57,909 nucleotides of DNA, taken from Gammaproteobacteria bacterium. Lineage in GTDB: Bacteria; Pseudomonadota; Gammaproteobacteria; Pseudomonadales; Pseudohongiellaceae. Numbering within the stretch: position 1 is the stretch's first letter; each line of letters starts with the position of its first letter. The stretch is taken from the NCBI GenBank assembly GCA_030654835.1, contig JAURWS010000053.1, positions 1-57,909 of the forward strand. The letters are read 5' to 3'. Under the pieces are notes generated by a model. The model saw only the letters and a list, made by a program, of their open reading frames with translations. It did no database searches and was not told where the DNA came from. Positions 1 to 57,909 of the stretch are shown one piece after another. The translations under genes and the position numbers were made by a program.

Positions 1-1
1 A

Positions 2-3000
2 CAGACCAAGGTGGAAAGTTTCACCATCAGCCTCGACGACCAGAACGGCGGCGTGATCAGCAAGCAGATTGACGTCACCATCACCGGCACCAATGACGTG
101 CCAGTGATCACCGCGCAAGATCTCGTGGGCGGCGTGACCGAGCTGGTTGCCCCAACCGGCAGCCTGACAGACAGCGGCACCATCAGCTTCAGCGATGTGG
201 ACCTTACCGACGCGCATTTGGTCAGCGCAGCGTCCGTGGGTGCAACGCTCGGCTCACTGACTGCAGTCAAGAATACGGATACCACTGGCACCGGCACCGG
301 CGGTCAAGTGACCTGGAACTACACTGTTCCAGCCTCTGCCGTTGAGTCCCTGGCCGCAGGCCAGACCAAGGTCGAAAGCTTTATGGTCAGCATCGACGAC
401 CAGAAAGGCGGCGTGACGACTACTCAGGTGGACGTCACCATCACCGGCACCAATGACGTGCCTGTCATCACCGCTCAAGATCTCGTAGGCGGCGTAACTG
501 AGCTGGTTGCCCCTGTCGGCAATCTCACTGACAGCGGCGCCATCAGCTTCAGCGATGTGGACCTTACCGACGTGCATCTGGTCTCTGCCACTGGCACCCC
601 GGTTGGCACCACGCTGGGTAGCCTGACTGCCAACGTCAGCAATGACACCACAAGCAGCGGCACCGGCGGACAGGTCACCTGGAACTATTCCGTTCCAGCC
701 TCTGCCGTGGAGTTTCTGGCCGCAGGTCAGACCAAAGTTGAAAGCTTCAGTATCAGCCTCAGTGACCAGAATGGTGGAGTCGTCAGCCGTCAGATCAATG
801 TCGTCATTACGGGCACCAACGACGTCCCCGTGATTACGAGTGAAGACCTCATCGGCGCCGTTAAAGTCCCGGTACAGGAAGTGGCCGCACCGCCCAGCCC
901 GCTGGTGTTCACCGTGCAGCAATTCCTGGGCTACCAAAGCAACGATCTCAATACGTTGCGCAACTATGCCTCTTCCCATACAGCCAATTACACGGTGCAG
1001 ACCAATGTCATCGACTATACCGACGACACTGGCGGCTTCGCGGGCGAACTGCCAGGCAGCTCGCGCTGGCCAGCAGCCGTCGCACAAGGCGCGTTTGGGA
1101 CGGGTGGCATCAATGATGGGTTCTTTGCGAGGATCACCGCCGAATTTTCGGTGAGCAGCGCCGACACCTATACTTTCCGTACCTTTAATGACGACGGCGT
1201 GTTCCTGTTGATCGACAACACGCTGGTCATCAGTGACACGGGCTACCATCCAGAAGTGGCCTTCAATGGCAGCATTGCCCTGACACCAGGCAACCATACG
1301 ATTGAGCTGTTCTTCTTCGAAAACGGCGGCGAAGCTTCTCTTGAGTTTTCTGCCCGCACCTCGACCGGCTCCTTCGGTCTGGTCGGCGGCACGGGCGGGG
1401 GCTTCGGCGGCTCGCTCGCGCAGGTGACGGACTCTGGCGTGATTACCTTCAGCGACGTCGATCTGAACGACGCGCACCTCGTTTCCGCCGCTGGTACTCC
1501 GGTAGGAACGACACTCGGCAGCCTGTCAGCGGTCAAGAACATCGACACCACGGGCACCGGGACAGGCGGGCAACTGACCTGGACCTACACAGCTCCAAGC
1601 TCGGCGCTCGTCTATCTGGGCGAAGGGCAGACCAAGGTGGAAAGCTTCACCATTTCCCTGAATGACCAGCATGGCGGCCTGATCACCAGACAGATCGATG
1701 TCACCATCACCGGCACCAATGAGGGCCCGGTCATTGGTACCCAGGATCTGAGCGGCGCGCTCGTCGAGCAGCTCACGCCGATTGGCGTGCTTGCTGAAAG
1801 CGGCAGCATTCAGTTCACTGATGCAGACTTGAGCGACGTTCATGTGGCCTCGGCCGCACCACAAGGTTCGACTCTGGGCAGTCTGACTGCCACCATTGGC
1901 AGCGATACCACCGGCACAGGTGCTGGTGGTCAGCTCAACTGGCAGTACACCGTCAATGCTTCGGCAGTCGAGTATCTGGCCGCCAATCAGAACAAGATCG
2001 AGACCTTTACCATAACTCTCGACGATCAGCACGGGGGGCTTATCACCAAGCAGGTCGATATCACCATTACCGGCACCAATGACGCAGCGATCATCAGCTC
2101 TGCCGTGGCGAATCTGGTGGAGACCAACGCTCCACTCAGCACTGGTGGCCAACTGACCATCAGCGACGTCGACAGTCCGGCCACCTTTGTTGCCCAGGCG
2201 GGCACCGCCGGCGCCTACGGCGTGTTCGGTATCAATGCGGCAGGCAACTGGACTTACAACACCAATGGCGCCCTGAACCAGCTTGCTCCCGGCCAGACCG
2301 TGAGTGATGTCTTCAGCGTCAGCAGCGCTGACGGCACCAGCAGCACCGTGACCGTGAATATTCTGGGTACGGCGGATGGGCCCGTTGCCAACGATGACAG
2401 CAGCCAGTTAACGACGCTCGTCGCACAGACCGTGACAGGCAACACCGTGTACTGGGCAGATTGGCAGTCGGCGACCTTCCTGTCACAAGTTCCTGGAAGT
2501 GACCCAACCTATCGAATCGAGGGTGCCATCACACTGCCCGGTGGCCATCAGATTGGTGTGACGTACACGGGACAAATTACCTTTGCCCAAACCAATAGTG
2601 GCACTTTCTACTACACGCAGCCCAACGGCCCCGTATACACAAGCGCTGCAGTAGGGAACGCTCCGTCCAGCAGCGACATCATTGCGTTGGCTGACGCCGA
2701 CACACCCCGCACTCTGACATTCTCTGAGCCCGTGGAGAACCTGTTCTTTGCCATCGTCAGCATGAACAACAACGGTTATCTGTTTGATCAGGACTTCAAT
2801 ATCGTCAGTAGCGGTCACGGGTACTTCGGCAACTCCTCGAACGTCACCAAGACGGCAACCAATGACGGACGTTTCGGCATAAGCTCCACTGGTAACCCTA
2901 GTGAATTCCACGGCGTGCTGCAGATCGACGCCGCAATCGATTCGCTGACCTGGAACAGCCAAGCCTATGAGAACTGGAATGGGTTCACCGTGGGCACCTA

Positions 3001-5284
3001 CGGCGTCGCCCAGACTGCCAGCGTTTCCGGCAACGCCTTGAGCAACGATGTCGCCAACAATGTTGGGGATGCCCTGCATGTTTCCGCAGTGAATGGCAGC
3101 ACCATCAGTGGCAACTCCATCACGTTGACACTGGCATCCAGCGCTACCATCAAGATCGACAAGGACGGCGATTATTTCTACAACGACAACGGTGCATTTG
3201 CTTATCTGGGCGCAGGTGAGACATTCACCGAGACCGTCCAGTACACAGCGATGGACAGCTATGGCGGCACCGATAACGCCGAGATCAGAATTGTGGTGCA
3301 GGGCGTCAACGACAAGGCGGTTCTCGGCACGGCTGTGACCCAGCTGGTGGAGACCAATTCACCGCTCAGCGCTGCGGGTGTTCTGAGCATCAGCGATTTG
3401 GATCAGGGTGAACAGGTTTTCATCACTCAGTCCGGAACTGCAGGCGCCCATGGCGTGTTCAATATCAACTCTGCCGGCAACTGGAGCTACAACACCAACG
3501 GTGCTGTTGACGACCTCGCCTCCGGCCAGACCGTGAGCGACGTGTTCAACGTCACCAGCGCAGACGGCACCGCCACCAGCGTCACCGTGAATATCCTGGG
3601 CGCCAATGACGCCCCGGTCATCAATTCTGGTGGAGTGGTCGCGGGTGCGGTGACTGAAGACACCACGCTGACTGTCACCGGGCTATTGACGGCGAGCGAT
3701 GTTGACACCGGCGCAACCAGAGGCTGGTCAGTCGCAGGTGGTGGAGCGGGCAGTTACGGATCACTGTCAGTGAACTCTTCGGGACTGTGGACTTACAACC
3801 TGAACAACAGCTCCACTGCTGTGCAGGCACTGACTACCGGGCAGACGCGCGTCGAGAACTTCAACGTGGTGGTGACTGACCAGTACGGCGCTACGGATAC
3901 CGAGGCTGTCACTATCACAGTGAATGGCAAGAACGAATCTTTGATCGTCACACCGCTGAGCCGTAGCGCGGCAGAGGACAAGATTGATGGTTCCATCCAG
4001 ACCGTACTTTTCATCGATGATGATCGCGGTTTGAATGGTCAGGGCACGTGGTTCTCGGCGCTGAGCGCGAATGGCTATTCATACACCTACGAACAAATTG
4101 CGGCGGATGGCAATCCAACCAGCAACCTCGCCAACTTTGACCTGGTGATCTGGTCGGTCGGTGATCAGGCTTATACCAACCTCACCACCGCAAACGTCAC
4201 GACGCTGACTACGTACCTCAATGGCGGCGGAAGGCTTCTTTACTCTGGCGGGCATAACGTCTATAGCGAGCCTAATATCACCTCCTTTGCCCCCAATTAC
4301 CTCGGCATTTCCAATTATCAGGGCAACATGCCCAGTGTGGGAGCTGCCACTCCGGCGACCGGCCCCGGCGGATCCTATACTCTGAACAGCTGGGCGGGCG
4401 GCGCCTATGGCGGCACGATGATTTCCGCATTCGGCGCCACGGGTGCCAATACGACGTCATTGATGAAGCTGACCACTGGTAGCACCTACAGAGACGTGGC
4501 TGCCGTGAAGACTGGCAGCAATTTTGTGGCGGGAATCTGGAGCTTCGATATCAACCAGCTGGGGGCAGCTTATCGCACGGACTTCCTGGGTGACACGTTG
4601 GACGCACTGGGCGGCGGTTTCCATGTCGACCTGCTGACCGGCGCCAGCGATCCAGCCGGAGGCACACTGAGTGTCACCAACCTGAAGCAGGTCAGCGGCG
4701 CCAGTGTCGGGGCCATTGTGACCGGCAAGGAACTGAGCCTGGAGGCAAGCGATCTGCTGTACCTGACGGCCGGACAGACTGAAACACTGGTCTACGAGTT
4801 CGAAGTGAGCAACGGCACCACAACCACAACGAACACCATCACCATCGCAGTATCCGGCACCAATGTTGTCCCATCGGGCGTTGTTTATGACCACGCGCTG
4901 GTCGGCGGAACGGGCAAGGACATTCTGCTCGGCGGCGCTGGTGCGGATACGTTGACTGGCGGCACGGGTGCGGACAAGTTCGTGTTCACAGCAAGCAACC
5001 AGGGTTTCGACAGCATTGTCGATTTCAACATCGTCGATGATCTGCTGGTGATACATGCCACGGGCTTTGGCGGCGGACTGGTTGCGGGCGCGGCGCTGGC
5101 GGCAAGTCAGCTGGTTGCTGCGGCCGGTGCCGTGGCGACACAGGCTATCGGCCAGTTCCTGTACGACACCAGCACTGGCGTGCTGTCCTGGGATCAGGAC
5201 GGTACCGGCGCCGCTGCGGCAATACAGGTGGTAGAACTGGTCGGCATACCTGCCCTGACGGCAGCTGACTTCCAGGTTGTCTGA
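2..5284 (+). CDS. VCBS-repeat / RTX giant surface protein (5' end missing)
   Basis: The reading frame is open from the first bases of the window, so the start lies upstream and only the last ~1,760 residues are seen. It is built from tandem ~100-residue VCBS/cadherin-like repeats, recognisable by the recurring end motif VDVTITGTNDVPVI, with near-identical DNA between copies. The repeats are interrupted at about residues 300-450 (counting from base 11) by a PA14-like domain (TYTFRTFNDDGVFLLID) and at about 1330-1540 by an alpha/beta domain starting VLFIDDDRG, resembling a ThuA/glutamine-amidotransferase-like fold. Near the C-terminus are RTX calcium-binding nonapeptides (GGAGADTLTGGTGADKF, ~1640-1660) followed by a hydrophobic tail, the usual signal for type I secretion. 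Inferred role: secreted adhesin or biofilm matrix protein. No secretion genes are visible here. Confidence 0.93.
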   Translation, partial: QTKVESFTISLDDQNGGVISKQIDVTITGTNDVPVITAQDLVGGVTELVAPTGSLTDSGTISFSDVDLTDAHLVSAASVGATLGSLTAVKNTDTTGTGTGGQVTWNYTVPASAVESLAAGQTKVESFMVSIDDQKGGVTTTQVDVTITGTNDVPVITAQDLVGGVTELVAPVGNLTDSGAISFSDVDLTDVHLVSATGTPVGTTLGSLTANVSNDTTSSGTGGQVTWNYSVPASAVEFLAAGQTKVESFSISLSDQNGGVVSRQINVVITGTNDVPVITSEDLIGAVKVPVQEVAAPPSPLVFTVQQFLGYQSNDLNTLRNYASSHTANYTVQTNVIDYTDDTGGFAGELPGSSRWPAAVAQGAFGTGGINDGFFARITAEFSVSSADTYTFRTFNDDGVFLLIDNTLVISDTGYHPEVAFNGSIALTPGNHTIELFFFENGGEASLEFSARTSTGSFGLVGGTGGGFGGSLAQVTDSGVITFSDVDLNDAHLVSAAGTPVGTTLGSLSAVKNIDTTGTGTGGQLTWTYTAPSSALVYLGEGQTKVESFTISLNDQHGGLITRQIDVTITGTNEGPVIGTQDLSGALVEQLTPIGVLAESGSIQFTDADLSDVHVASAAPQGSTLGSLTATIGSDTTGTGAGGQLNWQYTVNASAVEYLAANQNKIETFTITLDDQHGGLITKQVDITITGTNDAAIISSAVANLVETNAPLSTGGQLTISDVDSPATFVAQAGTAGAYGVFGINAAGNWTYNTNGALNQLAPGQTVSDVFSVSSADGTSSTVTVNILGTADGPVANDDSSQLTTLVAQTVTGNTVYWADWQSATFLSQVPGSDPTYRIEGAITLPGGHQIGVTYTGQITFAQTNSGTFYYTQPNGPVYTSAAVGNAPSSSDIIALADADTPRTLTFSEPVENLFFAIVSMNNNGYLFDQDFNIVSSGHGYFGNSSNVTKTATNDGRFGISSTGNPSEFHGVLQIDAAIDSLTWNSQAYENWNGFTVGTYGVAQTASVSGNALSNDVANNVGDALHVSAVNGSTISGNSITLTLASSATIKIDKDGDYFYNDNGAFAYLGAGETFTETVQYTAMDSYGGTDNAEIRIVVQGVNDKAVLGTAVTQLVETNSPLSAAGVLSISDLDQGEQVFITQSGTAGAHGVFNINSAGNWSYNTNGAVDDLASGQTVSDVFNVTSADGTATSVTVNILGANDAPVINSGGVVAGAVTEDTTLTVTGLLTASDVDTGATRGWSVAGGGAGSYGSLSVNSSGLWTYNLNNSSTAVQALTTGQTRVENFNVVVTDQYGATDTEAVTITVNGKNESLIVTPLSRSAAEDKIDGSIQTVLFIDDDRGLNGQGTWFSALSANGYSYTYEQIAADGNPTSNLANFDLVIWSVGDQAYTNLTTANVTTLTTYLNGGGRLLYSGGHNVYSEPNITSFAPNYLGISNYQGNMPSVGAATPATGPGGSYTLNSWAGGAYGGTMISAFGATGANTTSLMKLTTGSTYRDVAAVKTGSNFVAGIWSFDINQLGAAYRTDFLGDTLDALGGGFHVDLLTGASDPAGGTLSVTNLKQVSGASVGAIVTGKELSLEASDLLYLTAGQTETLVYEFEVSNGTTTTTNTITIAVSGTNVVPSGVVYDHALVGGTGKDILLGGAGADTLTGGTGADKFVFTASNQGFDSIVDFNIVDDLLVIHATGFGGGLVAGAALAASQLVAAAGAVATQAIGQFLYDTSTGVLSWDQDGTGAAAAIQVVELVGIPALTAADFQVV

Positions 5285-5294
5285 TCGGATACGC

Positions 5295-5328
5295 AAGCAG
5301 GCTCGTACTTCTAGGTACGGGCCTGCTT
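5295..5328. terminator. Hairpin between the convergent adhesin and MFS genes
   Basis: A 14-base arm (5295-5308) and its near-perfect complement (5315-5328) enclose the loop TTCTAG. It lies between two converging genes and contains the stop codon of the MFS gene. No T-run follows on either strand, so it is at best a weak or Rho-assisted bidirectional terminator. Confidence 0.45.
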
Positions 5329-6546
5329 CGCCTCCGCTTGAATAATTCCTCCCCGCACAGCCCTCATAAACACCAGCACACTGCACCCCGTCAGCACCGC
5401 CGCGAAAAAGAATGAAGCTCCGGGGAAGTAAACCGGCGCGTTCTGCGCGGTGAAAAACGCAAAGATGCTCGTCATCAGCAACGGGCTGATGATGGACGTC
5501 AAGCTCGACATGCTCGCCATCCCTCCCTGCAACTCGCCCTGAGCATTGGCCGGCACCTGTCCGGACGTAATGCCATTGATCGAAGGCATCACGAAACCCT
5601 GCAACGCCCCCGGAATCATGAACAGATACAGGACCCACCCTGAGCTGGCGAAGGCATAGCCGAGAAATGACACGATGCAGAAGGTGAAGCCAATCAGCGC
5701 AGCCTTGTGCTGCCCGATGATCGGCAACACTCTGCGCAGCAATACGGCCTGAGTGAGCACCATCAGGATGCCGACGAAGGCGAAGGAATAACCGACTTCG
5801 CGCTCACTCCAGGCGAATTTCTCGATGGTGTAATAGGTCCAGGTGGACGGCAGCGCGTGGTGACCCATCATGAACAGGAAGTAGGCGCTGATCATGCCGA
5901 TCACCATAGGATATTTGCGCAGCGCCATCAGCGTGCCGGTGGGGTTGGCGCGTCGCCAGTCAAAAGCGCGGCGATTTTCCTGCGGCAAAGTCTCGGGCAT
6001 GACGAAGAACCCGAAGACGAGATTCGCGAAGGCCAGACAGGCGGCGGCCATGAAGGGCAACCGGGCACCATACTCGCCGAGCAGCCCGCCGATGACGGGG
6101 CCCACGATGAACCCCACTCCAAATGCCGCGCCGACCAGGCCGAAGGTCTGCGTACGTTTTTCGGCGGGAGTGGAATCGGCGATGACTGCGTAACAGGTGC
6201 TATAGGTCGATGCCGCGATACCAGCGACCATGCGACCGACGAACAGCCAGATCAGAGTGGGTGCCCACGCCATCACGAGGTAGTCGATGCCAAGCAACAG
6301 CAGTGTCAGCAGCAGCACGGGGCGCCGCCCGAACCGATCCGAGACATTGCCCATAATCGGGGAGAACAGGAACTGCATCAGGGCGTAGATCATCATCAAC
6401 CAGCCACCGTAGCGGGCGGCGTTGGAGAGCCCTGCTCCCGAGACGTCCATGATCAGCTGCGGCATGACGGGCAGGATGATGCCGAAACCGATGGAGTCGA
6501 TGAGCAGCGTAACGAACACGAAGGTCAGGGTGTATTTGTGGCTCAT
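5311..6546 (-). CDS. MFS efflux transporter, TetA-like (DHA1 family)
   Basis: Twelve-helix major facilitator of 411 aa, the usual size for TetA-type drug:proton antiporters of the inner membrane. The loop 2-3 signature GNVSDRFGRRP is at residues 66-76, and helix 1 carries the TetA-like DSIGFGIILPVMPQ. The frame is open 75 codons further upstream, but that extension is not MFS-like, so the start is placed at MSHKYTLTF. The ribosome-binding site is weak; the leader just before the ATG has a near-duplication of CAACACAAG (6547-6581). The gene is divergent from the DUF2058 gene and ends inside a hairpin shared with the adhesin gene. Substrate unknown; TetA identity with tetracycline as substrate is not proven. 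Confidence 0.88.
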   Translation of the reverse strand: MSHKYTLTFVFVTLLIDSIGFGIILPVMPQLIMDVSGAGLSNAARYGGWLMMIYALMQFLFSPIMGNVSDRFGRRPVLLLTLLLLGIDYLVMAWAPTLIWLFVGRMVAGIAASTYSTCYAVIADSTPAEKRTQTFGLVGAAFGVGFIVGPVIGGLLGEYGARLPFMAAACLAFANLVFGFFVMPETLPQENRRAFDWRRANPTGTLMALRKYPMVIGMISAYFLFMMGHHALPSTWTYYTIEKFAWSEREVGYSFAFVGILMVLTQAVLLRRVLPIIGQHKAALIGFTFCIVSFLGYAFASSGWVLYLFMIPGALQGFVMPSINGITSGQVPANAQGELQGGMASMSSLTSIISPLLMTSIFAFFTAQNAPVYFPGASFFFAAVLTGCSVLVFMRAVRGGIIQAEAKQART

Positions 6547-6613
6547 GTTGTTGTTCTTCTTGTGTTGTTCTACTTGTGTTGCGCATTGACGAGAGGCTGG
6601 GTTCCGGGAGGTA

Positions 6614-6642
6614 AAACTAGCGCAGCTCAGGGCAATTGACAA
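6614..6642 (-). promoter_or_regulatory. Candidate sigma-70 promoter of the TetA-like gene
   Basis: On the minus strand TTGTCA (6642-6637) is separated by 17 bases from TAGTTT (6619-6614), about 70 bases upstream of the MFS start. The -35 match is good and the -10 is weak. Confidence 0.35.
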
Positions 6643-6764
6643 CGTAGTTGAACAGAAGACGGTGGCACATTGGCGGTCGGAAACGACCGCGTGAAAATTG
6701 CTTTCGCCAGTGCATCCTGACATGATCTCCGCTCGCAAAATGCAAACAGCAATGAGGCTCCACC

Positions 6765-7313
6765 GTGGCAATCTCCCTTCAGGAACAGTTACTCAAGGCC
6801 GGACTGGTCAAGGAAAAACAGCTCAAGAAGAGCAACAGCGAGAAGCGCAAACAAACCCGCCAGCAACAACACAGCAAGGCAGGTGTGGTCGACGAAAACA
6901 AGGAAGCGGCCATCAAGGCGCTGGCTGAGAAAGCCGAACGCGATCGCGCGCTGGCTCGCGAACAGAACAAAGTGGCAGAAACCAAGGCCATCGCCGCGCA
7001 GATCCGCCAGATCATCCTCATGAATCGCCAGCCGAAGAACAACGGCGACGTGGCGTACAACTTCGTGGACGACAAGAAGATCAAGTCGATGCATGTCAAC
7101 GTCGCGACCGTCGACCACCTCGCCCGAGGGCGTCTGGCGATCGTCAGTCTCGATGACCACTACGAGATCGTCCCCCAGGCCGCTGCACTGAAGATCCAGT
7201 TGCGCGATGCATCCGTAGTCATCGTCTGCAACACCCAGCAGAAGGCGGCCGACGGCACCCCCGAAGACGACCCCTACGCCGACTACAAAGTGCCCGACGA
7301 CCTGATGTGGTAA
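6765..7313 (+). CDS. DUF2058 family protein (YaiL-like)
   Basis: 182-aa cytosolic protein matching the DUF2058/YaiL family, which is widespread in gammaproteobacteria and annotated as nucleoprotein or polynucleotide-associated without a firm function. The first ~85 residues are strongly basic and helical (LLKAGLVKEKQLKKSN), suited to nucleic-acid contact. The C-terminal half holds the conserved block with YNFVDDKKIKSM and the acidic end DPYADYKVPDDLMW. Start is GTG, with GAGG eight bases upstream and the family's typical N-terminus. Transcribed away from the MFS gene; a DoxX gene follows by 35 bases and may be cotranscribed. Confidence 0.88.
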   Translation: MAISLQEQLLKAGLVKEKQLKKSNSEKRKQTRQQQHSKAGVVDENKEAAIKALAEKAERDRALAREQNKVAETKAIAAQIRQIILMNRQPKNNGDVAYNFVDDKKIKSMHVNVATVDHLARGRLAIVSLDDHYEIVPQAAALKIQLRDASVVIVCNTQQKAADGTPEDDPYADYKVPDDLMW

Positions 7314-7348
7314 CCCCGCGCGGCGCAGACCCAAGAGGAGAAGGAAGA

Positions 7349-7762
7349 ATGATCGCCAGACTGGAAGCGCTTTGCCCGTTAGCGGGCCGCATCATCCTTG
7401 GGCTGTATTTCATATTGCCGGGCGGGTTGATGAAGATCTTCAATTATCAGGGGACGGCAGACTACATGGCGGAGCACGGGATGGTCATGATCCCCTTCTT
7501 CCTCATTCTGACCATCGTCATCCAGCTCGGTGCGGGTGCCGCTTTGATCGCGGGCTACAAGGCGCAGATCGCCGCCTTTCTGCTCGCTGGGCTCACGCTC
7601 GTCATCAGCCTGGTGATGCACAATTTCTGGGATGTTGCCGACGCTCTGCAGCGTGCTCACGAGACTCAAAACTTCGTCAAGAATCTGGGCATCATCGCCG
7701 GGCTGCTCGTGCTGAGCGGACTGGGGGCGGGGCGTTTTAGTGTCGACCAGCGCAAGGGTTGA
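7349..7762 (+). CDS. DoxX family membrane protein
   Basis: 137-aa integral membrane protein with about four predicted helices and the DoxX family pattern (ALCPLAGRIILGLYFILPG, then MKIFNY). Family members are small inner-membrane proteins linked to redox or thiosulfate metabolism in some bacteria, usually without a proven reaction. The frame opens at 7307, overlapping the previous gene, but ATG at 7349 has AAGGAAG immediately upstream and gives the normal DoxX N-terminus. A half REP-like hairpin follows the stop. Confidence 0.85.
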   Translation: MIARLEALCPLAGRIILGLYFILPGGLMKIFNYQGTADYMAEHGMVMIPFFLILTIVIQLGAGAALIAGYKAQIAAFLLAGLTLVISLVMHNFWDVADALQRAHETQNFVKNLGIIAGLLVLSGLGAGRFSVDQRKG

Positions 7763-7795
7763 GGCGCCCGTTCGAAAGAAGCAGATAAAAATCAA

Positions 7796-7818
7796 TCGCG
7801 TGCAGGCACGCTCCCACA
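7796..7818. repeat. Half REP-like element
   Basis: Sequence TCGCGTGCAGGCACGC followed by TCCCACA. It matches one arm of the REP-like family seen at 29305, 31771, 45715, 48174 and 57454. The core GCGTGC-AG-GCACGC is self-complementary and could end the doxX transcript. Confidence 0.6.
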
Positions 7819-7834
7819 AGGCAAAAAGAAAGAC

Positions 7835-8383
7835 ATGGCAACGAAAGCGACAATCCTGAAAGCGGAACTGGTGATCTCCGACATGAACCGCCACTATTAT
7901 CAGACCCACCAGCTCACCGTGGCGCAGCATCCCTCCGAGACCGAGGAACGCCTGATGGTCCGCCTCGTCGCCTTCGCCCTGCACGCCAGCGAGAGCCTTG
8001 CGTTCACCAAGGGCATCAGCACCGACGACGAACCGGACATCTGGGACAAAGACCTCACCGACCACATCACCACCTGGATCGATCTGGGCCAGCCAGAAGA
8101 CAAACGCATCCGCAAAGCCTGCGGCCGCGCCGACGAAGTGTTCATCTACACCTATCAACCCCGCAACGCCGGCCCATGGTTCGCGAAAGCCGCTGAGACA
8201 CTGTCACGTTTCGACAAACTCAACATCATCGCCATCGACACCGTTTCAACGACAACACTCGCCGACCTGTGCGACCGCAACATGACGCTGCAGTGCAACA
8301 TTCAGGACGACGCGGTGTATCTCTCAAACGAAAGCAAGGAAGTGGAATTGAAGCTGACGGTGACGAAGGCGGCGGTGAAGTAG
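7835..8383 (+). CDS. yaeQ: YaeQ family protein
   Basis: 182-aa protein with the diagnostic YaeQ blocks along its whole length: LVISDMNRHYYQTHQL near residue 12, HPSETEERLMVRL, FTKGISTDDEPDIWDK, and IDLGQPEDKRIRKACGRAD. Members have a PD-(D/E)XK-like fold and were once thought to affect transcription elongation (RfaH suppression); the biochemical role is unsettled. Length and N-terminus agree with the family. It converges on the kinase-like gene with 26 bases between stops. Confidence 0.93.
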   Translation: MATKATILKAELVISDMNRHYYQTHQLTVAQHPSETEERLMVRLVAFALHASESLAFTKGISTDDEPDIWDKDLTDHITTWIDLGQPEDKRIRKACGRADEVFIYTYQPRNAGPWFAKAAETLSRFDKLNIIAIDTVSTTTLADLCDRNMTLQCNIQDDAVYLSNESKEVELKLTVTKAAVK

Positions 8384-8409
8384 CTCAAAAGCGCCGCATT
8401 CCCACCAGT

Positions 8410-9786
8410 TCAAACCAGCGACAACTGAATATTGAAGCACGTACCAAGCTGCTCGTTTGACGTCACCGACATATGACCCTGGTGATGTTCGGTGATGATG
8501 AAATACGGATACGACAGGCGATGCTCCACAGGACAAGTCGTCGCGCTCGCGGTGGTTGCGAAGAACGGCTCGAAAATATCCACCTGCGCCTCAGCACTCA
8601 GGCACTGGCCCTTGTGTCCCACTTTGATCCACAGTGAATCAATGAACTGACTGATCTCGATGCTGATTCGCGGCTTGTTGTCCGGCCCCCACTCTTTAGC
8701 CTTCAGCGCATAGAACGCGTTGCGCAGCAGACGCGTGAAGACCTGCGTCAACTCATCGGGGAAGCAGGAAATCTGCGGCAGCTCTGCACTGTAATTGCGA
8801 CGAATCTCCACGTCTTTGAACGCGAGACCATCGGCATCTGTAAACAGCTCGGCAGCCACTTCAATGCTGCGCTCCATGATCGCGGGGATGTCGCACAGCT
8901 GCTCCGCATTGCGATGACTGCGCGCCAGATCCAGCAGATTCTGCGCAATGGTCGTGGCCTGCTGCGCGCTCTGCCGAACAATTTCCACCTCTCGCAATAG
9001 ATATTCCTGCAATGGCCCCAGCTCAGTCGCTTCAATCTTCTGCCGCGAATCGGACACGTGGTGGAATATAGTGTTGATCGGCAGACTGATGTCGTAAGCC
9101 ATCGCGGAAGCGAGTTCACCGAGAGCCGATATCTTGTCGCGCTCCGCCACTTTGTTCTCGGCGTTCACCTGCTTGGTGATGTCGGAAATCAGGATGACGA
9201 TACCGGTGTCGTCATGCTCCCTCAACCGGTAAAGCGTCAGCTCGTAACTGTATTGGCCGGGCTGCGTGTGCTTCAGATGAATCGTCACACCCGTGGTCAG
9301 CACGCTGCGCACCTGCTCGTCGGTGAGTGTGATCGCCGGGTAAGCGGCCCACAGATTGCGACCCGCCACGTCTTCAAACGGACGCCCCGTCACCTGCTCC
9401 GCCGTCTTGTTCCACTGCGTCACCTGCAGATCTTCATTGATACCGATCAGCATCACCGGCATGGAGTTCACGATGCTGGTGATATAGGCCTCACGCTTGC
9501 GCAGTTGCTCAGCGGTCTCCTGCAATACCACCGTGCGCCGCTCAACACGCTCTTCCAGCGTGGACTTGATGTCGGTCAGCGCCTGATTGGAACGGGTTGC
9601 CCGCAGATGGGCGCGCACCAGGAAAAACAGCACGACCAGCAGGGTCAGAATCAACAAACTGGCGCTGGTATTCGCCACGTACTGCCAATTGGTGTTGCCA
9701 GTCTCATCGCGAAAAACGGCAAACACATCGGCATACACATTCACACTAATGCCCAGGAACACCATCAAGGCCAAAACTTGCTTCAT
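8410..9786 (-). CDS. Degenerate PAS sensor histidine kinase (pseudokinase)
   Basis: 458-aa membrane protein: signal-like segment (1-20), short periplasmic part, transmembrane helix (~44-62), coiled coil (~66-105), PAS domain (~108-215), then a kinase-like region. In the H-box the phospho-accepting His is replaced by Tyr231 (ELASAMAYDISLPIN; codon TAC at 9096-9094). The N-box is intact (LLRNAFYAL), but the G1 box reads VGHKGQCL without Asp and the glycine-rich G2 box is gone (EHRLSYPYF); the F-box IFEPFF remains. It should therefore lack autokinase activity and may act as a scaffold or PAS sensor; this is inference. The start was placed at MKQVLAL, because the longer frame lacks a signal segment. 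No response regulator adjoins it. Confidence 0.85.
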   Translation of the reverse strand: MKQVLALMVFLGISVNVYADVFAVFRDETGNTNWQYVANTSASLLILTLLVVLFFLVRAHLRATRSNQALTDIKSTLEERVERRTVVLQETAEQLRKREAYITSIVNSMPVMLIGINEDLQVTQWNKTAEQVTGRPFEDVAGRNLWAAYPAITLTDEQVRSVLTTGVTIHLKHTQPGQYSYELTLYRLREHDDTGIVILISDITKQVNAENKVAERDKISALGELASAMAYDISLPINTIFHHVSDSRQKIEATELGPLQEYLLREVEIVRQSAQQATTIAQNLLDLARSHRNAEQLCDIPAIMERSIEVAAELFTDADGLAFKDVEIRRNYSAELPQISCFPDELTQVFTRLLRNAFYALKAKEWGPDNKPRISIEISQFIDSLWIKVGHKGQCLSAEAQVDIFEPFFATTASATTCPVEHRLSYPYFIITEHHQGHMSVTSNEQLGTCFNIQLSLV

Positions 9787-9988
9787 GAAATCACTCTCGT
9801 CATCGAGGGGCTGGTCACCCCGAAATTGGTTATCCGGGGGCCGGAACAACTCGCGGCAGACCCCATTCGTGGCCGAAGTGTAGCATGGATGTGGGGGTTG
9901 CCGGTGCCGAGGAAGTAGCCGGTAATCAACGTGGCTCTTCATTTATTGAGATTGAACCCGCAAGCAGATTGGGTGAGAATGCCCGGCA

Positions 9989-11068
9989 ATGACAACTAAC
10001 GAACTCCCCCCATCTTTCAGTTTCCACATTGACGGCGACGAGCATGTCGAACATACCGTTCCTGCAGTCGTGCTCGCCCAGATCCTGGAAAATGCCCAGC
10101 ACGCGTTCGAACTCATCGGCATGCAGGCAGAGGGTCGAGAAATCCGTGCACGGGCGCGCATCACTACCGCCACCAGCAAACGTCTTCAGCTTATGTGCCA
10201 GCTGCCCAAACCTGGCAGCTATGCAGTCCCGGTCACCATCGGTGGTGTCGGCGACCTCTTTTCCCCGGAATTGGCAAGCAAAGTTTTAGGCATCTTCCGC
10301 ACAGTCGTTGCATCAGTTTCCTCACGCAGTCGTGATGGTCTGATTGCAGCACTGCCCAATGAGCGTATCCGCCGCCGAGTACTGGAGTCCATCAAGGGCA
10401 TGGCACCTCGGGCTGGTTCCCGATGGAAGCTGAGCCTGCATGACGACCTGGGCACTACTTTCGGCACCTTCGACACACAGACCATCCCCTTCGTGGATGA
10501 AACACTGGTTCCTGCAGAACAGCGCGAAGCAGCGCGCGTAGTCACTGGCGAGCTCAAGAGCATCGACTTCACAGAGCGCAAGGTCACGATTATTTACCCA
10601 CCGACGAGCAAGGAACTTGCGTGCATCTACGAGGACGCAGTCGAAGACATGCTCTATGAAAGGCGACGCGACCTGATTCAGGTCACCGGACGCGTACTGC
10701 TGGACGACGAAGGCTCGCCTAGGCAGATCATTGATGTCACTGACATCCGCGATCTAGACCTCTCCTCGCTGGAAATCGATACGGTTGAACATGGCCTTCT
10801 GAAGCTGAAGGCCTCGCAGACGATCAACCTTGAACCAACGCTGGATGAAACGAAGCAACTGCTCTGCATCGAGCATGAAAGTCTGGCACTCGATGTATAT
10901 GCGCCAACCCGAGAGCGACTGCTGGCCGAGTTGAACGAACAAATTGCCATGTTGTGGGCCGAATACGCACTGGCCGATGATGATACGCTGGACAGCATTG
11001 CCCGCGACCTCAAGCAGACACTGCTCGCCACTTTCGCCGAGGTGCGTGATGCCGCGCAAGCAGAGTGA
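9989..11068 (+). CDS. Unknown 359-aa protein paired with a HicA-like gene
   Basis: No family recognised with confidence. The protein is soluble, with no signal or membrane segment. Residues ~195-280 look like a beta-rich OB-like module (VVTGELKSIDFTERKVTI, later VTGRVLLDDEG). The C-terminal ~75 residues resemble a HicB-type antitoxin tail (YAPTRERLLAELNEQ, then MLWAEYALADDDTL). The stop overlaps the following HicA-like gene by 20 bases, so the two are almost certainly cotranslated and probably interact. It converges with the minus-strand defence operon. Possible role: large antitoxin or regulator of the HicA-like partner; this rests on context and gene order only. Confidence 0.8.
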   Translation: MTTNELPPSFSFHIDGDEHVEHTVPAVVLAQILENAQHAFELIGMQAEGREIRARARITTATSKRLQLMCQLPKPGSYAVPVTIGGVGDLFSPELASKVLGIFRTVVASVSSRSRDGLIAALPNERIRRRVLESIKGMAPRAGSRWKLSLHDDLGTTFGTFDTQTIPFVDETLVPAEQREAARVVTGELKSIDFTERKVTIIYPPTSKELACIYEDAVEDMLYERRRDLIQVTGRVLLDDEGSPRQIIDVTDIRDLDLSSLEIDTVEHGLLKLKASQTINLEPTLDETKQLLCIEHESLALDVYAPTRERLLAELNEQIAMLWAEYALADDDTLDSIARDLKQTLLATFAEVRDAAQAE

Positions 11069-11342
11069 AGTTGAGAAAAGTCTCTCCAGCAAAGGCTTTC
11101 GGCACAAAGAAGGCGATCACAATTACTTCAACTACTACTCCACCATCGGCAAGAAGACAGCCGTTTTCACCAAGACCAGCCACGGTGCGCGCGAAATCGA
11201 CGATCATCTGTTGGGCCGCATGGCGAAGCAGTGCAAACTTTCCCGGGCGGACTTCGACCGACTGATTGATTGTCCGTTGGATCGGGAGAGCTACGAAAAG
11301 AAGCTTATTGCGCAGAGGATGATTGAGGTGCTCCCAAGCTAA
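11049..11342 (+). CDS. HicA-like RNA-binding toxin domain protein
   Basis: 97-aa basic protein with the HicA/YcfA-like dsRBD pattern: a short helix, then SKGFRHKEGDHNYFNYY carrying the His (H24) that corresponds to the catalytic His of HicA's G-S-H motif, a beta hairpin (KKTAVFTKTSHG), then a C-terminal helix region with LLGRMAKQCKLSRADF. HicA toxins cleave mRNA and are neutralised by HicB. Starting at ATG 11049 gives the family-like N-terminus and a 20-base overlap with the upstream gene. The protein is longer than classical HicA (~60-80 aa), and toxicity is not shown, so a non-toxic RNA-binding role remains possible. Confidence 0.72.
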   Translation: MPRKQSEVEKSLSSKGFRHKEGDHNYFNYYSTIGKKTAVFTKTSHGAREIDDHLLGRMAKQCKLSRADFDRLIDCPLDRESYEKKLIAQRMIEVLPS

Positions 11343-11387
11343 AGACATCAAAGTGGGCTGAGAAATTTGGCGATCAAATTATTCTGC

Positions 11388-13391
11388 TCACTTTGATTCT
11401 GAATCTAGAACTTTGATATTCCAGCCGAGTTGCTCAAGTCGCTGCCGTGTCTCGGATTGCTTGCCGTTTAGTTCGAGTACGCTTCTTCTCATAGCAAGGC
11501 ACAGGAGATGGCTTGGACGCGTCATGGCCGTATAGATTAGACGCATGCGTTCAGTTCGTTCCTTACCCTCTTTCTTACTACTGCCGCATTTCTCACCGGA
11601 GAGCCACTGCAGGAGATCCTCCATATCATGCTTCTTGAAGTATGACTCCACCACCAAGGTTGCTGTGTGCGTCTGGCCCTTAGCGCTATGAATGGTCCCC
11701 ATCTCGATGTCAACGTAGCGAGAGTCTTGGAGAAACCGATAGCGATTGGGCGTCGAGAGGCATTCGGCATCCCTGCACGACGACTGTTCGGCATACTCCA
11801 TTGACCATTGACAGAAAGCAGCCGCATTCCCGCTCCACTCTTTTCCAATGATTGGATGGAGTGCGCGACGAAGTTGCTCAGTCTTGTCGAACCAAAGCTT
11901 CTCAACAATAGGCGTCGACTCGACACACCACTCCCAGAGAAGGTTACGGAGTAACACGCAGGACGATTCATCAATCTCGAGTGCCTTCCATAACCATTGC
12001 GTCATTTGCCCACTCCGTGGGATTGTCGTCGGTCGGACAATGTCGATCAGTACACAGATTCCCTTGACGACCATCTTGACTGATTCGGCACAATCAATGT
12101 TAGAGACACCTCTGCGCTGAGCGACGTGAATATAGTCGGAAAAGTACTGTGGCCTTGGGTCAGGCTTTGCGGAGCGTGATTCATAGTTATTCCAGTAATC
12201 GCCGAGATGTTTTGGAACCTTTTCACCAGATTCATCGAGCTTGCCCACCCGCCCAATGGCACGTGCCAGAAATGCCTCGCAGCGCAGCACCTCGTCGGGA
12301 AAACTTCCAAGCAAGAGTTTTCCGAACCCCGGAAGCACTTTCGATACCGAGTCTGGCTCGAAGAGAAAGATCGTGTGGGGCATATGAGCCGTATCGAAGA
12401 CATGTGGGAAAATCCGGGAATTTGGCCCCTCGCCACTCAACACAGGGGCTGGCGGATCAGGCGCAAGTGAGTGTGCCTTTTGAGCAACCCCCTTACCAAA
12501 ACGCTGACTATTCGGGAGTGACCTGTATCCATCTGCCGGAAACGGGTCGGTCGTGGACGCCAGTTGCCCAGAATCGTAAATAGCCTGATTTGAGTCCCCG
12601 AACCTTTGGCGGAGGTTACAGGCGTAAGCCGGGAAGATTTTATTGAGCAAAACTCCTTGGTGCTCTGATGTGTCCTGCATCTCATCTATGAAAATTGCAG
12701 GGAAGCGCCAGCGCGCGAACTCTGTGATGTTTCCTTGGTCTACCAATAATTTATCGGCCCAAGCAAACATGTCATCGTAATACCAGAGGCCCTTCTTGGT
12801 GGCCTCTGCCTTTACACCACAGAGCACTCTCCACTGGTTATCAGTGATTCCCCCAACTGTGTTAGGCCCGATTGCTTCACCTGCGCCTATCAGGTTTCGG
12901 ATGCCGCCATCAAGAGTTCTCTCTTTACGTGGCAGATTGCCCAGCTGCTTCCGATTAGACCACAAGTTCAAGCGTTGCTTGACCCACTCAAAACACGCAT
13001 CGTTGTCGATCAACCGCGTGTGGTATCCCTCCGACCGCAACAGCGGCAGGGCAAGGAACTCGTTGATGAAACCCTGGATCGTGCCCACGAAATGCGGGTA
13101 GGCGAGAAGTCGCTGCCCAATGGGAGTTCCGCCAAGCTTCTGTTCGATCTCCTGACGAGCAACATTGGTATGTGATAAGACGCAGATGCCTCGGCGTGAA
13201 TACGGCCACTTATCGGCCAGAACAGCCAGTTTAGCGACGAGCAGCGTCGTCTTGCCGCTGCCGGGACAGGCCTGAACATCGAAGCATTCATTGGAGCGAA
13301 GTATCTCACGACGCTTTTCGTCGAATTTTATACCGAGATAGTTTTCGACCTTCGCAATATCGGCGTCAGTCACGCTTGGTATTGATCGCAT
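11388..13391 (-). CDS. UvrD/Rep-like superfamily 1 helicase (Gabija GajB-like)
   Basis: 667-aa DNA helicase. Walker A is ACPGSGKTT (41-49), motif Ia region VLSHTNVARQEIE, Walker B IDEMQDTSEHQ (~235), motif V TIHSAKGQTHT (~565) and motif VI YTAMTRPSHLL (~627), so both RecA-like lobes are present. In Gabija systems a smaller UvrD-like GajB works with an OLD-family nuclease GajA against phage; here the helicase follows the OLD gene by nine bases on the same strand. It is longer than the typical ~490-aa GajB, so it may represent a variant class. It is the last gene of the five-gene operon and is visibly AT-richer than flanking housekeeping genes. Confidence 0.87.
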   Translation of the reverse strand: MRSIPSVTDADIAKVENYLGIKFDEKRREILRSNECFDVQACPGSGKTTLLVAKLAVLADKWPYSRRGICVLSHTNVARQEIEQKLGGTPIGQRLLAYPHFVGTIQGFINEFLALPLLRSEGYHTRLIDNDACFEWVKQRLNLWSNRKQLGNLPRKERTLDGGIRNLIGAGEAIGPNTVGGITDNQWRVLCGVKAEATKKGLWYYDDMFAWADKLLVDQGNITEFARWRFPAIFIDEMQDTSEHQGVLLNKIFPAYACNLRQRFGDSNQAIYDSGQLASTTDPFPADGYRSLPNSQRFGKGVAQKAHSLAPDPPAPVLSGEGPNSRIFPHVFDTAHMPHTIFLFEPDSVSKVLPGFGKLLLGSFPDEVLRCEAFLARAIGRVGKLDESGEKVPKHLGDYWNNYESRSAKPDPRPQYFSDYIHVAQRRGVSNIDCAESVKMVVKGICVLIDIVRPTTIPRSGQMTQWLWKALEIDESSCVLLRNLLWEWCVESTPIVEKLWFDKTEQLRRALHPIIGKEWSGNAAAFCQWSMEYAEQSSCRDAECLSTPNRYRFLQDSRYVDIEMGTIHSAKGQTHTATLVVESYFKKHDMEDLLQWLSGEKCGSSKKEGKERTERMRLIYTAMTRPSHLLCLAMRRSVLELNGKQSETRQRLEQLGWNIKVLDSESK

Positions 13392-13400
13392 CGGGTTCGC

Positions 13401-15440
13401 CTATTGAGTCGGATTCCCTGCACCCTTTGTGTTTTGTCCGGTAGCGGCGTTAGCACTGTCGGGCCTCGTAACATATTCGATCGCATTCTGAATGTAGTCA
13501 GGAATATGTAACGAGAGACCGTCACTCTTATTCGACTTTAGTAGACATGCCAAGTGTTGAGCGGTTACTGGTTTCGACAGACTTCCAAGAAGCGGCTTGT
13601 ATACATTGTAAGCGAGGAGTTCTTTGGAGCTTTTGGGCAATCCAGCATCAGCATTTAACTTTTCCCACGTGACCTCTGCGGCAGCAATGACACGCTCTCG
13701 TTGCCCTTCGGCGGTGGTAGCAGGCTTTTTGTCCAGCTTGGCCTCGTCTTTCGCCAAAGCGATTGCCGTATGGAGACTGTGACCAAGTCCGGCGAGAGCT
13801 AAGTCGTATTCCAGCGTCCAGTGACCTGATACGAAAGTGCGCACATTCTCGCCATCATCAATACATTTCTTTTCAATCCAATTCGCACGTTCGATCTCGC
13901 TCTTTAGATCTTCTTCGTAGCGAGGTTGATTACTTGATTTCTCTTCGCCAGAGTCAGTTTCCATGCTCGAAATCACCCGAGCGCAATTGGGCAAAATGTC
14001 ACGGTCTGCAAGGCATGCCACGCGTATCGGTATGGAATGTGTCGGTGTTCCATCAGCCAGCGCCTTGCGGCGAAATATGCGCGCATAACGACGTAACCCA
14101 CGACTACCCACGTTGACAATGGACACACCATATCGAGTGAGGTCTCGTCCGAGCAGTTGAGCCAAAGAAGGCAGGAGCAAGTTCTCCGCATCTCCTTCAA
14201 CAATAAGAACCGCTCGTGCAAAGAAGATGTTGGCTTTGGTGGCGTCCAGAAATCGTTCGAGGAATCCGTAGTCTGACGGCGACAGCAAGGTGTATTCAGG
14301 CCCCATGGGAAAACCACGGCCTTGAGAGACTAGAATCATGTTGGTCAGCTTCACCTTGGATGCAAGAATAGGGCTGTGCGTGGTGACGATTACCTGGACC
14401 GGCCTCCCTCCATCTTCAGCCACTTGTTCCTGAAGAAACTCCACCAGTCGTAATTGAAGCTGAGGGTGCAAATGGGCTTCGGGCTCTTCGATCAGCAATA
14501 GAGGCAAGGTGTCGCGATCCTGTCCCAACAACAGGAGTTCACAAGCCATGAACAGCAGGTTGTTGTAACCGAGCCCATGTGGAAGCTGGCCGTCAGGATC
14601 GGTCACAGTAGAAAGGCGAAGCTCCAACTTCTCCAGGATTGCTCGTAGTCGTTGATCGATGGTGGCGTCTTCTCCGATGGATACTCTGCTGCCAAGCTCC
14701 TCGTCACCTAAATTCAAATTCGCAAGGTATCGTGTATCCAGTCGATTACCTGCCTCCTTAACGCCCTCGTTTTCCTGAAGGAGATAGTCTGCGAGGCGTG
14801 AGATGTTTGCGATGCTTTTCGGAAATTCGGGCTGAACCTTGGTTTTCACAGCAAGGACAAAGTCTGCCGGACTAAACGATTCAACTTTGTGAGCAGCGAT
14901 CTCCTTTGTGTGCTGAAGAATCTGCGACAGTCTTGAGTTGCGGCCAGCATCAAGTTCGCGCTCGGCGTCACGCAGTGGGCGAAGGTAAGTGGCCTGCAAT
15001 AACAGCCGCACATTACTGTCCAACACTGGACCAGTGCCCTCCCTACCTGATCGCACTTCGACCACGATCCGACGCCTGACGTTCACATTGTCGTTGCGCC
15101 TCGCAAGGAAGCTGACATACAGGCAGGGTGCGCCGTTTTCGTAAGAAAGGTGCTCCAGCAGTGCACCGCCCGACTCCTTGTCGATGTCTGCAAATCGGCA
15201 ACGAATGCTGAACTCGGAAGTTCTCTGACCACTCTCTACGTGGAAGTCCTCGTCAGTTACGCGCTGGAAGTCCTGACTCGTGGTTCCCAACGCGAAGCGG
15301 ATGGCATCGACGATTGCAGTCTTCCCTGAGTCGTTCTCCCCGACTAGGACATTGAGCCCGGCTTGGAATGGGAGCATGAGGGCGCTCTCACCGGCCCCGA
15401 ACAACCGGAAATTTTCAATTTCTATTTCAGCGAGATGCAT
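13401..15440 (-). CDS. OLD-family ATPase/TOPRIM endonuclease (Gabija GajA-like)
   Basis: 679-aa protein. The N-terminal SMC/ABC-like ATPase has Walker A GENDSGKT (34-41) and Walker B LLLIEEPEAHLHPQL (~316), followed by VTTHSPI. The C-terminal TOPRIM nuclease domain starts with LIVEGDAENLLLPSL (~415) and has the metal-binding DxD in CLADRDIL (~476). This is the architecture of OLD nucleases and of GajA, a nicking endonuclease regulated by nucleotide. The ATG lies 14 bases inside the 3' end of the hsdMS gene, so translation is likely coupled to the restriction system. Partner: the UvrD-like helicase downstream. Longer than classical GajA (~580 aa). Confidence 0.9.
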   Translation of the reverse strand: MHLAEIEIENFRLFGAGESALMLPFQAGLNVLVGENDSGKTAIVDAIRFALGTTSQDFQRVTDEDFHVESGQRTSEFSIRCRFADIDKESGGALLEHLSYENGAPCLYVSFLARRNDNVNVRRRIVVEVRSGREGTGPVLDSNVRLLLQATYLRPLRDAERELDAGRNSRLSQILQHTKEIAAHKVESFSPADFVLAVKTKVQPEFPKSIANISRLADYLLQENEGVKEAGNRLDTRYLANLNLGDEELGSRVSIGEDATIDQRLRAILEKLELRLSTVTDPDGQLPHGLGYNNLLFMACELLLLGQDRDTLPLLLIEEPEAHLHPQLQLRLVEFLQEQVAEDGGRPVQVIVTTHSPILASKVKLTNMILVSQGRGFPMGPEYTLLSPSDYGFLERFLDATKANIFFARAVLIVEGDAENLLLPSLAQLLGRDLTRYGVSIVNVGSRGLRRYARIFRRKALADGTPTHSIPIRVACLADRDILPNCARVISSMETDSGEEKSSNQPRYEEDLKSEIERANWIEKKCIDDGENVRTFVSGHWTLEYDLALAGLGHSLHTAIALAKDEAKLDKKPATTAEGQRERVIAAAEVTWEKLNADAGLPKSSKELLAYNVYKPLLGSLSKPVTAQHLACLLKSNKSDGLSLHIPDYIQNAIEYVTRPDSANAATGQNTKGAGNPTQ

Positions 15441-18039
15441 CAGTGTTTATCTCCTGCAGCACTTGAACGACAGTCCGATGGGGCGCTTCTGCCACTGACT
15501 TCAGGCATTGAACTTGATGCGACACCTCTCCCATCTCGTGGCACGCAGTAGCGTTGGGGGGCGATGCCCGCAAGGGGACTTCCGAGCCCCAGATTCGGGC
15601 GAGGGTTGCTTGGATTTTTTGCTCGAATCGAGTGATCAGTTCGCGATTTCCGGCCACCACCGTTTGCTCGACTTCGATCTCCGCCACGATGGCTTTCTGC
15701 AAGGCGAGGGATGGGAGGGGGACTTCGAGCCCAAGGACATGCTCGCGCGTGATCCCTGGAATTGCCGCTCCTCCACCAAGTGATTGTATGTGATCGAACT
15801 TCGCCAACAACACTACGTAGATGAATTCGGGATCCGCATCGCGAACACGGATTGCCATCAATTGCCGACTTATCGCAGCTTTTTCTGTGCTAAGTAGGTT
15901 CACACTTCCCAAGCCAGATCCCTTCACGGTCATAAGTATGTCACCCCTTTCGGCGAATACCTTGGGCTTAAATGTCCATCGTGTGGCGACCGGATGCTTC
16001 AAACCAAAATCGGACGGACCTGTGAGGTAGTCCACGCCGACCCGATTGGTGTTGTAATCCTCTTTGTCGATGTGCTGCCCAGAAATGAGTGTGCAGACGT
16101 CTGCCAAGATGCCCATCGGCCAGTTGGGGTGGATGGGGATGTGGGGGCGGTAGTGGTCGAGGACGGCGCGGGCGCCGTTGATGACTTTCTGGTAGCCCTC
16201 GATCTCTGCAACAATCTCCTTCTGCATCTCTAGCGGTGGGAGGGGGATTTTGAATTCACGAATGATCTTCTGCGATATGTTCGGCTGCGCTCCACCACCG
16301 GCGAGGCGAATCAGAGCGGGTTTGTTGCACTTGAGGATGAGGTAAAGAAAATCGGGACGAAGTCGTTCGTCTGGAGTGATGCCGCATACCGCCTGATTTG
16401 TGGCTGCCTTGAAGCGAAGAATTCCGACTTCACCTGCTGTCGCACCATACATCGCCACAAGCACGGTGTTCGGGGTGAAAATCTTTGCCGAGGAGTTCTT
16501 CAGACCCTCTTCAGTGATGAATAGCTCAGAGCGAAACACTTCTCCTTGGGCCACCTCTCCGCTTCGCAGCCACGGGATTGTTCCGCCTTCGTAGTATTCA
16601 GTTTTTCCGCTTAGTGGTGTTCCGCCAGAAGATGTCGAGCAGACTTCCTCAATTTTCACCAACGGGAAGATGTTCGTTTTGGCTCCTCCCTCCCGATACC
16701 GCTCAGCACTGAGGTTGTAATCACCATTCGCGGCAATCTTTTCCTTCTGCACAATCTGCGCAGTAGACGTGGCGCCAAAGATCGACTCAGTAGCAGTCTT
16801 GATGCGCAACGCCTGCAGATAATCAGCAAGCTCAACCTGCACTTGCGGCAAATCGTTCTTCTCAATCGCCCGCCGCTGTGCTCCCAGCCCAAACCCATCA
16901 TTCTCAACCTTGAAAAAAGCGACGGTGTTGCTCTGCCGGGCGAGAGACTTGTCGAGAATCAAAATACTGGTCTTCACGCCAGAGTACGGGTTGAAACAAC
17001 CAGCAGGGAGCGACACGACCGCCACGAGTGAATTCTCGACCAGCATCCTGCGCAGCTCTTTGTACGCGGTCTGACTCTGAAAGATGATGCCCTCAGGCAC
17101 GATAATCGCGGCGCGGCCGGTAGGCGTCAGGTGCTCAGCCATGTAGTCCACGAACAGCACTTCACTGCGCTTGGCTTGAATGGAGAAACGCTTGTGCGGC
17201 TTGATGCCCCCCTTCGGCGACATGAAGGGCGGGTTGGCCAAAATGACGTCCGCGAATTCATTCCAGCGCTCGTCAGAGGTCAGCGTGTCGTACTCGTAAA
17301 TGTGCGGATCTGTGAAGCCGTGCAAGTACAGGTTCACCAATGAGAGACGCACCATGTCGGGCGAGATGTCGAAGCCTTTGAAGTTCTTCGCGAGACGGCC
17401 TTTTTCATCTGGCGTAAGAGTGCTGCTGCCCTTTGCGTCAGTGTTCGTACGCAGGATGTGCTTGTAAGCAGAGATGAGAAATCCGGCAGTACCACAGGCT
17501 GGATCAAGGATGGTTTCGTGCTTCTGCGGGGCAAGCACCTCGACCATGAAATCGATGATATGGCGCGGTGTGCGGAACTGACCGGCATCACCTTGAGAGC
17601 CAAGTACGCTGAGCAGATATTCGAAGGCGTCGCCCAGGCGTTCGCTGTGGTCGTAACTGAACTCGTCGATGATCTTGAGAAAGGCTTTGAGCGTTTCAGG
17701 GTCGCGATAAGGCAGATAGGCGTTCTTGAAGATGTCGCGGAAGAGCGCGGGAATACCGGGGTTCTCGGGCATCTTGGCAATGCCTTCGCCGTAAAGGCCG
17801 AGCATCTCGTGGCCGCCGAGCGATGGCGCCATGAGCTTGGCCCAGCCGTAGCGGGCAAAGTCGCCGGTGAAGAATTTGCGTTTGCCGCCGAGTTCCTCTG
17901 ACTCGGCATCCATGTCGTCCATGAATTTGTAGATCAGGGCGATGGTGATCTGTTCAACCTGGGATTTGGGATCGGGGACTTTGCCTACAAGGATGTCGCG
18001 GGCGGTGTCGATGCGGCGTTTGGTATCGGTGTCTAGCAT
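15427..18039 (-). CDS. Fused type I restriction HsdM-HsdS (methyltransferase + specificity)
   Basis: 870 aa in one chain. The N-terminal ~430 residues are an N6-adenine methyltransferase: HsdM helical domain, SAM-binding motif DPACGTAGFL (179-188) and catalytic NPPF (269-272). From ~450 onward are two HsdS target-recognition domains (starting FPLVKIEEVC and NWPMGILADVC), each closed by a conserved helix (PLPPLEMQKEIVAEIE and PLPSLALQKAIVAEIE). Normally hsdM and hsdS are separate and combine as M2S, so the fusion gives an unusual M:S ratio. It begins one base inside the stop of the KilA-N gene (TAATG) and overlaps the OLD gene. Expected role: methylates host sites and guides HsdR. Confidence 0.92.
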   Translation of the reverse strand: MLDTDTKRRIDTARDILVGKVPDPKSQVEQITIALIYKFMDDMDAESEELGGKRKFFTGDFARYGWAKLMAPSLGGHEMLGLYGEGIAKMPENPGIPALFRDIFKNAYLPYRDPETLKAFLKIIDEFSYDHSERLGDAFEYLLSVLGSQGDAGQFRTPRHIIDFMVEVLAPQKHETILDPACGTAGFLISAYKHILRTNTDAKGSSTLTPDEKGRLAKNFKGFDISPDMVRLSLVNLYLHGFTDPHIYEYDTLTSDERWNEFADVILANPPFMSPKGGIKPHKRFSIQAKRSEVLFVDYMAEHLTPTGRAAIIVPEGIIFQSQTAYKELRRMLVENSLVAVVSLPAGCFNPYSGVKTSILILDKSLARQSNTVAFFKVENDGFGLGAQRRAIEKNDLPQVQVELADYLQALRIKTATESIFGATSTAQIVQKEKIAANGDYNLSAERYREGGAKTNIFPLVKIEEVCSTSSGGTPLSGKTEYYEGGTIPWLRSGEVAQGEVFRSELFITEEGLKNSSAKIFTPNTVLVAMYGATAGEVGILRFKAATNQAVCGITPDERLRPDFLYLILKCNKPALIRLAGGGAQPNISQKIIREFKIPLPPLEMQKEIVAEIEGYQKVINGARAVLDHYRPHIPIHPNWPMGILADVCTLISGQHIDKEDYNTNRVGVDYLTGPSDFGLKHPVATRWTFKPKVFAERGDILMTVKGSGLGSVNLLSTEKAAISRQLMAIRVRDADPEFIYVVLLAKFDHIQSLGGGAAIPGITREHVLGLEVPLPSLALQKAIVAEIEVEQTVVAGNRELITRFEQKIQATLARIWGSEVPLRASPPNATACHEMGEVSHQVQCLKSVAEAPHRTVVQVLQEINTDASR

Positions 18040-18869
18040 TATTTCAGGCGCTTCATAGTGTCGTCGTTTAGGAGAGTTCGCATCTGGGAAATGGCGATTT
18101 CGTTGAGTTTGTGCAGGCGGTCTGCCTGTGTCAGGCCCTGCCGGATCAGAACAGCGTTGAGGCTTTCCAGATTCGTCAGGACGACCAGTTGCTCCAGCGG
18201 AGCATGGTCGCGGATATTACCATCTGCGTCCGGGTTGCTGTCGCGCCATTGTTTGGCGGTCTGACCGAACAGGGCCACGTTGAGCAAGTCCGCTTCGTTG
18301 GCATAGACCAGCGTCGCCTGTGCGTTGCTAACGGCGGGCGGAATGAGTGTGTCTCGGATGGCGTCGGTGTGGATGCGGTAATTGATCTTGGAGAGGGTTC
18401 GCTGCAGATTCCAGCCGAGTTTGAGGCGGTCGCTCTCGTCGTCTTTAAGGCGCTGGAATTCCTTGATGAGATACAGCTTGAACTCAACGGATATCCAGGA
18501 CGCGAACTCAAAAGCAATGTCCTTGTGGGCAAAGGTTCCACCGTAACGCCCGGACTTGGAGACCAGTCCACTGGCGTTTGTCGTATCTATCCACTGTCGG
18601 GGCGTGAGAACAAAACTGTTGAGCCCCGCCTGTTTTTTAAACCCCTCGAATTCGAGGGGTTTAAAATCGGTGTTATTCAGCCGCTCCCATACACCCAAAA
18701 ATTCAATAGTATTGCGGCTCCTCATCCAGTTCTGGATGACGTGATCAGACCGGCCAGGCTCTTTATGCTTGGCGATATCGGTCAAGGAAATGAAGTCATC
18801 ACTCACCTGCCTGATAACCGTGACGTTGGTTCCTTGTACATCCAGGGTTGTCTTGCCGGGCTTGCTCAT
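18039..18869 (-). CDS. KilA-N domain protein inside the type I restriction operon
   Basis: 276-aa soluble protein. Residues ~15-135 form a KilA-N DNA-binding domain (FISLTDIAKHKEP, then GGTFAHKDIAFEFASWISVE), followed by a helical C-terminal half without recognised domain. KilA-N domains occur in phage antirepressors and in orphan genes of bacterial mobile or defence loci. The gene sits eight bases after hsdR and touches hsdMS (TAATG), so it is an operon member; its function there is unknown. Options are a regulator of the restriction genes or a DNA-binding accessory subunit. Confidence 0.85.
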   Translation of the reverse strand: MSKPGKTTLDVQGTNVTVIRQVSDDFISLTDIAKHKEPGRSDHVIQNWMRSRNTIEFLGVWERLNNTDFKPLEFEGFKKQAGLNSFVLTPRQWIDTTNASGLVSKSGRYGGTFAHKDIAFEFASWISVEFKLYLIKEFQRLKDDESDRLKLGWNLQRTLSKINYRIHTDAIRDTLIPPAVSNAQATLVYANEADLLNVALFGQTAKQWRDSNPDADGNIRDHAPLEQLVVLTNLESLNAVLIRQGLTQADRLHKLNEIAISQMRTLLNDDTMKRLK

Positions 18870-18877
18870 GCGTGCTC

Positions 18878-21412
18878 CTATGCCGCGAACTGGTTCAAGG
18901 AAACGTAGTCCTTGATGTACTCAGGGACAAGCATGCGATACGGCTGGGGCACGGCTCTGAAATCATGGGTGGTGAAGATCGGGTTGGTCGCGAGATCAGT
19001 GAATTGCCTGCTGTCGATGATATCGCGCACGCGGTTGCTGGTGACGTAGGCCTTGAAGTACGTCTTGATCGCAGGGATAGCCGAAGACGGCTCAGGAACA
19101 CGGTCAGCTACAAACTTCGAGAACTCCTCTTCCAACAACTCATCCTTGGATTTAAAGCGCGGAATAAGGCCGAAGACTTTCTCCAGAATTTCTCGCAGCG
19201 TCAGGCGGCGGTCGACAGCAGCAGCTTTCCGCAGTTTCTCCAAAGTGTAGTATTCCTCGGGCTTATCGAAAATTTCGCGGTTGACGTAATCGATGACACG
19301 ATCCCATTGCCCAGCTTCCACGGCCGAGGCAACCGTATCATTGGCGCGGATCGTGTCTTCGAATCTCTCGAAGAACATGCGATCGATCTTCATGCCCTCG
19401 GAGCCGATGGCTTCCTCCTTGATGCCTGCAAGGAAGTCGGTTCCCTCATGATCATAAACGATAGGCACAACTTCAGGTCCGCCACCTTCCTCCCCAGAAT
19501 TGCTCTTTATCGGAGGAAGCTTTAGCACTTCGTCGTAATTGAACTCCTCTTCGAAGTATTCGCAGTTGGCGAAGAAATCGAAAAGTTTGAAGGCGGTTTT
19601 AACGGGTTGTTTTACGCTCTCTTTCGCGGCGTCATCAAACAGGAGTTCCAGGAAATCATGTTTGCGAGTGCCACGCCCCTTTATCTGGATAAAATCAGTG
19701 GGGGAGAAAATCGGACGAAACAGGCCGATGTTGAGGATGTCGGGGCAGTCATAGCCGGTGGTCATCATGCCTACCGTCACGCAGATCCGCGCCTTGCTGG
19801 TTTTGTAACGGGGATTGAAGTTGCCGGAGCCCAGCAGATTGTTGTTCGCAAAATTGATCGTGAACTGCTGCGCATCCGGGATCTGGGATGTGACCTGCAC
19901 GGCGAAGTCCGATTGGTACTTACCGGGAAACATGAGATCAGCGATCTGATTGAGGATTTGCGTCAGTTTGGCAGCATGGCTTTGGCTCACCGCAAAAACT
20001 ATCGCCTTGCCAACCTCACCGCTGACCGGATCGCGCATGGCGTTCTCAAGAAACGTCTTGCAGAACAACTGATTGGTAGGTTCCGAGAAAAACTTCTTTT
20101 CAAACTCCCGCTGTTTGAAAGCCTGCTGCTGATCCTCGCCCGCATCATCGGTGAAAGTGACAACGAAACCCTGTTCAGAAAGCAGCGTCGTGGTGACTTC
20201 AGTGCGAGCATCCACCACAGTTGGATTGATTAGGAAATTGTCTTTCACGCCATCAAGCAATGAATAACGAAATGTCGGCTGACTGTTCTCGCAGCCGAAC
20301 GTGCGATAGGTGTCGAGCAGCAACCGCCGTTCCGCTTCACGTGGATCACGAGTGCCTTGCTTGGCGCTGTCGAACCGGCGCAGATAATCGCGCGGCGTCG
20401 CAGTGAGGCCCAGCTTGTAGCCGATGAAGTAGTCGAAGACGGCGCGGGCGTTGCCACCGATGGAGCGGTGCGCTTCGTCAGAGATGACAAGGTCGAAGTC
20501 AGTCGGCGAGAACAACTTCTGATATTTATTGTTGAAGAGCAGCGACTGCACGGTGGTGACGACAATCTCGGCACGGCGCCAGTCGTCACGGTTCTCTTTG
20601 TAGATCACTGTCTGATAGTCGGCAGACAGCACAGCCACGAAAGACTTCTTGGCTTGGTCCTCCAGCTCAAGACGATCCACCAGGAACAGCACTCGCCGTA
20701 CGTTGCCGGAGCGCAGAAACAGCTTGATGACGGCGGCGGCGGTCAGCGTTTTACCTGTGCCGGTGGCCATCTCGAACAGGAAGCGATCTTTGCCATCGCC
20801 CACTGCGGCTTGCAGGCTCTGGATGGCTTTGAGTTGATAAGGTCGCAGAAAGCGCAGTTTGTTGGTTTGGATGTAGCCGGGGCGCTCGGCCTCGTTTTGC
20901 CAGGCAGCCTCGGATTGGTAGTTCGGCCGCTGCGTGCGAACGATGTAGTCCTTGTCGACGTGCTCCTCGATCAACCTCTGTGGGTCAGGTGTGACCTTCT
21001 GGTAGCCAGTGACAGAGTCTGGGGTCGGAAACGAGGTGATGACATAAGGGCTGCCCCGTTCAAGGTCCCAGAAGTAATGCAGATTGCCGTTGGAAAGTAT
21101 GACGAACCGGCAGTTCTGAGACTTGGCGTACTTACGCGCCTGTTCTTTGCCGATAAGCGGATTCTTGTTTTCTGCTTTGGCTTCGAGAACCAACAACGGA
21201 AAGCCTTTGGCATCGAGCAACAGGAAATCGACGAAGCCCTTCGAGCCTTTCTCGAAGTTCTCGCCAAGCGCGTCCAAATCGCTTGATTTGATTGTGACGC
21301 TTGGTTCGAGACGAATGTTCGCGAGCGCGCTGCCATCTTGAAAAAAGCGCCAGCCGGCCTCTTCGAGCAGCTTGTTGATCTTGATGCGAGCAGTGGCTTC
21401 CTTATCGGGCAT
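18878..21412 (-). CDS. hsdR: Type I restriction endonuclease subunit HsdR
   Basis: 844-aa ATP-dependent translocase/nuclease. The N-terminal PD-(D/E)XK nuclease has D62, E77 and K79 (FVDFLLLD ... LVLEAK). Helicase motifs follow: Walker A EMATGTGKTLTA (~216) and SDEAHRSIGG (~309), with second-lobe motifs MMTTGYDCPDI and QIKGRGTRKHD. Together with the fused HsdMS it would cut unmethylated DNA away from its recognition site. First gene of the five-gene operon hsdR, kilA-N, hsdMS, OLD, UvrD-like. All nuclease and helicase key residues are present, so it looks functional. Chosen start ATG 21412 gives the usual N-terminus. Confidence 0.94.
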   Translation of the reverse strand: MPDKEATARIKINKLLEEAGWRFFQDGSALANIRLEPSVTIKSSDLDALGENFEKGSKGFVDFLLLDAKGFPLLVLEAKAENKNPLIGKEQARKYAKSQNCRFVILSNGNLHYFWDLERGSPYVITSFPTPDSVTGYQKVTPDPQRLIEEHVDKDYIVRTQRPNYQSEAAWQNEAERPGYIQTNKLRFLRPYQLKAIQSLQAAVGDGKDRFLFEMATGTGKTLTAAAVIKLFLRSGNVRRVLFLVDRLELEDQAKKSFVAVLSADYQTVIYKENRDDWRRAEIVVTTVQSLLFNNKYQKLFSPTDFDLVISDEAHRSIGGNARAVFDYFIGYKLGLTATPRDYLRRFDSAKQGTRDPREAERRLLLDTYRTFGCENSQPTFRYSLLDGVKDNFLINPTVVDARTEVTTTLLSEQGFVVTFTDDAGEDQQQAFKQREFEKKFFSEPTNQLFCKTFLENAMRDPVSGEVGKAIVFAVSQSHAAKLTQILNQIADLMFPGKYQSDFAVQVTSQIPDAQQFTINFANNNLLGSGNFNPRYKTSKARICVTVGMMTTGYDCPDILNIGLFRPIFSPTDFIQIKGRGTRKHDFLELLFDDAAKESVKQPVKTAFKLFDFFANCEYFEEEFNYDEVLKLPPIKSNSGEEGGGPEVVPIVYDHEGTDFLAGIKEEAIGSEGMKIDRMFFERFEDTIRANDTVASAVEAGQWDRVIDYVNREIFDKPEEYYTLEKLRKAAAVDRRLTLREILEKVFGLIPRFKSKDELLEEEFSKFVADRVPEPSSAIPAIKTYFKAYVTSNRVRDIIDSRQFTDLATNPIFTTHDFRAVPQPYRMLVPEYIKDYVSLNQFAA

Positions 21413-21524
21413 TCAGAGTCCTGTTCTTCCGCGTGGAATCATTTTTATTAGTGCTCGCACATCGTTTTTATTTGACGGGATTCTATCCCCAATCGCAGGT
21501 AAACGACAGCCTGCCACTCATGCC

Positions 21525-22796
21525 CTACTCCCCCAACCTCTCCCTCTCCCCATGCTCGCCCCTGCTGATCACCACCAGCGCCGCCAGCGTCACCAACCCT
21601 GCTCCCGAGAGGTAGTACCCCACCGCCGCAATGCCATAGTTCACCGCGAGCCAGGTGGCGATGTAGGGCGCCAGCGATCCGCCCAGAATGCCGGCGAGGT
21701 TGAAGGCCAGGGACGCCCCGGTATAACGCACCGCCGTCGGGAACAATTCCGACAATGCAGTGCCGAGTGGCCCGTAGGTCAGGCCCATGCAGCCGAGCCC
21801 GAGCGACAGCAGGACGATCACCATGAACGTGCTGCCACCGGCGAACAGCGGCCCGAACACCAGCCCGAACAGCATGATCGCGACGGTGGCGTAGATGAGC
21901 ATGCGCAGGCGGCCGACACGGTCGGCGACGATGGCCGAGGAGGGGATCATCGCGGCGAAGAACAGCACGCCGATGATCTGCATGATAAGGAAGTCCTGCC
22001 GCGCGAAGCCGAGCTGGCTGGTGCCCCAGCTGAGGGTGAAGACCGTCATCAGATAGAACGTGACGAAGGTGGTGGTGGCCATCAGCGTGGCGAGAATCAG
22101 CGTGCTGGTGTGGTCGCGCAAAACGGTGACCAGTGGTACCTTGACGCGCTCCTCTTTGTCGATGGTCTCCTGAAACGCGGGTGTCTCGGTGATCTGCAGG
22201 CGCACATAGAGTCCGACCAAGACCAGCAGCGCGCTGGCAATGAAGGGCACGCGCCAGCCCCACGCGAAGAACTGTGCTTCGGTGAGCGTCGCGTTGAGAA
22301 CGACGAACACCAGCGTCGAGAGAATGAAACCGATGGGGGCGCCTAACTGTGGAAACATGCCATACCAGGCGCGTTTGCCCGGCGGGGCGTTCTCCGTAGC
22401 GAGCAGCACGGCGCCTCCCCATTCGCCGCCCAGACCGATGCCCTGCCCGAAGCGGCATAACGCGAGTAATGCGGGGGCGAGCAAGCCGATGGAGGCATAG
22501 GTGGGCAGCAGGCCGATGGCGACCGTCGACATCCCCATGGTGAGCAGCGCTGCGACGAGAGTCGCCTTGCGACCGATGCGGTCACCGAAGTGGCCGAACA
22601 GTGCCGAGCCGATCGGCCGCGCGAAGAACGCGAGTGCGAAGGTGGCGAGTGACTGCAGCGTGGCCGTCGCCGGGTCGGAGCCCGGGAAGAACAGCGCGGG
22701 AAACACCAGCACGGCGGCGGTGCCATAGATGTAGAAGTCGAAGAACTCGATCGTGGTACCGATCAGGCTCGCGAACAGGACGCGTCTTGGATTCAT
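21525..22796 (-). CDS. MFS transporter, metabolite:H+ symporter (MHS) family
   Basis: 423-aa inner-membrane carrier with the MHS hallmarks: N-terminal TTIEFFDFYIYG, loop 2-3 FGHFGDRIGRKATL, and helix 5 GQGIGLGGEWGGAVLL. Relatives (ShiA, ProP, citrate or dicarboxylate carriers) import metabolites with protons; the substrate cannot be read from sequence. The frame is open 13 codons upstream but MNPRRVLFAS is the expected N-terminus. It lies 16 bases downstream of ppc on the same strand and may be cotranscribed, which would fit uptake of an organic acid but is only a guess. Confidence 0.9.
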   Translation of the reverse strand: MNPRRVLFASLIGTTIEFFDFYIYGTAAVLVFPALFFPGSDPATATLQSLATFALAFFARPIGSALFGHFGDRIGRKATLVAALLTMGMSTVAIGLLPTYASIGLLAPALLALCRFGQGIGLGGEWGGAVLLATENAPPGKRAWYGMFPQLGAPIGFILSTLVFVVLNATLTEAQFFAWGWRVPFIASALLVLVGLYVRLQITETPAFQETIDKEERVKVPLVTVLRDHTSTLILATLMATTTFVTFYLMTVFTLSWGTSQLGFARQDFLIMQIIGVLFFAAMIPSSAIVADRVGRLRMLIYATVAIMLFGLVFGPLFAGGSTFMVIVLLSLGLGCMGLTYGPLGTALSELFPTAVRYTGASLAFNLAGILGGSLAPYIATWLAVNYGIAAVGYYLSGAGLVTLAALVVISRGEHGERERLGE

Positions 22797-22812
22797 ATTG
22801 CTGTTATTCCCG

Positions 22813-25383
22813 TCACGCCGAATTGCGGCTCGCATTAATATTGCCGAACAGCGAACGCATCACCATTTTCTCGTACTGCTCCAGCAGCGGGTGCCCCTCA
22901 CTCTGCCGCTGTTGCTGAATCCGCATCAGCGCATATTGCTGCACGGTGAGCAGCGGCAGCACCACGCGCTCGCGCAGCTGAATACTCATGCGGCTGCGGG
23001 GGTTGTCTTCCAGCAGCTGTTGCTGACCGGAGATCTTCAGCACCATCGCGCGGCTGAGCTCGTACTCGTCATGCAGGATGTTCCAGAACACACCGAAACG
23101 CGGGTCGTCCTGCATGTAACGGGTCAGCGCGAAATTGGTCTTGCTCATGCTCTGCATGCTGTTGGCGATCAGCGCGCGGAAGAAGCGCGAGCGTTGATAC
23201 AATCGAATGCAGGCGTCGAAGTTGCCCTTGTCTTCCTGATCTTTGAGAGCAGAGCCGACGCCGTAAAAACCCGGCACATTCTGCTTGAGCTGGCTCCACG
23301 CGCCGACAAACGGAATGGCACGCAGATCCTCAAATTTCAGCTTGCGCGTGGTGCCGCGCTTGGCCGGACGGCTGCCGATGTTGGTCATCGCGTAATAGTT
23401 CAGCGTGCTCATTTCCTCCAGATACGGCAGGAACAGCGCATGTTTCTTGAAGGCCTCGTATGTGCGGTAGCTGGACTGCGCCAGCTCTTCCATCAGCGCG
23501 CGCTGCTCGTCGTCCAGCTCACGCTCGGCGCGGTCGTAGAGGTTGTTTTCAAGGCCCGCCATGAGCAGCTGACTCATGTTATGTACGGCGGCTTCCTTGA
23601 TGCCGTAGAAAGTGCTGATGGTCTGCCCCTGCACCGTCATCTGGATCTGATTACTCTCGATCTTCCTACCCATCGCCGCGTAGAACAGATAGGTATCGCC
23701 TCCGCCACGCGCGGGTGGACCACCACGGCCGTCGAAGAAGATGACCTCGACGCCGGATTGTCGCGAGATTGCCGTGAGGTCTTCCTTGGCGCGGTAGATG
23801 GCCCAGTTGGCCATCAAGTAACCGCCGTCCTTGGTGCCGTCGGAGAAGCCGAGCATCACCGTCTGGCGCTTCCTGCGCCGTTCCAGATGCGCCTTGTAAT
23901 GGCGATTGGTGTAGATGTGCGTCATCGACGCCCCGGCGCGCTGCAGGTCATCGACGGTCTCGAAGAGCGGCACGATGTCCACGGTCAAAGACACGTCGGC
24001 CCAGCCGCACAGGCGGAACAGCGCGAATACCTTGGCGATGTCAGACGCGCCCCGGCAGTTGCTGATGATGTAGCGATGCGTGGCGCGCTCGCCGTTGAGC
24101 ATCTGAATCTTGCGCATGATGGCGAAGGAGCCGAGTGTGTCGCGGATCACCGGGTCGCTGAAGGACTCGATATCGACATGGCCCTTGCAACTGATCAGGC
24201 AGTCGATCTGCTGCTGCCAGTTGAGCTCGAAGATGTGCGGGGGAAGCAGATCGCGACGCTGGGCCATCACGGCGTCCAGCGCCGCAGAGATCACGCGGCT
24301 GTCCTGGCGGATGTCGATGCTGGCGAAGTGGAAGCCGAACAGCTGCACCTTGCGCCGGAATGATTGCAGCAGGTCCCGATACAGCCCCTGATGCTCGGCG
24401 ACCAGCACCTGCTCGATGGCGTCGATCTCGGCGAGGAATGCGTCGAGGTTCAGCGGATGTTCCACCTTGGCCTCGCTCAGTTCCTCGTGCAGCTGTTGCT
24501 CCAACGCCACCAGCCGGTCATAGGTGCCACGAAAACTCAGGCGCCGCTTCAGGGCACGGATGTTCTGGTGGTAACAGCCGAGCACGGTATAACGCAGCTT
24601 GGCGGCGACTTTCATGGTGGTGTCTGTGGTCACAAAGGGGTTGCCGTCCCGATCCCCTCCCGGCCAGAAACCCACTGTGATGAGTTCCTGATTACCCAGC
24701 ACCTGTTGCGGAAATTGCTCGGCCAACTGGTCGACGATGTCGCCAATGCTCGGATAGAAAATGTTGCCCAGGTACCAGGTCAGCAGCACGGCCTCGTCAT
24801 AGGGCGAGGGCTTCTGCTTCTGAAAGAATGGCGTGTTGCCGAGCTGCTGCAGCAGGTCGCGCGCGGTGCCGATCTGATTCGACGAAATTGCTTCGGTGAG
24901 ATCGGAGATGATGGCCAGCACCTGCCCCGGATAGAACTGCGTCGGGTGCGCCGTGAGCACTACGCGCACACCAAAATTTTCCAGAATGCCGCTGAGTTTC
25001 TCGTCGAGATCGTTGTCGCGTGCACGGTCCATCAGCTGCACCAGCGAGGCCTTGCCCTCGATGCGATGGATACGGCTGTAGGCGGCGTCTTCCAGTGCGT
25101 CAATGAGCACGACCTGGCGCTCCACGTACTGGATGACCTTGAACAGGAACTGGATGCGCTCGTCTTCGGTGAAGGCTGGCTTGTGAACCTCGAAGAAGTC
25201 ATCAATGATCTCGGCCGGGTTCTGCCCGTGCTGCAGCCCTGCGGCGCAGGCCTCGCTGAGCAGCGGCAGCAGTGTCCCGGTCTGCTCGACAGCGTCCAGT
25301 GGCAGAGTCAGAAACAAACTGTTGTAGAGCTGGAAGTTCAGCTCCACCAGTTCGGCGAATGTCTTGGCGACCTTGTCAGTCAT
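22813..25383 (-). CDS. ppc: Phosphoenolpyruvate carboxylase
   Basis: 856-aa enzyme converting PEP and bicarbonate to oxaloacetate, the main anaplerotic step. Diagnostic motifs: VVLTAHPTQ (catalytic His ~145), LGFSDGTKDGGY (~514), the glycine-rich FFDGRGGPPARGGG (~550), and the C-terminal allosteric/active-site stretch around NFALTRYMQDD ending FGNINASRNSA, analogous to the usual ...RNTG tail. The His motif ends in Gln instead of the more common Glu, and the GRGG loop has PPARGGG instead of VGRGGG, marking a divergent subfamily. Length is slightly below the 880-aa norm. GAGGTGAG precedes the start. Confidence 0.95.
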   Translation of the reverse strand: MTDKVAKTFAELVELNFQLYNSLFLTLPLDAVEQTGTLLPLLSEACAAGLQHGQNPAEIIDDFFEVHKPAFTEDERIQFLFKVIQYVERQVVLIDALEDAAYSRIHRIEGKASLVQLMDRARDNDLDEKLSGILENFGVRVVLTAHPTQFYPGQVLAIISDLTEAISSNQIGTARDLLQQLGNTPFFQKQKPSPYDEAVLLTWYLGNIFYPSIGDIVDQLAEQFPQQVLGNQELITVGFWPGGDRDGNPFVTTDTTMKVAAKLRYTVLGCYHQNIRALKRRLSFRGTYDRLVALEQQLHEELSEAKVEHPLNLDAFLAEIDAIEQVLVAEHQGLYRDLLQSFRRKVQLFGFHFASIDIRQDSRVISAALDAVMAQRRDLLPPHIFELNWQQQIDCLISCKGHVDIESFSDPVIRDTLGSFAIMRKIQMLNGERATHRYIISNCRGASDIAKVFALFRLCGWADVSLTVDIVPLFETVDDLQRAGASMTHIYTNRHYKAHLERRRKRQTVMLGFSDGTKDGGYLMANWAIYRAKEDLTAISRQSGVEVIFFDGRGGPPARGGGDTYLFYAAMGRKIESNQIQMTVQGQTISTFYGIKEAAVHNMSQLLMAGLENNLYDRAERELDDEQRALMEELAQSSYRTYEAFKKHALFLPYLEEMSTLNYYAMTNIGSRPAKRGTTRKLKFEDLRAIPFVGAWSQLKQNVPGFYGVGSALKDQEDKGNFDACIRLYQRSRFFRALIANSMQSMSKTNFALTRYMQDDPRFGVFWNILHDEYELSRAMVLKISGQQQLLEDNPRSRMSIQLRERVVLPLLTVQQYALMRIQQQRQSEGHPLLEQYEKMVMRSLFGNINASRNSA

Positions 25384-25400
25384 AACCCTGTCTCACCTCA

Positions 25401-25426
25401 AAAAAACTTTCCTAAAAAACTTTCCT
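25401..25426. repeat. 13-bp perfect tandem duplication upstream of ppc
   Basis: AAAAAACTTTCCT occurs twice in direct succession, followed by an A-run. It lies in the 61-base gap between yfbR and ppc. Probably a slippage duplication; no regulatory role is evident. Confidence 0.8.
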
Positions 25427-25444
25427 AAAAAAAAGAACGGTGCC

Positions 25445-26041
25445 TCACTTCAGCAACTCATCCAGGGTCAAACCATAGCTCGGTGCGAACGTGTCGAGAA
25501 AATATCCCACCTCAGGCAGCTCGATGCGGTCCAGGCGTGCCTTCACGTCTTTCTCCGCCTGCGAGAACTCGAAATTGCCCGCCAGCACCTCGGCCTTGCA
25601 CTTGAGATACGCACACAACGTATCCGCCGCCTTGATCAATAACATGTGCTCCGGGGGAATTTCCTCGTGCAGCAGCACGGCGCGAAAGTCCGGTTGCAGA
25701 TCCTCGGGTAGCAGCCCCAGCAACTCGCGTTCGGCCTGCTTTTCGACGGCCTTGTAGGCGTTCGTGATCTCGGGCGAGTGATATTTGATAGGGGACGGCA
25801 TGTCGCCAGTGATCACCTCACCGCAGTCATGATAGAGCGCTGCGACAACCACAGCGTTCACATCCAGCGTGCCGCCGAAATGGCGATTGCGGATGAGGCC
25901 GAGCACGTGGGTGATGGTGGCCACCTCCCAGCTATGTTCCATGACGTTTTCGTTGATGACATTGCGCTTGAGCCCCCAGCGCTGCAGCCAGCGAATCTTG
26001 CTGATATAGGCGTAAAAATGACTTCTGAGACTGTCGGCCAT
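25445..26041 (-). CDS. yfbR: 5'-deoxynucleotidase YfbR-like (HD domain)
   Basis: 198-aa HD-superfamily phosphohydrolase. Metal-binding residues are visible as H36 (ENVMEHSWEVA) and the HD pair H71-D72 with E75 (LYHDCGEVITGD), and the substrate loop contains PSPIKYHSPEI. YfbR removes phosphate from deoxynucleoside 5'-monophosphates. Full length and well conserved. It precedes ppc on the same strand by 61 bases and is divergent from the hybrid kinase gene. Confidence 0.92.
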   Translation of the reverse strand: MADSLRSHFYAYISKIRWLQRWGLKRNVINENVMEHSWEVATITHVLGLIRNRHFGGTLDVNAVVVAALYHDCGEVITGDMPSPIKYHSPEITNAYKAVEKQAERELLGLLPEDLQPDFRAVLLHEEIPPEHMLLIKAADTLCAYLKCKAEVLAGNFEFSQAEKDVKARLDRIELPEVGYFLDTFAPSYGLTLDELLK

Positions 26042-26198
26042 GTGTATTTTCGCACCCTTTGAGGGAGACTAGCGGGAAAGGCGCTCAGGATATAGCATCC
26101 ACCCCTCTCCTGCCCACTGCACGTCTGGATTTCAATGTATGACTGCCGATATCCTTGAGAACAAATAGAAAACAACAATAACCAAGGACTACAGCCGC

Positions 26199-28898
26199 AT
26201 GCTCAAGAGAGAAGGCTTGCTTTCGCGCCGCCATCGCACGGCGACATTGTTCACCATCCTCGACATGGGCGTCATCTTCGCGACTGACTTTCTCACACCC
26301 CTCGGCTTCGCGCACGGCACCCTCTACATTCTTTGCATCCTGATTGCGGCGCTGACCCGCGATCGCCGCTTCGTGATCATCATCGCCGCGCTGGCCATTG
26401 TGCTCACCGCTGTGGGCGCGGCGGTTTCCCCCCCTGGAATGGTATTGGTCTACGCACTCTCCAATCGTCTGGTGTCCGTCTTCACTCTGGCCAGCACTGC
26501 CTTCATCGCGCAGTTGGCGATACTGCACATCGAGAAACGAGAGCGCATCGGCGACGAGCTGCACCGCGCGCTGACCGAGGCCGGGCAGAGTGATCTGCTT
26601 CTCAAGATCGCCAGCGACATCGCTCATGTGGGCGGATGGGCCCTGAATCTGCCCGGCTCTCCCGCCACACCGGAAGGGTCCACAACACCTCATCTTGTAT
26701 GGACGCAGGAGATCCGCAAGCTGCACGGCATAACGGGGGACTACACGCCCACCATCGAGGAAGCGCTGCTGTTCTACTCTCCCGTGGACCGCGAACGCAT
26801 CCTGCGCTCGATGCGGCGCTGCCGGGAACAGGGCACGATCTATGACGAGGAAATGCAGCTCAACCTGCCCGATGGTCGCCAACTCTGGATTCGGGTAGTC
26901 GGGCGGCCGGTGCATGACAGCAACGGCCGCGTGATCCAGATTCAAGGCGCCATGCAGGACCTGACCTGGGCCAAACAGCTCACCCAGGTCATCAACGAGA
27001 ACGAGCAGCGCTTCCTGCAACTCGCCAACGTCGTGCCGTTGATCATCTGGACCGCCACCCCCAATGGCAAAGTCGACTTCGCCAGCAAGGCACTGGCCGA
27101 GTTTACCGGCGTTCCCAATCACGACCTGCTCTCTGCACAGCAGTGGATGGAGATCGTGCACGAGGAAGACCGCGAGCGCCGCATGGCAACCTGGCAGGCC
27201 GCACTGGAGAGCGCACAGGAGTATTCGCAGGAATTCCGCTTCCGCGCCGCCAGCGGCGACTTCCGGTGGCTGCTGGTCTATGCCCGCCCGATTAAGGACA
27301 GCGAGGGCCATGTGCAGAAATGGTACGGCACCGCAATCGATGTGCACGAAAACCGTCTGCTGCAGGACGCTCTGAAGAAGAACGAACAGCGCCTGACGTA
27401 TCTGGTGAAGGCGACCAGCGACGCCATCTGGGACTGGAACCCCAATACCCGCGAGCTGTGGTGGAGCGACAGCATGTACGAGATGTTCGGTTACAACTCC
27501 GAGGAGCTGGGGACCACGGGGGACTTCTGGGCTCAGTGCGTCCATCCGGCAGACCGTCCGCGCGTGGTGCCTGGCATCCTGCAGGCGGCGAAGGGCGACG
27601 CAAACGAGTGGCGAGCTGAGTACCGGTTCCTGCGCAAGGATGGCAGCTATGCCTGGGTATCTGATCGCAGCATTGTACTGCGCGAAACCACGGGCAAGGC
27701 GTTGCGCCTGGTCGGCGGCCTCAGCGACATCACGGCACGCAAGAATCTCGAAGAACAGTTGCAGCAGACCGACAGGCTGCGCGCGGTGGGACAGTTGACC
27801 GGAGGGGTGGCCCACGATTTCAACAATCTTCTGACCGTCATCATGGGCAGCTCGGAGCTGTTGATGGACGAATTGGCACAACAACAGCGCCCGCTCACCA
27901 TCAGCACCATGATCCGCGACGCCGCCCAGCGCGGTGCCGAGTTGACTCAGCGCCTGCTGGCATTCGCGCGGCGCCAGGCGCTGGAGCCCAAGGTCGTTAA
28001 CGTGAAGCGGCTGGTCGATGGCATGGAAGGTCTACTGCGGCGCACCCTGAATGCCCACATCGACATCGAACTGGTGCATGCCGGTGGGCTCTGGCGCGCG
28101 CTGATCGACCCGGCGCAGCTGGAAGGGGCGCTGCTGAACCTGTGCTTGAACGCCCGGGATGCAATGCCTGCGGGGGGGCGTCTGACTATCGAAACCGCCA
28201 ACATGCATCTCGACCAGAGTTACGCCGAGCGCCACCCGGACGTGCTGGCCGGTCAATATGTCATGATCGCCGTGTCCGACACCGGGACGGGGATCCTGCC
28301 CGAACATCTGGACAAGATCTTCGACCCCTTCTTCACCACCAAAAGTCTCGGCCAGGGCACTGGGCTCGGGCTGAGCATGGTGTACGGCTTCGTCAAACAG
28401 TCCAATGGCCACATCAAGATCTACTCGGAGCTGGGCCAGGGCACCACCGTCCGCATGTATCTCCCGCGCGCGCTGGCAGAGCTGGAAGAACCCCATGACC
28501 GTTCGCCCACGGAGCGGATCAATGGCGGCAACGAGTGCATTCTGCTGGTGGAGGACGACGATCTGGTGCGTGAGTATGTGGAGGGGCAACTGCTGGGATT
28601 GGGCTATCAGGTGGTCATCACCGCCAACGCGACCGAGGCGCTGAAGCACCTGCACAGTCCCCGGCCGTTCGACCTGCTGTTCACCGACGTCATGATGCCC
28701 GGGGACATGAATGGCCGCCAGCTGGCCGAGGTCGCCATTGCGTTGCGCCCCGGCCTGAAAGTACTCTATACCTCAGGCTACACCGAGAACGCGATTGTCC
28801 ATCATGGCCGTCTCGATCCGGGGGTGCAGCTGCTGAGCAAACCGTACCGACGCCACGAGCTGGCGCAGAAACTGCGCAGCGTGCTGAAGCCGGACTGA
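26199..28898 (+). CDS. Hybrid PAS sensor histidine kinase with receiver domain
   Basis: 899 aa. Four or five N-terminal membrane helices (~15-108) are followed by three PAS/PAC modules (~131-257, 268-380, 394-514), a HisKA H-box with His539 (GGVAHDFNNLL), HATPase with N, G1 (SDTGTGI), F (IFDPFFTTK) and G2 (GTGLGLSM) boxes, and a receiver domain with Asp830 (LLFTDVMMPG) and Lys in SKPYRR. All catalytic residues are present, in contrast to the degenerate kinase at 8410. Signal and output are unknown; no DNA-binding regulator is adjacent. AAGGA lies ahead of the ATG. Confidence 0.93.
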   Translation: MLKREGLLSRRHRTATLFTILDMGVIFATDFLTPLGFAHGTLYILCILIAALTRDRRFVIIIAALAIVLTAVGAAVSPPGMVLVYALSNRLVSVFTLASTAFIAQLAILHIEKRERIGDELHRALTEAGQSDLLLKIASDIAHVGGWALNLPGSPATPEGSTTPHLVWTQEIRKLHGITGDYTPTIEEALLFYSPVDRERILRSMRRCREQGTIYDEEMQLNLPDGRQLWIRVVGRPVHDSNGRVIQIQGAMQDLTWAKQLTQVINENEQRFLQLANVVPLIIWTATPNGKVDFASKALAEFTGVPNHDLLSAQQWMEIVHEEDRERRMATWQAALESAQEYSQEFRFRAASGDFRWLLVYARPIKDSEGHVQKWYGTAIDVHENRLLQDALKKNEQRLTYLVKATSDAIWDWNPNTRELWWSDSMYEMFGYNSEELGTTGDFWAQCVHPADRPRVVPGILQAAKGDANEWRAEYRFLRKDGSYAWVSDRSIVLRETTGKALRLVGGLSDITARKNLEEQLQQTDRLRAVGQLTGGVAHDFNNLLTVIMGSSELLMDELAQQQRPLTISTMIRDAAQRGAELTQRLLAFARRQALEPKVVNVKRLVDGMEGLLRRTLNAHIDIELVHAGGLWRALIDPAQLEGALLNLCLNARDAMPAGGRLTIETANMHLDQSYAERHPDVLAGQYVMIAVSDTGTGILPEHLDKIFDPFFTTKSLGQGTGLGLSMVYGFVKQSNGHIKIYSELGQGTTVRMYLPRALAELEEPHDRSPTERINGGNECILLVEDDDLVREYVEGQLLGLGYQVVITANATEALKHLHSPRPFDLLFTDVMMPGDMNGRQLAEVAIALRPGLKVLYTSGYTENAIVHHGRLDPGVQLLSKPYRRHELAQKLRSVLKPD

Positions 28899-28961
28899 TC
28901 GGCACTGCCAGGCCCGGCGACATTTCGACAATAACCACCACCTCAGTAAGGCAGTAACGAC

Positions 28962-29282
28962 ATGGTCGAGAGCAACACCAAGGACACCTTTGTGACAAGG
29001 CTGATACACGGGCATTACTTCGGCCTGGCGCAAACCTACTGGGCACTCTACCTGATCGTCGCCGCGATCTTCTTCGTGGTGGGCAGCGTGCTGGTGGCCG
29101 ATCGCAACTGGTCGCCCTACATCGCCATGATCCTGGCGCTGGTGGGCTGGTCTTTCCTACTGCTGCTGGGCGTCGACAAAGGCTACCGTGGGTCGGACCC
29201 AGGTAAGGCATTGGCGCGTATAGCAATGTTGTTTTTGTTGTTGAATTTGACCAATGTTCTGGCGACGTTGAGCTTCATTTAA
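28962..29282 (+). CDS. Small three-helix membrane protein, unknown
   Basis: 106 aa with three predicted membrane helices (~27-45, 52-72, 85-104) and a short cytosolic N-terminus. No family recognised. It follows the hybrid kinase gene by 63 bases on the same strand with AAGG upstream of the start, so it may be cotranscribed. The downstream REP-like element could end the transcript. Confidence 0.72.
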   Translation: MVESNTKDTFVTRLIHGHYFGLAQTYWALYLIVAAIFFVVGSVLVADRNWSPYIAMILALVGWSFLLLLGVDKGYRGSDPGKALARIAMLFLLLNLTNVLATLSFI

Positions 29283-29304
29283 CGGGCTGAATTCGCTGTG
29301 TTCG

Positions 29305-29391
29305 TGTGGGAGCGGGCCTGCCCGCGATTGACTGTGGTGCGCGAAAACCAATCGCGGGCGGGCCTTTATGCCCTCTGGGTACGCTCCCACA
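29305..29391. repeat. REP-like inverted pair (REPIN-like), copy 2
   Basis: Left arm TGTGGGAGCGGGCCTGCCCG and a right arm running from ATCGCGGGCGGGCC to GCTCCCACA form an inverted pair about 87 bases long. Each arm is itself a small hairpin (GCGGGC-CT-GCCCGC). It lies between a plus-strand and a minus-strand gene, a typical REP position. Confidence 0.85.
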
Positions 29392-29395
29392 GGGG

Positions 29396-29968
29396 TTAAG
29401 TTGGGCCGGTGAGGTCCTTCAGCAGGGTCTGCCAGTACGTCAGGCCCTTTTCTCTTGCAATTCTGATGTTGCGCTCCGGGATGCCCGCCGCATTCGGGTG
29501 CGACGCCACGGCGCCTTCCACACTCTCCTCACGCAGCAGATGAATCACCGGGAACGGTGAGCGGTTGGTGTAATTGGCCTCGTCGTCCGGGTCGCTGTCG
29601 GCAAACTGATAGTCGGGATGGAAGCTGGCGAGCTGATAAACACCCTCCAGCTCCTGCTCCTCCAGCCACGCCTGTGCCATGTCCAGCATGTCCAGGTACT
29701 CGAGAAAATCCGGCACCGCGTTGGCGAATACCAGCAGCGTCGTCTCGATGGCTGGCTCGTTTTCAAGCCGCGCCAGTTCGGTCGCGAAGGCCATCAGCAA
29801 GGCCTCCATGTCGGTCTCGTCGGTGACGACGATGCGCACACTGCCCCCATCCAGAACCCGGCGCGCAAACGGACACAGGTTGAAACCGACGACGACCTGC
29901 TCCAGCCATTGCCGCGTGGCGCGCTCGGCGTGAATCACCGACGGGACATTAACGATCTGTGCGTTCAT
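29396..29968 (-). CDS. DUF1415 family protein
   Basis: 190-aa soluble protein matching DUF1415: W-x(10)-NLCPFARRV near the N-terminus (conserved Cys and Phe in NLCPF), a central stretch LEYLDMLDMAQAWLE, and SFHPDYQFADSDPDD with the following NRSPFPVIHLLRE. The family is common in proteobacteria and has no assigned reaction. It follows the DEAD-box helicase by six bases, so the two are likely one transcript. Confidence 0.9.
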   Translation of the reverse strand: MNAQIVNVPSVIHAERATRQWLEQVVVGFNLCPFARRVLDGGSVRIVVTDETDMEALLMAFATELARLENEPAIETTLLVFANAVPDFLEYLDMLDMAQAWLEEQELEGVYQLASFHPDYQFADSDPDDEANYTNRSPFPVIHLLREESVEGAVASHPNAAGIPERNIRIAREKGLTYWQTLLKDLTGPT

Positions 29969-29974
29969 GCAATC

Positions 29975-31222
29975 TCATTCCTTCTTCTTGCGTTTGGACG
30001 GCGCGGCGGCCTTGCCGGACGCCTTGAGTTTCTTCGGCCCCTTGTAATTGCCGGGCAGCTCCTTGACCTTGCGCGGCTCCAGCGTCACCCGCAGATAACG
30101 CTCGATGGACGCCTTCAGGTTCCACTCCAGCGGGCCGATCAACGACACCGCCAGACCTTGCTCACCGGCGCGACCCGTGCGGCCGATACGGTGCACATAG
30201 TCGTCACCCTTGCGCGCCATGTCGAAGTTGACGACCAGATCGATGCCCTTCACGTCGAGCCCGCGTGAGGCCACGTCGCTGGCGAGCAGCACATTGATCT
30301 TGCCGTCGCGGAATGCCGTGATGGTGGAGTTGCGCACGTCCTGCTTGACCTCGCCATGCAGGTAGCCCGAACGCTGCCCCCGATAGCGCATCACTCCGCT
30401 CAGATGGGTAGCCTGATCGCGCGTGTTGGTGAACACCAGCGCCCGCTCAAAGGTCTCGTTTTCCAGCAACCACAACAGCAGCTTTTCTTTGTGCTTCTCG
30501 TCGTCCGCCAGGATGTATTGCTGACGGATCGACTCATGTTGCTCGCGTGCCTCGTTGACCATCACGCGCACCGGGTCGATGAGCACCTGCATCAGGCGGC
30601 GCACGCCAGCAGGCAGCGTGGCGGAAAGCAGCAGCGTCTGCCGTGCCGGATTGCAGGTAGCGATGATCGCCAGCACGTCGTCGACGAACCCCATCTCGAA
30701 CAGACGGTCCGCCTCGTCGAGCACCAGCACCTCCAGCCTGGTGAACAGCGTGCTACCCTCCTTGACCAGTTCGAGGGTACGGCCAGGCGTGGCGATCACG
30801 ATCTGCGGGTCTTTGCGCAACAACGCGCGCTGCACCTTGAATTCCTGCCCGCCAGTAATGACGCCCACCTTGATGCCACAGTAGCTGGCGAGCTTCTCGC
30901 ACTCCTTGCCGATCTGACGTGCCAGTTCACGGGTCGGCACCAGCACCAGCGCGCGGGTGCCCTGCTTCGGACCGGCGTCGGTGATCATGCGCTGCAGAAT
31001 CGGCAGCAGGAAGGCCGCCGTTTTGCCACTGCCGGTGGCGGCATTGACCAGCAGATCCCTGCCTGCCATGGCCAGAGGGATGGCCTGCTCCTGCACAGGG
31101 GTGGGTTGCTCGAAGCCCATCTTGTCGACGGATTTGAGCAGGCGCTGATCGAGTAGCAAGTCGGAAAACACGGAGAAGTCCTGTCCAGGTTGAGCATGGT
31201 CATGCGAAATTGGTGCGCGCAC
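29975..31222 (-). CDS. DEAD-box ATP-dependent RNA helicase, SrmB-like
   Basis: 415-aa RNA helicase with all DEAD-box motifs: Q motif (MGFEQPTPVQEQAIP), Walker A AATGSGKT (61-68), VLDEADRLFEMGF (~167), SATLPAG, VLLASDVASRGLD and HRIGRTGRAG, ending in a basic tail (KASGKAAAPSKRKKKE) likely to hold RNA. Such proteins remodel rRNA during ribosome assembly or mRNA decay. The start is uncertain: GTG 31222 has AGGTGG upstream, while GTG 31171 (VFSDLLLDQRLL) has ACAGGAC and gives an SrmB-like N-terminus. Cotranscribed with the DUF1415 gene. Confidence 0.93.
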   Translation of the reverse strand: MRAPISHDHAQPGQDFSVFSDLLLDQRLLKSVDKMGFEQPTPVQEQAIPLAMAGRDLLVNAATGSGKTAAFLLPILQRMITDAGPKQGTRALVLVPTRELARQIGKECEKLASYCGIKVGVITGGQEFKVQRALLRKDPQIVIATPGRTLELVKEGSTLFTRLEVLVLDEADRLFEMGFVDDVLAIIATCNPARQTLLLSATLPAGVRRLMQVLIDPVRVMVNEAREQHESIRQQYILADDEKHKEKLLLWLLENETFERALVFTNTRDQATHLSGVMRYRGQRSGYLHGEVKQDVRNSTITAFRDGKINVLLASDVASRGLDVKGIDLVVNFDMARKGDDYVHRIGRTGRAGEQGLAVSLIGPLEWNLKASIERYLRVTLEPRKVKELPGNYKGPKKLKASGKAAAPSKRKKKE

Positions 31223-31336
31223 CTTACCACCTCTGGCCCATCACTGGCCAGCTGGCGCCCTCGGCGCTGGCTTGCCCGCCCGTATGTGCTGCCGGTATAG
31301 TCCGGCCTCCAGGCACCTTCAGAGTCACCGCCATCC

Positions 31337-31768
31337 ATGCTCACCGCCACCCTCGCCCTGTTCTTCAGCGCCCTGCTCGCCGCGACGATACTGCCCTTCT
31401 CCTCGGAGGTGTTTCTCTATGCCCTGCTGCAAGGGGAAGACGGTTGGACGGCGACCACACTCCTGACCATTGCCGTCGCCACCTTGGGCAACGTGCTGGG
31501 CGCCTGCATCAACTGGTGGCTGGGAAAGGAGCTGTTGCGCTTTCGACACAAGCGCTGGTTCTACTTCGATGACAAACAGATCGCAAGGGCACAAGAATGG
31601 TTTCAGCGCTACGGCGTCTGGACACTGCTGCTGTCCTGGGTGCCGGTGGTGGGAGACCCGTTGACGCTGATCGCCGGATTCCTGCGGGTGCGGTTTGCGC
31701 TGTTCCTGCTGCTGGTGACCATAGGCAAGCTGTTGCGCTACCTGATTGTCGCTGCGCTGGCCGTGTGA
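31337..31768 (+). CDS. YqaA family (SNARE-associated/DedA-like) membrane protein
   Basis: 143-aa membrane protein with about four helices. The family pattern is visible: PFSSEVFLYALLQ, GNVLGACINWWLGK, and WVPVVGDPLTLIAGFLRV. YqaA/DedA relatives act in membrane lipid or osmotic homeostasis, and some are undecaprenyl-phosphate flippases; the specific role here is unknown. Divergent from the helicase gene; followed by a REP-like element. Confidence 0.88.
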   Translation: MLTATLALFFSALLAATILPFSSEVFLYALLQGEDGWTATTLLTIAVATLGNVLGACINWWLGKELLRFRHKRWFYFDDKQIARAQEWFQRYGVWTLLLSWVPVVGDPLTLIAGFLRVRFALFLLLVTIGKLLRYLIVAALAV

Positions 31769-31770
31769 CC

Positions 31771-31863
31771 CGTGGGAGCGGACCTGTCCGCGAAGATTTT
31801 TTTGCTCGGGTTAGCGCTCAGTATTGGAACTACAAGAGCATCGCGGGCGGGCCCGCTCCCACA
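31771..31863. repeat. REP-like inverted pair, copy 3
   Basis: Left arm CGTGGGAGCGGACCTGTCCG and right arm from ATCGCGGGCGGGCC to CGCTCCCACA. The left arm differs from the family by two compensating changes (GGAC-CT-GTCC), which keep the hairpin. It separates the yqaA-like gene from the converging XRE gene. Confidence 0.82.
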
Positions 31864-31864
31864 C

Positions 31865-32164
31865 CTACTCAGTCTTGTGGCCCGGCTCCTTTTCGTGCAG
31901 CAGTGCCGAAGGGCGAGAGCCCGCATCGGAGCCGACGTTCGGATATATCGTCGGGCTGTGCGCAGACGGAAACAGGTCGGCAACATCGACACGGTAGTAT
32001 TTGCAGAGCTGTTCGAGGGTAATGAGGGTGACGTTCTGTTCGCGGTTTTCGATGCGCATGACGGTCGACTGCGACACCCCGATCTTGCGGGCGAAATCAC
32101 GCTGCGAAGAATTTCCCCGCTTTTCTTTGATAAATTTTGCCAGGCGCTGCCGCAGATGAACCAT
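31865..32164 (-). CDS. XRE-family HTH transcriptional regulator
   Basis: 99-aa DNA-binding protein. The Cro/C1-type helix-turn-helix spans ~15-60 (RDFARKIGVSQSTVMRIENR, then LEQLCKYYRVDVADLF). The short Ser/Pro/His-rich tail has no recognised domain. The frame is open far upstream, but ATG 32164 gives the usual N-terminus and lies inside a palindrome, which suggests autoregulation. It could also act on the divergent AbgT gene 249 bases away. Stand-alone: no toxin gene adjoins. Confidence 0.82.
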   Translation of the reverse strand: MVHLRQRLAKFIKEKRGNSSQRDFARKIGVSQSTVMRIENREQNVTLITLEQLCKYYRVDVADLFPSAHSPTIYPNVGSDAGSRPSALLHEKEPGHKTE

Positions 32165-32202
32165 ATGTGGTTTATACTGGAAGCCATGAACCACATGGGG
32201 TT
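32159..32202. promoter_or_regulatory. Two palindromic sites at the XRE start: candidate operator
   Basis: AACCATATGTGGTT (32159-32172) and AACCACATGGGGTT (32189-32202) are related imperfect palindromes of the form AACCAnATGnGGTT, 30 bases apart (about three helical turns). The first covers the XRE start codon. A minus-strand TATAAA lies between them. Binding by the XRE protein is inferred. Confidence 0.55.
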
Positions 32203-32412
32203 CAAACGCGCACCACGAAGGAAGCATGCAAGTCCGGACGCAGTTGCGCGGTGCCATCGGCCATAGCGGTTCGATGGCACCGCGCGTCCAACCCTCCCCA
32301 CTCTCCCGCCGATTTGCATCCACGCGCGCCGGTGCATTATGCTCAGGCCTGCTCCGCAGCACTCCTGCAGAGGAACTCTGTCCACGTCTCAACAACATAA
32401 GAAGAAGCAGCG

Positions 32413-33987
32413 ATGACGCAACTCGACTACAACGGTCAGCAAACCAAGGGCATGCTCGGCTGGATTGAGCGCACAGGGAACAAGCTGCCCGATCCCGTGT
32501 TTCTATTTTTCGGGTTGATCCTGATCCTGGTCGTCATCAGCGTGCTGGCCTCGCTGCTCGGCCTCTCGGCTCAGCATCCGACACAGGTCGATGCCAATGG
32601 CAGCCCCGTAATAATCCACGCCGCCAGCCTGCTCTCAGCCGCCAACATCCGACGCTTTCTGGTCGAGATGCCGATGACCTTCACCTACTTTGCCCCGCTG
32701 GGCATGGTGCTGGTAGTGATGCTCGGTGCGGGCGTGGCGGAACGTTCCGGCCTGTTCGCCACCGCTATGACTGCCTTCGTGAAAAAAGCCCCCGCGCTGC
32801 TGCTGACACCAGCCGTGGCCTTCATGGGCATGATGGGAAATCTGGCCGCAGATGCGGCCTACGTGGTGCTGGTTCCGCTGGCGGGGGTGATCTTCGCGGC
32901 GGCGGGTCGGCATCCGATTGCTGGCATCGCGGCAGCCTTTGCCGGGGTCTCCGGCGGCTTCTCCGCCAACCTCTTGCCAGGCCAGCTCGACGCCCTGCTG
33001 CTGGGCCTGACACAAACCGCCGCACAGACCATCGATCCGGCCTTCACGGTCAACATCGCGGGCAACTGGTATTTCATCGCCGTGATGCTGGTGGTGTTCC
33101 TGCCGGTGATCTGGTATCTCACGGACAAGGTCATCGAGCCGCGCCTCACACCGCTGACGGCGAACTCTGCGGGCAGCACACTGGGCACCGTGCAGGCGGA
33201 GAGCGCAGACGGTGTCGTGGAACGACGGGGAATGGCACGCGCAGGCTATGCGGCGCTGGGAGTGGTGGCGCTGTGGGTGGTGCTGTTTGTCATGCCCGGC
33301 ACGCCGCTGATCGAAGAGGAGGCCGCAGGCGGAGGACGCCTGCAGCCGTTCTATCAATCTCTGATTGCCGGTTTCCTGATCCTGTTTCTGGCCTGCGGCT
33401 GGGCGTATGGTTCAGCCACCGGCAGCGTGAAGAGTCATCGCGACATCGTGCGCATGATGTCCGAATCCATGGGTGACATGGCCTACTACCTGGTGCTGGC
33501 GTTCGCCGCCGCGCATTTTGTGGCGATGTTCAGCTGGTCCAACCTCGGGCTGATCCTCGCGGTGAACGGGGCCGGGCTGATCCAGAGTGTGGAGCTGCCG
33601 ATGACGGCGCTGCTGCTGGTGATTGTGCTGACCACCACGTTGATCAATCTCTTCATCGGCTCCGCCAGCGCCAAGTGGGGCTTGCTGGCACCCGTGCTGG
33701 TGCCGATGCTGATGCTGCTGGGCGTGAGCCCGGAGATGGCCACCGCTACTTACCGCGTGGGCGATGGCGCTACCAACATCATCACCCCGCTGATGCCCTA
33801 CTTCGCGCTGATCCTCACCTTCTGCCAACGCTGGAGCAAGGATTTCGGCATTGGCAGTCTGGTGGCAACCATGATCCCCTATTCGATCTGGCTGCTCGTC
33901 AGCGGCATGGCGATGGTGGTGATCTGGATCCTGTTCGGCCTGCCACTGGGGCCAGGCGTGGGAACCGGCTACAGCGTGGGCGGCTAG
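32413..33987 (+). CDS. AbgT family transporter (p-aminobenzoyl-glutamate type)
   Basis: 524-aa inner-membrane protein with about 11-13 helices and the AbgT family start GWIERTGNKLPDPVFLFFG, the conserved GMMGNLAADAAYVVLVPLAG and the C-terminal GDGATNIITPLMPYF. AbgT proteins import p-aminobenzoyl-glutamate or export sulfonamides. AAGAAG precedes the ATG. Its stop codon overlaps, on the opposite strand, the stop of the redoxin/cytochrome gene. Confidence 0.94.
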   Translation: MTQLDYNGQQTKGMLGWIERTGNKLPDPVFLFFGLILILVVISVLASLLGLSAQHPTQVDANGSPVIIHAASLLSAANIRRFLVEMPMTFTYFAPLGMVLVVMLGAGVAERSGLFATAMTAFVKKAPALLLTPAVAFMGMMGNLAADAAYVVLVPLAGVIFAAAGRHPIAGIAAAFAGVSGGFSANLLPGQLDALLLGLTQTAAQTIDPAFTVNIAGNWYFIAVMLVVFLPVIWYLTDKVIEPRLTPLTANSAGSTLGTVQAESADGVVERRGMARAGYAALGVVALWVVLFVMPGTPLIEEEAAGGGRLQPFYQSLIAGFLILFLACGWAYGSATGSVKSHRDIVRMMSESMGDMAYYLVLAFAAAHFVAMFSWSNLGLILAVNGAGLIQSVELPMTALLLVIVLTTTLINLFIGSASAKWGLLAPVLVPMLMLLGVSPEMATATYRVGDGATNIITPLMPYFALILTFCQRWSKDFGIGSLVATMIPYSIWLLVSGMAMVVIWILFGLPLGPGVGTGYSVGG

Positions 33988-35717
33988 CCGCCCGCCCCCT
34001 GTTCCACATACTTCCAGCTCATCGCGCCGAAGAACATCTCATCCCAGCTCTGCTGCCCCCAAGGCACGGAGCGTGATGCGTCCGGGTTGCTCTCGTTCTG
34101 CGTGGAGTTGTCGAACACGCCAGTGGCCACCACTCTGGTGCCCGCTGGGATGAGCTTCGGCTCTTCCATCAGGTAACGAATCTGCCAGTTGTAGTTGTAA
34201 TTGGCGATGTTGATCAGCTCCTCCTGCGTGCCGTCCGGATAGAACGCCGTGAAGCGCATGCTCTTGCCACGGAAGTGCATGTGCGGCAGGAAGCCATACA
34301 TGTGTGCGTCCTTCTCGATCACCACGCTCTGGGACATCTCGAAAGCAGGGTCGTAGGGGGTGATGTTGGTCCAGCCCGGCGTGAAAATGCAGGCACACTG
34401 GCCTGACATGCGCTCCGCAGGCACTTCACCCTCCGGATAGAACCAGATGCCGATTTCGCTGGCGTCTACCGTTTCCTTGCCGTTGGTGGTGTAGTGCAAC
34501 TGCAGACGCAGCTTGGAGCCGGCGCGCAGCAGACCGCCGGTATTCGCAGGCTCGATGCTCGGCTCTGCGCCCGGAATGTAGGCCGTGATGTTGGCCTGAT
34601 TCGGATCGCCGCCGCCGAGGAAACCACGCCGCCCGGTGGCATCTGGAGGAACGATGTCGTTCAGCGTGTGATGCAACACGGTGCGGTCACCGGGGATGTA
34701 CTGACTGGCGCGCACCCAGCGGTCCGTCTCCAGCCCCTCGAAAGGAACCTCGACGGTGATGTAGTCGAGAACGCCAGTGGCGGGAATGTTCTGCGGTGGC
34801 ACCTTGACGATCAGGTCCGGCTCGCCGAGTGCCCACTTGGTCTCGGGCCAGGTCATCTCCATCAGCGGATCGGTGCCGCCGTCCTTCATGGCGCCCGCCT
34901 CGATCCAGCTGATCAGCGTCTGCTGCTCCTGCACCGAGAGGACGTAGTCATTGCTGTAATTGCCCACGTGCGGATCGATCTGCCCCGGCGGCATGCGTTT
35001 GGTCATCAACACTTCGCGAATCATCGGCGACCAGCCTTGCACCATGGCGTGGCTGTCCATAGCAAACGGGGCGATGCCACCGTCGCGGTGACAGCGGGCA
35101 CAATTCTCGGCCAGTATCGGCGCCACGTCGGCCTCATAGGAAACCAGCTCGGTGACCGGATAGTGAATGTCTGCTCCAGGTGCGTCCGCCATGGCGACCA
35201 CCGGCGTACCAACAGCTCTGCCCGCCACCACGTCATTGAGCGCCGTCTCCAGCGCACTGACTGGCCCGCGGAATATCACCTCGAAACTGCGGGGATCGTA
35301 GAGGAAGGCCTCACCGCTCTTGTCGATGCCCATGGCCTCGGAGATCACCTGCGCATCGTCGATCAGCACCGGCAGCTGCACGCCAATCTGCGCCAGCGCC
35401 AGTTTCACGTCGGCGCGCGTCTCTCCCAGCGGGTTGATCAGCATGAATTCGATGCCCTCGGCATCGAAGCGGGATTGCAGTCGCGCGTAATCGGCGGCCG
35501 CCGCAGCGGTCTGTGGGCTGCCATTGACCTGGACGAGGAAGGCGATGGCCTTGTGGTCGTCGTACCAGCTCATGTGGTGGAAGTTGCCATCCTGATCGAG
35601 CAACGCGAAGTCGCCCACGCGCTCGGCCGCCTGGGCCGTGCCCGCCAGCAGGGGCAGCGCTACCAGGAGTGTTCGAATGGAGGAGAGCAGCAGTCGTTTG
35701 GGAGTTAGTCTGTTCAC
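33984..35717 (-). CDS. Redoxin - cytochrome c - copper monooxygenase-like fusion, periplasmic
   Basis: 577 aa with a signal peptide (NRLTPKRLLLSSIRTLLV ... TAQA). A thioredoxin/redoxin-like domain comes first (~35-165) without a CxxC motif, then a c-type heme site CARCH (~205-209). The C-terminal ~300 residues match type II copper ascorbate-dependent monooxygenases (PHM/DBM): HH pair in VLHHTLND (~347), LQLHYTTN (~409), the HxH pair PHMHFRG (~482) and DEMFF near the end as possible Met ligand. All expected copper ligands are thus visible. Substrate unknown. Start chosen at GTG 35717, which has AGAGGTGA upstream and opens the signal peptide. Probably exported and cofactor-loaded in the periplasm. 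Confidence 0.87.
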   Translation of the reverse strand: MNRLTPKRLLLSSIRTLLVALPLLAGTAQAAERVGDFALLDQDGNFHHMSWYDDHKAIAFLVQVNGSPQTAAAAADYARLQSRFDAEGIEFMLINPLGETRADVKLALAQIGVQLPVLIDDAQVISEAMGIDKSGEAFLYDPRSFEVIFRGPVSALETALNDVVAGRAVGTPVVAMADAPGADIHYPVTELVSYEADVAPILAENCARCHRDGGIAPFAMDSHAMVQGWSPMIREVLMTKRMPPGQIDPHVGNYSNDYVLSVQEQQTLISWIEAGAMKDGGTDPLMEMTWPETKWALGEPDLIVKVPPQNIPATGVLDYITVEVPFEGLETDRWVRASQYIPGDRTVLHHTLNDIVPPDATGRRGFLGGGDPNQANITAYIPGAEPSIEPANTGGLLRAGSKLRLQLHYTTNGKETVDASEIGIWFYPEGEVPAERMSGQCACIFTPGWTNITPYDPAFEMSQSVVIEKDAHMYGFLPHMHFRGKSMRFTAFYPDGTQEELINIANYNYNWQIRYLMEEPKLIPAGTRVVATGVFDNSTQNESNPDASRSVPWGQQSWDEMFFGAMSWKYVEQGAGG

Positions 35718-35859
35718 TATCGTCACCTCTGTTGTTTTTGTTACTTTCAGAATGCCCAGACAATAACACAAGCAAGAAAAAGTGGAAGCGCGAACCCTTG
35801 CCGAAAAATGAAATCCGGTGGGCTTCAGAAATCGGGTAATTGCTCACGCGCCAATATAA

Positions 35860-35873
35860 AACGAGCGGGCGTT
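35860..35873. promoter_or_regulatory. Candidate TetR-type operator upstream of thiolase
   Basis: AACG and CGTT form a perfect inverted repeat with a six-base spacer (AACGAGCGGGCGTT), next to a TATAAA. Many TetR-family repressors of fatty-acid genes bind similar ACG/CGT palindromes. It is 70-80 bases ahead of the thiolase gene. No TetR gene is nearby. Confidence 0.3.
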
Positions 35874-35941
35874 CGAATAGGCAAGGATTGGACATTCGGT
35901 TACACTCCGGGCCATTGAAATCCATTGAAAAGGGAGCCCGT

Positions 35942-37123
35942 ATGAAAGAAGCAGTCATCGTCGCCACCGCGCGCACGCCGATCGGCAAAGCCTACCGCGG
36001 CGCGTTCAACAACACCGAAGCCCCCACCCTGGGTGGCCACGTCATCACGGCGGCGCTGCACAAGGCGGGTATCAGCCCGGACGAGGTCGATGACGTCGTC
36101 ATGGGCTGCGCCATGCAGCAGGGCACGACCGGCGCCAACATCGGCCGCCTCGCCGCCCTCGCCGCCGGGCTGCCGAACACCGTGGCGGGGATGAGCATGG
36201 ACCGCCAGTGCGCCTCCGGCATGATGGCCATCGCCACCGCCGCCAAGCAGATCATCATCGATCACATGCCCATCGTTATCGGCGCCGGCCTCGAATCGAT
36301 CTCGCTGGTGCAGAACGAGCACCGCAACACCTTCCGCGCTGTCGACCAAAACGTCATCGCCCACTCTCCCCACGCCTACATGCCGATGCTGCAGACCGCC
36401 GAGATCGTCGCCAAACGCTATGGCATCACCCGCGACGCGCAGGACGAATACAGTCTGCAGAGCCAGCAGCGCACCGCCGCCGCCCAGGCCGTCGGCAAGT
36501 TCGACGCCGAGATCGTGCCCATGCGGTCGGTCAAGATTGTCGTCAACAAAGACACCAAGGAGGAGACGCAGGAAAGAGTGCTGCTGACACGTGACGAGGG
36601 CAACCGTGCCGACACGACGCTGGCGGGCCTCTCCTCGCTCAAGCCGGTCATCGAAGGCGGCTGCATCACGGCGGGCAACGCCAGCCAGCTCTCCGACGGC
36701 GCCAGCGCGGCGGTATTGATGGACAGCAAGCTCGCCGAACAGCGCGGCCTGCAGCCACTCGGCGCCTATCGCGGCATTGCAGTAGCCGGATGCGCACCGG
36801 ACGAGATGGGCATCGGTCCTGTGTTCGCCGTGCCCAAGCTGCTCAAGCGTTTCGGCCTGACCATGGACGACATCGGCCTGTGGGAACTGAACGAAGCCTT
36901 CGCCGTGCAGGTGATGTATTGTCGCGACCGCTTGGGCATTCCCAACGAACTACTGAACGTCAACGGCGGCGCCATCTCCATCGGCCACCCCTACGGCATG
37001 AGCGGCGCCCGCATGGTCGGCCACGCCCTGATCGAGGGCAAACGCCGAGGCGCGAAGTACGTCATCTGTACGATGTGTGTGGGCGGCGGCATGGGCGCGG
37101 CGGGGTTGTTCGAGGTGTATTGA
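35942..37123 (+). CDS. Acetyl-CoA C-acyltransferase (thiolase)
   Basis: 393-aa thiolase joining or cleaving acyl-CoA with CoA. Catalytic residues are all present: nucleophile Cys90 (DRQCASGM), His349 ([11 protein letters not shown]) and Cys379 ([12 protein letters not shown]), plus NEAFAVQV. Length is typical of tetrameric thiolases. Whether it serves beta-oxidation (FadA-like) or acetoacetyl-CoA formation cannot be decided; no FadB partner is adjacent. AAAAGGGAG precedes the ATG. A toxin-antitoxin promoter begins just after its stop. Confidence 0.94.
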
Positions 37124-37124
37124 C

Positions 37125-37152
37125 TTGACAAACATGCACCACCAATCATAAT
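37125..37152 (+). promoter_or_regulatory. Sigma-70 promoter of the DUF4258/HTH pair
   Basis: Perfect -35 TTGACA (37125-37130), 16-base spacer and -10 CATAAT (37147-37152), 25 bases before the toxin-like start. It begins two bases after the thiolase stop, so the pair has its own strong promoter. Confidence 0.65.
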
Positions 37153-37177
37153 GATACCTATCAAAAAGAAGGTTTAC

Positions 37178-37531
37178 ATGGACGTTAAACCTGCAAGCGC
37201 TAAAATTCACGCCTTTCCGCTGTCACAAAAAGCTGCGCGGGAGATCATCCGGCGACTAAGTTCAGAGGATCAAGGAGGAGTGAAATTCACCCAGCACGCC
37301 AAGACACGCATGGTCGAAAGACAAATCTCGATCATGCAGATAATGAACGTGATGAAACGCACCAGCAGTCGCATGAACGAGGGGCCTTATCAGGCCGCAA
37401 ATGGCGACTGGAAGTGTGAGATTGAAGGCAGTGCAGCCGGAGCAGTCATCAAGCTTGCCTTGGCAATCAATACATCTGCCAGACCAGAAGCCGTCATCGT
37501 GATCACGGTGATTGCAGAAAGAGACTTTTAA
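37178..37531 (+). CDS. DUF4258 protein, probable toxin
   Basis: 117-aa basic protein with the DUF4258 core (VKFTQHAKTRMVERQISIMQI, then the strand GDWKCEIEGSAAG and VIVITVIAERDF). DUF4258 belongs to the RelE/BECR-like fold, and members are often mRNA-cleaving toxins encoded just before an HTH antitoxin, as here. ATG 37178 has AAGAAGG upstream and is preferred over the in-frame ATG at 37151. Toxicity is inferred from family and arrangement. Confidence 0.8.
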   Translation: MDVKPASAKIHAFPLSQKAAREIIRRLSSEDQGGVKFTQHAKTRMVERQISIMQIMNVMKRTSSRMNEGPYQAANGDWKCEIEGSAAGAVIKLALAINTSARPEAVIVITVIAERDF

Positions 37532-37533
37532 AA

Positions 37534-38007
37534 ATGGATGAAACCAAAATGTACCATTACACCGAATGCGGGTTGAGCCACGTGTATCTGCTCAACGGGC
37601 ATCATGAAGCGGACAGTGATTATGGTGTAGTCACCTCTATCAGCAACATCGCTGGTCTGCACGACGCTATCGGGAAAACCATTGTCAACAAGACAACCGA
37701 GCCATTGAGCGGGGACGAGGTGCGTTTTCTGCGCAAGGAGATAGATCTCTCGCAAAGGAACCTCGGTGCACTGCTGGGCGTCGAAGATCAGACTGTCGCT
37801 CGCTGGGAAAAAGGCACGGTGGTGATTCCGAGGGCCGCCGACATTCTGCTGCGTGGTTTGTACATGGAGGCAAAGTTCAATACCTGTAATCTCTCGGAGC
37901 TGGTTAACAGCCTCAGCCAATGGGAAGCAAAACAGACGATGCAGCGACTTGAGATGCAGGAGCTGGAAAATACACAATGGGTTGTCGCTGAAAACCGGAC
38001 CGCCTGA
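37534..38007 (+). CDS. HTH antitoxin-like regulator (MqsA-type C-terminal half)
   Basis: 157-aa protein beginning two bases after the DUF4258 stop. The N-terminal ~55 residues (YHYTECGLSHVYLLNGH) form a small beta domain, and residues ~60-125 an XRE-type helix-turn-helix (FLRKEIDLSQRNLGALLGVEDQTVARWEKG), the layout of MqsA/HigA-like antitoxins but without zinc Cys pairs. It likely neutralises the DUF4258 protein and represses their promoter. A second in-frame ATG at 37549 is possible. Confidence 0.82.
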   Translation: MDETKMYHYTECGLSHVYLLNGHHEADSDYGVVTSISNIAGLHDAIGKTIVNKTTEPLSGDEVRFLRKEIDLSQRNLGALLGVEDQTVARWEKGTVVIPRAADILLRGLYMEAKFNTCNLSELVNSLSQWEAKQTMQRLEMQELENTQWVVAENRTA

Positions 38008-38048
38008 CTCTTCGGATCATTGAATCATTGGCTCGTCACGTCGACGAT

Positions 38049-38495
38049 TCATTTCGCGAACAAACTCTTCTCGATATCCTTGAACGCCTTGAACTCCAGC
38101 GCATTGCCGGACGGGTCCAGAAAGAACATCGTCGCCTGCTCGCCCGGCTGGCCTTTGAAGCGGATATACGGCTCAATCAGAAACTCCGGCACGAAGCTCT
38201 TCACCTGCTCCGCAAATGCCTCCCACTGCGCCATCTCCAGCACCACGCCAAAGTGCGGCACCGGCACGCCGTGCCCGTCGACATGATTGCCAATCTGATT
38301 GACCTTGCCATCCGGTCCCAGCGCGGGGTTCACATGCACCACCAGTTGATGCCCCAGCAAATCGAAGTCGATCCAGTGGTCTGAGCTTCTACCTTCGGGC
38401 AGGCCCATTTTGCTGCCGTAGAAATCGCGCGCCTCCTCCAGATTGCGAACCTGGATGGCGAGGTGGAAGGGGGTTAGTCGGGTGGGTTTTAGCAT
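38049..38495 (-). CDS. VOC (glyoxalase/dioxygenase superfamily) protein
   Basis: 148-aa vicinal-oxygen-chelate protein. Metal-ligand-like positions are seen in the two beta-alpha-beta modules: FHLAIQV (~11), LLGHQLVVHV, PHFGVVLE and NALEFKAF. DPSGNALEFK is the usual C-terminal signature. The exact reaction is unknown. Start MLKPTRLTPFH chosen because upstream residues are not VOC-like. It converges with the HTH gene. Confidence 0.88.
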   Translation of the reverse strand: MLKPTRLTPFHLAIQVRNLEEARDFYGSKMGLPEGRSSDHWIDFDLLGHQLVVHVNPALGPDGKVNQIGNHVDGHGVPVPHFGVVLEMAQWEAFAEQVKSFVPEFLIEPYIRFKGQPGEQATMFFLDPSGNALEFKAFKDIEKSLFAK

Positions 38496-38594
38496 AGGGG
38501 GGCCTGCTGAATGTGTCTGAAAATTCACTGAAGCACAATCTGCCACAGCTCCTCGCCAACAATCCACTACCGCAACAGCCGCGCAAACCATCCC

Positions 38595-39008
38595 CTACAC
38601 CACATCAACCCGCAACCCAGCCCGCGAAGCGGCCTCAAGCTGACGTGAATCTGCCGACAAAAAGACATCCACTTTCAACGCCAATGCGCTGCCAATGTGG
38701 ATCGCGTCCATCCCACGCAGGACATTGGTTTCGAGACTCATAATTGCCTGTGCCAGTACTTGCGGGCTTAAATCTGCCAAGGCGGCGTCCTCTATATCAG
38801 CCATGAGCTGAGACTTCAGTTGGCGATATTGGGTATCAGTAATTCTGGATTCGCGCTGCAAACGGCAAAAGGCTGAAATAAGTTCGGGCAGGATGATGCC
38901 AGACAATACGATCTCTGTTGCGCGGTCACACCATGCCAACACAGTATCGGTGCCTGCTTCGTTGATGTAACGCTTCACAAAGGCCGAGGAATCGAAGAAA
39001 ACACGCAA
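38595..39008 (-). CDS. vapC: PIN-domain ribonuclease toxin (VapC-like)
   Basis: 137-aa PIN domain with the acidic active-site set D6 (FFDSSAFVKRY), E42 (ILPELISAFCR), D101 (RGMDAIHIGSAL) and D120 (LSADSRQ). VapC toxins are Mg-dependent endoribonucleases acting on tRNA or rRNA. Start is TTG 39008 with GGAG eight bases upstream. It lies 13 bases after the antitoxin gene on the same strand, the normal antitoxin-toxin order. Confidence 0.9.
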   Translation of the reverse strand: MRVFFDSSAFVKRYINEAGTDTVLAWCDRATEIVLSGIILPELISAFCRLQRESRITDTQYRQLKSQLMADIEDAALADLSPQVLAQAIMSLETNVLRGMDAIHIGSALALKVDVFLSADSRQLEAASRAGLRVDVV

Positions 39009-39021
39009 TGGCAGGGCTCCT

Positions 39022-39249
39022 TTAAATGCTGTCTTTGCGTGCTTCTATAATCATGCTGCTGACCGTAGCGCCGCTGATCACCAGGGGTTGCGCTTTATGG
39101 CGCTTCCAGGATGGCAGGTCGGCCATGATGGGAACGATGTCGGCAATGGGTTTGCCGTTGCGAAGGACTCGCACGGACTCTCCCGCCTCCACGATATCGA
39201 AGTACTGCTTGGCGTTATTGCGCACGTCGGTAAATGTAGCTTGTTTCAT
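39022..39249 (-). CDS. Phd/VapB-type antitoxin
   Basis: 75-aa antitoxin. The N-terminal Phd/YefM-like fold is recognisable (TFTDVRNNAKQYFDIVEAGE, then VRVLRNGKPIADIVP), and the charged C-terminal tail would wrap the PIN toxin. AGGAGA precedes ATG 39249. It would also bind its own promoter; two TGTACA palindromes lie just upstream. Confidence 0.87.
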   Translation of the reverse strand: MKQATFTDVRNNAKQYFDIVEAGESVRVLRNGKPIADIVPIMADLPSWKRHKAQPLVISGATVSSMIIEARKDSI

Positions 39250-39261
39250 GCGGCTCTCCTC

Positions 39262-39291
39262 TGTACAGAATGATGTCAGTGTAGATGTACA
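39262..39291. promoter_or_regulatory. Candidate antitoxin operator
   Basis: Two copies of the palindrome TGTACA (39262-39267 and 39286-39291) lie 13-42 bases upstream of the antitoxin start, 24 bases apart. Such paired palindromes are usual for Phd/VapB autoregulation. Binding is inferred. Confidence 0.4.
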
Positions 39292-39363
39292 ATTCAAATG
39301 ATGCCAGTCACTCTTTGCGTTTAGGGACATGCCCTTCCACCCCCACCTCGCAAACACCTCACG

Positions 39364-39393
39364 TTGACCCCCGCAACAGCCCGGTGCTACAGT
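39364..39393 (+). promoter_or_regulatory. Candidate promoter of the czc-type operon
   Basis: TTGACC (39364-39369), an 18-base spacer and TACAGT (39388-39393), 46 bases before the His-rich protein start. No metal-regulator operator was clearly recognised. Confidence 0.42.
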
Positions 39394-39439
39394 CGCGCCA
39401 ACTCTCTTGAAAAACACCACCCCGAACGAGACTAGCCCT

Positions 39440-39826
39440 GTGCCCCTGAAGGTTCTCATCGCCCTCCTGCTGATTCTGAATCACTCCGTGATGTTCGGCG
39501 CCATGGCGGCTGAGGAAATGCCAGACGAAGAGCACCCCTACGGGCAAGCCGTCAACCACGAAAACCTGCACCACCATGTACATCACAATGATCATCATAC
39601 TGACCACCACGATCATCAAAGCGCCAGCGGCAACGTCATGGATTCCAACCAGCATGACGAAAACGAACCCCATCATGAGCACGGCGTACATATCCACCTG
39701 AACATGGACCTGCCGCAAACCATCAGCATTGACCTCCAGCCTCAGGGCGGCCAAGCAGTGGCCAGCTACCAGTTAGTTCATCAGAGCCAGACCTACTCTC
39801 CCCCCGTCCCACCGCCCAATCGCTAA
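39440..39826 (+). CDS. His-rich periplasmic protein of the metal efflux operon
   Basis: 128 aa. An N-terminal signal peptide (PLKVLIALLLILNHSVMF) is followed by a His/Asp-rich stretch (~35-80, for example HHHVHHNDHHTDHHDHQ), suggesting binding of divalent cations such as Zn, Co, Cd or Cu. Position ahead of czcCBA and size recall CzcI-type proteins, but similarity is limited to composition. GTG 39440 is favoured as start because it directly precedes the signal peptide; TTG 39407 is the alternative. Confidence 0.75.
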   Translation: MPLKVLIALLLILNHSVMFGAMAAEEMPDEEHPYGQAVNHENLHHHVHHNDHHTDHHDHQSASGNVMDSNQHDENEPHHEHGVHIHLNMDLPQTISIDLQPQGGQAVASYQLVHQSQTYSPPVPPPNR

Positions 39827-39962
39827 CCTCCCCAGCATCAGTCCGTCTTTTTTTTGAGTCCTGCACACGCCGGACAACCAACGCACGTCGTTTGTGCTCG
39901 TGAGAATCATTCCGTGATTCCTGCACAACGGCCTGCTGTGATTTTTTGATGGAACCCTTCCA

Positions 39963-41246
39963 ATGAAAACGAATGCACGTATCCCCACATGGTGCCGACC
40001 TCTGCGCCTGACTGGCCTGCTTTGCGCCGCGCTGCTGACAGGCAATGTCGTCCAGGCCGCCGAAAGCCTGACGCTGGAAGATGCCATTACCGAGACCATC
40101 ACACGTAACCCCGACCTGCAGGCTTTCGGCTATGCCCTGCGCGCCCAGGACGGGCGGATTCTGCAGGCGGGTCTGGCACCCAAACCCGAGCTGAATGTCG
40201 CCGTGGAGGATGTCCTGGGCACCGGCGTGGCGCGCGGGCTGTCCGGCTCACAAACTACGGTGTCGATTGCCTGGGTGCTAGAGGGTGATCTGCGCCAGCG
40301 CCGTATCGACGCCGCCCGCATGGGCTCGCTGACACTCGCGGCCGAAGCGCAGGTCATGCGTCTGGATGCGGCGGCGCAGACTGCGCGCCTCTACACCCAT
40401 GCGCTGGCGGACCAGCTGCGGCGTGAGCTAGCCGACAGCGCGGTGCAGCTGGCGACTGAAAACATCGCCGCCATCCGGCAGCGCGTCGACGCCGGGACAG
40501 CCATGACCTCGGAGCTGGCGCAAGCCGAGGCCGAGCTGGCAAAGCGCGAACTGTACCGGGAGGATTTCGAGCATGAACTCGTCGCCGACTACTATCGCAT
40601 CGCGGCCCAGTGGGGCGATCTGTCCCCGCAGTTCGAGCGCGTGGAAGGCGACCCGCAGCGCCTGCCGGTAATCGAACCCTACGAAACACTGTTGGCCCGC
40701 ATCGAGCAGAATCCGGACCTGAGCCGCTTCCTCTCCGAGACACGCCTGCAGGAATCGGTGCTGCAGCTGGAGCAGGCGCAGCGTAATTCCCTGTGGCGCT
40801 TCAACGCCGGCCTGCGCCGCATCCAGAGCAGCAGCGACACTGGCTTCGTGGCTGGCGTGACGATTCCCCTGAACCGGGGCAATCAGAACCAGGGCCGCAT
40901 CGACGAGGCCCGCGCCAACCTCGAACAGACTGGCGCGCTGGCCGAGGCGACCCGCATTCGCATCCAGACCAGTCTGCTGGTGATCTATCTGGAACTGCAG
41001 CACAACATCCACCGCGCCGAGACGCTGCGCAACGAGGTCATCCCCCGCTTCGAGACGGCGCTGGCGGAAATCCACCGCGCCTACGACCTGGGCACGGGCA
41101 GCTATCTGGAACGGCTCAAGGTGCAGGAAGAACTGCTCGACGCCCGCAGCGAGCTGGCCGAAACCAGCGTGCAGGCGCACCTGAAAATGATCGAAATTGA
41201 ACGGTTGACCGGCGTACGCCTGGCGCAGCTGCCTCCATCACAATGA
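39963..41246 (+). CDS. czcC: Outer-membrane efflux protein, CzcC/TolC family
   Basis: 427-aa outer-membrane channel of a tripartite metal efflux system. Signal peptide to ~residue 32 (LLTGNVVQAAE), then two repeated helical hairpins typical of OEP proteins (LTLEDAITETITRNPDLQ near 37; LETSLL-type helices near 340). Partner genes for adaptor and RND pump follow; the stop overlaps a possible ATG at 41243. Metal specificity is not readable. Confidence 0.9.
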   Translation: MKTNARIPTWCRPLRLTGLLCAALLTGNVVQAAESLTLEDAITETITRNPDLQAFGYALRAQDGRILQAGLAPKPELNVAVEDVLGTGVARGLSGSQTTVSIAWVLEGDLRQRRIDAARMGSLTLAAEAQVMRLDAAAQTARLYTHALADQLRRELADSAVQLATENIAAIRQRVDAGTAMTSELAQAEAELAKRELYREDFEHELVADYYRIAAQWGDLSPQFERVEGDPQRLPVIEPYETLLARIEQNPDLSRFLSETRLQESVLQLEQAQRNSLWRFNAGLRRIQSSSDTGFVAGVTIPLNRGNQNQGRIDEARANLEQTGALAEATRIRIQTSLLVIYLELQHNIHRAETLRNEVIPRFETALAEIHRAYDLGTGSYLERLKVQEELLDARSELAETSVQAHLKMIEIERLTGVRLAQLPPSQ

Positions 41247-41280
41247 CGAGCACCATGAAGGTCACGATGAACGTCTCCAC

Positions 41281-41316
41281 GAATTTCTCTATGAACTTCT
41301 CTATGAACTTCTCCAA
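41281..41316. repeat. 12-bp tandem repeat x3 before czcB start
   Basis: Three successive copies of GAAYTTCTCTAT (last one GAACTTCTCCAA) encode repeated NFSM if read in the czcB frame. It lies in the junction between czcC and the likely czcB start, so the number of copies would alter spacing or the N-terminus. Confidence 0.8.
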
Positions 41317-41326
41317 GAGGTTGACC

Positions 41327-42574
41327 ATGAACACGCACGTAATACTTTTCCGCTTCGTCGCGCTTGGCGTGCTGAGTCTGATACTCAGTGCTTGCGGTGA
41401 ACCCGCAAACCTGCCCGCCACCGCTACCGAAGACCACCCAGCAGCCGTCAGTGACGAGCGCGGCCCCAACAACGGCCGCCTGCTACGCAACGAGGGTTTC
41501 CAGCTGGAACTGGCGATCTTCGAAACCGGCGTCCCGCCGGAGTACCGCGCCTGGGCCAGCAGTGACGGTAATCCCATCGATCCCGCTGCCGTCGATCTGA
41601 GTGTCCGACTGACAAGGCTGGGCGCCGAAGACGAGATCGGCTTCACCCCACAGGGCGAGTTCCTGCGTGGTGACAGCGTGATCTATGAGCCGCACTCATT
41701 CACCGTCGGCATCACGGCCCGTTACAACGGTCAGACCCACGAGTGGCAATACGACAGCTTCGAAGGCCGCACCATGATCGAGCCAGCGGTACGTGACGCG
41801 CTCGGGATCGCCACTGCAGTCGCCGGGCCCGCCGTGATCGAAGAGCGCATTCCCGTATATGGGCAGATCACGGCCAACACCGAGCGCGTCGGCCATGTCA
41901 GTGCGCGCTTCGAGGGACGCATCGAATCGGTGTCCGGCTCCATCGGGCAGCGCGTCAACGCCGGTGACCGGCTGGCGCAGATCGAGAGCAATCAGAGTCT
42001 GACGCCCTACACCATCGCCGCGCCCATCAGCGGCATCATCACCGAGCGTCGGGCCGGGCCGGGTGAGCAGACTGCTGGCCGCGAACTGTTCACGATCACG
42101 GATACCTCGACCGTCTGGGTAGATCTCGCCGTGTTCCCCGCAGACATTGCCCGCATCAGCATCGGTGCCCCGGTGCAGATCAGCACTGCACTCGCCGAGG
42201 AGCCGCTACCGGGCATCATCGCCATGTTCCTGCCCGCAACAGGGGCGAATCAGGCGGTGACAGCAAGAGTGGTGCTGGACAACCCGGACGGGCGTCTGCT
42301 GCCCGGCACCTGGGTCAGCGGCCAAATCAAGGTCGCCGAATACGAAGTGCCGCTGGCGGTGCGCCGGGAAGGGCTGCAGCCCTTCCGCGATTTCACGGTG
42401 GTCTATGCGCAGATTGGCGACGAATACGAGGTGCGCATGCTGGAGCTCGGCCGTCAGTCCGACGAGTGGATAGAGGTGCTGGGCGGCCTGAATCCGGGCA
42501 CCACCTATGTCACCGAAAACAGCTACATCCTCAAGGCCGATGTTGAAAAATCCGGCGCGTCTCACGATCACTAG
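41327..42574 (+). CDS. czcB: RND efflux periplasmic adaptor, CzcB-like lipoprotein
   Basis: 415-aa membrane-fusion protein. The N-terminal lipoprotein signal has lipobox LILSAC near residue 23. A ~100-residue N-terminal extra domain precedes the hairpin/lipoyl region (HVSARFEGRIESVSG, then APISGIITERRAGPGE) and beta-barrel domain, as in heavy-metal adaptors. The tail ends GASHDH. ATG 41327 fits the lipobox; ATG 41243, overlapping the czcC stop, would add 28 residues with NFSM repeats and is thought less likely. Works with CzcC and CzcA. Confidence 0.88.
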   Translation: MNTHVILFRFVALGVLSLILSACGEPANLPATATEDHPAAVSDERGPNNGRLLRNEGFQLELAIFETGVPPEYRAWASSDGNPIDPAAVDLSVRLTRLGAEDEIGFTPQGEFLRGDSVIYEPHSFTVGITARYNGQTHEWQYDSFEGRTMIEPAVRDALGIATAVAGPAVIEERIPVYGQITANTERVGHVSARFEGRIESVSGSIGQRVNAGDRLAQIESNQSLTPYTIAAPISGIITERRAGPGEQTAGRELFTITDTSTVWVDLAVFPADIARISIGAPVQISTALAEEPLPGIIAMFLPATGANQAVTARVVLDNPDGRLLPGTWVSGQIKVAEYEVPLAVRREGLQPFRDFTVVYAQIGDEYEVRMLELGRQSDEWIEVLGGLNPGTTYVTENSYILKADVEKSGASHDH

Positions 42575-45712
<3,138 letters not shown>

Positions 45713-45714
45713 TG

Positions 45715-45744
45715 CTGTGGGAGCGGGCCTGCCCGCTCCCACAG
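45715..45744. terminator. Minimal REP-like hairpin after czcA (copy 4)
   Basis: CTGTGGGAGCGGGC-CT-GCCCGCTCCCACAG is a perfect 14-bp stem with a two-base loop, three bases after the czcA stop. It is the shortest member of the REP-like family here. It probably protects or ends the czc transcript, although no T-run follows. Confidence 0.7.
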
Positions 45745-45771
45745 ATTCTCAATAAATAATTCGTAGACTTA

Positions 45772-45787
45772 ATTACATTATCGTAAT
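45772..45787. promoter_or_regulatory. Inverted repeat upstream of chrB
   Basis: ATTAC and GTAAT flank a six-base spacer, 13 bases before the chrB start and in an AT-rich stretch. It is a candidate operator, possibly for ChrB itself, which acts as a chromate-responsive regulator in some bacteria. Inference. Confidence 0.35.
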
Positions 45788-45799
45788 AGCCTCTACGCC

Positions 45800-46750
45800 A
45801 TGAACTTCATTATTCTCATCCTGTCATTACCCACCAGCAACGCCACCGTCCGCATGCGGGCGTGGCGCATGCTGAAAACCTCTGGCGCCGCCGTGTTGCA
45901 CGACGGCGTATACCTGCTGCCCGAGCACTGCCGCGAGACGCTGGAATCGACGGCTGTCGATGTCCGCTCAGGCGGAGGCAAGGCCATGGTGCTGCGGGTC
46001 GAGCAACCCGAGGGCGAAGATTTCGCCGCTCTGTTTGACCGTGCAGCGGACTACGCCGCACTGCTCACTGAAATTGGCAATGCCCGCGCAACACTCTCGG
46101 TGACCAATGTCGCCGAATCAGTCAAGCAGACACGCAAGCTGCGCAAAGCTTTCAGCAAGATCAGTGAGATCGATTTTTTCCCTGGCGAGGCCCACAGACA
46201 GATTGACGCTGCACTGCAGGAATTGGAGGACATGAACTCACGCATCCTCTCCCCCGATGAACCTCAGTCTCTGCCCGGCATAATTCCCCGTGTCCACGCC
46301 AGCGACTATCAAGGCCGCCTCTGGGCGACTCGCCGCCGCCCGTGGGTAGATCGCCTCGCCAGCGCCTGGCTGATCCGGCGTTTCATCGATCCGCAGGCGC
46401 AATTTCTCTGGTTGACTACCCCGGCGGCATGCCCACCCACTGCGATCGGCTTCGACTTTGACGGCGCCACCTTCACTCATGTCGGCAGCAAAGTCACCTT
46501 CGAGGTACTGATGGAGAGCTTTGCCCAGCTGGCGCCCGGCCTCATGCGCATGGCAGCCCTGGTGCACTACCTCGATGTCGGCGGTGTGCAGCCGGCAGAG
46601 GCTCGCGGACTGGAGTGCATTCTCTCGGGATTGCGCGAATCCGTCACGGATGATGACTTGCTGCTGGCCGCTGTCTGCACTGTGTTCGATGCGCTGTTAA
46701 CGGTGTTTGCTGCGCCGACTGTTGCCGAATCAGGTGGAGGCAAACGATGA
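45800..46750 (+). CDS. chrB: Chromate resistance protein ChrB
   Basis: 316-aa protein with the ChrB N-terminal domain (LSLPTSNATVRMRAWRMLK, then GAAVLHDGVYLLPE) and the C-terminal ChrB domain (RRRPWVDRLASAWLIRRFID, later VLMESFAQLAPGL and HYLDVGG). It is a full-length two-domain version. ChrB acts as a chromate-responsive regulator or helper of ChrA. Its last four bases overlap the chrA start (ATGA), so the two are cotranslated. Confidence 0.93.
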   Translation: MNFIILILSLPTSNATVRMRAWRMLKTSGAAVLHDGVYLLPEHCRETLESTAVDVRSGGGKAMVLRVEQPEGEDFAALFDRAADYAALLTEIGNARATLSVTNVAESVKQTRKLRKAFSKISEIDFFPGEAHRQIDAALQELEDMNSRILSPDEPQSLPGIIPRVHASDYQGRLWATRRRPWVDRLASAWLIRRFIDPQAQFLWLTTPAACPPTAIGFDFDGATFTHVGSKVTFEVLMESFAQLAPGLMRMAALVHYLDVGGVQPAEARGLECILSGLRESVTDDDLLLAAVCTVFDALLTVFAAPTVAESGGGKR

Positions 46751-48159
46751 CTCCGAGGGAAGGCGGTGCAGCGCAGAGCCCGCCTGCAAGCTCCCCTCAC
46801 ACGCTGACAAACACTTTGGACACTCCTCCGGAAAAACCCCCATCTGTCTCTTTCGCCGCAGCCTTCCTCCTCTGGCTGAAACTCGGCTTCCTCGGCTTCG
46901 GCGGGCCAGCGGCGCAGATCGCGCTGATGCACCGGGAGCTGGTGGAGGAGCGGCGCTGGATCAGCGAGCGGCGCTTTCTGCATGCGCTCAACTACTGCAT
47001 GCTGTTGCCCGGGCCAGAGGCGCAGCAGCTCGCGACTTACATGGGCTGGCTGCTGCACCGGACCTGGGGCGGCATCGTGGCGGGCACGCTGTTCTTTCTG
47101 CCGGGGTTGATCTTTCTGATCCTGCTGTCGTGGATTTATATCGCCTTCGGTGACGTGCCGCTGGTAGCCGGATTGTTCTATGGCATCAAGCCCGCCATCA
47201 CCGCCGTCGTCGTGCATGCCGTGCATCGCATTGGGTCACGGGTGCTCAAGAACGGGTTCATGTGGGCGATTGCTGCAGCGGCCTTCGTCGCCATCTTCGG
47301 CATGAATGTGCCCTTCCCATTCATCGTGGTCAGCGCGGCGTTGCTCGGTTTTCTAGGCGGGCGTTACCTGCCTGACCAATTCCAGCTCGGGGGTGGCGGC
47401 CATGGCAAAGGCAGCAAGTCCTGGGGAGCAGCGCTCATCGATGACGACACTCCGACACCCGCTCATGCGGTGTTCCGCTGGCCACGCCTCGCCCGAGTGC
47501 TGGTGGCCGGTGCACTGCTGTGGGCGGTGCCGATGGGTGTGCTGCTGACAGTGTTTGGCTGGGACCACACGCTGACGCAGATGGGTTGGTTCTTCACCAA
47601 GGCGGCGCTGCTGACGTTCGGCGGCGCCTATGCGGTGCTGCCATATCTGTATCAGGGTGTGATCGGCAATTACGGCTGGCTGACGCCCACACAGATGATC
47701 GATGGCCTGGCGCTGGGCGAGGCGAACCCCGGCCCGCTCATCATGGTAGTGGCCTTCATCGGTTTCGTGGGTGGTTACGTGCAGGCCCTGTTCGGGCCGG
47801 AGCTGCAGTTCGCGGCAGGAGCGCTGGCGGCGGTGCTGGTGACCTGGTTTACCTTCCTGCCCTCGTTCATTTTCATTCTGGCGGGCGGGCCGTTTGTAGA
47901 ATCGACGCATGGCAATCTGAAATTCACCGCACCGCTGACGGCCATCACGGCAGCCGTGGTCGGCGTGATTCTCAATCTGGCGGTGTTTTTTGCCTACCAC
48001 GTCTTTTGGCCGACGGGGTTGGAGGGCGCGTTCGAGTGGCCGTCGGCGCTGCTCGCCGTCGCGGCGGGAGTCGCTCTGTTGAAGTTCAAACGCAACGTGA
48101 TGCAGGTGATCGCAGTGAGTGCGCTTGCAGGATTACTGCTGCAAACGTTCGTGTTCTGA
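46747..48159 (+). CDS. chrA: Chromate transporter ChrA
   Basis: 470-aa inner-membrane protein made of two homologous halves. Signature motifs are GFLGFGGPAAQIALMHREL with EERRWIS in the N-half and KAALLTFGGAYAVLPYLYQ in the C-half. ChrA exports chromate ions. Full-length (LCHR-type). It overlaps chrB by ATGA and is followed by a REP-like element. Confidence 0.94.
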   Translation: MTPREGGAAQSPPASSPHTLTNTLDTPPEKPPSVSFAAAFLLWLKLGFLGFGGPAAQIALMHRELVEERRWISERRFLHALNYCMLLPGPEAQQLATYMGWLLHRTWGGIVAGTLFFLPGLIFLILLSWIYIAFGDVPLVAGLFYGIKPAITAVVVHAVHRIGSRVLKNGFMWAIAAAAFVAIFGMNVPFPFIVVSAALLGFLGGRYLPDQFQLGGGGHGKGSKSWGAALIDDDTPTPAHAVFRWPRLARVLVAGALLWAVPMGVLLTVFGWDHTLTQMGWFFTKAALLTFGGAYAVLPYLYQGVIGNYGWLTPTQMIDGLALGEANPGPLIMVVAFIGFVGGYVQALFGPELQFAAGALAAVLVTWFTFLPSFIFILAGGPFVESTHGNLKFTAPLTAITAAVVGVILNLAVFFAYHVFWPTGLEGAFEWPSALLAVAAGVALLKFKRNVMQVIAVSALAGLLLQTFVF

Positions 48160-48173
48160 CTGCCTCATCAACC

Positions 48174-48271
48174 CTGTGGGAGCGGGCCTGCCCGCGATGG
48201 ATTGTCGCGATAAATTTCTACGACAGATTTTCGCGGCGCACAATCTATCGCGGGCCGGCCCGCTCCCACAG
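48174..48271. repeat. REP-like inverted pair, copy 5
   Basis: CTGTGGGAGCGGGCCTGCCC at the left and GGCCGGCCCGCTCCCACAG at the right form the outer arms; TTGTCGCG and its complement lie within. It separates the converging chrA and TonB-receptor genes. Confidence 0.85.
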
Positions 48272-48284
48272 AGTCTGAGTTTGT

Positions 48285-48332
48285 GTCAAAGTCAAAGTCA
48301 AAGTCATAGGCAGAGGCAGAGGCAGAGGCAGA
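48285..48332. repeat. Short hexamer tandem repeats
   Basis: GTCAAA three times followed by GTCATA (48285-48308), then GGCAGA four times (48309-48332). The array ends a few bases before the TonB-receptor stop. Such slippage-prone tracts may vary between strains. Confidence 0.85.
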
Positions 48333-48336
48333 GTCC

Positions 48337-50643
48337 TCAGAACTGGTACTTCACCGTCGCGCCCAGCAGGCGCGGGGCGCCGGCGATGAAGGTCGGCGCG
48401 CCGAAGATGTCGCCCACGTTGCCGGCATCGATGATGTACTCCTTGTCCAGCGCATTGGTCACGAAGAACTGCGCGGAGTAATTGCCCGCATCCGGCACAT
48501 AATTGACCATCAGGTTCAGCAGACCATGGCTACCCTGGCGCTCATCCTGCACACGATCACTGGCCTGCAGCTCCGGACGATCGTTGTTGTCGTCGAAGAA
48601 CACCTCAGACTTCCAGCTGTAGGTCGGCACCACCGTGAACGTGCCGCTCAGTGCGGAAGCCGCATACGTGGCGCCGATCGAGAACGTGTTGTCCGGATTG
48701 AGACGGAAGCGGTTGCCGCCGAAGATCAACGGGCGGCCATTCACACTCTTGTCGAACCGCGCCTTGTTCTGCGAGGCCGTGCCGAAGACGCCGAGATTTT
48801 CCATGATCTGGTAGCTGGTCTGCAGCTCGAATCCCGTGGAGTCGGCGTTGCCCGCATTGATGGTGGTGATGTCGCCATTGGCCTCGGAGATCACGCTCTG
48901 GAAGTTCTCATAGTCGAAGGTAAAGACCGCGCCATGCACCGTCAGGCGCCCGTCTGGATGCGCATACTTCGCCCCCAGCTCCACGGAGTCCACGCGCTCC
49001 TCGTCCACCGGCGTGAACACCACACCGTTCGCCGAGGTCGCCTCGAAATTGGCATCGATCACGTCGGGACGACGGCCGCGCGCATAGCTGGCATACACGT
49101 TCAGGTCTGCGGTCACGTCATAGCGGCTGATCAGGCGCCAGCTCTGTCCGTCGAAATCGTCACTGGCATTGATGCGTGCCTTGCCCGCCGTGTTGTTGAT
49201 GTTGAGTCCGACGCCCAGCGGCGAGTGCTTGACGATGCCGCGAATGCCGCTGACCTTGTCGTCATTGCTCCAACGCAGCCCCGCACTGACGGCCAGACGG
49301 TCGGAGACCGCGTAGGTGGCGTCGCCGTAGAGATCATAGGAGCTGGTCTCGCCGTAGAGCGTGAACTCCTCGGACACCATCGCCAGCGGATTGAAAGGCA
49401 GCACCGGCTTCTCGGCGGGCACATTCACCACGCCGGAATAGAACCCCAGCGCCGCAGGAATATAGGTCAGCATCGGGATGCGCGTACGACCATCCTCGGC
49501 GAAGTACGACACGCCCGCGAAGGCGGTCAGACGGCTGCCGTTGTCGTAATTCAGGCGCAGATCCTGACTGGCCTGCTCGCCACGGGCATCCTCCGCGAAC
49601 ACGAGAATCGGCACTCCGGTGCCATCTGGGTCGAAGACCTCCAGGGATTCAAACTCGCGATACGCCGATGTCGAATGCAGCGAGAGCTGGTCGTTCAACT
49701 CCACATCCACCAGTAAGGTCACGCCCGTCACCTCGCGCTCGATGCCGAGATCCTTGCCACCCTCGAAGCCACCGAAGCTGCTCAGCGCAGCGGGCGACCA
49801 TGGTTTCAAATCCCCGCCCTTTGGCGCGAAGCTGCCAGACTTGAAGGCCGTGCCCGAGGGGCTGTCCTTCTGGTAATTCACGATCAGGTCCGCAGTGGCA
49901 TTCTCGACCATGCGGAAATTCAAAGAGCCGCGCACCGCGAACAGGTCGACGCCATTGAAGGCAGCGCCGCCGAAAGCGTTGTCGACATAACCATCGCGGC
50001 TCTTGTGCCGAAACGCCAGACGGCCACTCAGGTCTTCATCGATAAGTGCGCCATTGATGTGCCCCTCGACAACCTGAAGATTATCCGTGCCCAGCCCCGC
50101 GCTGACGCTGGCATCAAACTCAGGACTGGCCTTGGCCTGAATCACATTGATGGCGCCGATCAACGCCGCGCGTCCATAAAGCGTGCTCTGCGGTCCTTTC
50201 GCGACTTCCACCCGCTCGATGTCGAAGAGTTCGACCAGCGAACCGCGCGACTTGGCGATGGACACACCGTCCTGATAGACGGACACGCGCGGCTCGACAT
50301 TGGCCGCGCCGTTATCGGAGGTAATGCCGCGAATCACGAAGCTGGGGTTGTTCGGGCTCTGCTCCTGCACTTCCAACCCGGGCACAAAGGCCGCGAGTTC
50401 GTCGAACTGCTGAATGCCGAGGCGCTCCATGGTGTCGCCATCGAAGGCCGAGAGACTCATAGGCACGTCGCCGATGGACTGTTCACGCAGTTGTGCGGTG
50501 ACGACAATCTCCTCGATCGCCACATTCCTGCCGGGCGCTGGCTGCGCACTGGCAGGCAGGCAGAGCGTAGTGCCGAGAAACAGGGCGGCGGCGCCGAGTA
50601 GGGGGTTGCTGAGTCTGTCGGCACGCGGTGTCTTGATGGCCAT
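48337..50643 (-). CDS. TonB-dependent outer-membrane receptor
   Basis: 768-aa receptor. Signal peptide (LLGAAALFLGTTLCLPASAQ), a TonB-box-like IEEIVVTAQ (~31-39), the plug domain (VPMSLSAFDG ... VQEQSPNNPSFVIRGI ... VSVYQDGVSIAKSR) and a 22-strand-type barrel ending in PRLLGATVKYQF with the terminal aromatic residue. Imports a siderophore, vitamin or organic ligand; which one is unknown. ATG 50643 with AGGAAG upstream is preferred to ATG 50670, which has no ribosome-binding site. No TonB-ExbBD or regulator adjoins. Confidence 0.94.
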   Translation of the reverse strand: MAIKTPRADRLSNPLLGAAALFLGTTLCLPASAQPAPGRNVAIEEIVVTAQLREQSIGDVPMSLSAFDGDTMERLGIQQFDELAAFVPGLEVQEQSPNNPSFVIRGITSDNGAANVEPRVSVYQDGVSIAKSRGSLVELFDIERVEVAKGPQSTLYGRAALIGAINVIQAKASPEFDASVSAGLGTDNLQVVEGHINGALIDEDLSGRLAFRHKSRDGYVDNAFGGAAFNGVDLFAVRGSLNFRMVENATADLIVNYQKDSPSGTAFKSGSFAPKGGDLKPWSPAALSSFGGFEGGKDLGIEREVTGVTLLVDVELNDQLSLHSTSAYREFESLEVFDPDGTGVPILVFAEDARGEQASQDLRLNYDNGSRLTAFAGVSYFAEDGRTRIPMLTYIPAALGFYSGVVNVPAEKPVLPFNPLAMVSEEFTLYGETSSYDLYGDATYAVSDRLAVSAGLRWSNDDKVSGIRGIVKHSPLGVGLNINNTAGKARINASDDFDGQSWRLISRYDVTADLNVYASYARGRRPDVIDANFEATSANGVVFTPVDEERVDSVELGAKYAHPDGRLTVHGAVFTFDYENFQSVISEANGDITTINAGNADSTGFELQTSYQIMENLGVFGTASQNKARFDKSVNGRPLIFGGNRFRLNPDNTFSIGATYAASALSGTFTVVPTYSWKSEVFFDDNNDRPELQASDRVQDERQGSHGLLNLMVNYVPDAGNYSAQFFVTNALDKEYIIDAGNVGDIFGAPTFIAGAPRLLGATVKYQF

Positions 50644-50690
50644 GATCAACTTCTTCCTTTGGGGTGACATGAAAATTGCGGTTGGCGCGA

Positions 50691-50720
50691 ATTATCGGTG
50701 CGGCCGCGTGACAGGGTCAA
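50691..50720 (-). promoter_or_regulatory. Sigma-70 promoter of the TonB receptor
   Basis: On the minus strand TTGACC (50720-50715), 18-base spacer and GATAAT (50696-50691), about 48 bases upstream of the chosen start codon. Both boxes match consensus in five of six positions. Confidence 0.6.
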
Positions 50721-50793
50721 CCTCAGTTCCGATGACATCCCTGTGTCGCCCGTTCAACGCTCGTTTGGTTGGCGTAATAGTGCTTCGTAGGTC

Positions 50794-50912
50794 GATCTGT
50801 GCGGGAGGGGGCGCGGTGCCGGGACACGCCCGTGAATACGTCCATGTAGGGCTCGGTCGCGCCATCCATGGCGCTCAACCGTCCCACCATCGCGCCCCCT
50901 CCCGCACAGATC
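50794..50912. repeat. Stem-core element, copy A
   Basis: Perfect 22-bp inverted arms (50794-50815 and 50891-50912, GATCTGTGCGGGAGGGGGCG...) enclose a core at about 50821-50885. The core contains the sub-hairpin GCGCCAT-CC-ATGGCGC (50859-50874). The reverse complement of the core recurs at 51070-51124. No protein is encoded in the 800-base stretch 50644-51443, which holds only this element, copy B, the receptor promoter and the porin leader. Confidence 0.8.
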
Positions 50913-51039
50913 TGACGCAGAGGCTACCCGACAAGCAAGAGAGTTGAGCAAATCACACTTTATAAACTGCAGGAAAGTTGCCCCTGTACCGCTATAGGAG
51001 AGGGGAATGGTGTTCCAGCAGGATGGCACGACGCACCGG

Positions 51040-51154
51040 GAGTGGGGAGTCGGGGTGGGCAGTGGTGACCGTTGAGCGCCATGGATGGCGCGACCGAGCC
51101 CTACAGGGACGTATTCACGGGCGTGTCACCACTGCCCGCCCCGGCTCCCCGCTC
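51040..51154. repeat. Stem-core element, copy B (core inverted relative to A)
   Basis: Arms of 30 bases (51040-51069 and 51125-51154) pair completely if three G-T pairs are allowed; each wobble is G-U in plus-strand RNA. The arms are unrelated in sequence to those of copy A, yet the 55-base core (51070-51124) matches the reverse complement of core A at all but about three positions. This suggests a conserved head on a stem whose pairing, not sequence, is kept. Confidence 0.8.
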
Positions 51155-51300
51155 AGCCATCAGACTCAGTCCCAACCAACAAAAAACGCACAGCTAATGT
51201 GCATAAAGCAAAGATTCGCCGCATTACTGAGCAAGAGGGCTTAGGTCAAAAATGTTCGAAAAATTCGTAACTGTTTGTATTTGCTCGGTTATAAAAACTG

Positions 51301-51358
51301 GCCCGATTATTGAAAGGTATATTGCGTATACCTCTCCAGTGACATTTTCAAATCGGGC
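51301..51358 (+). promoter_or_regulatory. Structured leader of the porin-nasT-nasS unit
   Basis: GCCCGATT (51301-51308) pairs with AATCGGGC (51351-51358), TGAAA with TTTCA inside it, and an inner hairpin GGTATA-TTGCG-TATACC (51316-51332) sits on top. An intrinsic terminator follows six bases later. The layout is that of an attenuator. The ANTAR protein encoded downstream is the obvious candidate ligand: ANTAR targets have loops of the form AnnGnn, and AUUGCG (51321-51326) fits if one pair opens and U51327 is bulged. A TATAAA at 51290-51295 may belong to the promoter; no sigma-54 site was found here. Confidence 0.5.
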
Positions 51359-51364
51359 AACGAT

Positions 51365-51400
51365 GCCTGCATCCCTCAATAGGATGCAGGCTTTTTTTTT
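51365..51400 (+). terminator. Intrinsic terminator just before the porin gene
   Basis: GCCTGCATCC (51365-51374), loop CTCAATA, GGATGCAGGC (51382-51391), then nine T. It lies 44 bases upstream of the porin ATG and after no gene of its own, so it is an attenuator and not an operon end. Confidence 0.85.
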
Positions 51401-51443
51401 GGGAAAAATTTTACCTGTCTTGGTTCTTCAAGGAGCACGCTGA

Positions 51444-52724
51444 ATGAGCACCAACCGTCGTAACCGCACGAACACAACCCGTTCCATGACCACCCCGCTG
51501 CTGGGCGCTGCTGCACTCGCTTGCGCCTTCAGCGTGCCCACTTTCGCCCAGACTCCTGCACCCGCAGCGGCACCGGCGGCGACCGGGGGTTTTACCAACA
51601 ACGTCGCCAGCATGATCACCGGGGGCACCACCCGCGTCGCCATGCGCTACCGCTTCGAAGACGTGGAACAGGACAATGCGCTGCAGGACGCCACCGCCTC
51701 GACTCTGCGCACGCGGGTAACTTTCCAGAGCGCGACGGTCAACAAGTTCAGCGTACTCTTGGAGGCAGACAACATCATAACCGTCGGCGCGGATGAGTAT
51801 GACTCCTTCGCACTCGACAAATACCGGGGCCGCTACTCCGTGATCGCCGATCCGGTGGGCACCGAGTTCAATCAGGCGTCTGTGAAATACGGGATCGCCG
51901 AGGGCCGCAGCCTCACCGTAGGCCGTCAGCGTATCAACCACGGCGCACAGCGCTTCATCGGCAGCGTGGGCTGGCGCCAGAACGAACAGACCATGGACGC
52001 GCTGAGCTACAACCACGTCGCGGGCAAGTTCACACTGGACTACAACTACCTGTGGAACGTCAACCGCGTGTTCAAGGGCTCGACTCCGAGTGCGCAAGTC
52101 TCTGACTTCGACAGCAACTCTCACGCGCTGTTGGCCAGCACCAAAGAGAGCTGGGGCACGCTAAGCGGGTTTGTCTACGCTCTGGATTTCGACAACGGAC
52201 TCACGGCCTCGTCACTGAGTTACGGCGCGTCCTACACCGGTGCTATCAAGGCGCTGACGCTGAATGCCACGGTCGCGAAACAGTCCGACTACGCCGACAA
52301 CCCCCTCTCCTATGACGCCGACTACCTGTTGCTGGAAGGCAGCACCAAAGTCGGGAAGATGACATTGTTGCTGGGCTACGAGCTGCTGGGCAGCGACTCC
52401 GGCAAGGCCGCGTTCTCCACGCCGCTGGCGACTCTGCACCGCTACCAGGGCTTCGCCGACATGTTCCTGAACACGCCAGCCAATGGCGTTGAGGACACCT
52501 ATCTGACCGTCAGCGCACCAGCAGGCAAGTTCGCCCTCTCCGCCAGCTACCACGAATATGAAGCCGATCGTGGCGGCCTAGATTACGGCAGCGAGTGGAA
52601 CATGATCGCCGCGTATACGTTCAGCCCCCGCGTCAATGTCGAGGCGAAGTATGCGAGCTACGACAGTGAGCGTTTTGCAGTGGACACTGACAAATTGTGG
52701 TTGAGCATGAATCTGGCATTCTAA
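51444..52724 (+). CDS. Outer-membrane porin (alginate-export-like) of the nitrate cluster
   Basis: 426 aa. Signal peptide to ~residue 36 (LLGAAALACAFSVPTFAQ), then a beta-barrel with alternating strands ending in DKLWLSMNLAF with terminal Phe. Blocks such as VKYGIAEGRSLTVGRQRINHGAQRF resemble the alginate-export/OprO-like porin families. AAGGAG precedes the ATG. It lies downstream of a terminator-bearing leader and 58 bases ahead of the NasT-like gene, so it probably admits nitrate or related anions through the outer membrane; substrate is inferred from context. Confidence 0.85.
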   Translation: MSTNRRNRTNTTRSMTTPLLGAAALACAFSVPTFAQTPAPAAAPAATGGFTNNVASMITGGTTRVAMRYRFEDVEQDNALQDATASTLRTRVTFQSATVNKFSVLLEADNIITVGADEYDSFALDKYRGRYSVIADPVGTEFNQASVKYGIAEGRSLTVGRQRINHGAQRFIGSVGWRQNEQTMDALSYNHVAGKFTLDYNYLWNVNRVFKGSTPSAQVSDFDSNSHALLASTKESWGTLSGFVYALDFDNGLTASSLSYGASYTGAIKALTLNATVAKQSDYADNPLSYDADYLLLEGSTKVGKMTLLLGYELLGSDSGKAAFSTPLATLHRYQGFADMFLNTPANGVEDTYLTVSAPAGKFALSASYHEYEADRGGLDYGSEWNMIAAYTFSPRVNVEAKYASYDSERFAVDTDKLWLSMNLAF

Positions 52725-52782
52725 TTGCTCGGACTATCAGGATCAGGATAGCTGAAGGCCACGATGAACAGGAACACAACGC

Positions 52783-53391
52783 TTGAACACTGCTCCACAG
52801 AACGCCCCCATCCGGGTCATGCTGGTCGACGATCACGCCAGCCGCGCCCAGCTCGTTGAAGAACACCTCAAGGCCGCAGGCTTTGAGGTGCTTTCGATCA
52901 TCTCCTCCGCCACGGGCCTGCTTTACCAGATCGAGCAACATCGCCCCGACGTGGTGTTGATCGACCTGGAGTCCCCGGATCGGGACGTGCTGGAAAGCCT
53001 CGCCATCGTCAATCGCCACAGCCCGACCGCCATGGTGATGTTCGCCCAGCAGGATGACCCGGACTACATTCGCCAGGCCGTCGCGGCGGGCATCAGCACC
53101 TATCTGATGGAGGGCATCAACCCTGCCAAGGTCAAGCCCGTGATCGACGTGGCCATGGCTCAGTTCCGCTCCTTCCAGGGGCTGCGCGATGAACTCAACA
53201 GTGCGCGCACGCAGCTGGAAGACCGCACCGTCATCGAGAAGGCCAAGGGGCTGCTGATGCTGCAGAAGCGCATCAGCGAGAGCGAGGCTCATCAACTGCT
53301 GACCCGCCTCGCGATGGACAACAACCAGCGGCTGCGTGACATCGCGCAGACCGTTGTCGCCACCCTTTCCACCCTCGAAATCAGGAAGTAG
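52783..53391 (+). CDS. nasT: NasT-like ANTAR response regulator (RNA-binding antiterminator)
   Basis: 202 aa. Receiver-like domain ~10-125 (VMLVDDHASRAQLVEEHL, DVVLIDLESPDRD) and C-terminal ANTAR domain ~140-200 (DRTVIEKAKGLLMLQKRI, EAHQLLTRLAMDNN). NasT proteins bind paired leader hairpins and prevent termination; NasS sequesters them without nitrate. The start is TTG 52783 with AGGAA upstream. The nasS-like gene follows by three bases. Likely targets are the leaders at 51301 and 54780. Confidence 0.92.
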   Translation: MNTAPQNAPIRVMLVDDHASRAQLVEEHLKAAGFEVLSIISSATGLLYQIEQHRPDVVLIDLESPDRDVLESLAIVNRHSPTAMVMFAQQDDPDYIRQAVAAGISTYLMEGINPAKVKPVIDVAMAQFRSFQGLRDELNSARTQLEDRTVIEKAKGLLMLQKRISESEAHQLLTRLAMDNNQRLRDIAQTVVATLSTLEIRK

Positions 53392-53394
53392 TTT

Positions 53395-54636
53395 ATGTCT
53401 GTACCAGCGCGCCTGCCCCCGGCTGAAATCACCCAACTGACTCTCGGTTACATGCGGCTGAGCGACGCTGCGCCCTTGATTCTGGCCAAGGAGGCGGGGC
53501 TCTATGAGCAGTACGGGCTGGATGTCACGCTGCACAGAGAAGTGTCCTGGGCCAATCTGCGCGACAAACTGGTGGTGGGCGAACTGGACGCGGCACAGCT
53601 GCTGGCGCCTCTGCCGATGACGACCACCTTGGGTGCCGGTGGCATCCGGGGCAATCTTCTCACCGGGCTGTCGCTGGGGTTGAACGGCAACGCCATCACG
53701 CTCTCCAACAGCCTGTGGGACAGCCTCGGGCTGCAATTCCCCGGGCGCGTGCCCGACGCGCTGCAAGTCGTGCAGCGTCTGCAACAGCAGGTGCGCGAGC
53801 GCGGTCGCCTGACCTTCGCCACGGTGCATGCCTTCTCGATGCACACCTTCCTCCTGCGCCAGTGGTTCCTGGCCGGGCAGATCGATCCGGACAGTGACAT
53901 CCGCCTGCTGGTGCTACCTCCCGAGCAGATGTGCGACAGTTTGGCGCGCGGCATCATCGACGGCTTCTGTGTCGGTGAACCCTGGAGCACCGTGGCGGTC
54001 GAGCAAGGCATCGGCACCGTCGCCGCAAGCGGCTACCAGATCTGGAACAACGCGCCAGAGAAGGTACTGGGCGTCACCGAACACTGGCACGGCAACTACC
54101 CCGCCACTCACCTGCGCCTGCGCCTGGCCATTATGGAAGCCTGCCGTCTGCTGACCCAGCCGGAACAGCGCGTGCGCATCGCCGAACTGATGAGCCAGAA
54201 GCAATACCTGAACCTGCCGGTGAAACTGTTGCTGCCTTCACTGACGGGGGATTACCGCTTCGCCAAGAAGGAGCTGACCGTGCAAATCCCCGAGTTCCAT
54301 CTGTTCTGGCGCTATCAGGCGGGCTTCCCCTGGCGCTCCCATGCCGCATGGATCGTGCAGCAGAGCAGCGCACTGCTCGGCAAGCCCATCAGCCTCAGCG
54401 ACTCGCGGGCATTGGTGCAGCAATCCTATCGCCCCAACCTCTATCGCGATGCGGCGCGCCACCTGAGTGAACCCTCCCCCAGTCAGGATTACAAAGAAGA
54501 GAACCGCCACGGCAGCCCCTGGGAATTCGAACCCGGTATCACGCTGGGGCCGGACATCATGATCGGCAATCCGCAGTACTCCGGACGCGTTGAGACGGAC
54601 GCCGGAGAGCTTGCTGCAACGAATCCGGGCAATTGA
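53395..54636 (+). CDS. nasS: NasS-like cytosolic nitrate sensor (NrtA-related)
   Basis: 413-aa protein of the NrtA/CmpA binding-protein fold (TLGYMRLSDAAPLILAKEAG, SLGLNGNAITLSNSLW, IDGFCVGEPWSTVAVEQG, HLFWRYQAGFPW) without a signal peptide, which distinguishes cytosolic NasS sensors from transport proteins. NasS binds nitrate and releases NasT. GGAAGTAG precedes the ATG. It resembles the exported NrtA encoded 300 bases downstream. Second member of the nasT-nasS pair. Confidence 0.9.
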   Translation: MSVPARLPPAEITQLTLGYMRLSDAAPLILAKEAGLYEQYGLDVTLHREVSWANLRDKLVVGELDAAQLLAPLPMTTTLGAGGIRGNLLTGLSLGLNGNAITLSNSLWDSLGLQFPGRVPDALQVVQRLQQQVRERGRLTFATVHAFSMHTFLLRQWFLAGQIDPDSDIRLLVLPPEQMCDSLARGIIDGFCVGEPWSTVAVEQGIGTVAASGYQIWNNAPEKVLGVTEHWHGNYPATHLRLRLAIMEACRLLTQPEQRVRIAELMSQKQYLNLPVKLLLPSLTGDYRFAKKELTVQIPEFHLFWRYQAGFPWRSHAAWIVQQSSALLGKPISLSDSRALVQQSYRPNLYRDAARHLSEPSPSQDYKEENRHGSPWEFEPGITLGPDIMIGNPQYSGRVETDAGELAATNPGN

Positions 54637-54746
54637 GTGAAGAGAGGCTCCTTTTTGGTGCGCTTCAACGTGCCCCTCGCCAGACAAACTCCGCAAAGAG
54701 GGCTCCAAACCCTCACAAATTGAAACTATAACCGTGTTGGCGAAAG

Positions 54747-54763
54747 CTGGCACAGCCTGTGCA
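54747..54763 (+). promoter_or_regulatory. Sigma-54 promoter of nrtA
   Basis: CTGGCACAGCCTGTGCA matches the -24/-12 consensus YTGGCACGRNNNTTGCW at all but two fixed positions, with the required GG-N10-GC spacing. Transcription would begin near 54774, giving a leader of about 160 bases. This suggests nitrogen control by NtrC or a similar enhancer-binding protein; no activator gene is in the window. Confidence 0.75.
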
Positions 54764-54779
54764 GGAGTCAGGTCGTGAA

Positions 54780-54842
54780 CCCGGGATCATCTCCCCTCGG
54801 GCGAACAAGCGGATCCGGACCTCCCCCCGGATCAATATCCGC
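54780..54842 (+). promoter_or_regulatory. Two leader hairpins of nrtA, candidate NasT target
   Basis: Hairpin 1: CCC (54780-54782) with GGG (54799-54801), inner GGGA/TCCC. Hairpin 2: GCGGAT (54809-54814) with ATCCGC (54837-54842), or alternatively GATCCGG (54812-54818) with CCGGATC (54827-54833). Both lie between the expected transcription start and the terminator, the normal place of ANTAR-binding hairpins. The AnnGnn loop was not recognised, so NasT binding is inferred from position. Confidence 0.5.
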
Positions 54843-54852
54843 AGGGTAATGT

Positions 54853-54891
54853 AGCCCACGATGTTGCGAAGCAACTCGTGGGCTTTTTTTT
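54853..54891 (+). terminator. Intrinsic terminator in the nrtA leader
   Basis: AGCCCACGA (54853-54861) pairs with TCGTGGGCT (54876-54884), and GTTGC with GCAAC inside it around a GAA loop, followed by eight T. It ends 43 bases before the nrtA ATG, so it acts as an attenuator for the nrt genes. Confidence 0.87.
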
Positions 54892-54934
54892 GCAGAAATA
54901 TTTGTCGTCAATGGATGTAAAAAAGGAGCACACC

Positions 54935-56374
54935 ATGTCAGTCAAACCAATCGTCAGCGCTGTCTCTACACCTAGCTCGCCTGTCTCCACCCGCACCTCC
55001 AGTCACAGTTCCATTACCAGCAGACGCGGCGCTCTGCTCACGCTGGGCATGAGTGTGGCGTGCTCCACGCTGCTCTTTACCGCAGGCGTCAGCGCACAGG
55101 TCGGTCCTGCCGAAAAAGATGAACTGAATTTCGGCTTCATCAAACTGACTGACATGGCCCCTCTGGCGATTGCCTATGAGCAGGGCTATTTCGAAGACGA
55201 AGGTCTCTACGTCACTCTTCAGGCACAGGCGAACTGGAAAGTGTTGCTGGACGGCGTGATTGCCGGGCAACTCGACGGCGCACACATGCTGGCCGGACAG
55301 CCCATCGCCGCCACTATCGGCTACGGCACCGAGGCGCACATCGTCACTCCGCTGAGCATGGATCTGAATGGCAACGGCATCACGGTTTCCAACGCAGTGT
55401 GGGAGGCGATGCTGCCACACGTGCCGATGGAGAACGGCAAGCCCGTGCATCCGATCAAGGCCGATTCCTTGAAGCCGGTGGTCGATGATTACCTTTCCCG
55501 TGGCGTGCCCTTCAACATGGGCATGGTGTTCCCGGTATCCACGCACAACTACGAGCTGCGCTACTGGCTCGCCGCAGGCGGTATCAACCCCGGTTTCTAC
55601 GACCCCGCTGCAGGCGACAGTTCTGGAACGTTGGACGCAGAAGTGACGCTGTCCGTGACGCCACCACCACAAATGCCTGCCACTCTGGAAGCCGGCACAA
55701 TTCTCGGCTACAGCGTGGGTGAGCCGTGGAACCAGCAGGCCATCGTCAAGGGTATCGGCGTGCCGGTGATCACCGACTACGAAATCTGGAAGAACAACCC
55801 CGAGAAAGTGTTCGGCATGACTCAGGCCTTCACCGAACAGTATCCGAACACCTCCGTGCGCATCGTCAAGGCCATGCTGCGTGCCGGCAAGTGGCTGGAC
55901 GAAAACAACAACGCCAATCGCGTCGAGGCCACCGAGATTCTGTCGCGCCCGGACTACGTCGGCGCGGATGTGAACGTGATCGCCAACTCCATGACCGGTA
56001 CCTTCGAGTACGAGAAGGGCGACGTGCGCGAGGTGCCCGACTTCAACGTGTTCTTCCGCTACAACGCCACCTATCCCTACTACTCCGACGCGGTGTGGTA
56101 CCTGACGCAGATGCGGCGCTGGGGCCAGATTGCCGAGCCGAAGTCCGACGACTGGTACCTGGAGCAGGCGAAGAAAGTTTACCGCCCCGACATTTATCAG
56201 ACTGCCGCTCGGGAGTTGATTGCCGAGGGCATCATGACTGCTGCCGACTTCCCTGACTTCGCCACCGAATCCGGCTTCCGCCCCTCAACTTCGGACTTCA
56301 TCGACGGCGTCTCTTACGACGGCACACAGCCCAACGCCTACCTGCAGTCCCTCACCATCGGCCTGAAGGACTAA
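54935..56374 (+). CDS. nrtA: Nitrate ABC transporter substrate-binding protein NrtA
   Basis: 479-aa NrtA/CmpA-type protein. A twin-arginine signal ([11 protein letters not shown], Arg 30-31) with cleavage near VSA (~54) indicates folded export. The mature part has [54 protein letters not shown] and [24 protein letters not shown] precedes ATG 54935; GTG 54878 further upstream lies in the terminator tail and is rejected. It delivers nitrate (or a similar anion) to NrtB. Confidence 0.94.
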
Positions 56375-56435
56375 CCCCGTTCCTGCCCCGGCCGCGAAGA
56401 AAGAGGCACTGAACGTGAAACACGAGGAAGACCCG

Positions 56436-57449
56436 ATGACCACATTAGCCCCCAACCCAAAGGCGAACTTGAGCACCCTGTCCTGGAACTTCGCGATAAG
56501 CCTGCTCCCGAAAGCGCCTTCCCTCACCCGATTGATGCGCTCCCTGAGCATCTCCGCCGTTGGCATCGCACTGTTCCTGGCGCTGTGGCAAGGCACCGCC
56601 AGCAATATCAACACCTCACTCGGGCAATTCCCCGGCCCGATGCAGGTGTGGGCGCAGATGCAGAACCTCGTGGATGAATATCAGCGCGAACAGGAGCGGC
56701 GCACGGAGTTCTACACGCGCCAGGAGACCCGCAATGCCGAGCTCCTGGCCGAAGACGCCAATGCCGAGATCCGGGTGCGCCCCTACACCGGGCGCCCCAC
56801 CTTCATCGATCAAATCCAGACCAGCCTGATGACCGTGGCGTTCGGGTTCACTATCGCCATGTTCATCGCGATTCCACTCGGCATCGTCTGCGGGCTGAGC
56901 GAACTTATCTACAGCGCCGTGAACCCCATCATCCAACTGTTCAAGCCGGTGTCGCCGCTGGCCTGGCTGCCGCTGGTGACGATGGTGGTCAGCGCGCTGT
57001 ACGTCTCCGAGAACCCGATGTTCGAGAAGTCGTTCATCACCTCCGCCATCACCGTCGCCCTGTGCTGTCTGTGGCCCACGGTGATCAACACCACGGTTGG
57101 CGTGGCGAGTGTGGACAAGGATCTCATCAACGTCAGCCGCGTGATCTGTCTGCCGACCCACATGCACATTCGCAAGATCGTGCTGCCCTCGGCGATTCCG
57201 CTTATTTTTACCGGCATGCGCCTGTCGCTGGCCACTGGTTGGATGGTGCTGATCGCCGCCGAGATGCTGGCGCAGAACCCTGGGCTCGGCAAGTTCATCT
57301 GGGATGAATTCCAGAATGGCAGTTCCGATTCGCTGGGCCGCATCATGGTGGCGGTAATTGTGATCGGCCTGATCGGCTTCGCGCTCGACTGGCTGATGCT
57401 GGCGCTGCAGAGGCGCGTTAGCTGGGATAAGAACAGCGTGCTGCGGTAA
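56436..57449 (+). CDS. nrtB: Nitrate ABC transporter permease NrtB
   Basis: 337-aa BPD-type permease with about six helices and the coupling EAA-like loop (GVASVDKDLINVSRVICLPT). An unusually long periplasmic or charged stretch (~75-115, QREQERRTEFYTRQETRN) follows helix 1, as in many NrtB proteins. GAGGAAG precedes ATG 56436; GTG 56415 is possible. It follows nrtA by 61 bases and precedes the ATPase gene, with a REP-like hairpin between. Confidence 0.93.
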   Translation: MTTLAPNPKANLSTLSWNFAISLLPKAPSLTRLMRSLSISAVGIALFLALWQGTASNINTSLGQFPGPMQVWAQMQNLVDEYQREQERRTEFYTRQETRNAELLAEDANAEIRVRPYTGRPTFIDQIQTSLMTVAFGFTIAMFIAIPLGIVCGLSELIYSAVNPIIQLFKPVSPLAWLPLVTMVVSALYVSENPMFEKSFITSAITVALCCLWPTVINTTVGVASVDKDLINVSRVICLPTHMHIRKIVLPSAIPLIFTGMRLSLATGWMVLIAAEMLAQNPGLGKFIWDEFQNGSSDSLGRIMVAVIVIGLIGFALDWLMLALQRRVSWDKNSVLR

Positions 57450-57453
57450 GCAC

Positions 57454-57516
57454 CTGTGGGAGCAGGCCTGCCCGCGATTGAAATAAAAGAATCGCGGGCA
57501 AGGCCCGCTCCCACAG
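57454..57516. repeat. REP-like inverted pair inside the nrt operon (copy 6)
   Basis: CTGTGGGAGCAGGCCTGCCC at the left and AGGCCCGCTCCCACAG at the right, with CGCGATT and AATCGCG inside, form a 63-base hairpin four bases after the nrtB stop and before the ATPase gene. It may stabilise the nrtAB part of the message. Confidence 0.87.
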
Positions 57517-57567
57517 TAGAACAGCAACACAGCAAGCGGTAGCCGTCAAAAGTCAGGAGAGTAATAA

Positions 57568-57909
57568 ATGCAAAGTTATCTGGAAATCAGCAAGGTCGGC
57601 ATCGAGTTCAATACCGAAAGCGGCAATTTCCGCGCGCTGCAGAATATCAACCTGAAAGTGGACAAGGGCGAGTTCATCTCCCTCATCGGCCACTCCGGCT
57701 GCGGCAAATCCACCGTGCTCAATATTCTTGCGGGACTCTACCAGGCCACCGAAGGCGGCGTGATTCTCGAAGGCAAGGAAGTCAACTCGCCGAGCCCCGA
57801 CCGCGCCGTGGTGTTTCAGAACCATGCGCTGCTGCCGTGGCTGACGGTGTACGAGAACGTCGAGCTGGGCGTGAAGCAGGTCTTCAAGGGTAAAAAATCC
57901 AAGGCCGAG
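57568..57909 (+). CDS. Nitrate ABC transporter ATPase NrtC/NrtD-like (3' end missing)
   Basis: First 114 codons only; the gene runs off the window. Walker A GHSGCGKST (~43-51) and the Q-loop VFQNHALLPWLTVYENVELG typical of nitrate/taurine-type ATPases are present. Whether it is the short NrtD or the fused NrtC form (with an NrtA-like tail) cannot be told. ATG 57568 has AGGAGA ten bases upstream. Energises NrtAB. Confidence 0.92.
   Translation, partial: MQSYLEISKVGIEFNTESGNFRALQNINLKVDKGEFISLIGHSGCGKSTVLNILAGLYQATEGGVILEGKEVNSPSPDRAVVFQNHALLPWLTVYENVELGVKQVFKGKKSKAE

Follow-up and report, generated by a model that had tools for sequence, protein, structure and literature searches.

A Gabija Gene Pair Behind the Fused hsdMS Gene of a Type I Restriction Operon

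Results

Genes of the Locus

The window is a stretch of 57,909 nt from a gammaproteobacterium of the Pseudohongiellaceae (GCA_030654835.1, contig JAURWS010000053.1). Five genes lie in one row on its minus strand (Table 1). The spacings from hsdR through the KilA-N gene, hsdMS, and gajA to gajB are 8, -1, -14, and 9 nt, which agrees exactly between the original prediction and the ORF coordinates. The row comprises five long family matches, tightly spaced and co-directional, and is judged to exceed chance.

Table 1. Genes and sequence features of the locus in the window.
Feature	Position	Strand	Basis
hsdR (844 aa), motor and nuclease subunit of type I restriction	18878..21412	-	ORF call, Pfam, PADLOC, motifs
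gene for a 276-aa KilA-N protein between hsdR and hsdMS; defense candidate PDC-S22 in PADLOC	18039..18869	-	Pfam, PADLOC, PHROG
hsdMS (870 aa), methyltransferase fused to the specificity subunit	15427..18039	-	ORF call, Pfam, PADLOC, motifs
gajA, OLD-type ATPase and TOPRIM nuclease, 679 aa	13401..15440	-	ORF call, Pfam, PADLOC, PDB match, motifs
gajB, UvrD-like helicase, 667 aa	11388..13391	-	ORF call, Pfam, PADLOC, PDB match, motifs
conserved stretch of hsdS that separates its two variable (target-recognition) parts, 74-91% nt identity with relatives	16113..16257	-	DNA alignment
hsdS distal conserved region, where homology to L076, L077, and L099 ends ahead of the cargo; perhaps an edge of recombination	15586..15728	-	DNA alignment
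hsdMS private tail, about 46 codons, not in nine other MS proteins aligned	15430..15567	-	alignment
AGGAG, 10 nt ahead of the gajA ATG; candidate ribosome-binding site	15451..15455	-	sequence

HsdR matches the Pfam domains ResIII (5.4e-38) and, over part of the domain, HSDR_N (4.7e-6), as well as the PADLOC model REase_I (1.8e-58); its match to the EcoAI-like model (4.6e-66) lies under that model's own cut-off. HsdMS contains N6_Mtase (1.3e-50) and two Methylase_S stretches. A string search located ATGTGKT, SDEAH, and LVLEAKAE in HsdR, DPACGTAGF and ANPPF in the HsdM part, GENDSGKT, EEPEAHLHP, VEGDAEN, and LADRD in GajA, and ACPGSGKT and IDEMQD in GajB. The catalytic motifs that had been called intact are all there, and their roles are presumably those usual in the respective families. 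As in a known type I restriction-modification (R-M) system, the HsdR, HsdM, and HsdS functions are all represented with intact motifs: an HsdR with a helicase motor and a nuclease motif, an HsdM N6-adenine methyltransferase with SAM and NPPF motifs, and an HsdS that has a pair of target-recognition domains, two of its parts being variable and two conserved. The locus in the window differs in that M and S are fused and a KilA-N gene sits between R and MS.

The other two genes were predicted to be a Gabija pair, which near full-length model matches bear out. GajA matches Pfam AAA_15 (2.9e-31) and OLD-like_TOPRIM (4.8e-15), and its residues 1-663 match PADLOC PDLC00099 (626 positions) at 7.6e-202. 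GajB matches UvrD-helicase (6.5e-17), and its residues 4-662 match PDLC00147 (637 positions) at 6e-163. The order is that of Gabija (class 2 OLD), an ABC-type OLD ATPase with a TOPRIM domain followed by an adjoining UvrD-like helicase gene, here 9 nt away; the difference is that the pair is carried at the 3' end of a type I R-M operon. Sequence matches to solved Gabija structures are distant (3.3e-8 for the best full GajA chain and 2.5e-4 for GajB). Both proteins had been described as longer than classical GajA and GajB. This is correct against most chains in the PDB (575-598 aa for GajA, with one entry of 675, and 493-499 aa for GajB), but within the family the length is normal for the PADLOC subgroup, and the near end-to-end matches to PDLC00099 and PDLC00147 rule out unusual length as a special feature. 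Elsewhere in the window's own genome we found a further OLD-like stretch (1.9e-11) and no second GajA match of equal quality. Judged from sequence, the window holds an intact type I R-M system plus a real Gabija in one co-directional row.

Facing the operon, a plus-strand gene of 359 aa without a family match (window positions 9989-11342) converges on gajB. A short ORF after it looks HicA-like by eye and is likewise without a family match.

Search for the Five-Gene Order in Other Genomes

With HsdMS as query at E<=1e-60, 15 of 369 genomes of the class matched, the window's own genome included. At E<=1e-100 there were matches in 4 of 398 phylum genomes and 2 of 293 order genomes, both counts including the window's own genome; two further draws gave 2/6 and 2/74 at the same threshold and returned only genomes already seen. 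All these draws overlap. Matches were also found in 63 plasmid records, 52 of them Escherichia, and at 14 loci in IMG/VR. A phage origin of hsdMS was considered and rejected: the 50,697 GenBank phage records gave no match at E<=1e-60, although IMG/VR contigs hold relatives, which may represent bacterial flanks or mobile elements.

We mapped 30 R-(K)-MS loci gene by gene, where K is the KilA-N gene: the window, 9 of the 14 other class genomes (the five weakest, at 33-37% over the M part, were left out), 2 of the 63 plasmid records, all 14 IMG/VR loci, all three other phylum genomes, and one other order genome. Dropping L111, whose contig ends inside M, and L114, where MS is broken and the contig ends, left 28 usable loci. 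HsdR or part of it precedes HsdM(S) in 30/30. A KilA-N gene lies between R and MS in five (the window, L076, L077, L078, and L080), and L079 has a small PD-(D/E)XK_3 gene in this gap. Either hsdR or M is split or shortened in the sister loci L077, L082, L100, L112, and L114, the M of L112 being without its first ~220 residues. A separate gene follows M in L109 and L110; that of L109 is hsdS (Pfam 8.8e-24), and that of L110, which has no Pfam match, is called hsdS solely by its similarity to the former (5.6e-16).

The complete order R-K-MS-GajA-GajB was found at the window only, with no second locus among the 29 other MS loci or the GajA loci examined, a set outside which most of the 67 GajA-matching plasmid records lie. 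A conserved five-gene system is rejected on its absence from these other HsdMS-selected and GajA-selected loci. Across the mapped loci, the recurring unit is the type I R-M operon R-(KilA-N)-MS rather than the five-gene row.

Cargo Behind hsdMS

In 22 of the 28 usable loci a co-directional gene follows hsdMS within 100 nt, and as sorted these genes fall into ten kinds. The 27 non-window loci were picked by HsdMS and not by cargo, so the choice of loci favored no cargo. Commonest is a family of ~245 aa that we call HEPN-like (10 of 28: L084, L091, L099, L100, L101, L103, L105, L110, L112, and L115). An ABC-3C set (CTD10 plus DUF2326) occupies three loci, L076 by a direct scan (PDC-M68B, 3.7e-154) and L077 and L080 by 81-87% identity, and DUF6602 occupies two (L104 and L113). 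The remaining kinds occur once each: Gabija in the window, an AbiJ/Abi_C-like gene in L083, a TrlF-type ATPase on an E. coli IncF plasmid (L090:3406-10954; PADLOC 'Ppl', 7.6e-137), PDC-S60 in L108 (PADLOC), a C5-methyltransferase with a HATPase, a 329-aa gene with a PIN gene in L078, and a 111-aa gene with Mrr_cat. L078, L079, and L081 are the less clear cases. Behind the ~245-aa gene lie AbiD in L084 and PDC-S19 in L105. The 329-aa gene of L078 is 25% identical over 110 residues to the 359-aa gene that converges on gajB in the window (E 7e-4, in a single comparison). An hsdMS at least 99% identical to that of L090 is present in 78 of 5,426 E. coli genomes, a count made on hsdMS, and is plasmid-borne in all of them.

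Several slots have cargo overlaps of 4 nt or 1 nt. ORF starts in L080, L100, L101, and L112 were judged too early, and the corrected spacings are -4, +13, +5, and -1. Six loci are without tight cargo (L082, L102, L106, L107, L109, and L116), L106 and L107 having identical HsdR. In L082 a 110-aa ORF at 46 nt was taken as spurious and a 381-aa cargo begins about 459 nt on; L116, with only an 82-aa ORF at 96 nt, was counted as without cargo. The position behind hsdMS looks like a docking site for exchangeable, mostly defense-like cargo, and the repeated tight coupling with differing genes suggests selection for co-expression.

The HEPN assignment of the ~245-aa family is only partly supported. 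Its members lie directly behind hsdMS or, in L110, behind the presumed separate hsdS. The member at 12521-13258 of L099 matches Pfam HEPN_RiboL-PSP at 0.0018, below the cut-off; an R-x4-H pair is invariant in 7/7 aligned members; and the structure model of the L099 protein is all-helical (pLDDT 87.5). A Foldseek search of this model against the PDB gave no match at E<=0.001, the sequence profile gave none at 0.1, and PADLOC gave none for the two members tested (L099 and L105).

The hsdMS/gajA Junction

In comparisons of the window with L076, L077, and L099, homologous DNA spans hsdR and the M part. The homology fades over the variable parts of hsdS, reappears in the conserved ones, and stops at 15586-15587, ~145 nt ahead of the start of gajA at 15440. 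The MS proteins of the relatives end within about 10 residues of this limit. The last ~46 codons of hsdMS and the 14-nt overlap with gajA are found only in the window among the ten MS proteins aligned. Because tail and overlap are both private to the window, a scar left by capture is the best reading of the overlap. The two defenses had been predicted to be cotranslated. The overlap is real but not conserved: it sits in the private hsdMS tail, and gajA has its own candidate ribosome-binding site. Cotranslation as a conserved feature is rejected on the same ground, the cargo spacings in sister loci being -4, -1, +3, +6, and others. No second such junction occurs in the loci mapped, and uniqueness of the junction had been named beforehand as a result that would speak against the proposed coupling. 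For the junction that result holds, but Gabija does recur next to other type I operons (see below).

A weak consensus scan found no minus-strand promoter between hsdR and gajA, the promoter count being at chance, and terminator-like sites were not above the level of shuffled sequence. GC3 is 68-71% in hsdR, the KilA-N gene, and the M part, 55-58% in gajA and gajB, and 81-85% in two neighboring genes. The two variable parts of hsdS have values of 47% and 58%, so low GC3 is not confined to gajAB.

Probable Exchange and Capture of Cargo

A tree was built from 27 of 29 HsdR pieces (>500 residues); L079 and L081 fell out, and L116 had no HsdR piece. The loci with a KilA-N gene form one clade (support 96/93). 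Within it L076, whose cargo is ABC-3C and whose HsdR is 88% identical, comes out as the sister of the window, with support of 93/91, just under the starred limit. The cargo of L077 and L080 is also ABC-3C, and that of L078 is not. Two further comparisons bear on how the cargo changes. L105 and L108, IMG/VR loci from one metagenome, are 89-90% identical in nucleotide sequence on both flanks and differ in hsdS and cargo. L103 and L107 share 79-80% identity on both sides with the cargo present in the former and absent from the latter, and the break begins already in the end of M. The simplest reading is that all or part of hsdS was replaced together with the genes behind it. On this evidence the locus in the window reads as a captured Gabija cassette on an R-(KilA-N)-MS unit. 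The L105/L108 pair can serve as a natural experiment in how cassettes are exchanged.

Gabija Beside Other Type I Operons

GajA loci were surveyed in two samples, in which the same genome is possibly present under two labels. The first has 52 loci, 46 of them with >3 kb of upstream sequence. The second comes from a search of 398 phylum genomes with the GajA model; it gave 14 matches including the window, hence 13 further loci. In the first sample, type I genes lie upstream on the same strand in 4/46. The orders are M-S-R-GajA-GajB in L016 and M-S-x-R-GajA-GajB in L042 (GajA, GajB, and HsdR by PADLOC in both) and R-M-S-GajA-GajB in L051 (GajA and GajB by PADLOC, HsdR and HsdS by Pfam); in L052, where Pfam finds HsdR and HsdM, further genes lie between and gajA is split into two ORFs. 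The second sample has R-M genes upstream in 0/13 and downstream in 1/13 (L151/L155, R-M-S after gajB with a 211-nt gap), so a fixed 3' position is no rule for Gabija. Type I neighbors are therefore present in 5/59 other GajA loci, R-M coming first in four and Gabija in one. Within the sequence examined, an R-M neighbor was undetected in 54/59, with profiles that cover the window's kind of R-M and two classical HsdR and could miss distant type I genes; Gabija, then, does not need R-M. As far as such neighborhoods tell, its placement next to unrelated type I operons is recurrent and not common.

The closest GajA found (74% identical) belongs to L006, a Thermoanaerobaculia assembly in which PADLOC confirms both GajA and GajB; its junction is not that of the window. 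Ahead of gajA, at the contig end, lies an ORF with a stretch of 54 columns that matches the beginning of hsdR in the window at 80% identity. L006 is possibly a decayed version of the same R-M/Gabija association, the remnant itself being doubtful. GajAB on an R-(K)-MS unit has thus been seen once, plus this doubtful remnant. On a Cupriavidus plasmid (L093:7512-13060), an annotated Shedu nuclease gene ends 67 nt ahead of a GajA-GajB pair, which makes a further close pairing of Gabija with some other defense gene.

The KilA-N Gene

The protein encoded between R and MS matches Pfam KilA-N (1.2e-23), PADLOC PDC-S22 (1.6e-135), and PHROG 2657, labeled 'transcriptional regulator' (8.1e-61). Going by the PHROG label, it may be the regulator of the operon, which we consider probable. 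In print, PDC-S22 is mentioned for its co-occurrence in Streptococcus suis, with no R-M context in the part of the source available. KilA-N matches occur in 24 plasmid records, and 0/5 of those opened have annotated type I genes beside the relative, in a PLSDB gene table that is incomplete. In G395, a genome of the window's order, a 243-aa relative lies between a CRISPR_assoc (PF08798) gene and cas1 (L089:7668-10214), with cas3 further upstream in the same CRISPR-Cas operon. Both observations led us to reject the KilA-N protein as an R-M-specific partner; the family seems to turn up within different immune loci. The window's own genome has a second KilA-N relative (G000:C50:11603-12139; L075, L073; L088), with a stop codon in one of the two matched pieces.

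Discussion

Defense genes inside type I loci have already been described, among them PrrC, the rlo genes, and DarTG2 (PMC2610378, PMC12707154, PMC12255303), and the arrangement in the window is a variant of this known embedding. The nearest likeness is the RptR-RMS-DarTG2-M48 island of EPEC (PMC12255303), where, in the available text, a whole unrelated defense system also lies inside a type I R-M operon. There DarTG2 sits between hsdS and hsdR under RptR, whereas in the window Gabija stands behind a fused hsdMS and a KilA-N gene occupies the R/MS gap. The authors suggest that the hsdS-hsdR site is a potential recombination hotspot, and they cite a preprint by Payne and others whose title speaks of new defenses embedded within immune systems. 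PrrC in ecoprrI and the Campylobacter rlo genes are likewise effector genes within a type I locus (PMC2610378, PMC12707154). As described there, PrrC is a second line when restriction is blocked, a role that by analogy we propose for the window pair; PrrC differs as a single tRNA nuclease with demonstrated dependence on the R-M enzyme, whereas any such dependence of the window pair would be hypothetical. The auxiliary OLD/TOPRIM, HEPN, and PIN effectors of BREX (PMC12839542) are comparable Gabija-type and other add-ons to a modification-based defense operon, as far as the accessible text goes, the host operon of the window being type I R-M instead. In the open literature, to which the search was confined, with subscription papers and preprints outside it, we found no report of Gabija combined with a KilA-N gene and type I R-M.

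In type I systems, HsdMS labels the cell's own DNA and HsdR cleaves DNA that lacks the label. We consider it probable that the window holds such a restriction operon, R-(KilA-N)-MS, with a replaceable second-line module, and that Gabija was captured in the slot behind hsdMS. HsdMS would methylate self DNA and, with HsdR, cut unmodified incoming DNA. GajAB would act as a separate nuclease/helicase complex, translated from a ribosome-binding site of its own on what is probably a shared transcript, and would help chiefly against phages that escape or inhibit restriction. Recombination in which hsdS, whole or in part, is replaced along with the genes behind it would exchange the cargo. In the available texts, GajA nicks DNA and is held inactive by nucleotides (PMC8136825), GajB is required for defense (PMC10568477), T7 Ocr, an inhibitor of type I enzymes, is stated to trigger Gabija (PMC12255303, PMC10286901), and PrrC and PARIS are guards of R-M (PMC12707154, PMC2610378, PMC9122126). 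A Gabija triggered when phages disarm restriction would fit the published work on Ocr.

How closely the two systems are tied can be read in several ways. GajAB may be inactive or unneeded while restriction works and be triggered by an Ocr-like anti-restriction protein, as PrrC is with EcoprrI. The effector is encoded at the R-M operon, as PrrC is (PARIS need not be), and the same logic of position applies as described for PrrC; Gabija is reported to be activated by Ocr, and sister slots hold Abi-type or HEPN-like candidates in 11/28. Published tests nevertheless show Gabija to be active by itself, and most Gabija loci have no R-M genes next to them; we hold this reading only tentatively, as a real possibility short of even. 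It is somewhat unlikely that Gabija lies behind hsdMS by chance, as in a simple defense island, with the two systems independent and the spacing without functional meaning. Since defense genes tend to cluster in any case, being adjacent is by itself no proof of cooperation, and the junction confined to the window's genome, the 54/59 other GajA loci without detected R-M neighbors, and the good candidate ribosome-binding site that gajA retains all agree with such an island. The 22/28 R-(K)-MS loci with tight, co-directional cargo of differing genes argue against it.

The original prediction also raised shared DNA recognition or regulation. The five genes do stand in one row, and HsdMS or the KilA-N protein could in principle target GajAB to DNA in a dedicated five-component system. 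But cargo turns over while R-K-MS stays, and the closest GajA found (L006, 74%) is without the window's junction, which makes such a system very improbable. Alternatively, GajB might be loaded at DNA ends made by HsdR, which would switch on GajA, so that one system begins the degradation and the other completes it. A published model has GajB detecting DNA termini (PMC10681800), yet the assays in the available text of that paper record neither ATP hydrolysis or translocation by GajB nor unwinding by the complex, and the sequence has no pointer to such a hand-over; we regard it as improbable.

The reading that we favor remains a restriction operon with a replaceable second-line module, into which Gabija was captured. 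A stronger form of it would make the hsdS end of R-(KilA-N)-MS operons a docking site where specificity domains and a complete second defense module swap as a unit, each specificity bringing its own back-up killer that is triggered when that enzyme is inhibited; we rate this form as unlikely. Natural pairs with nearly the same restriction unit and different back-ups would permit a direct test of whether the second line is tied to the failure of restriction. The 3' slot of the R-M unit may also be read as a pointer to defense genes, unnamed cargo families included.
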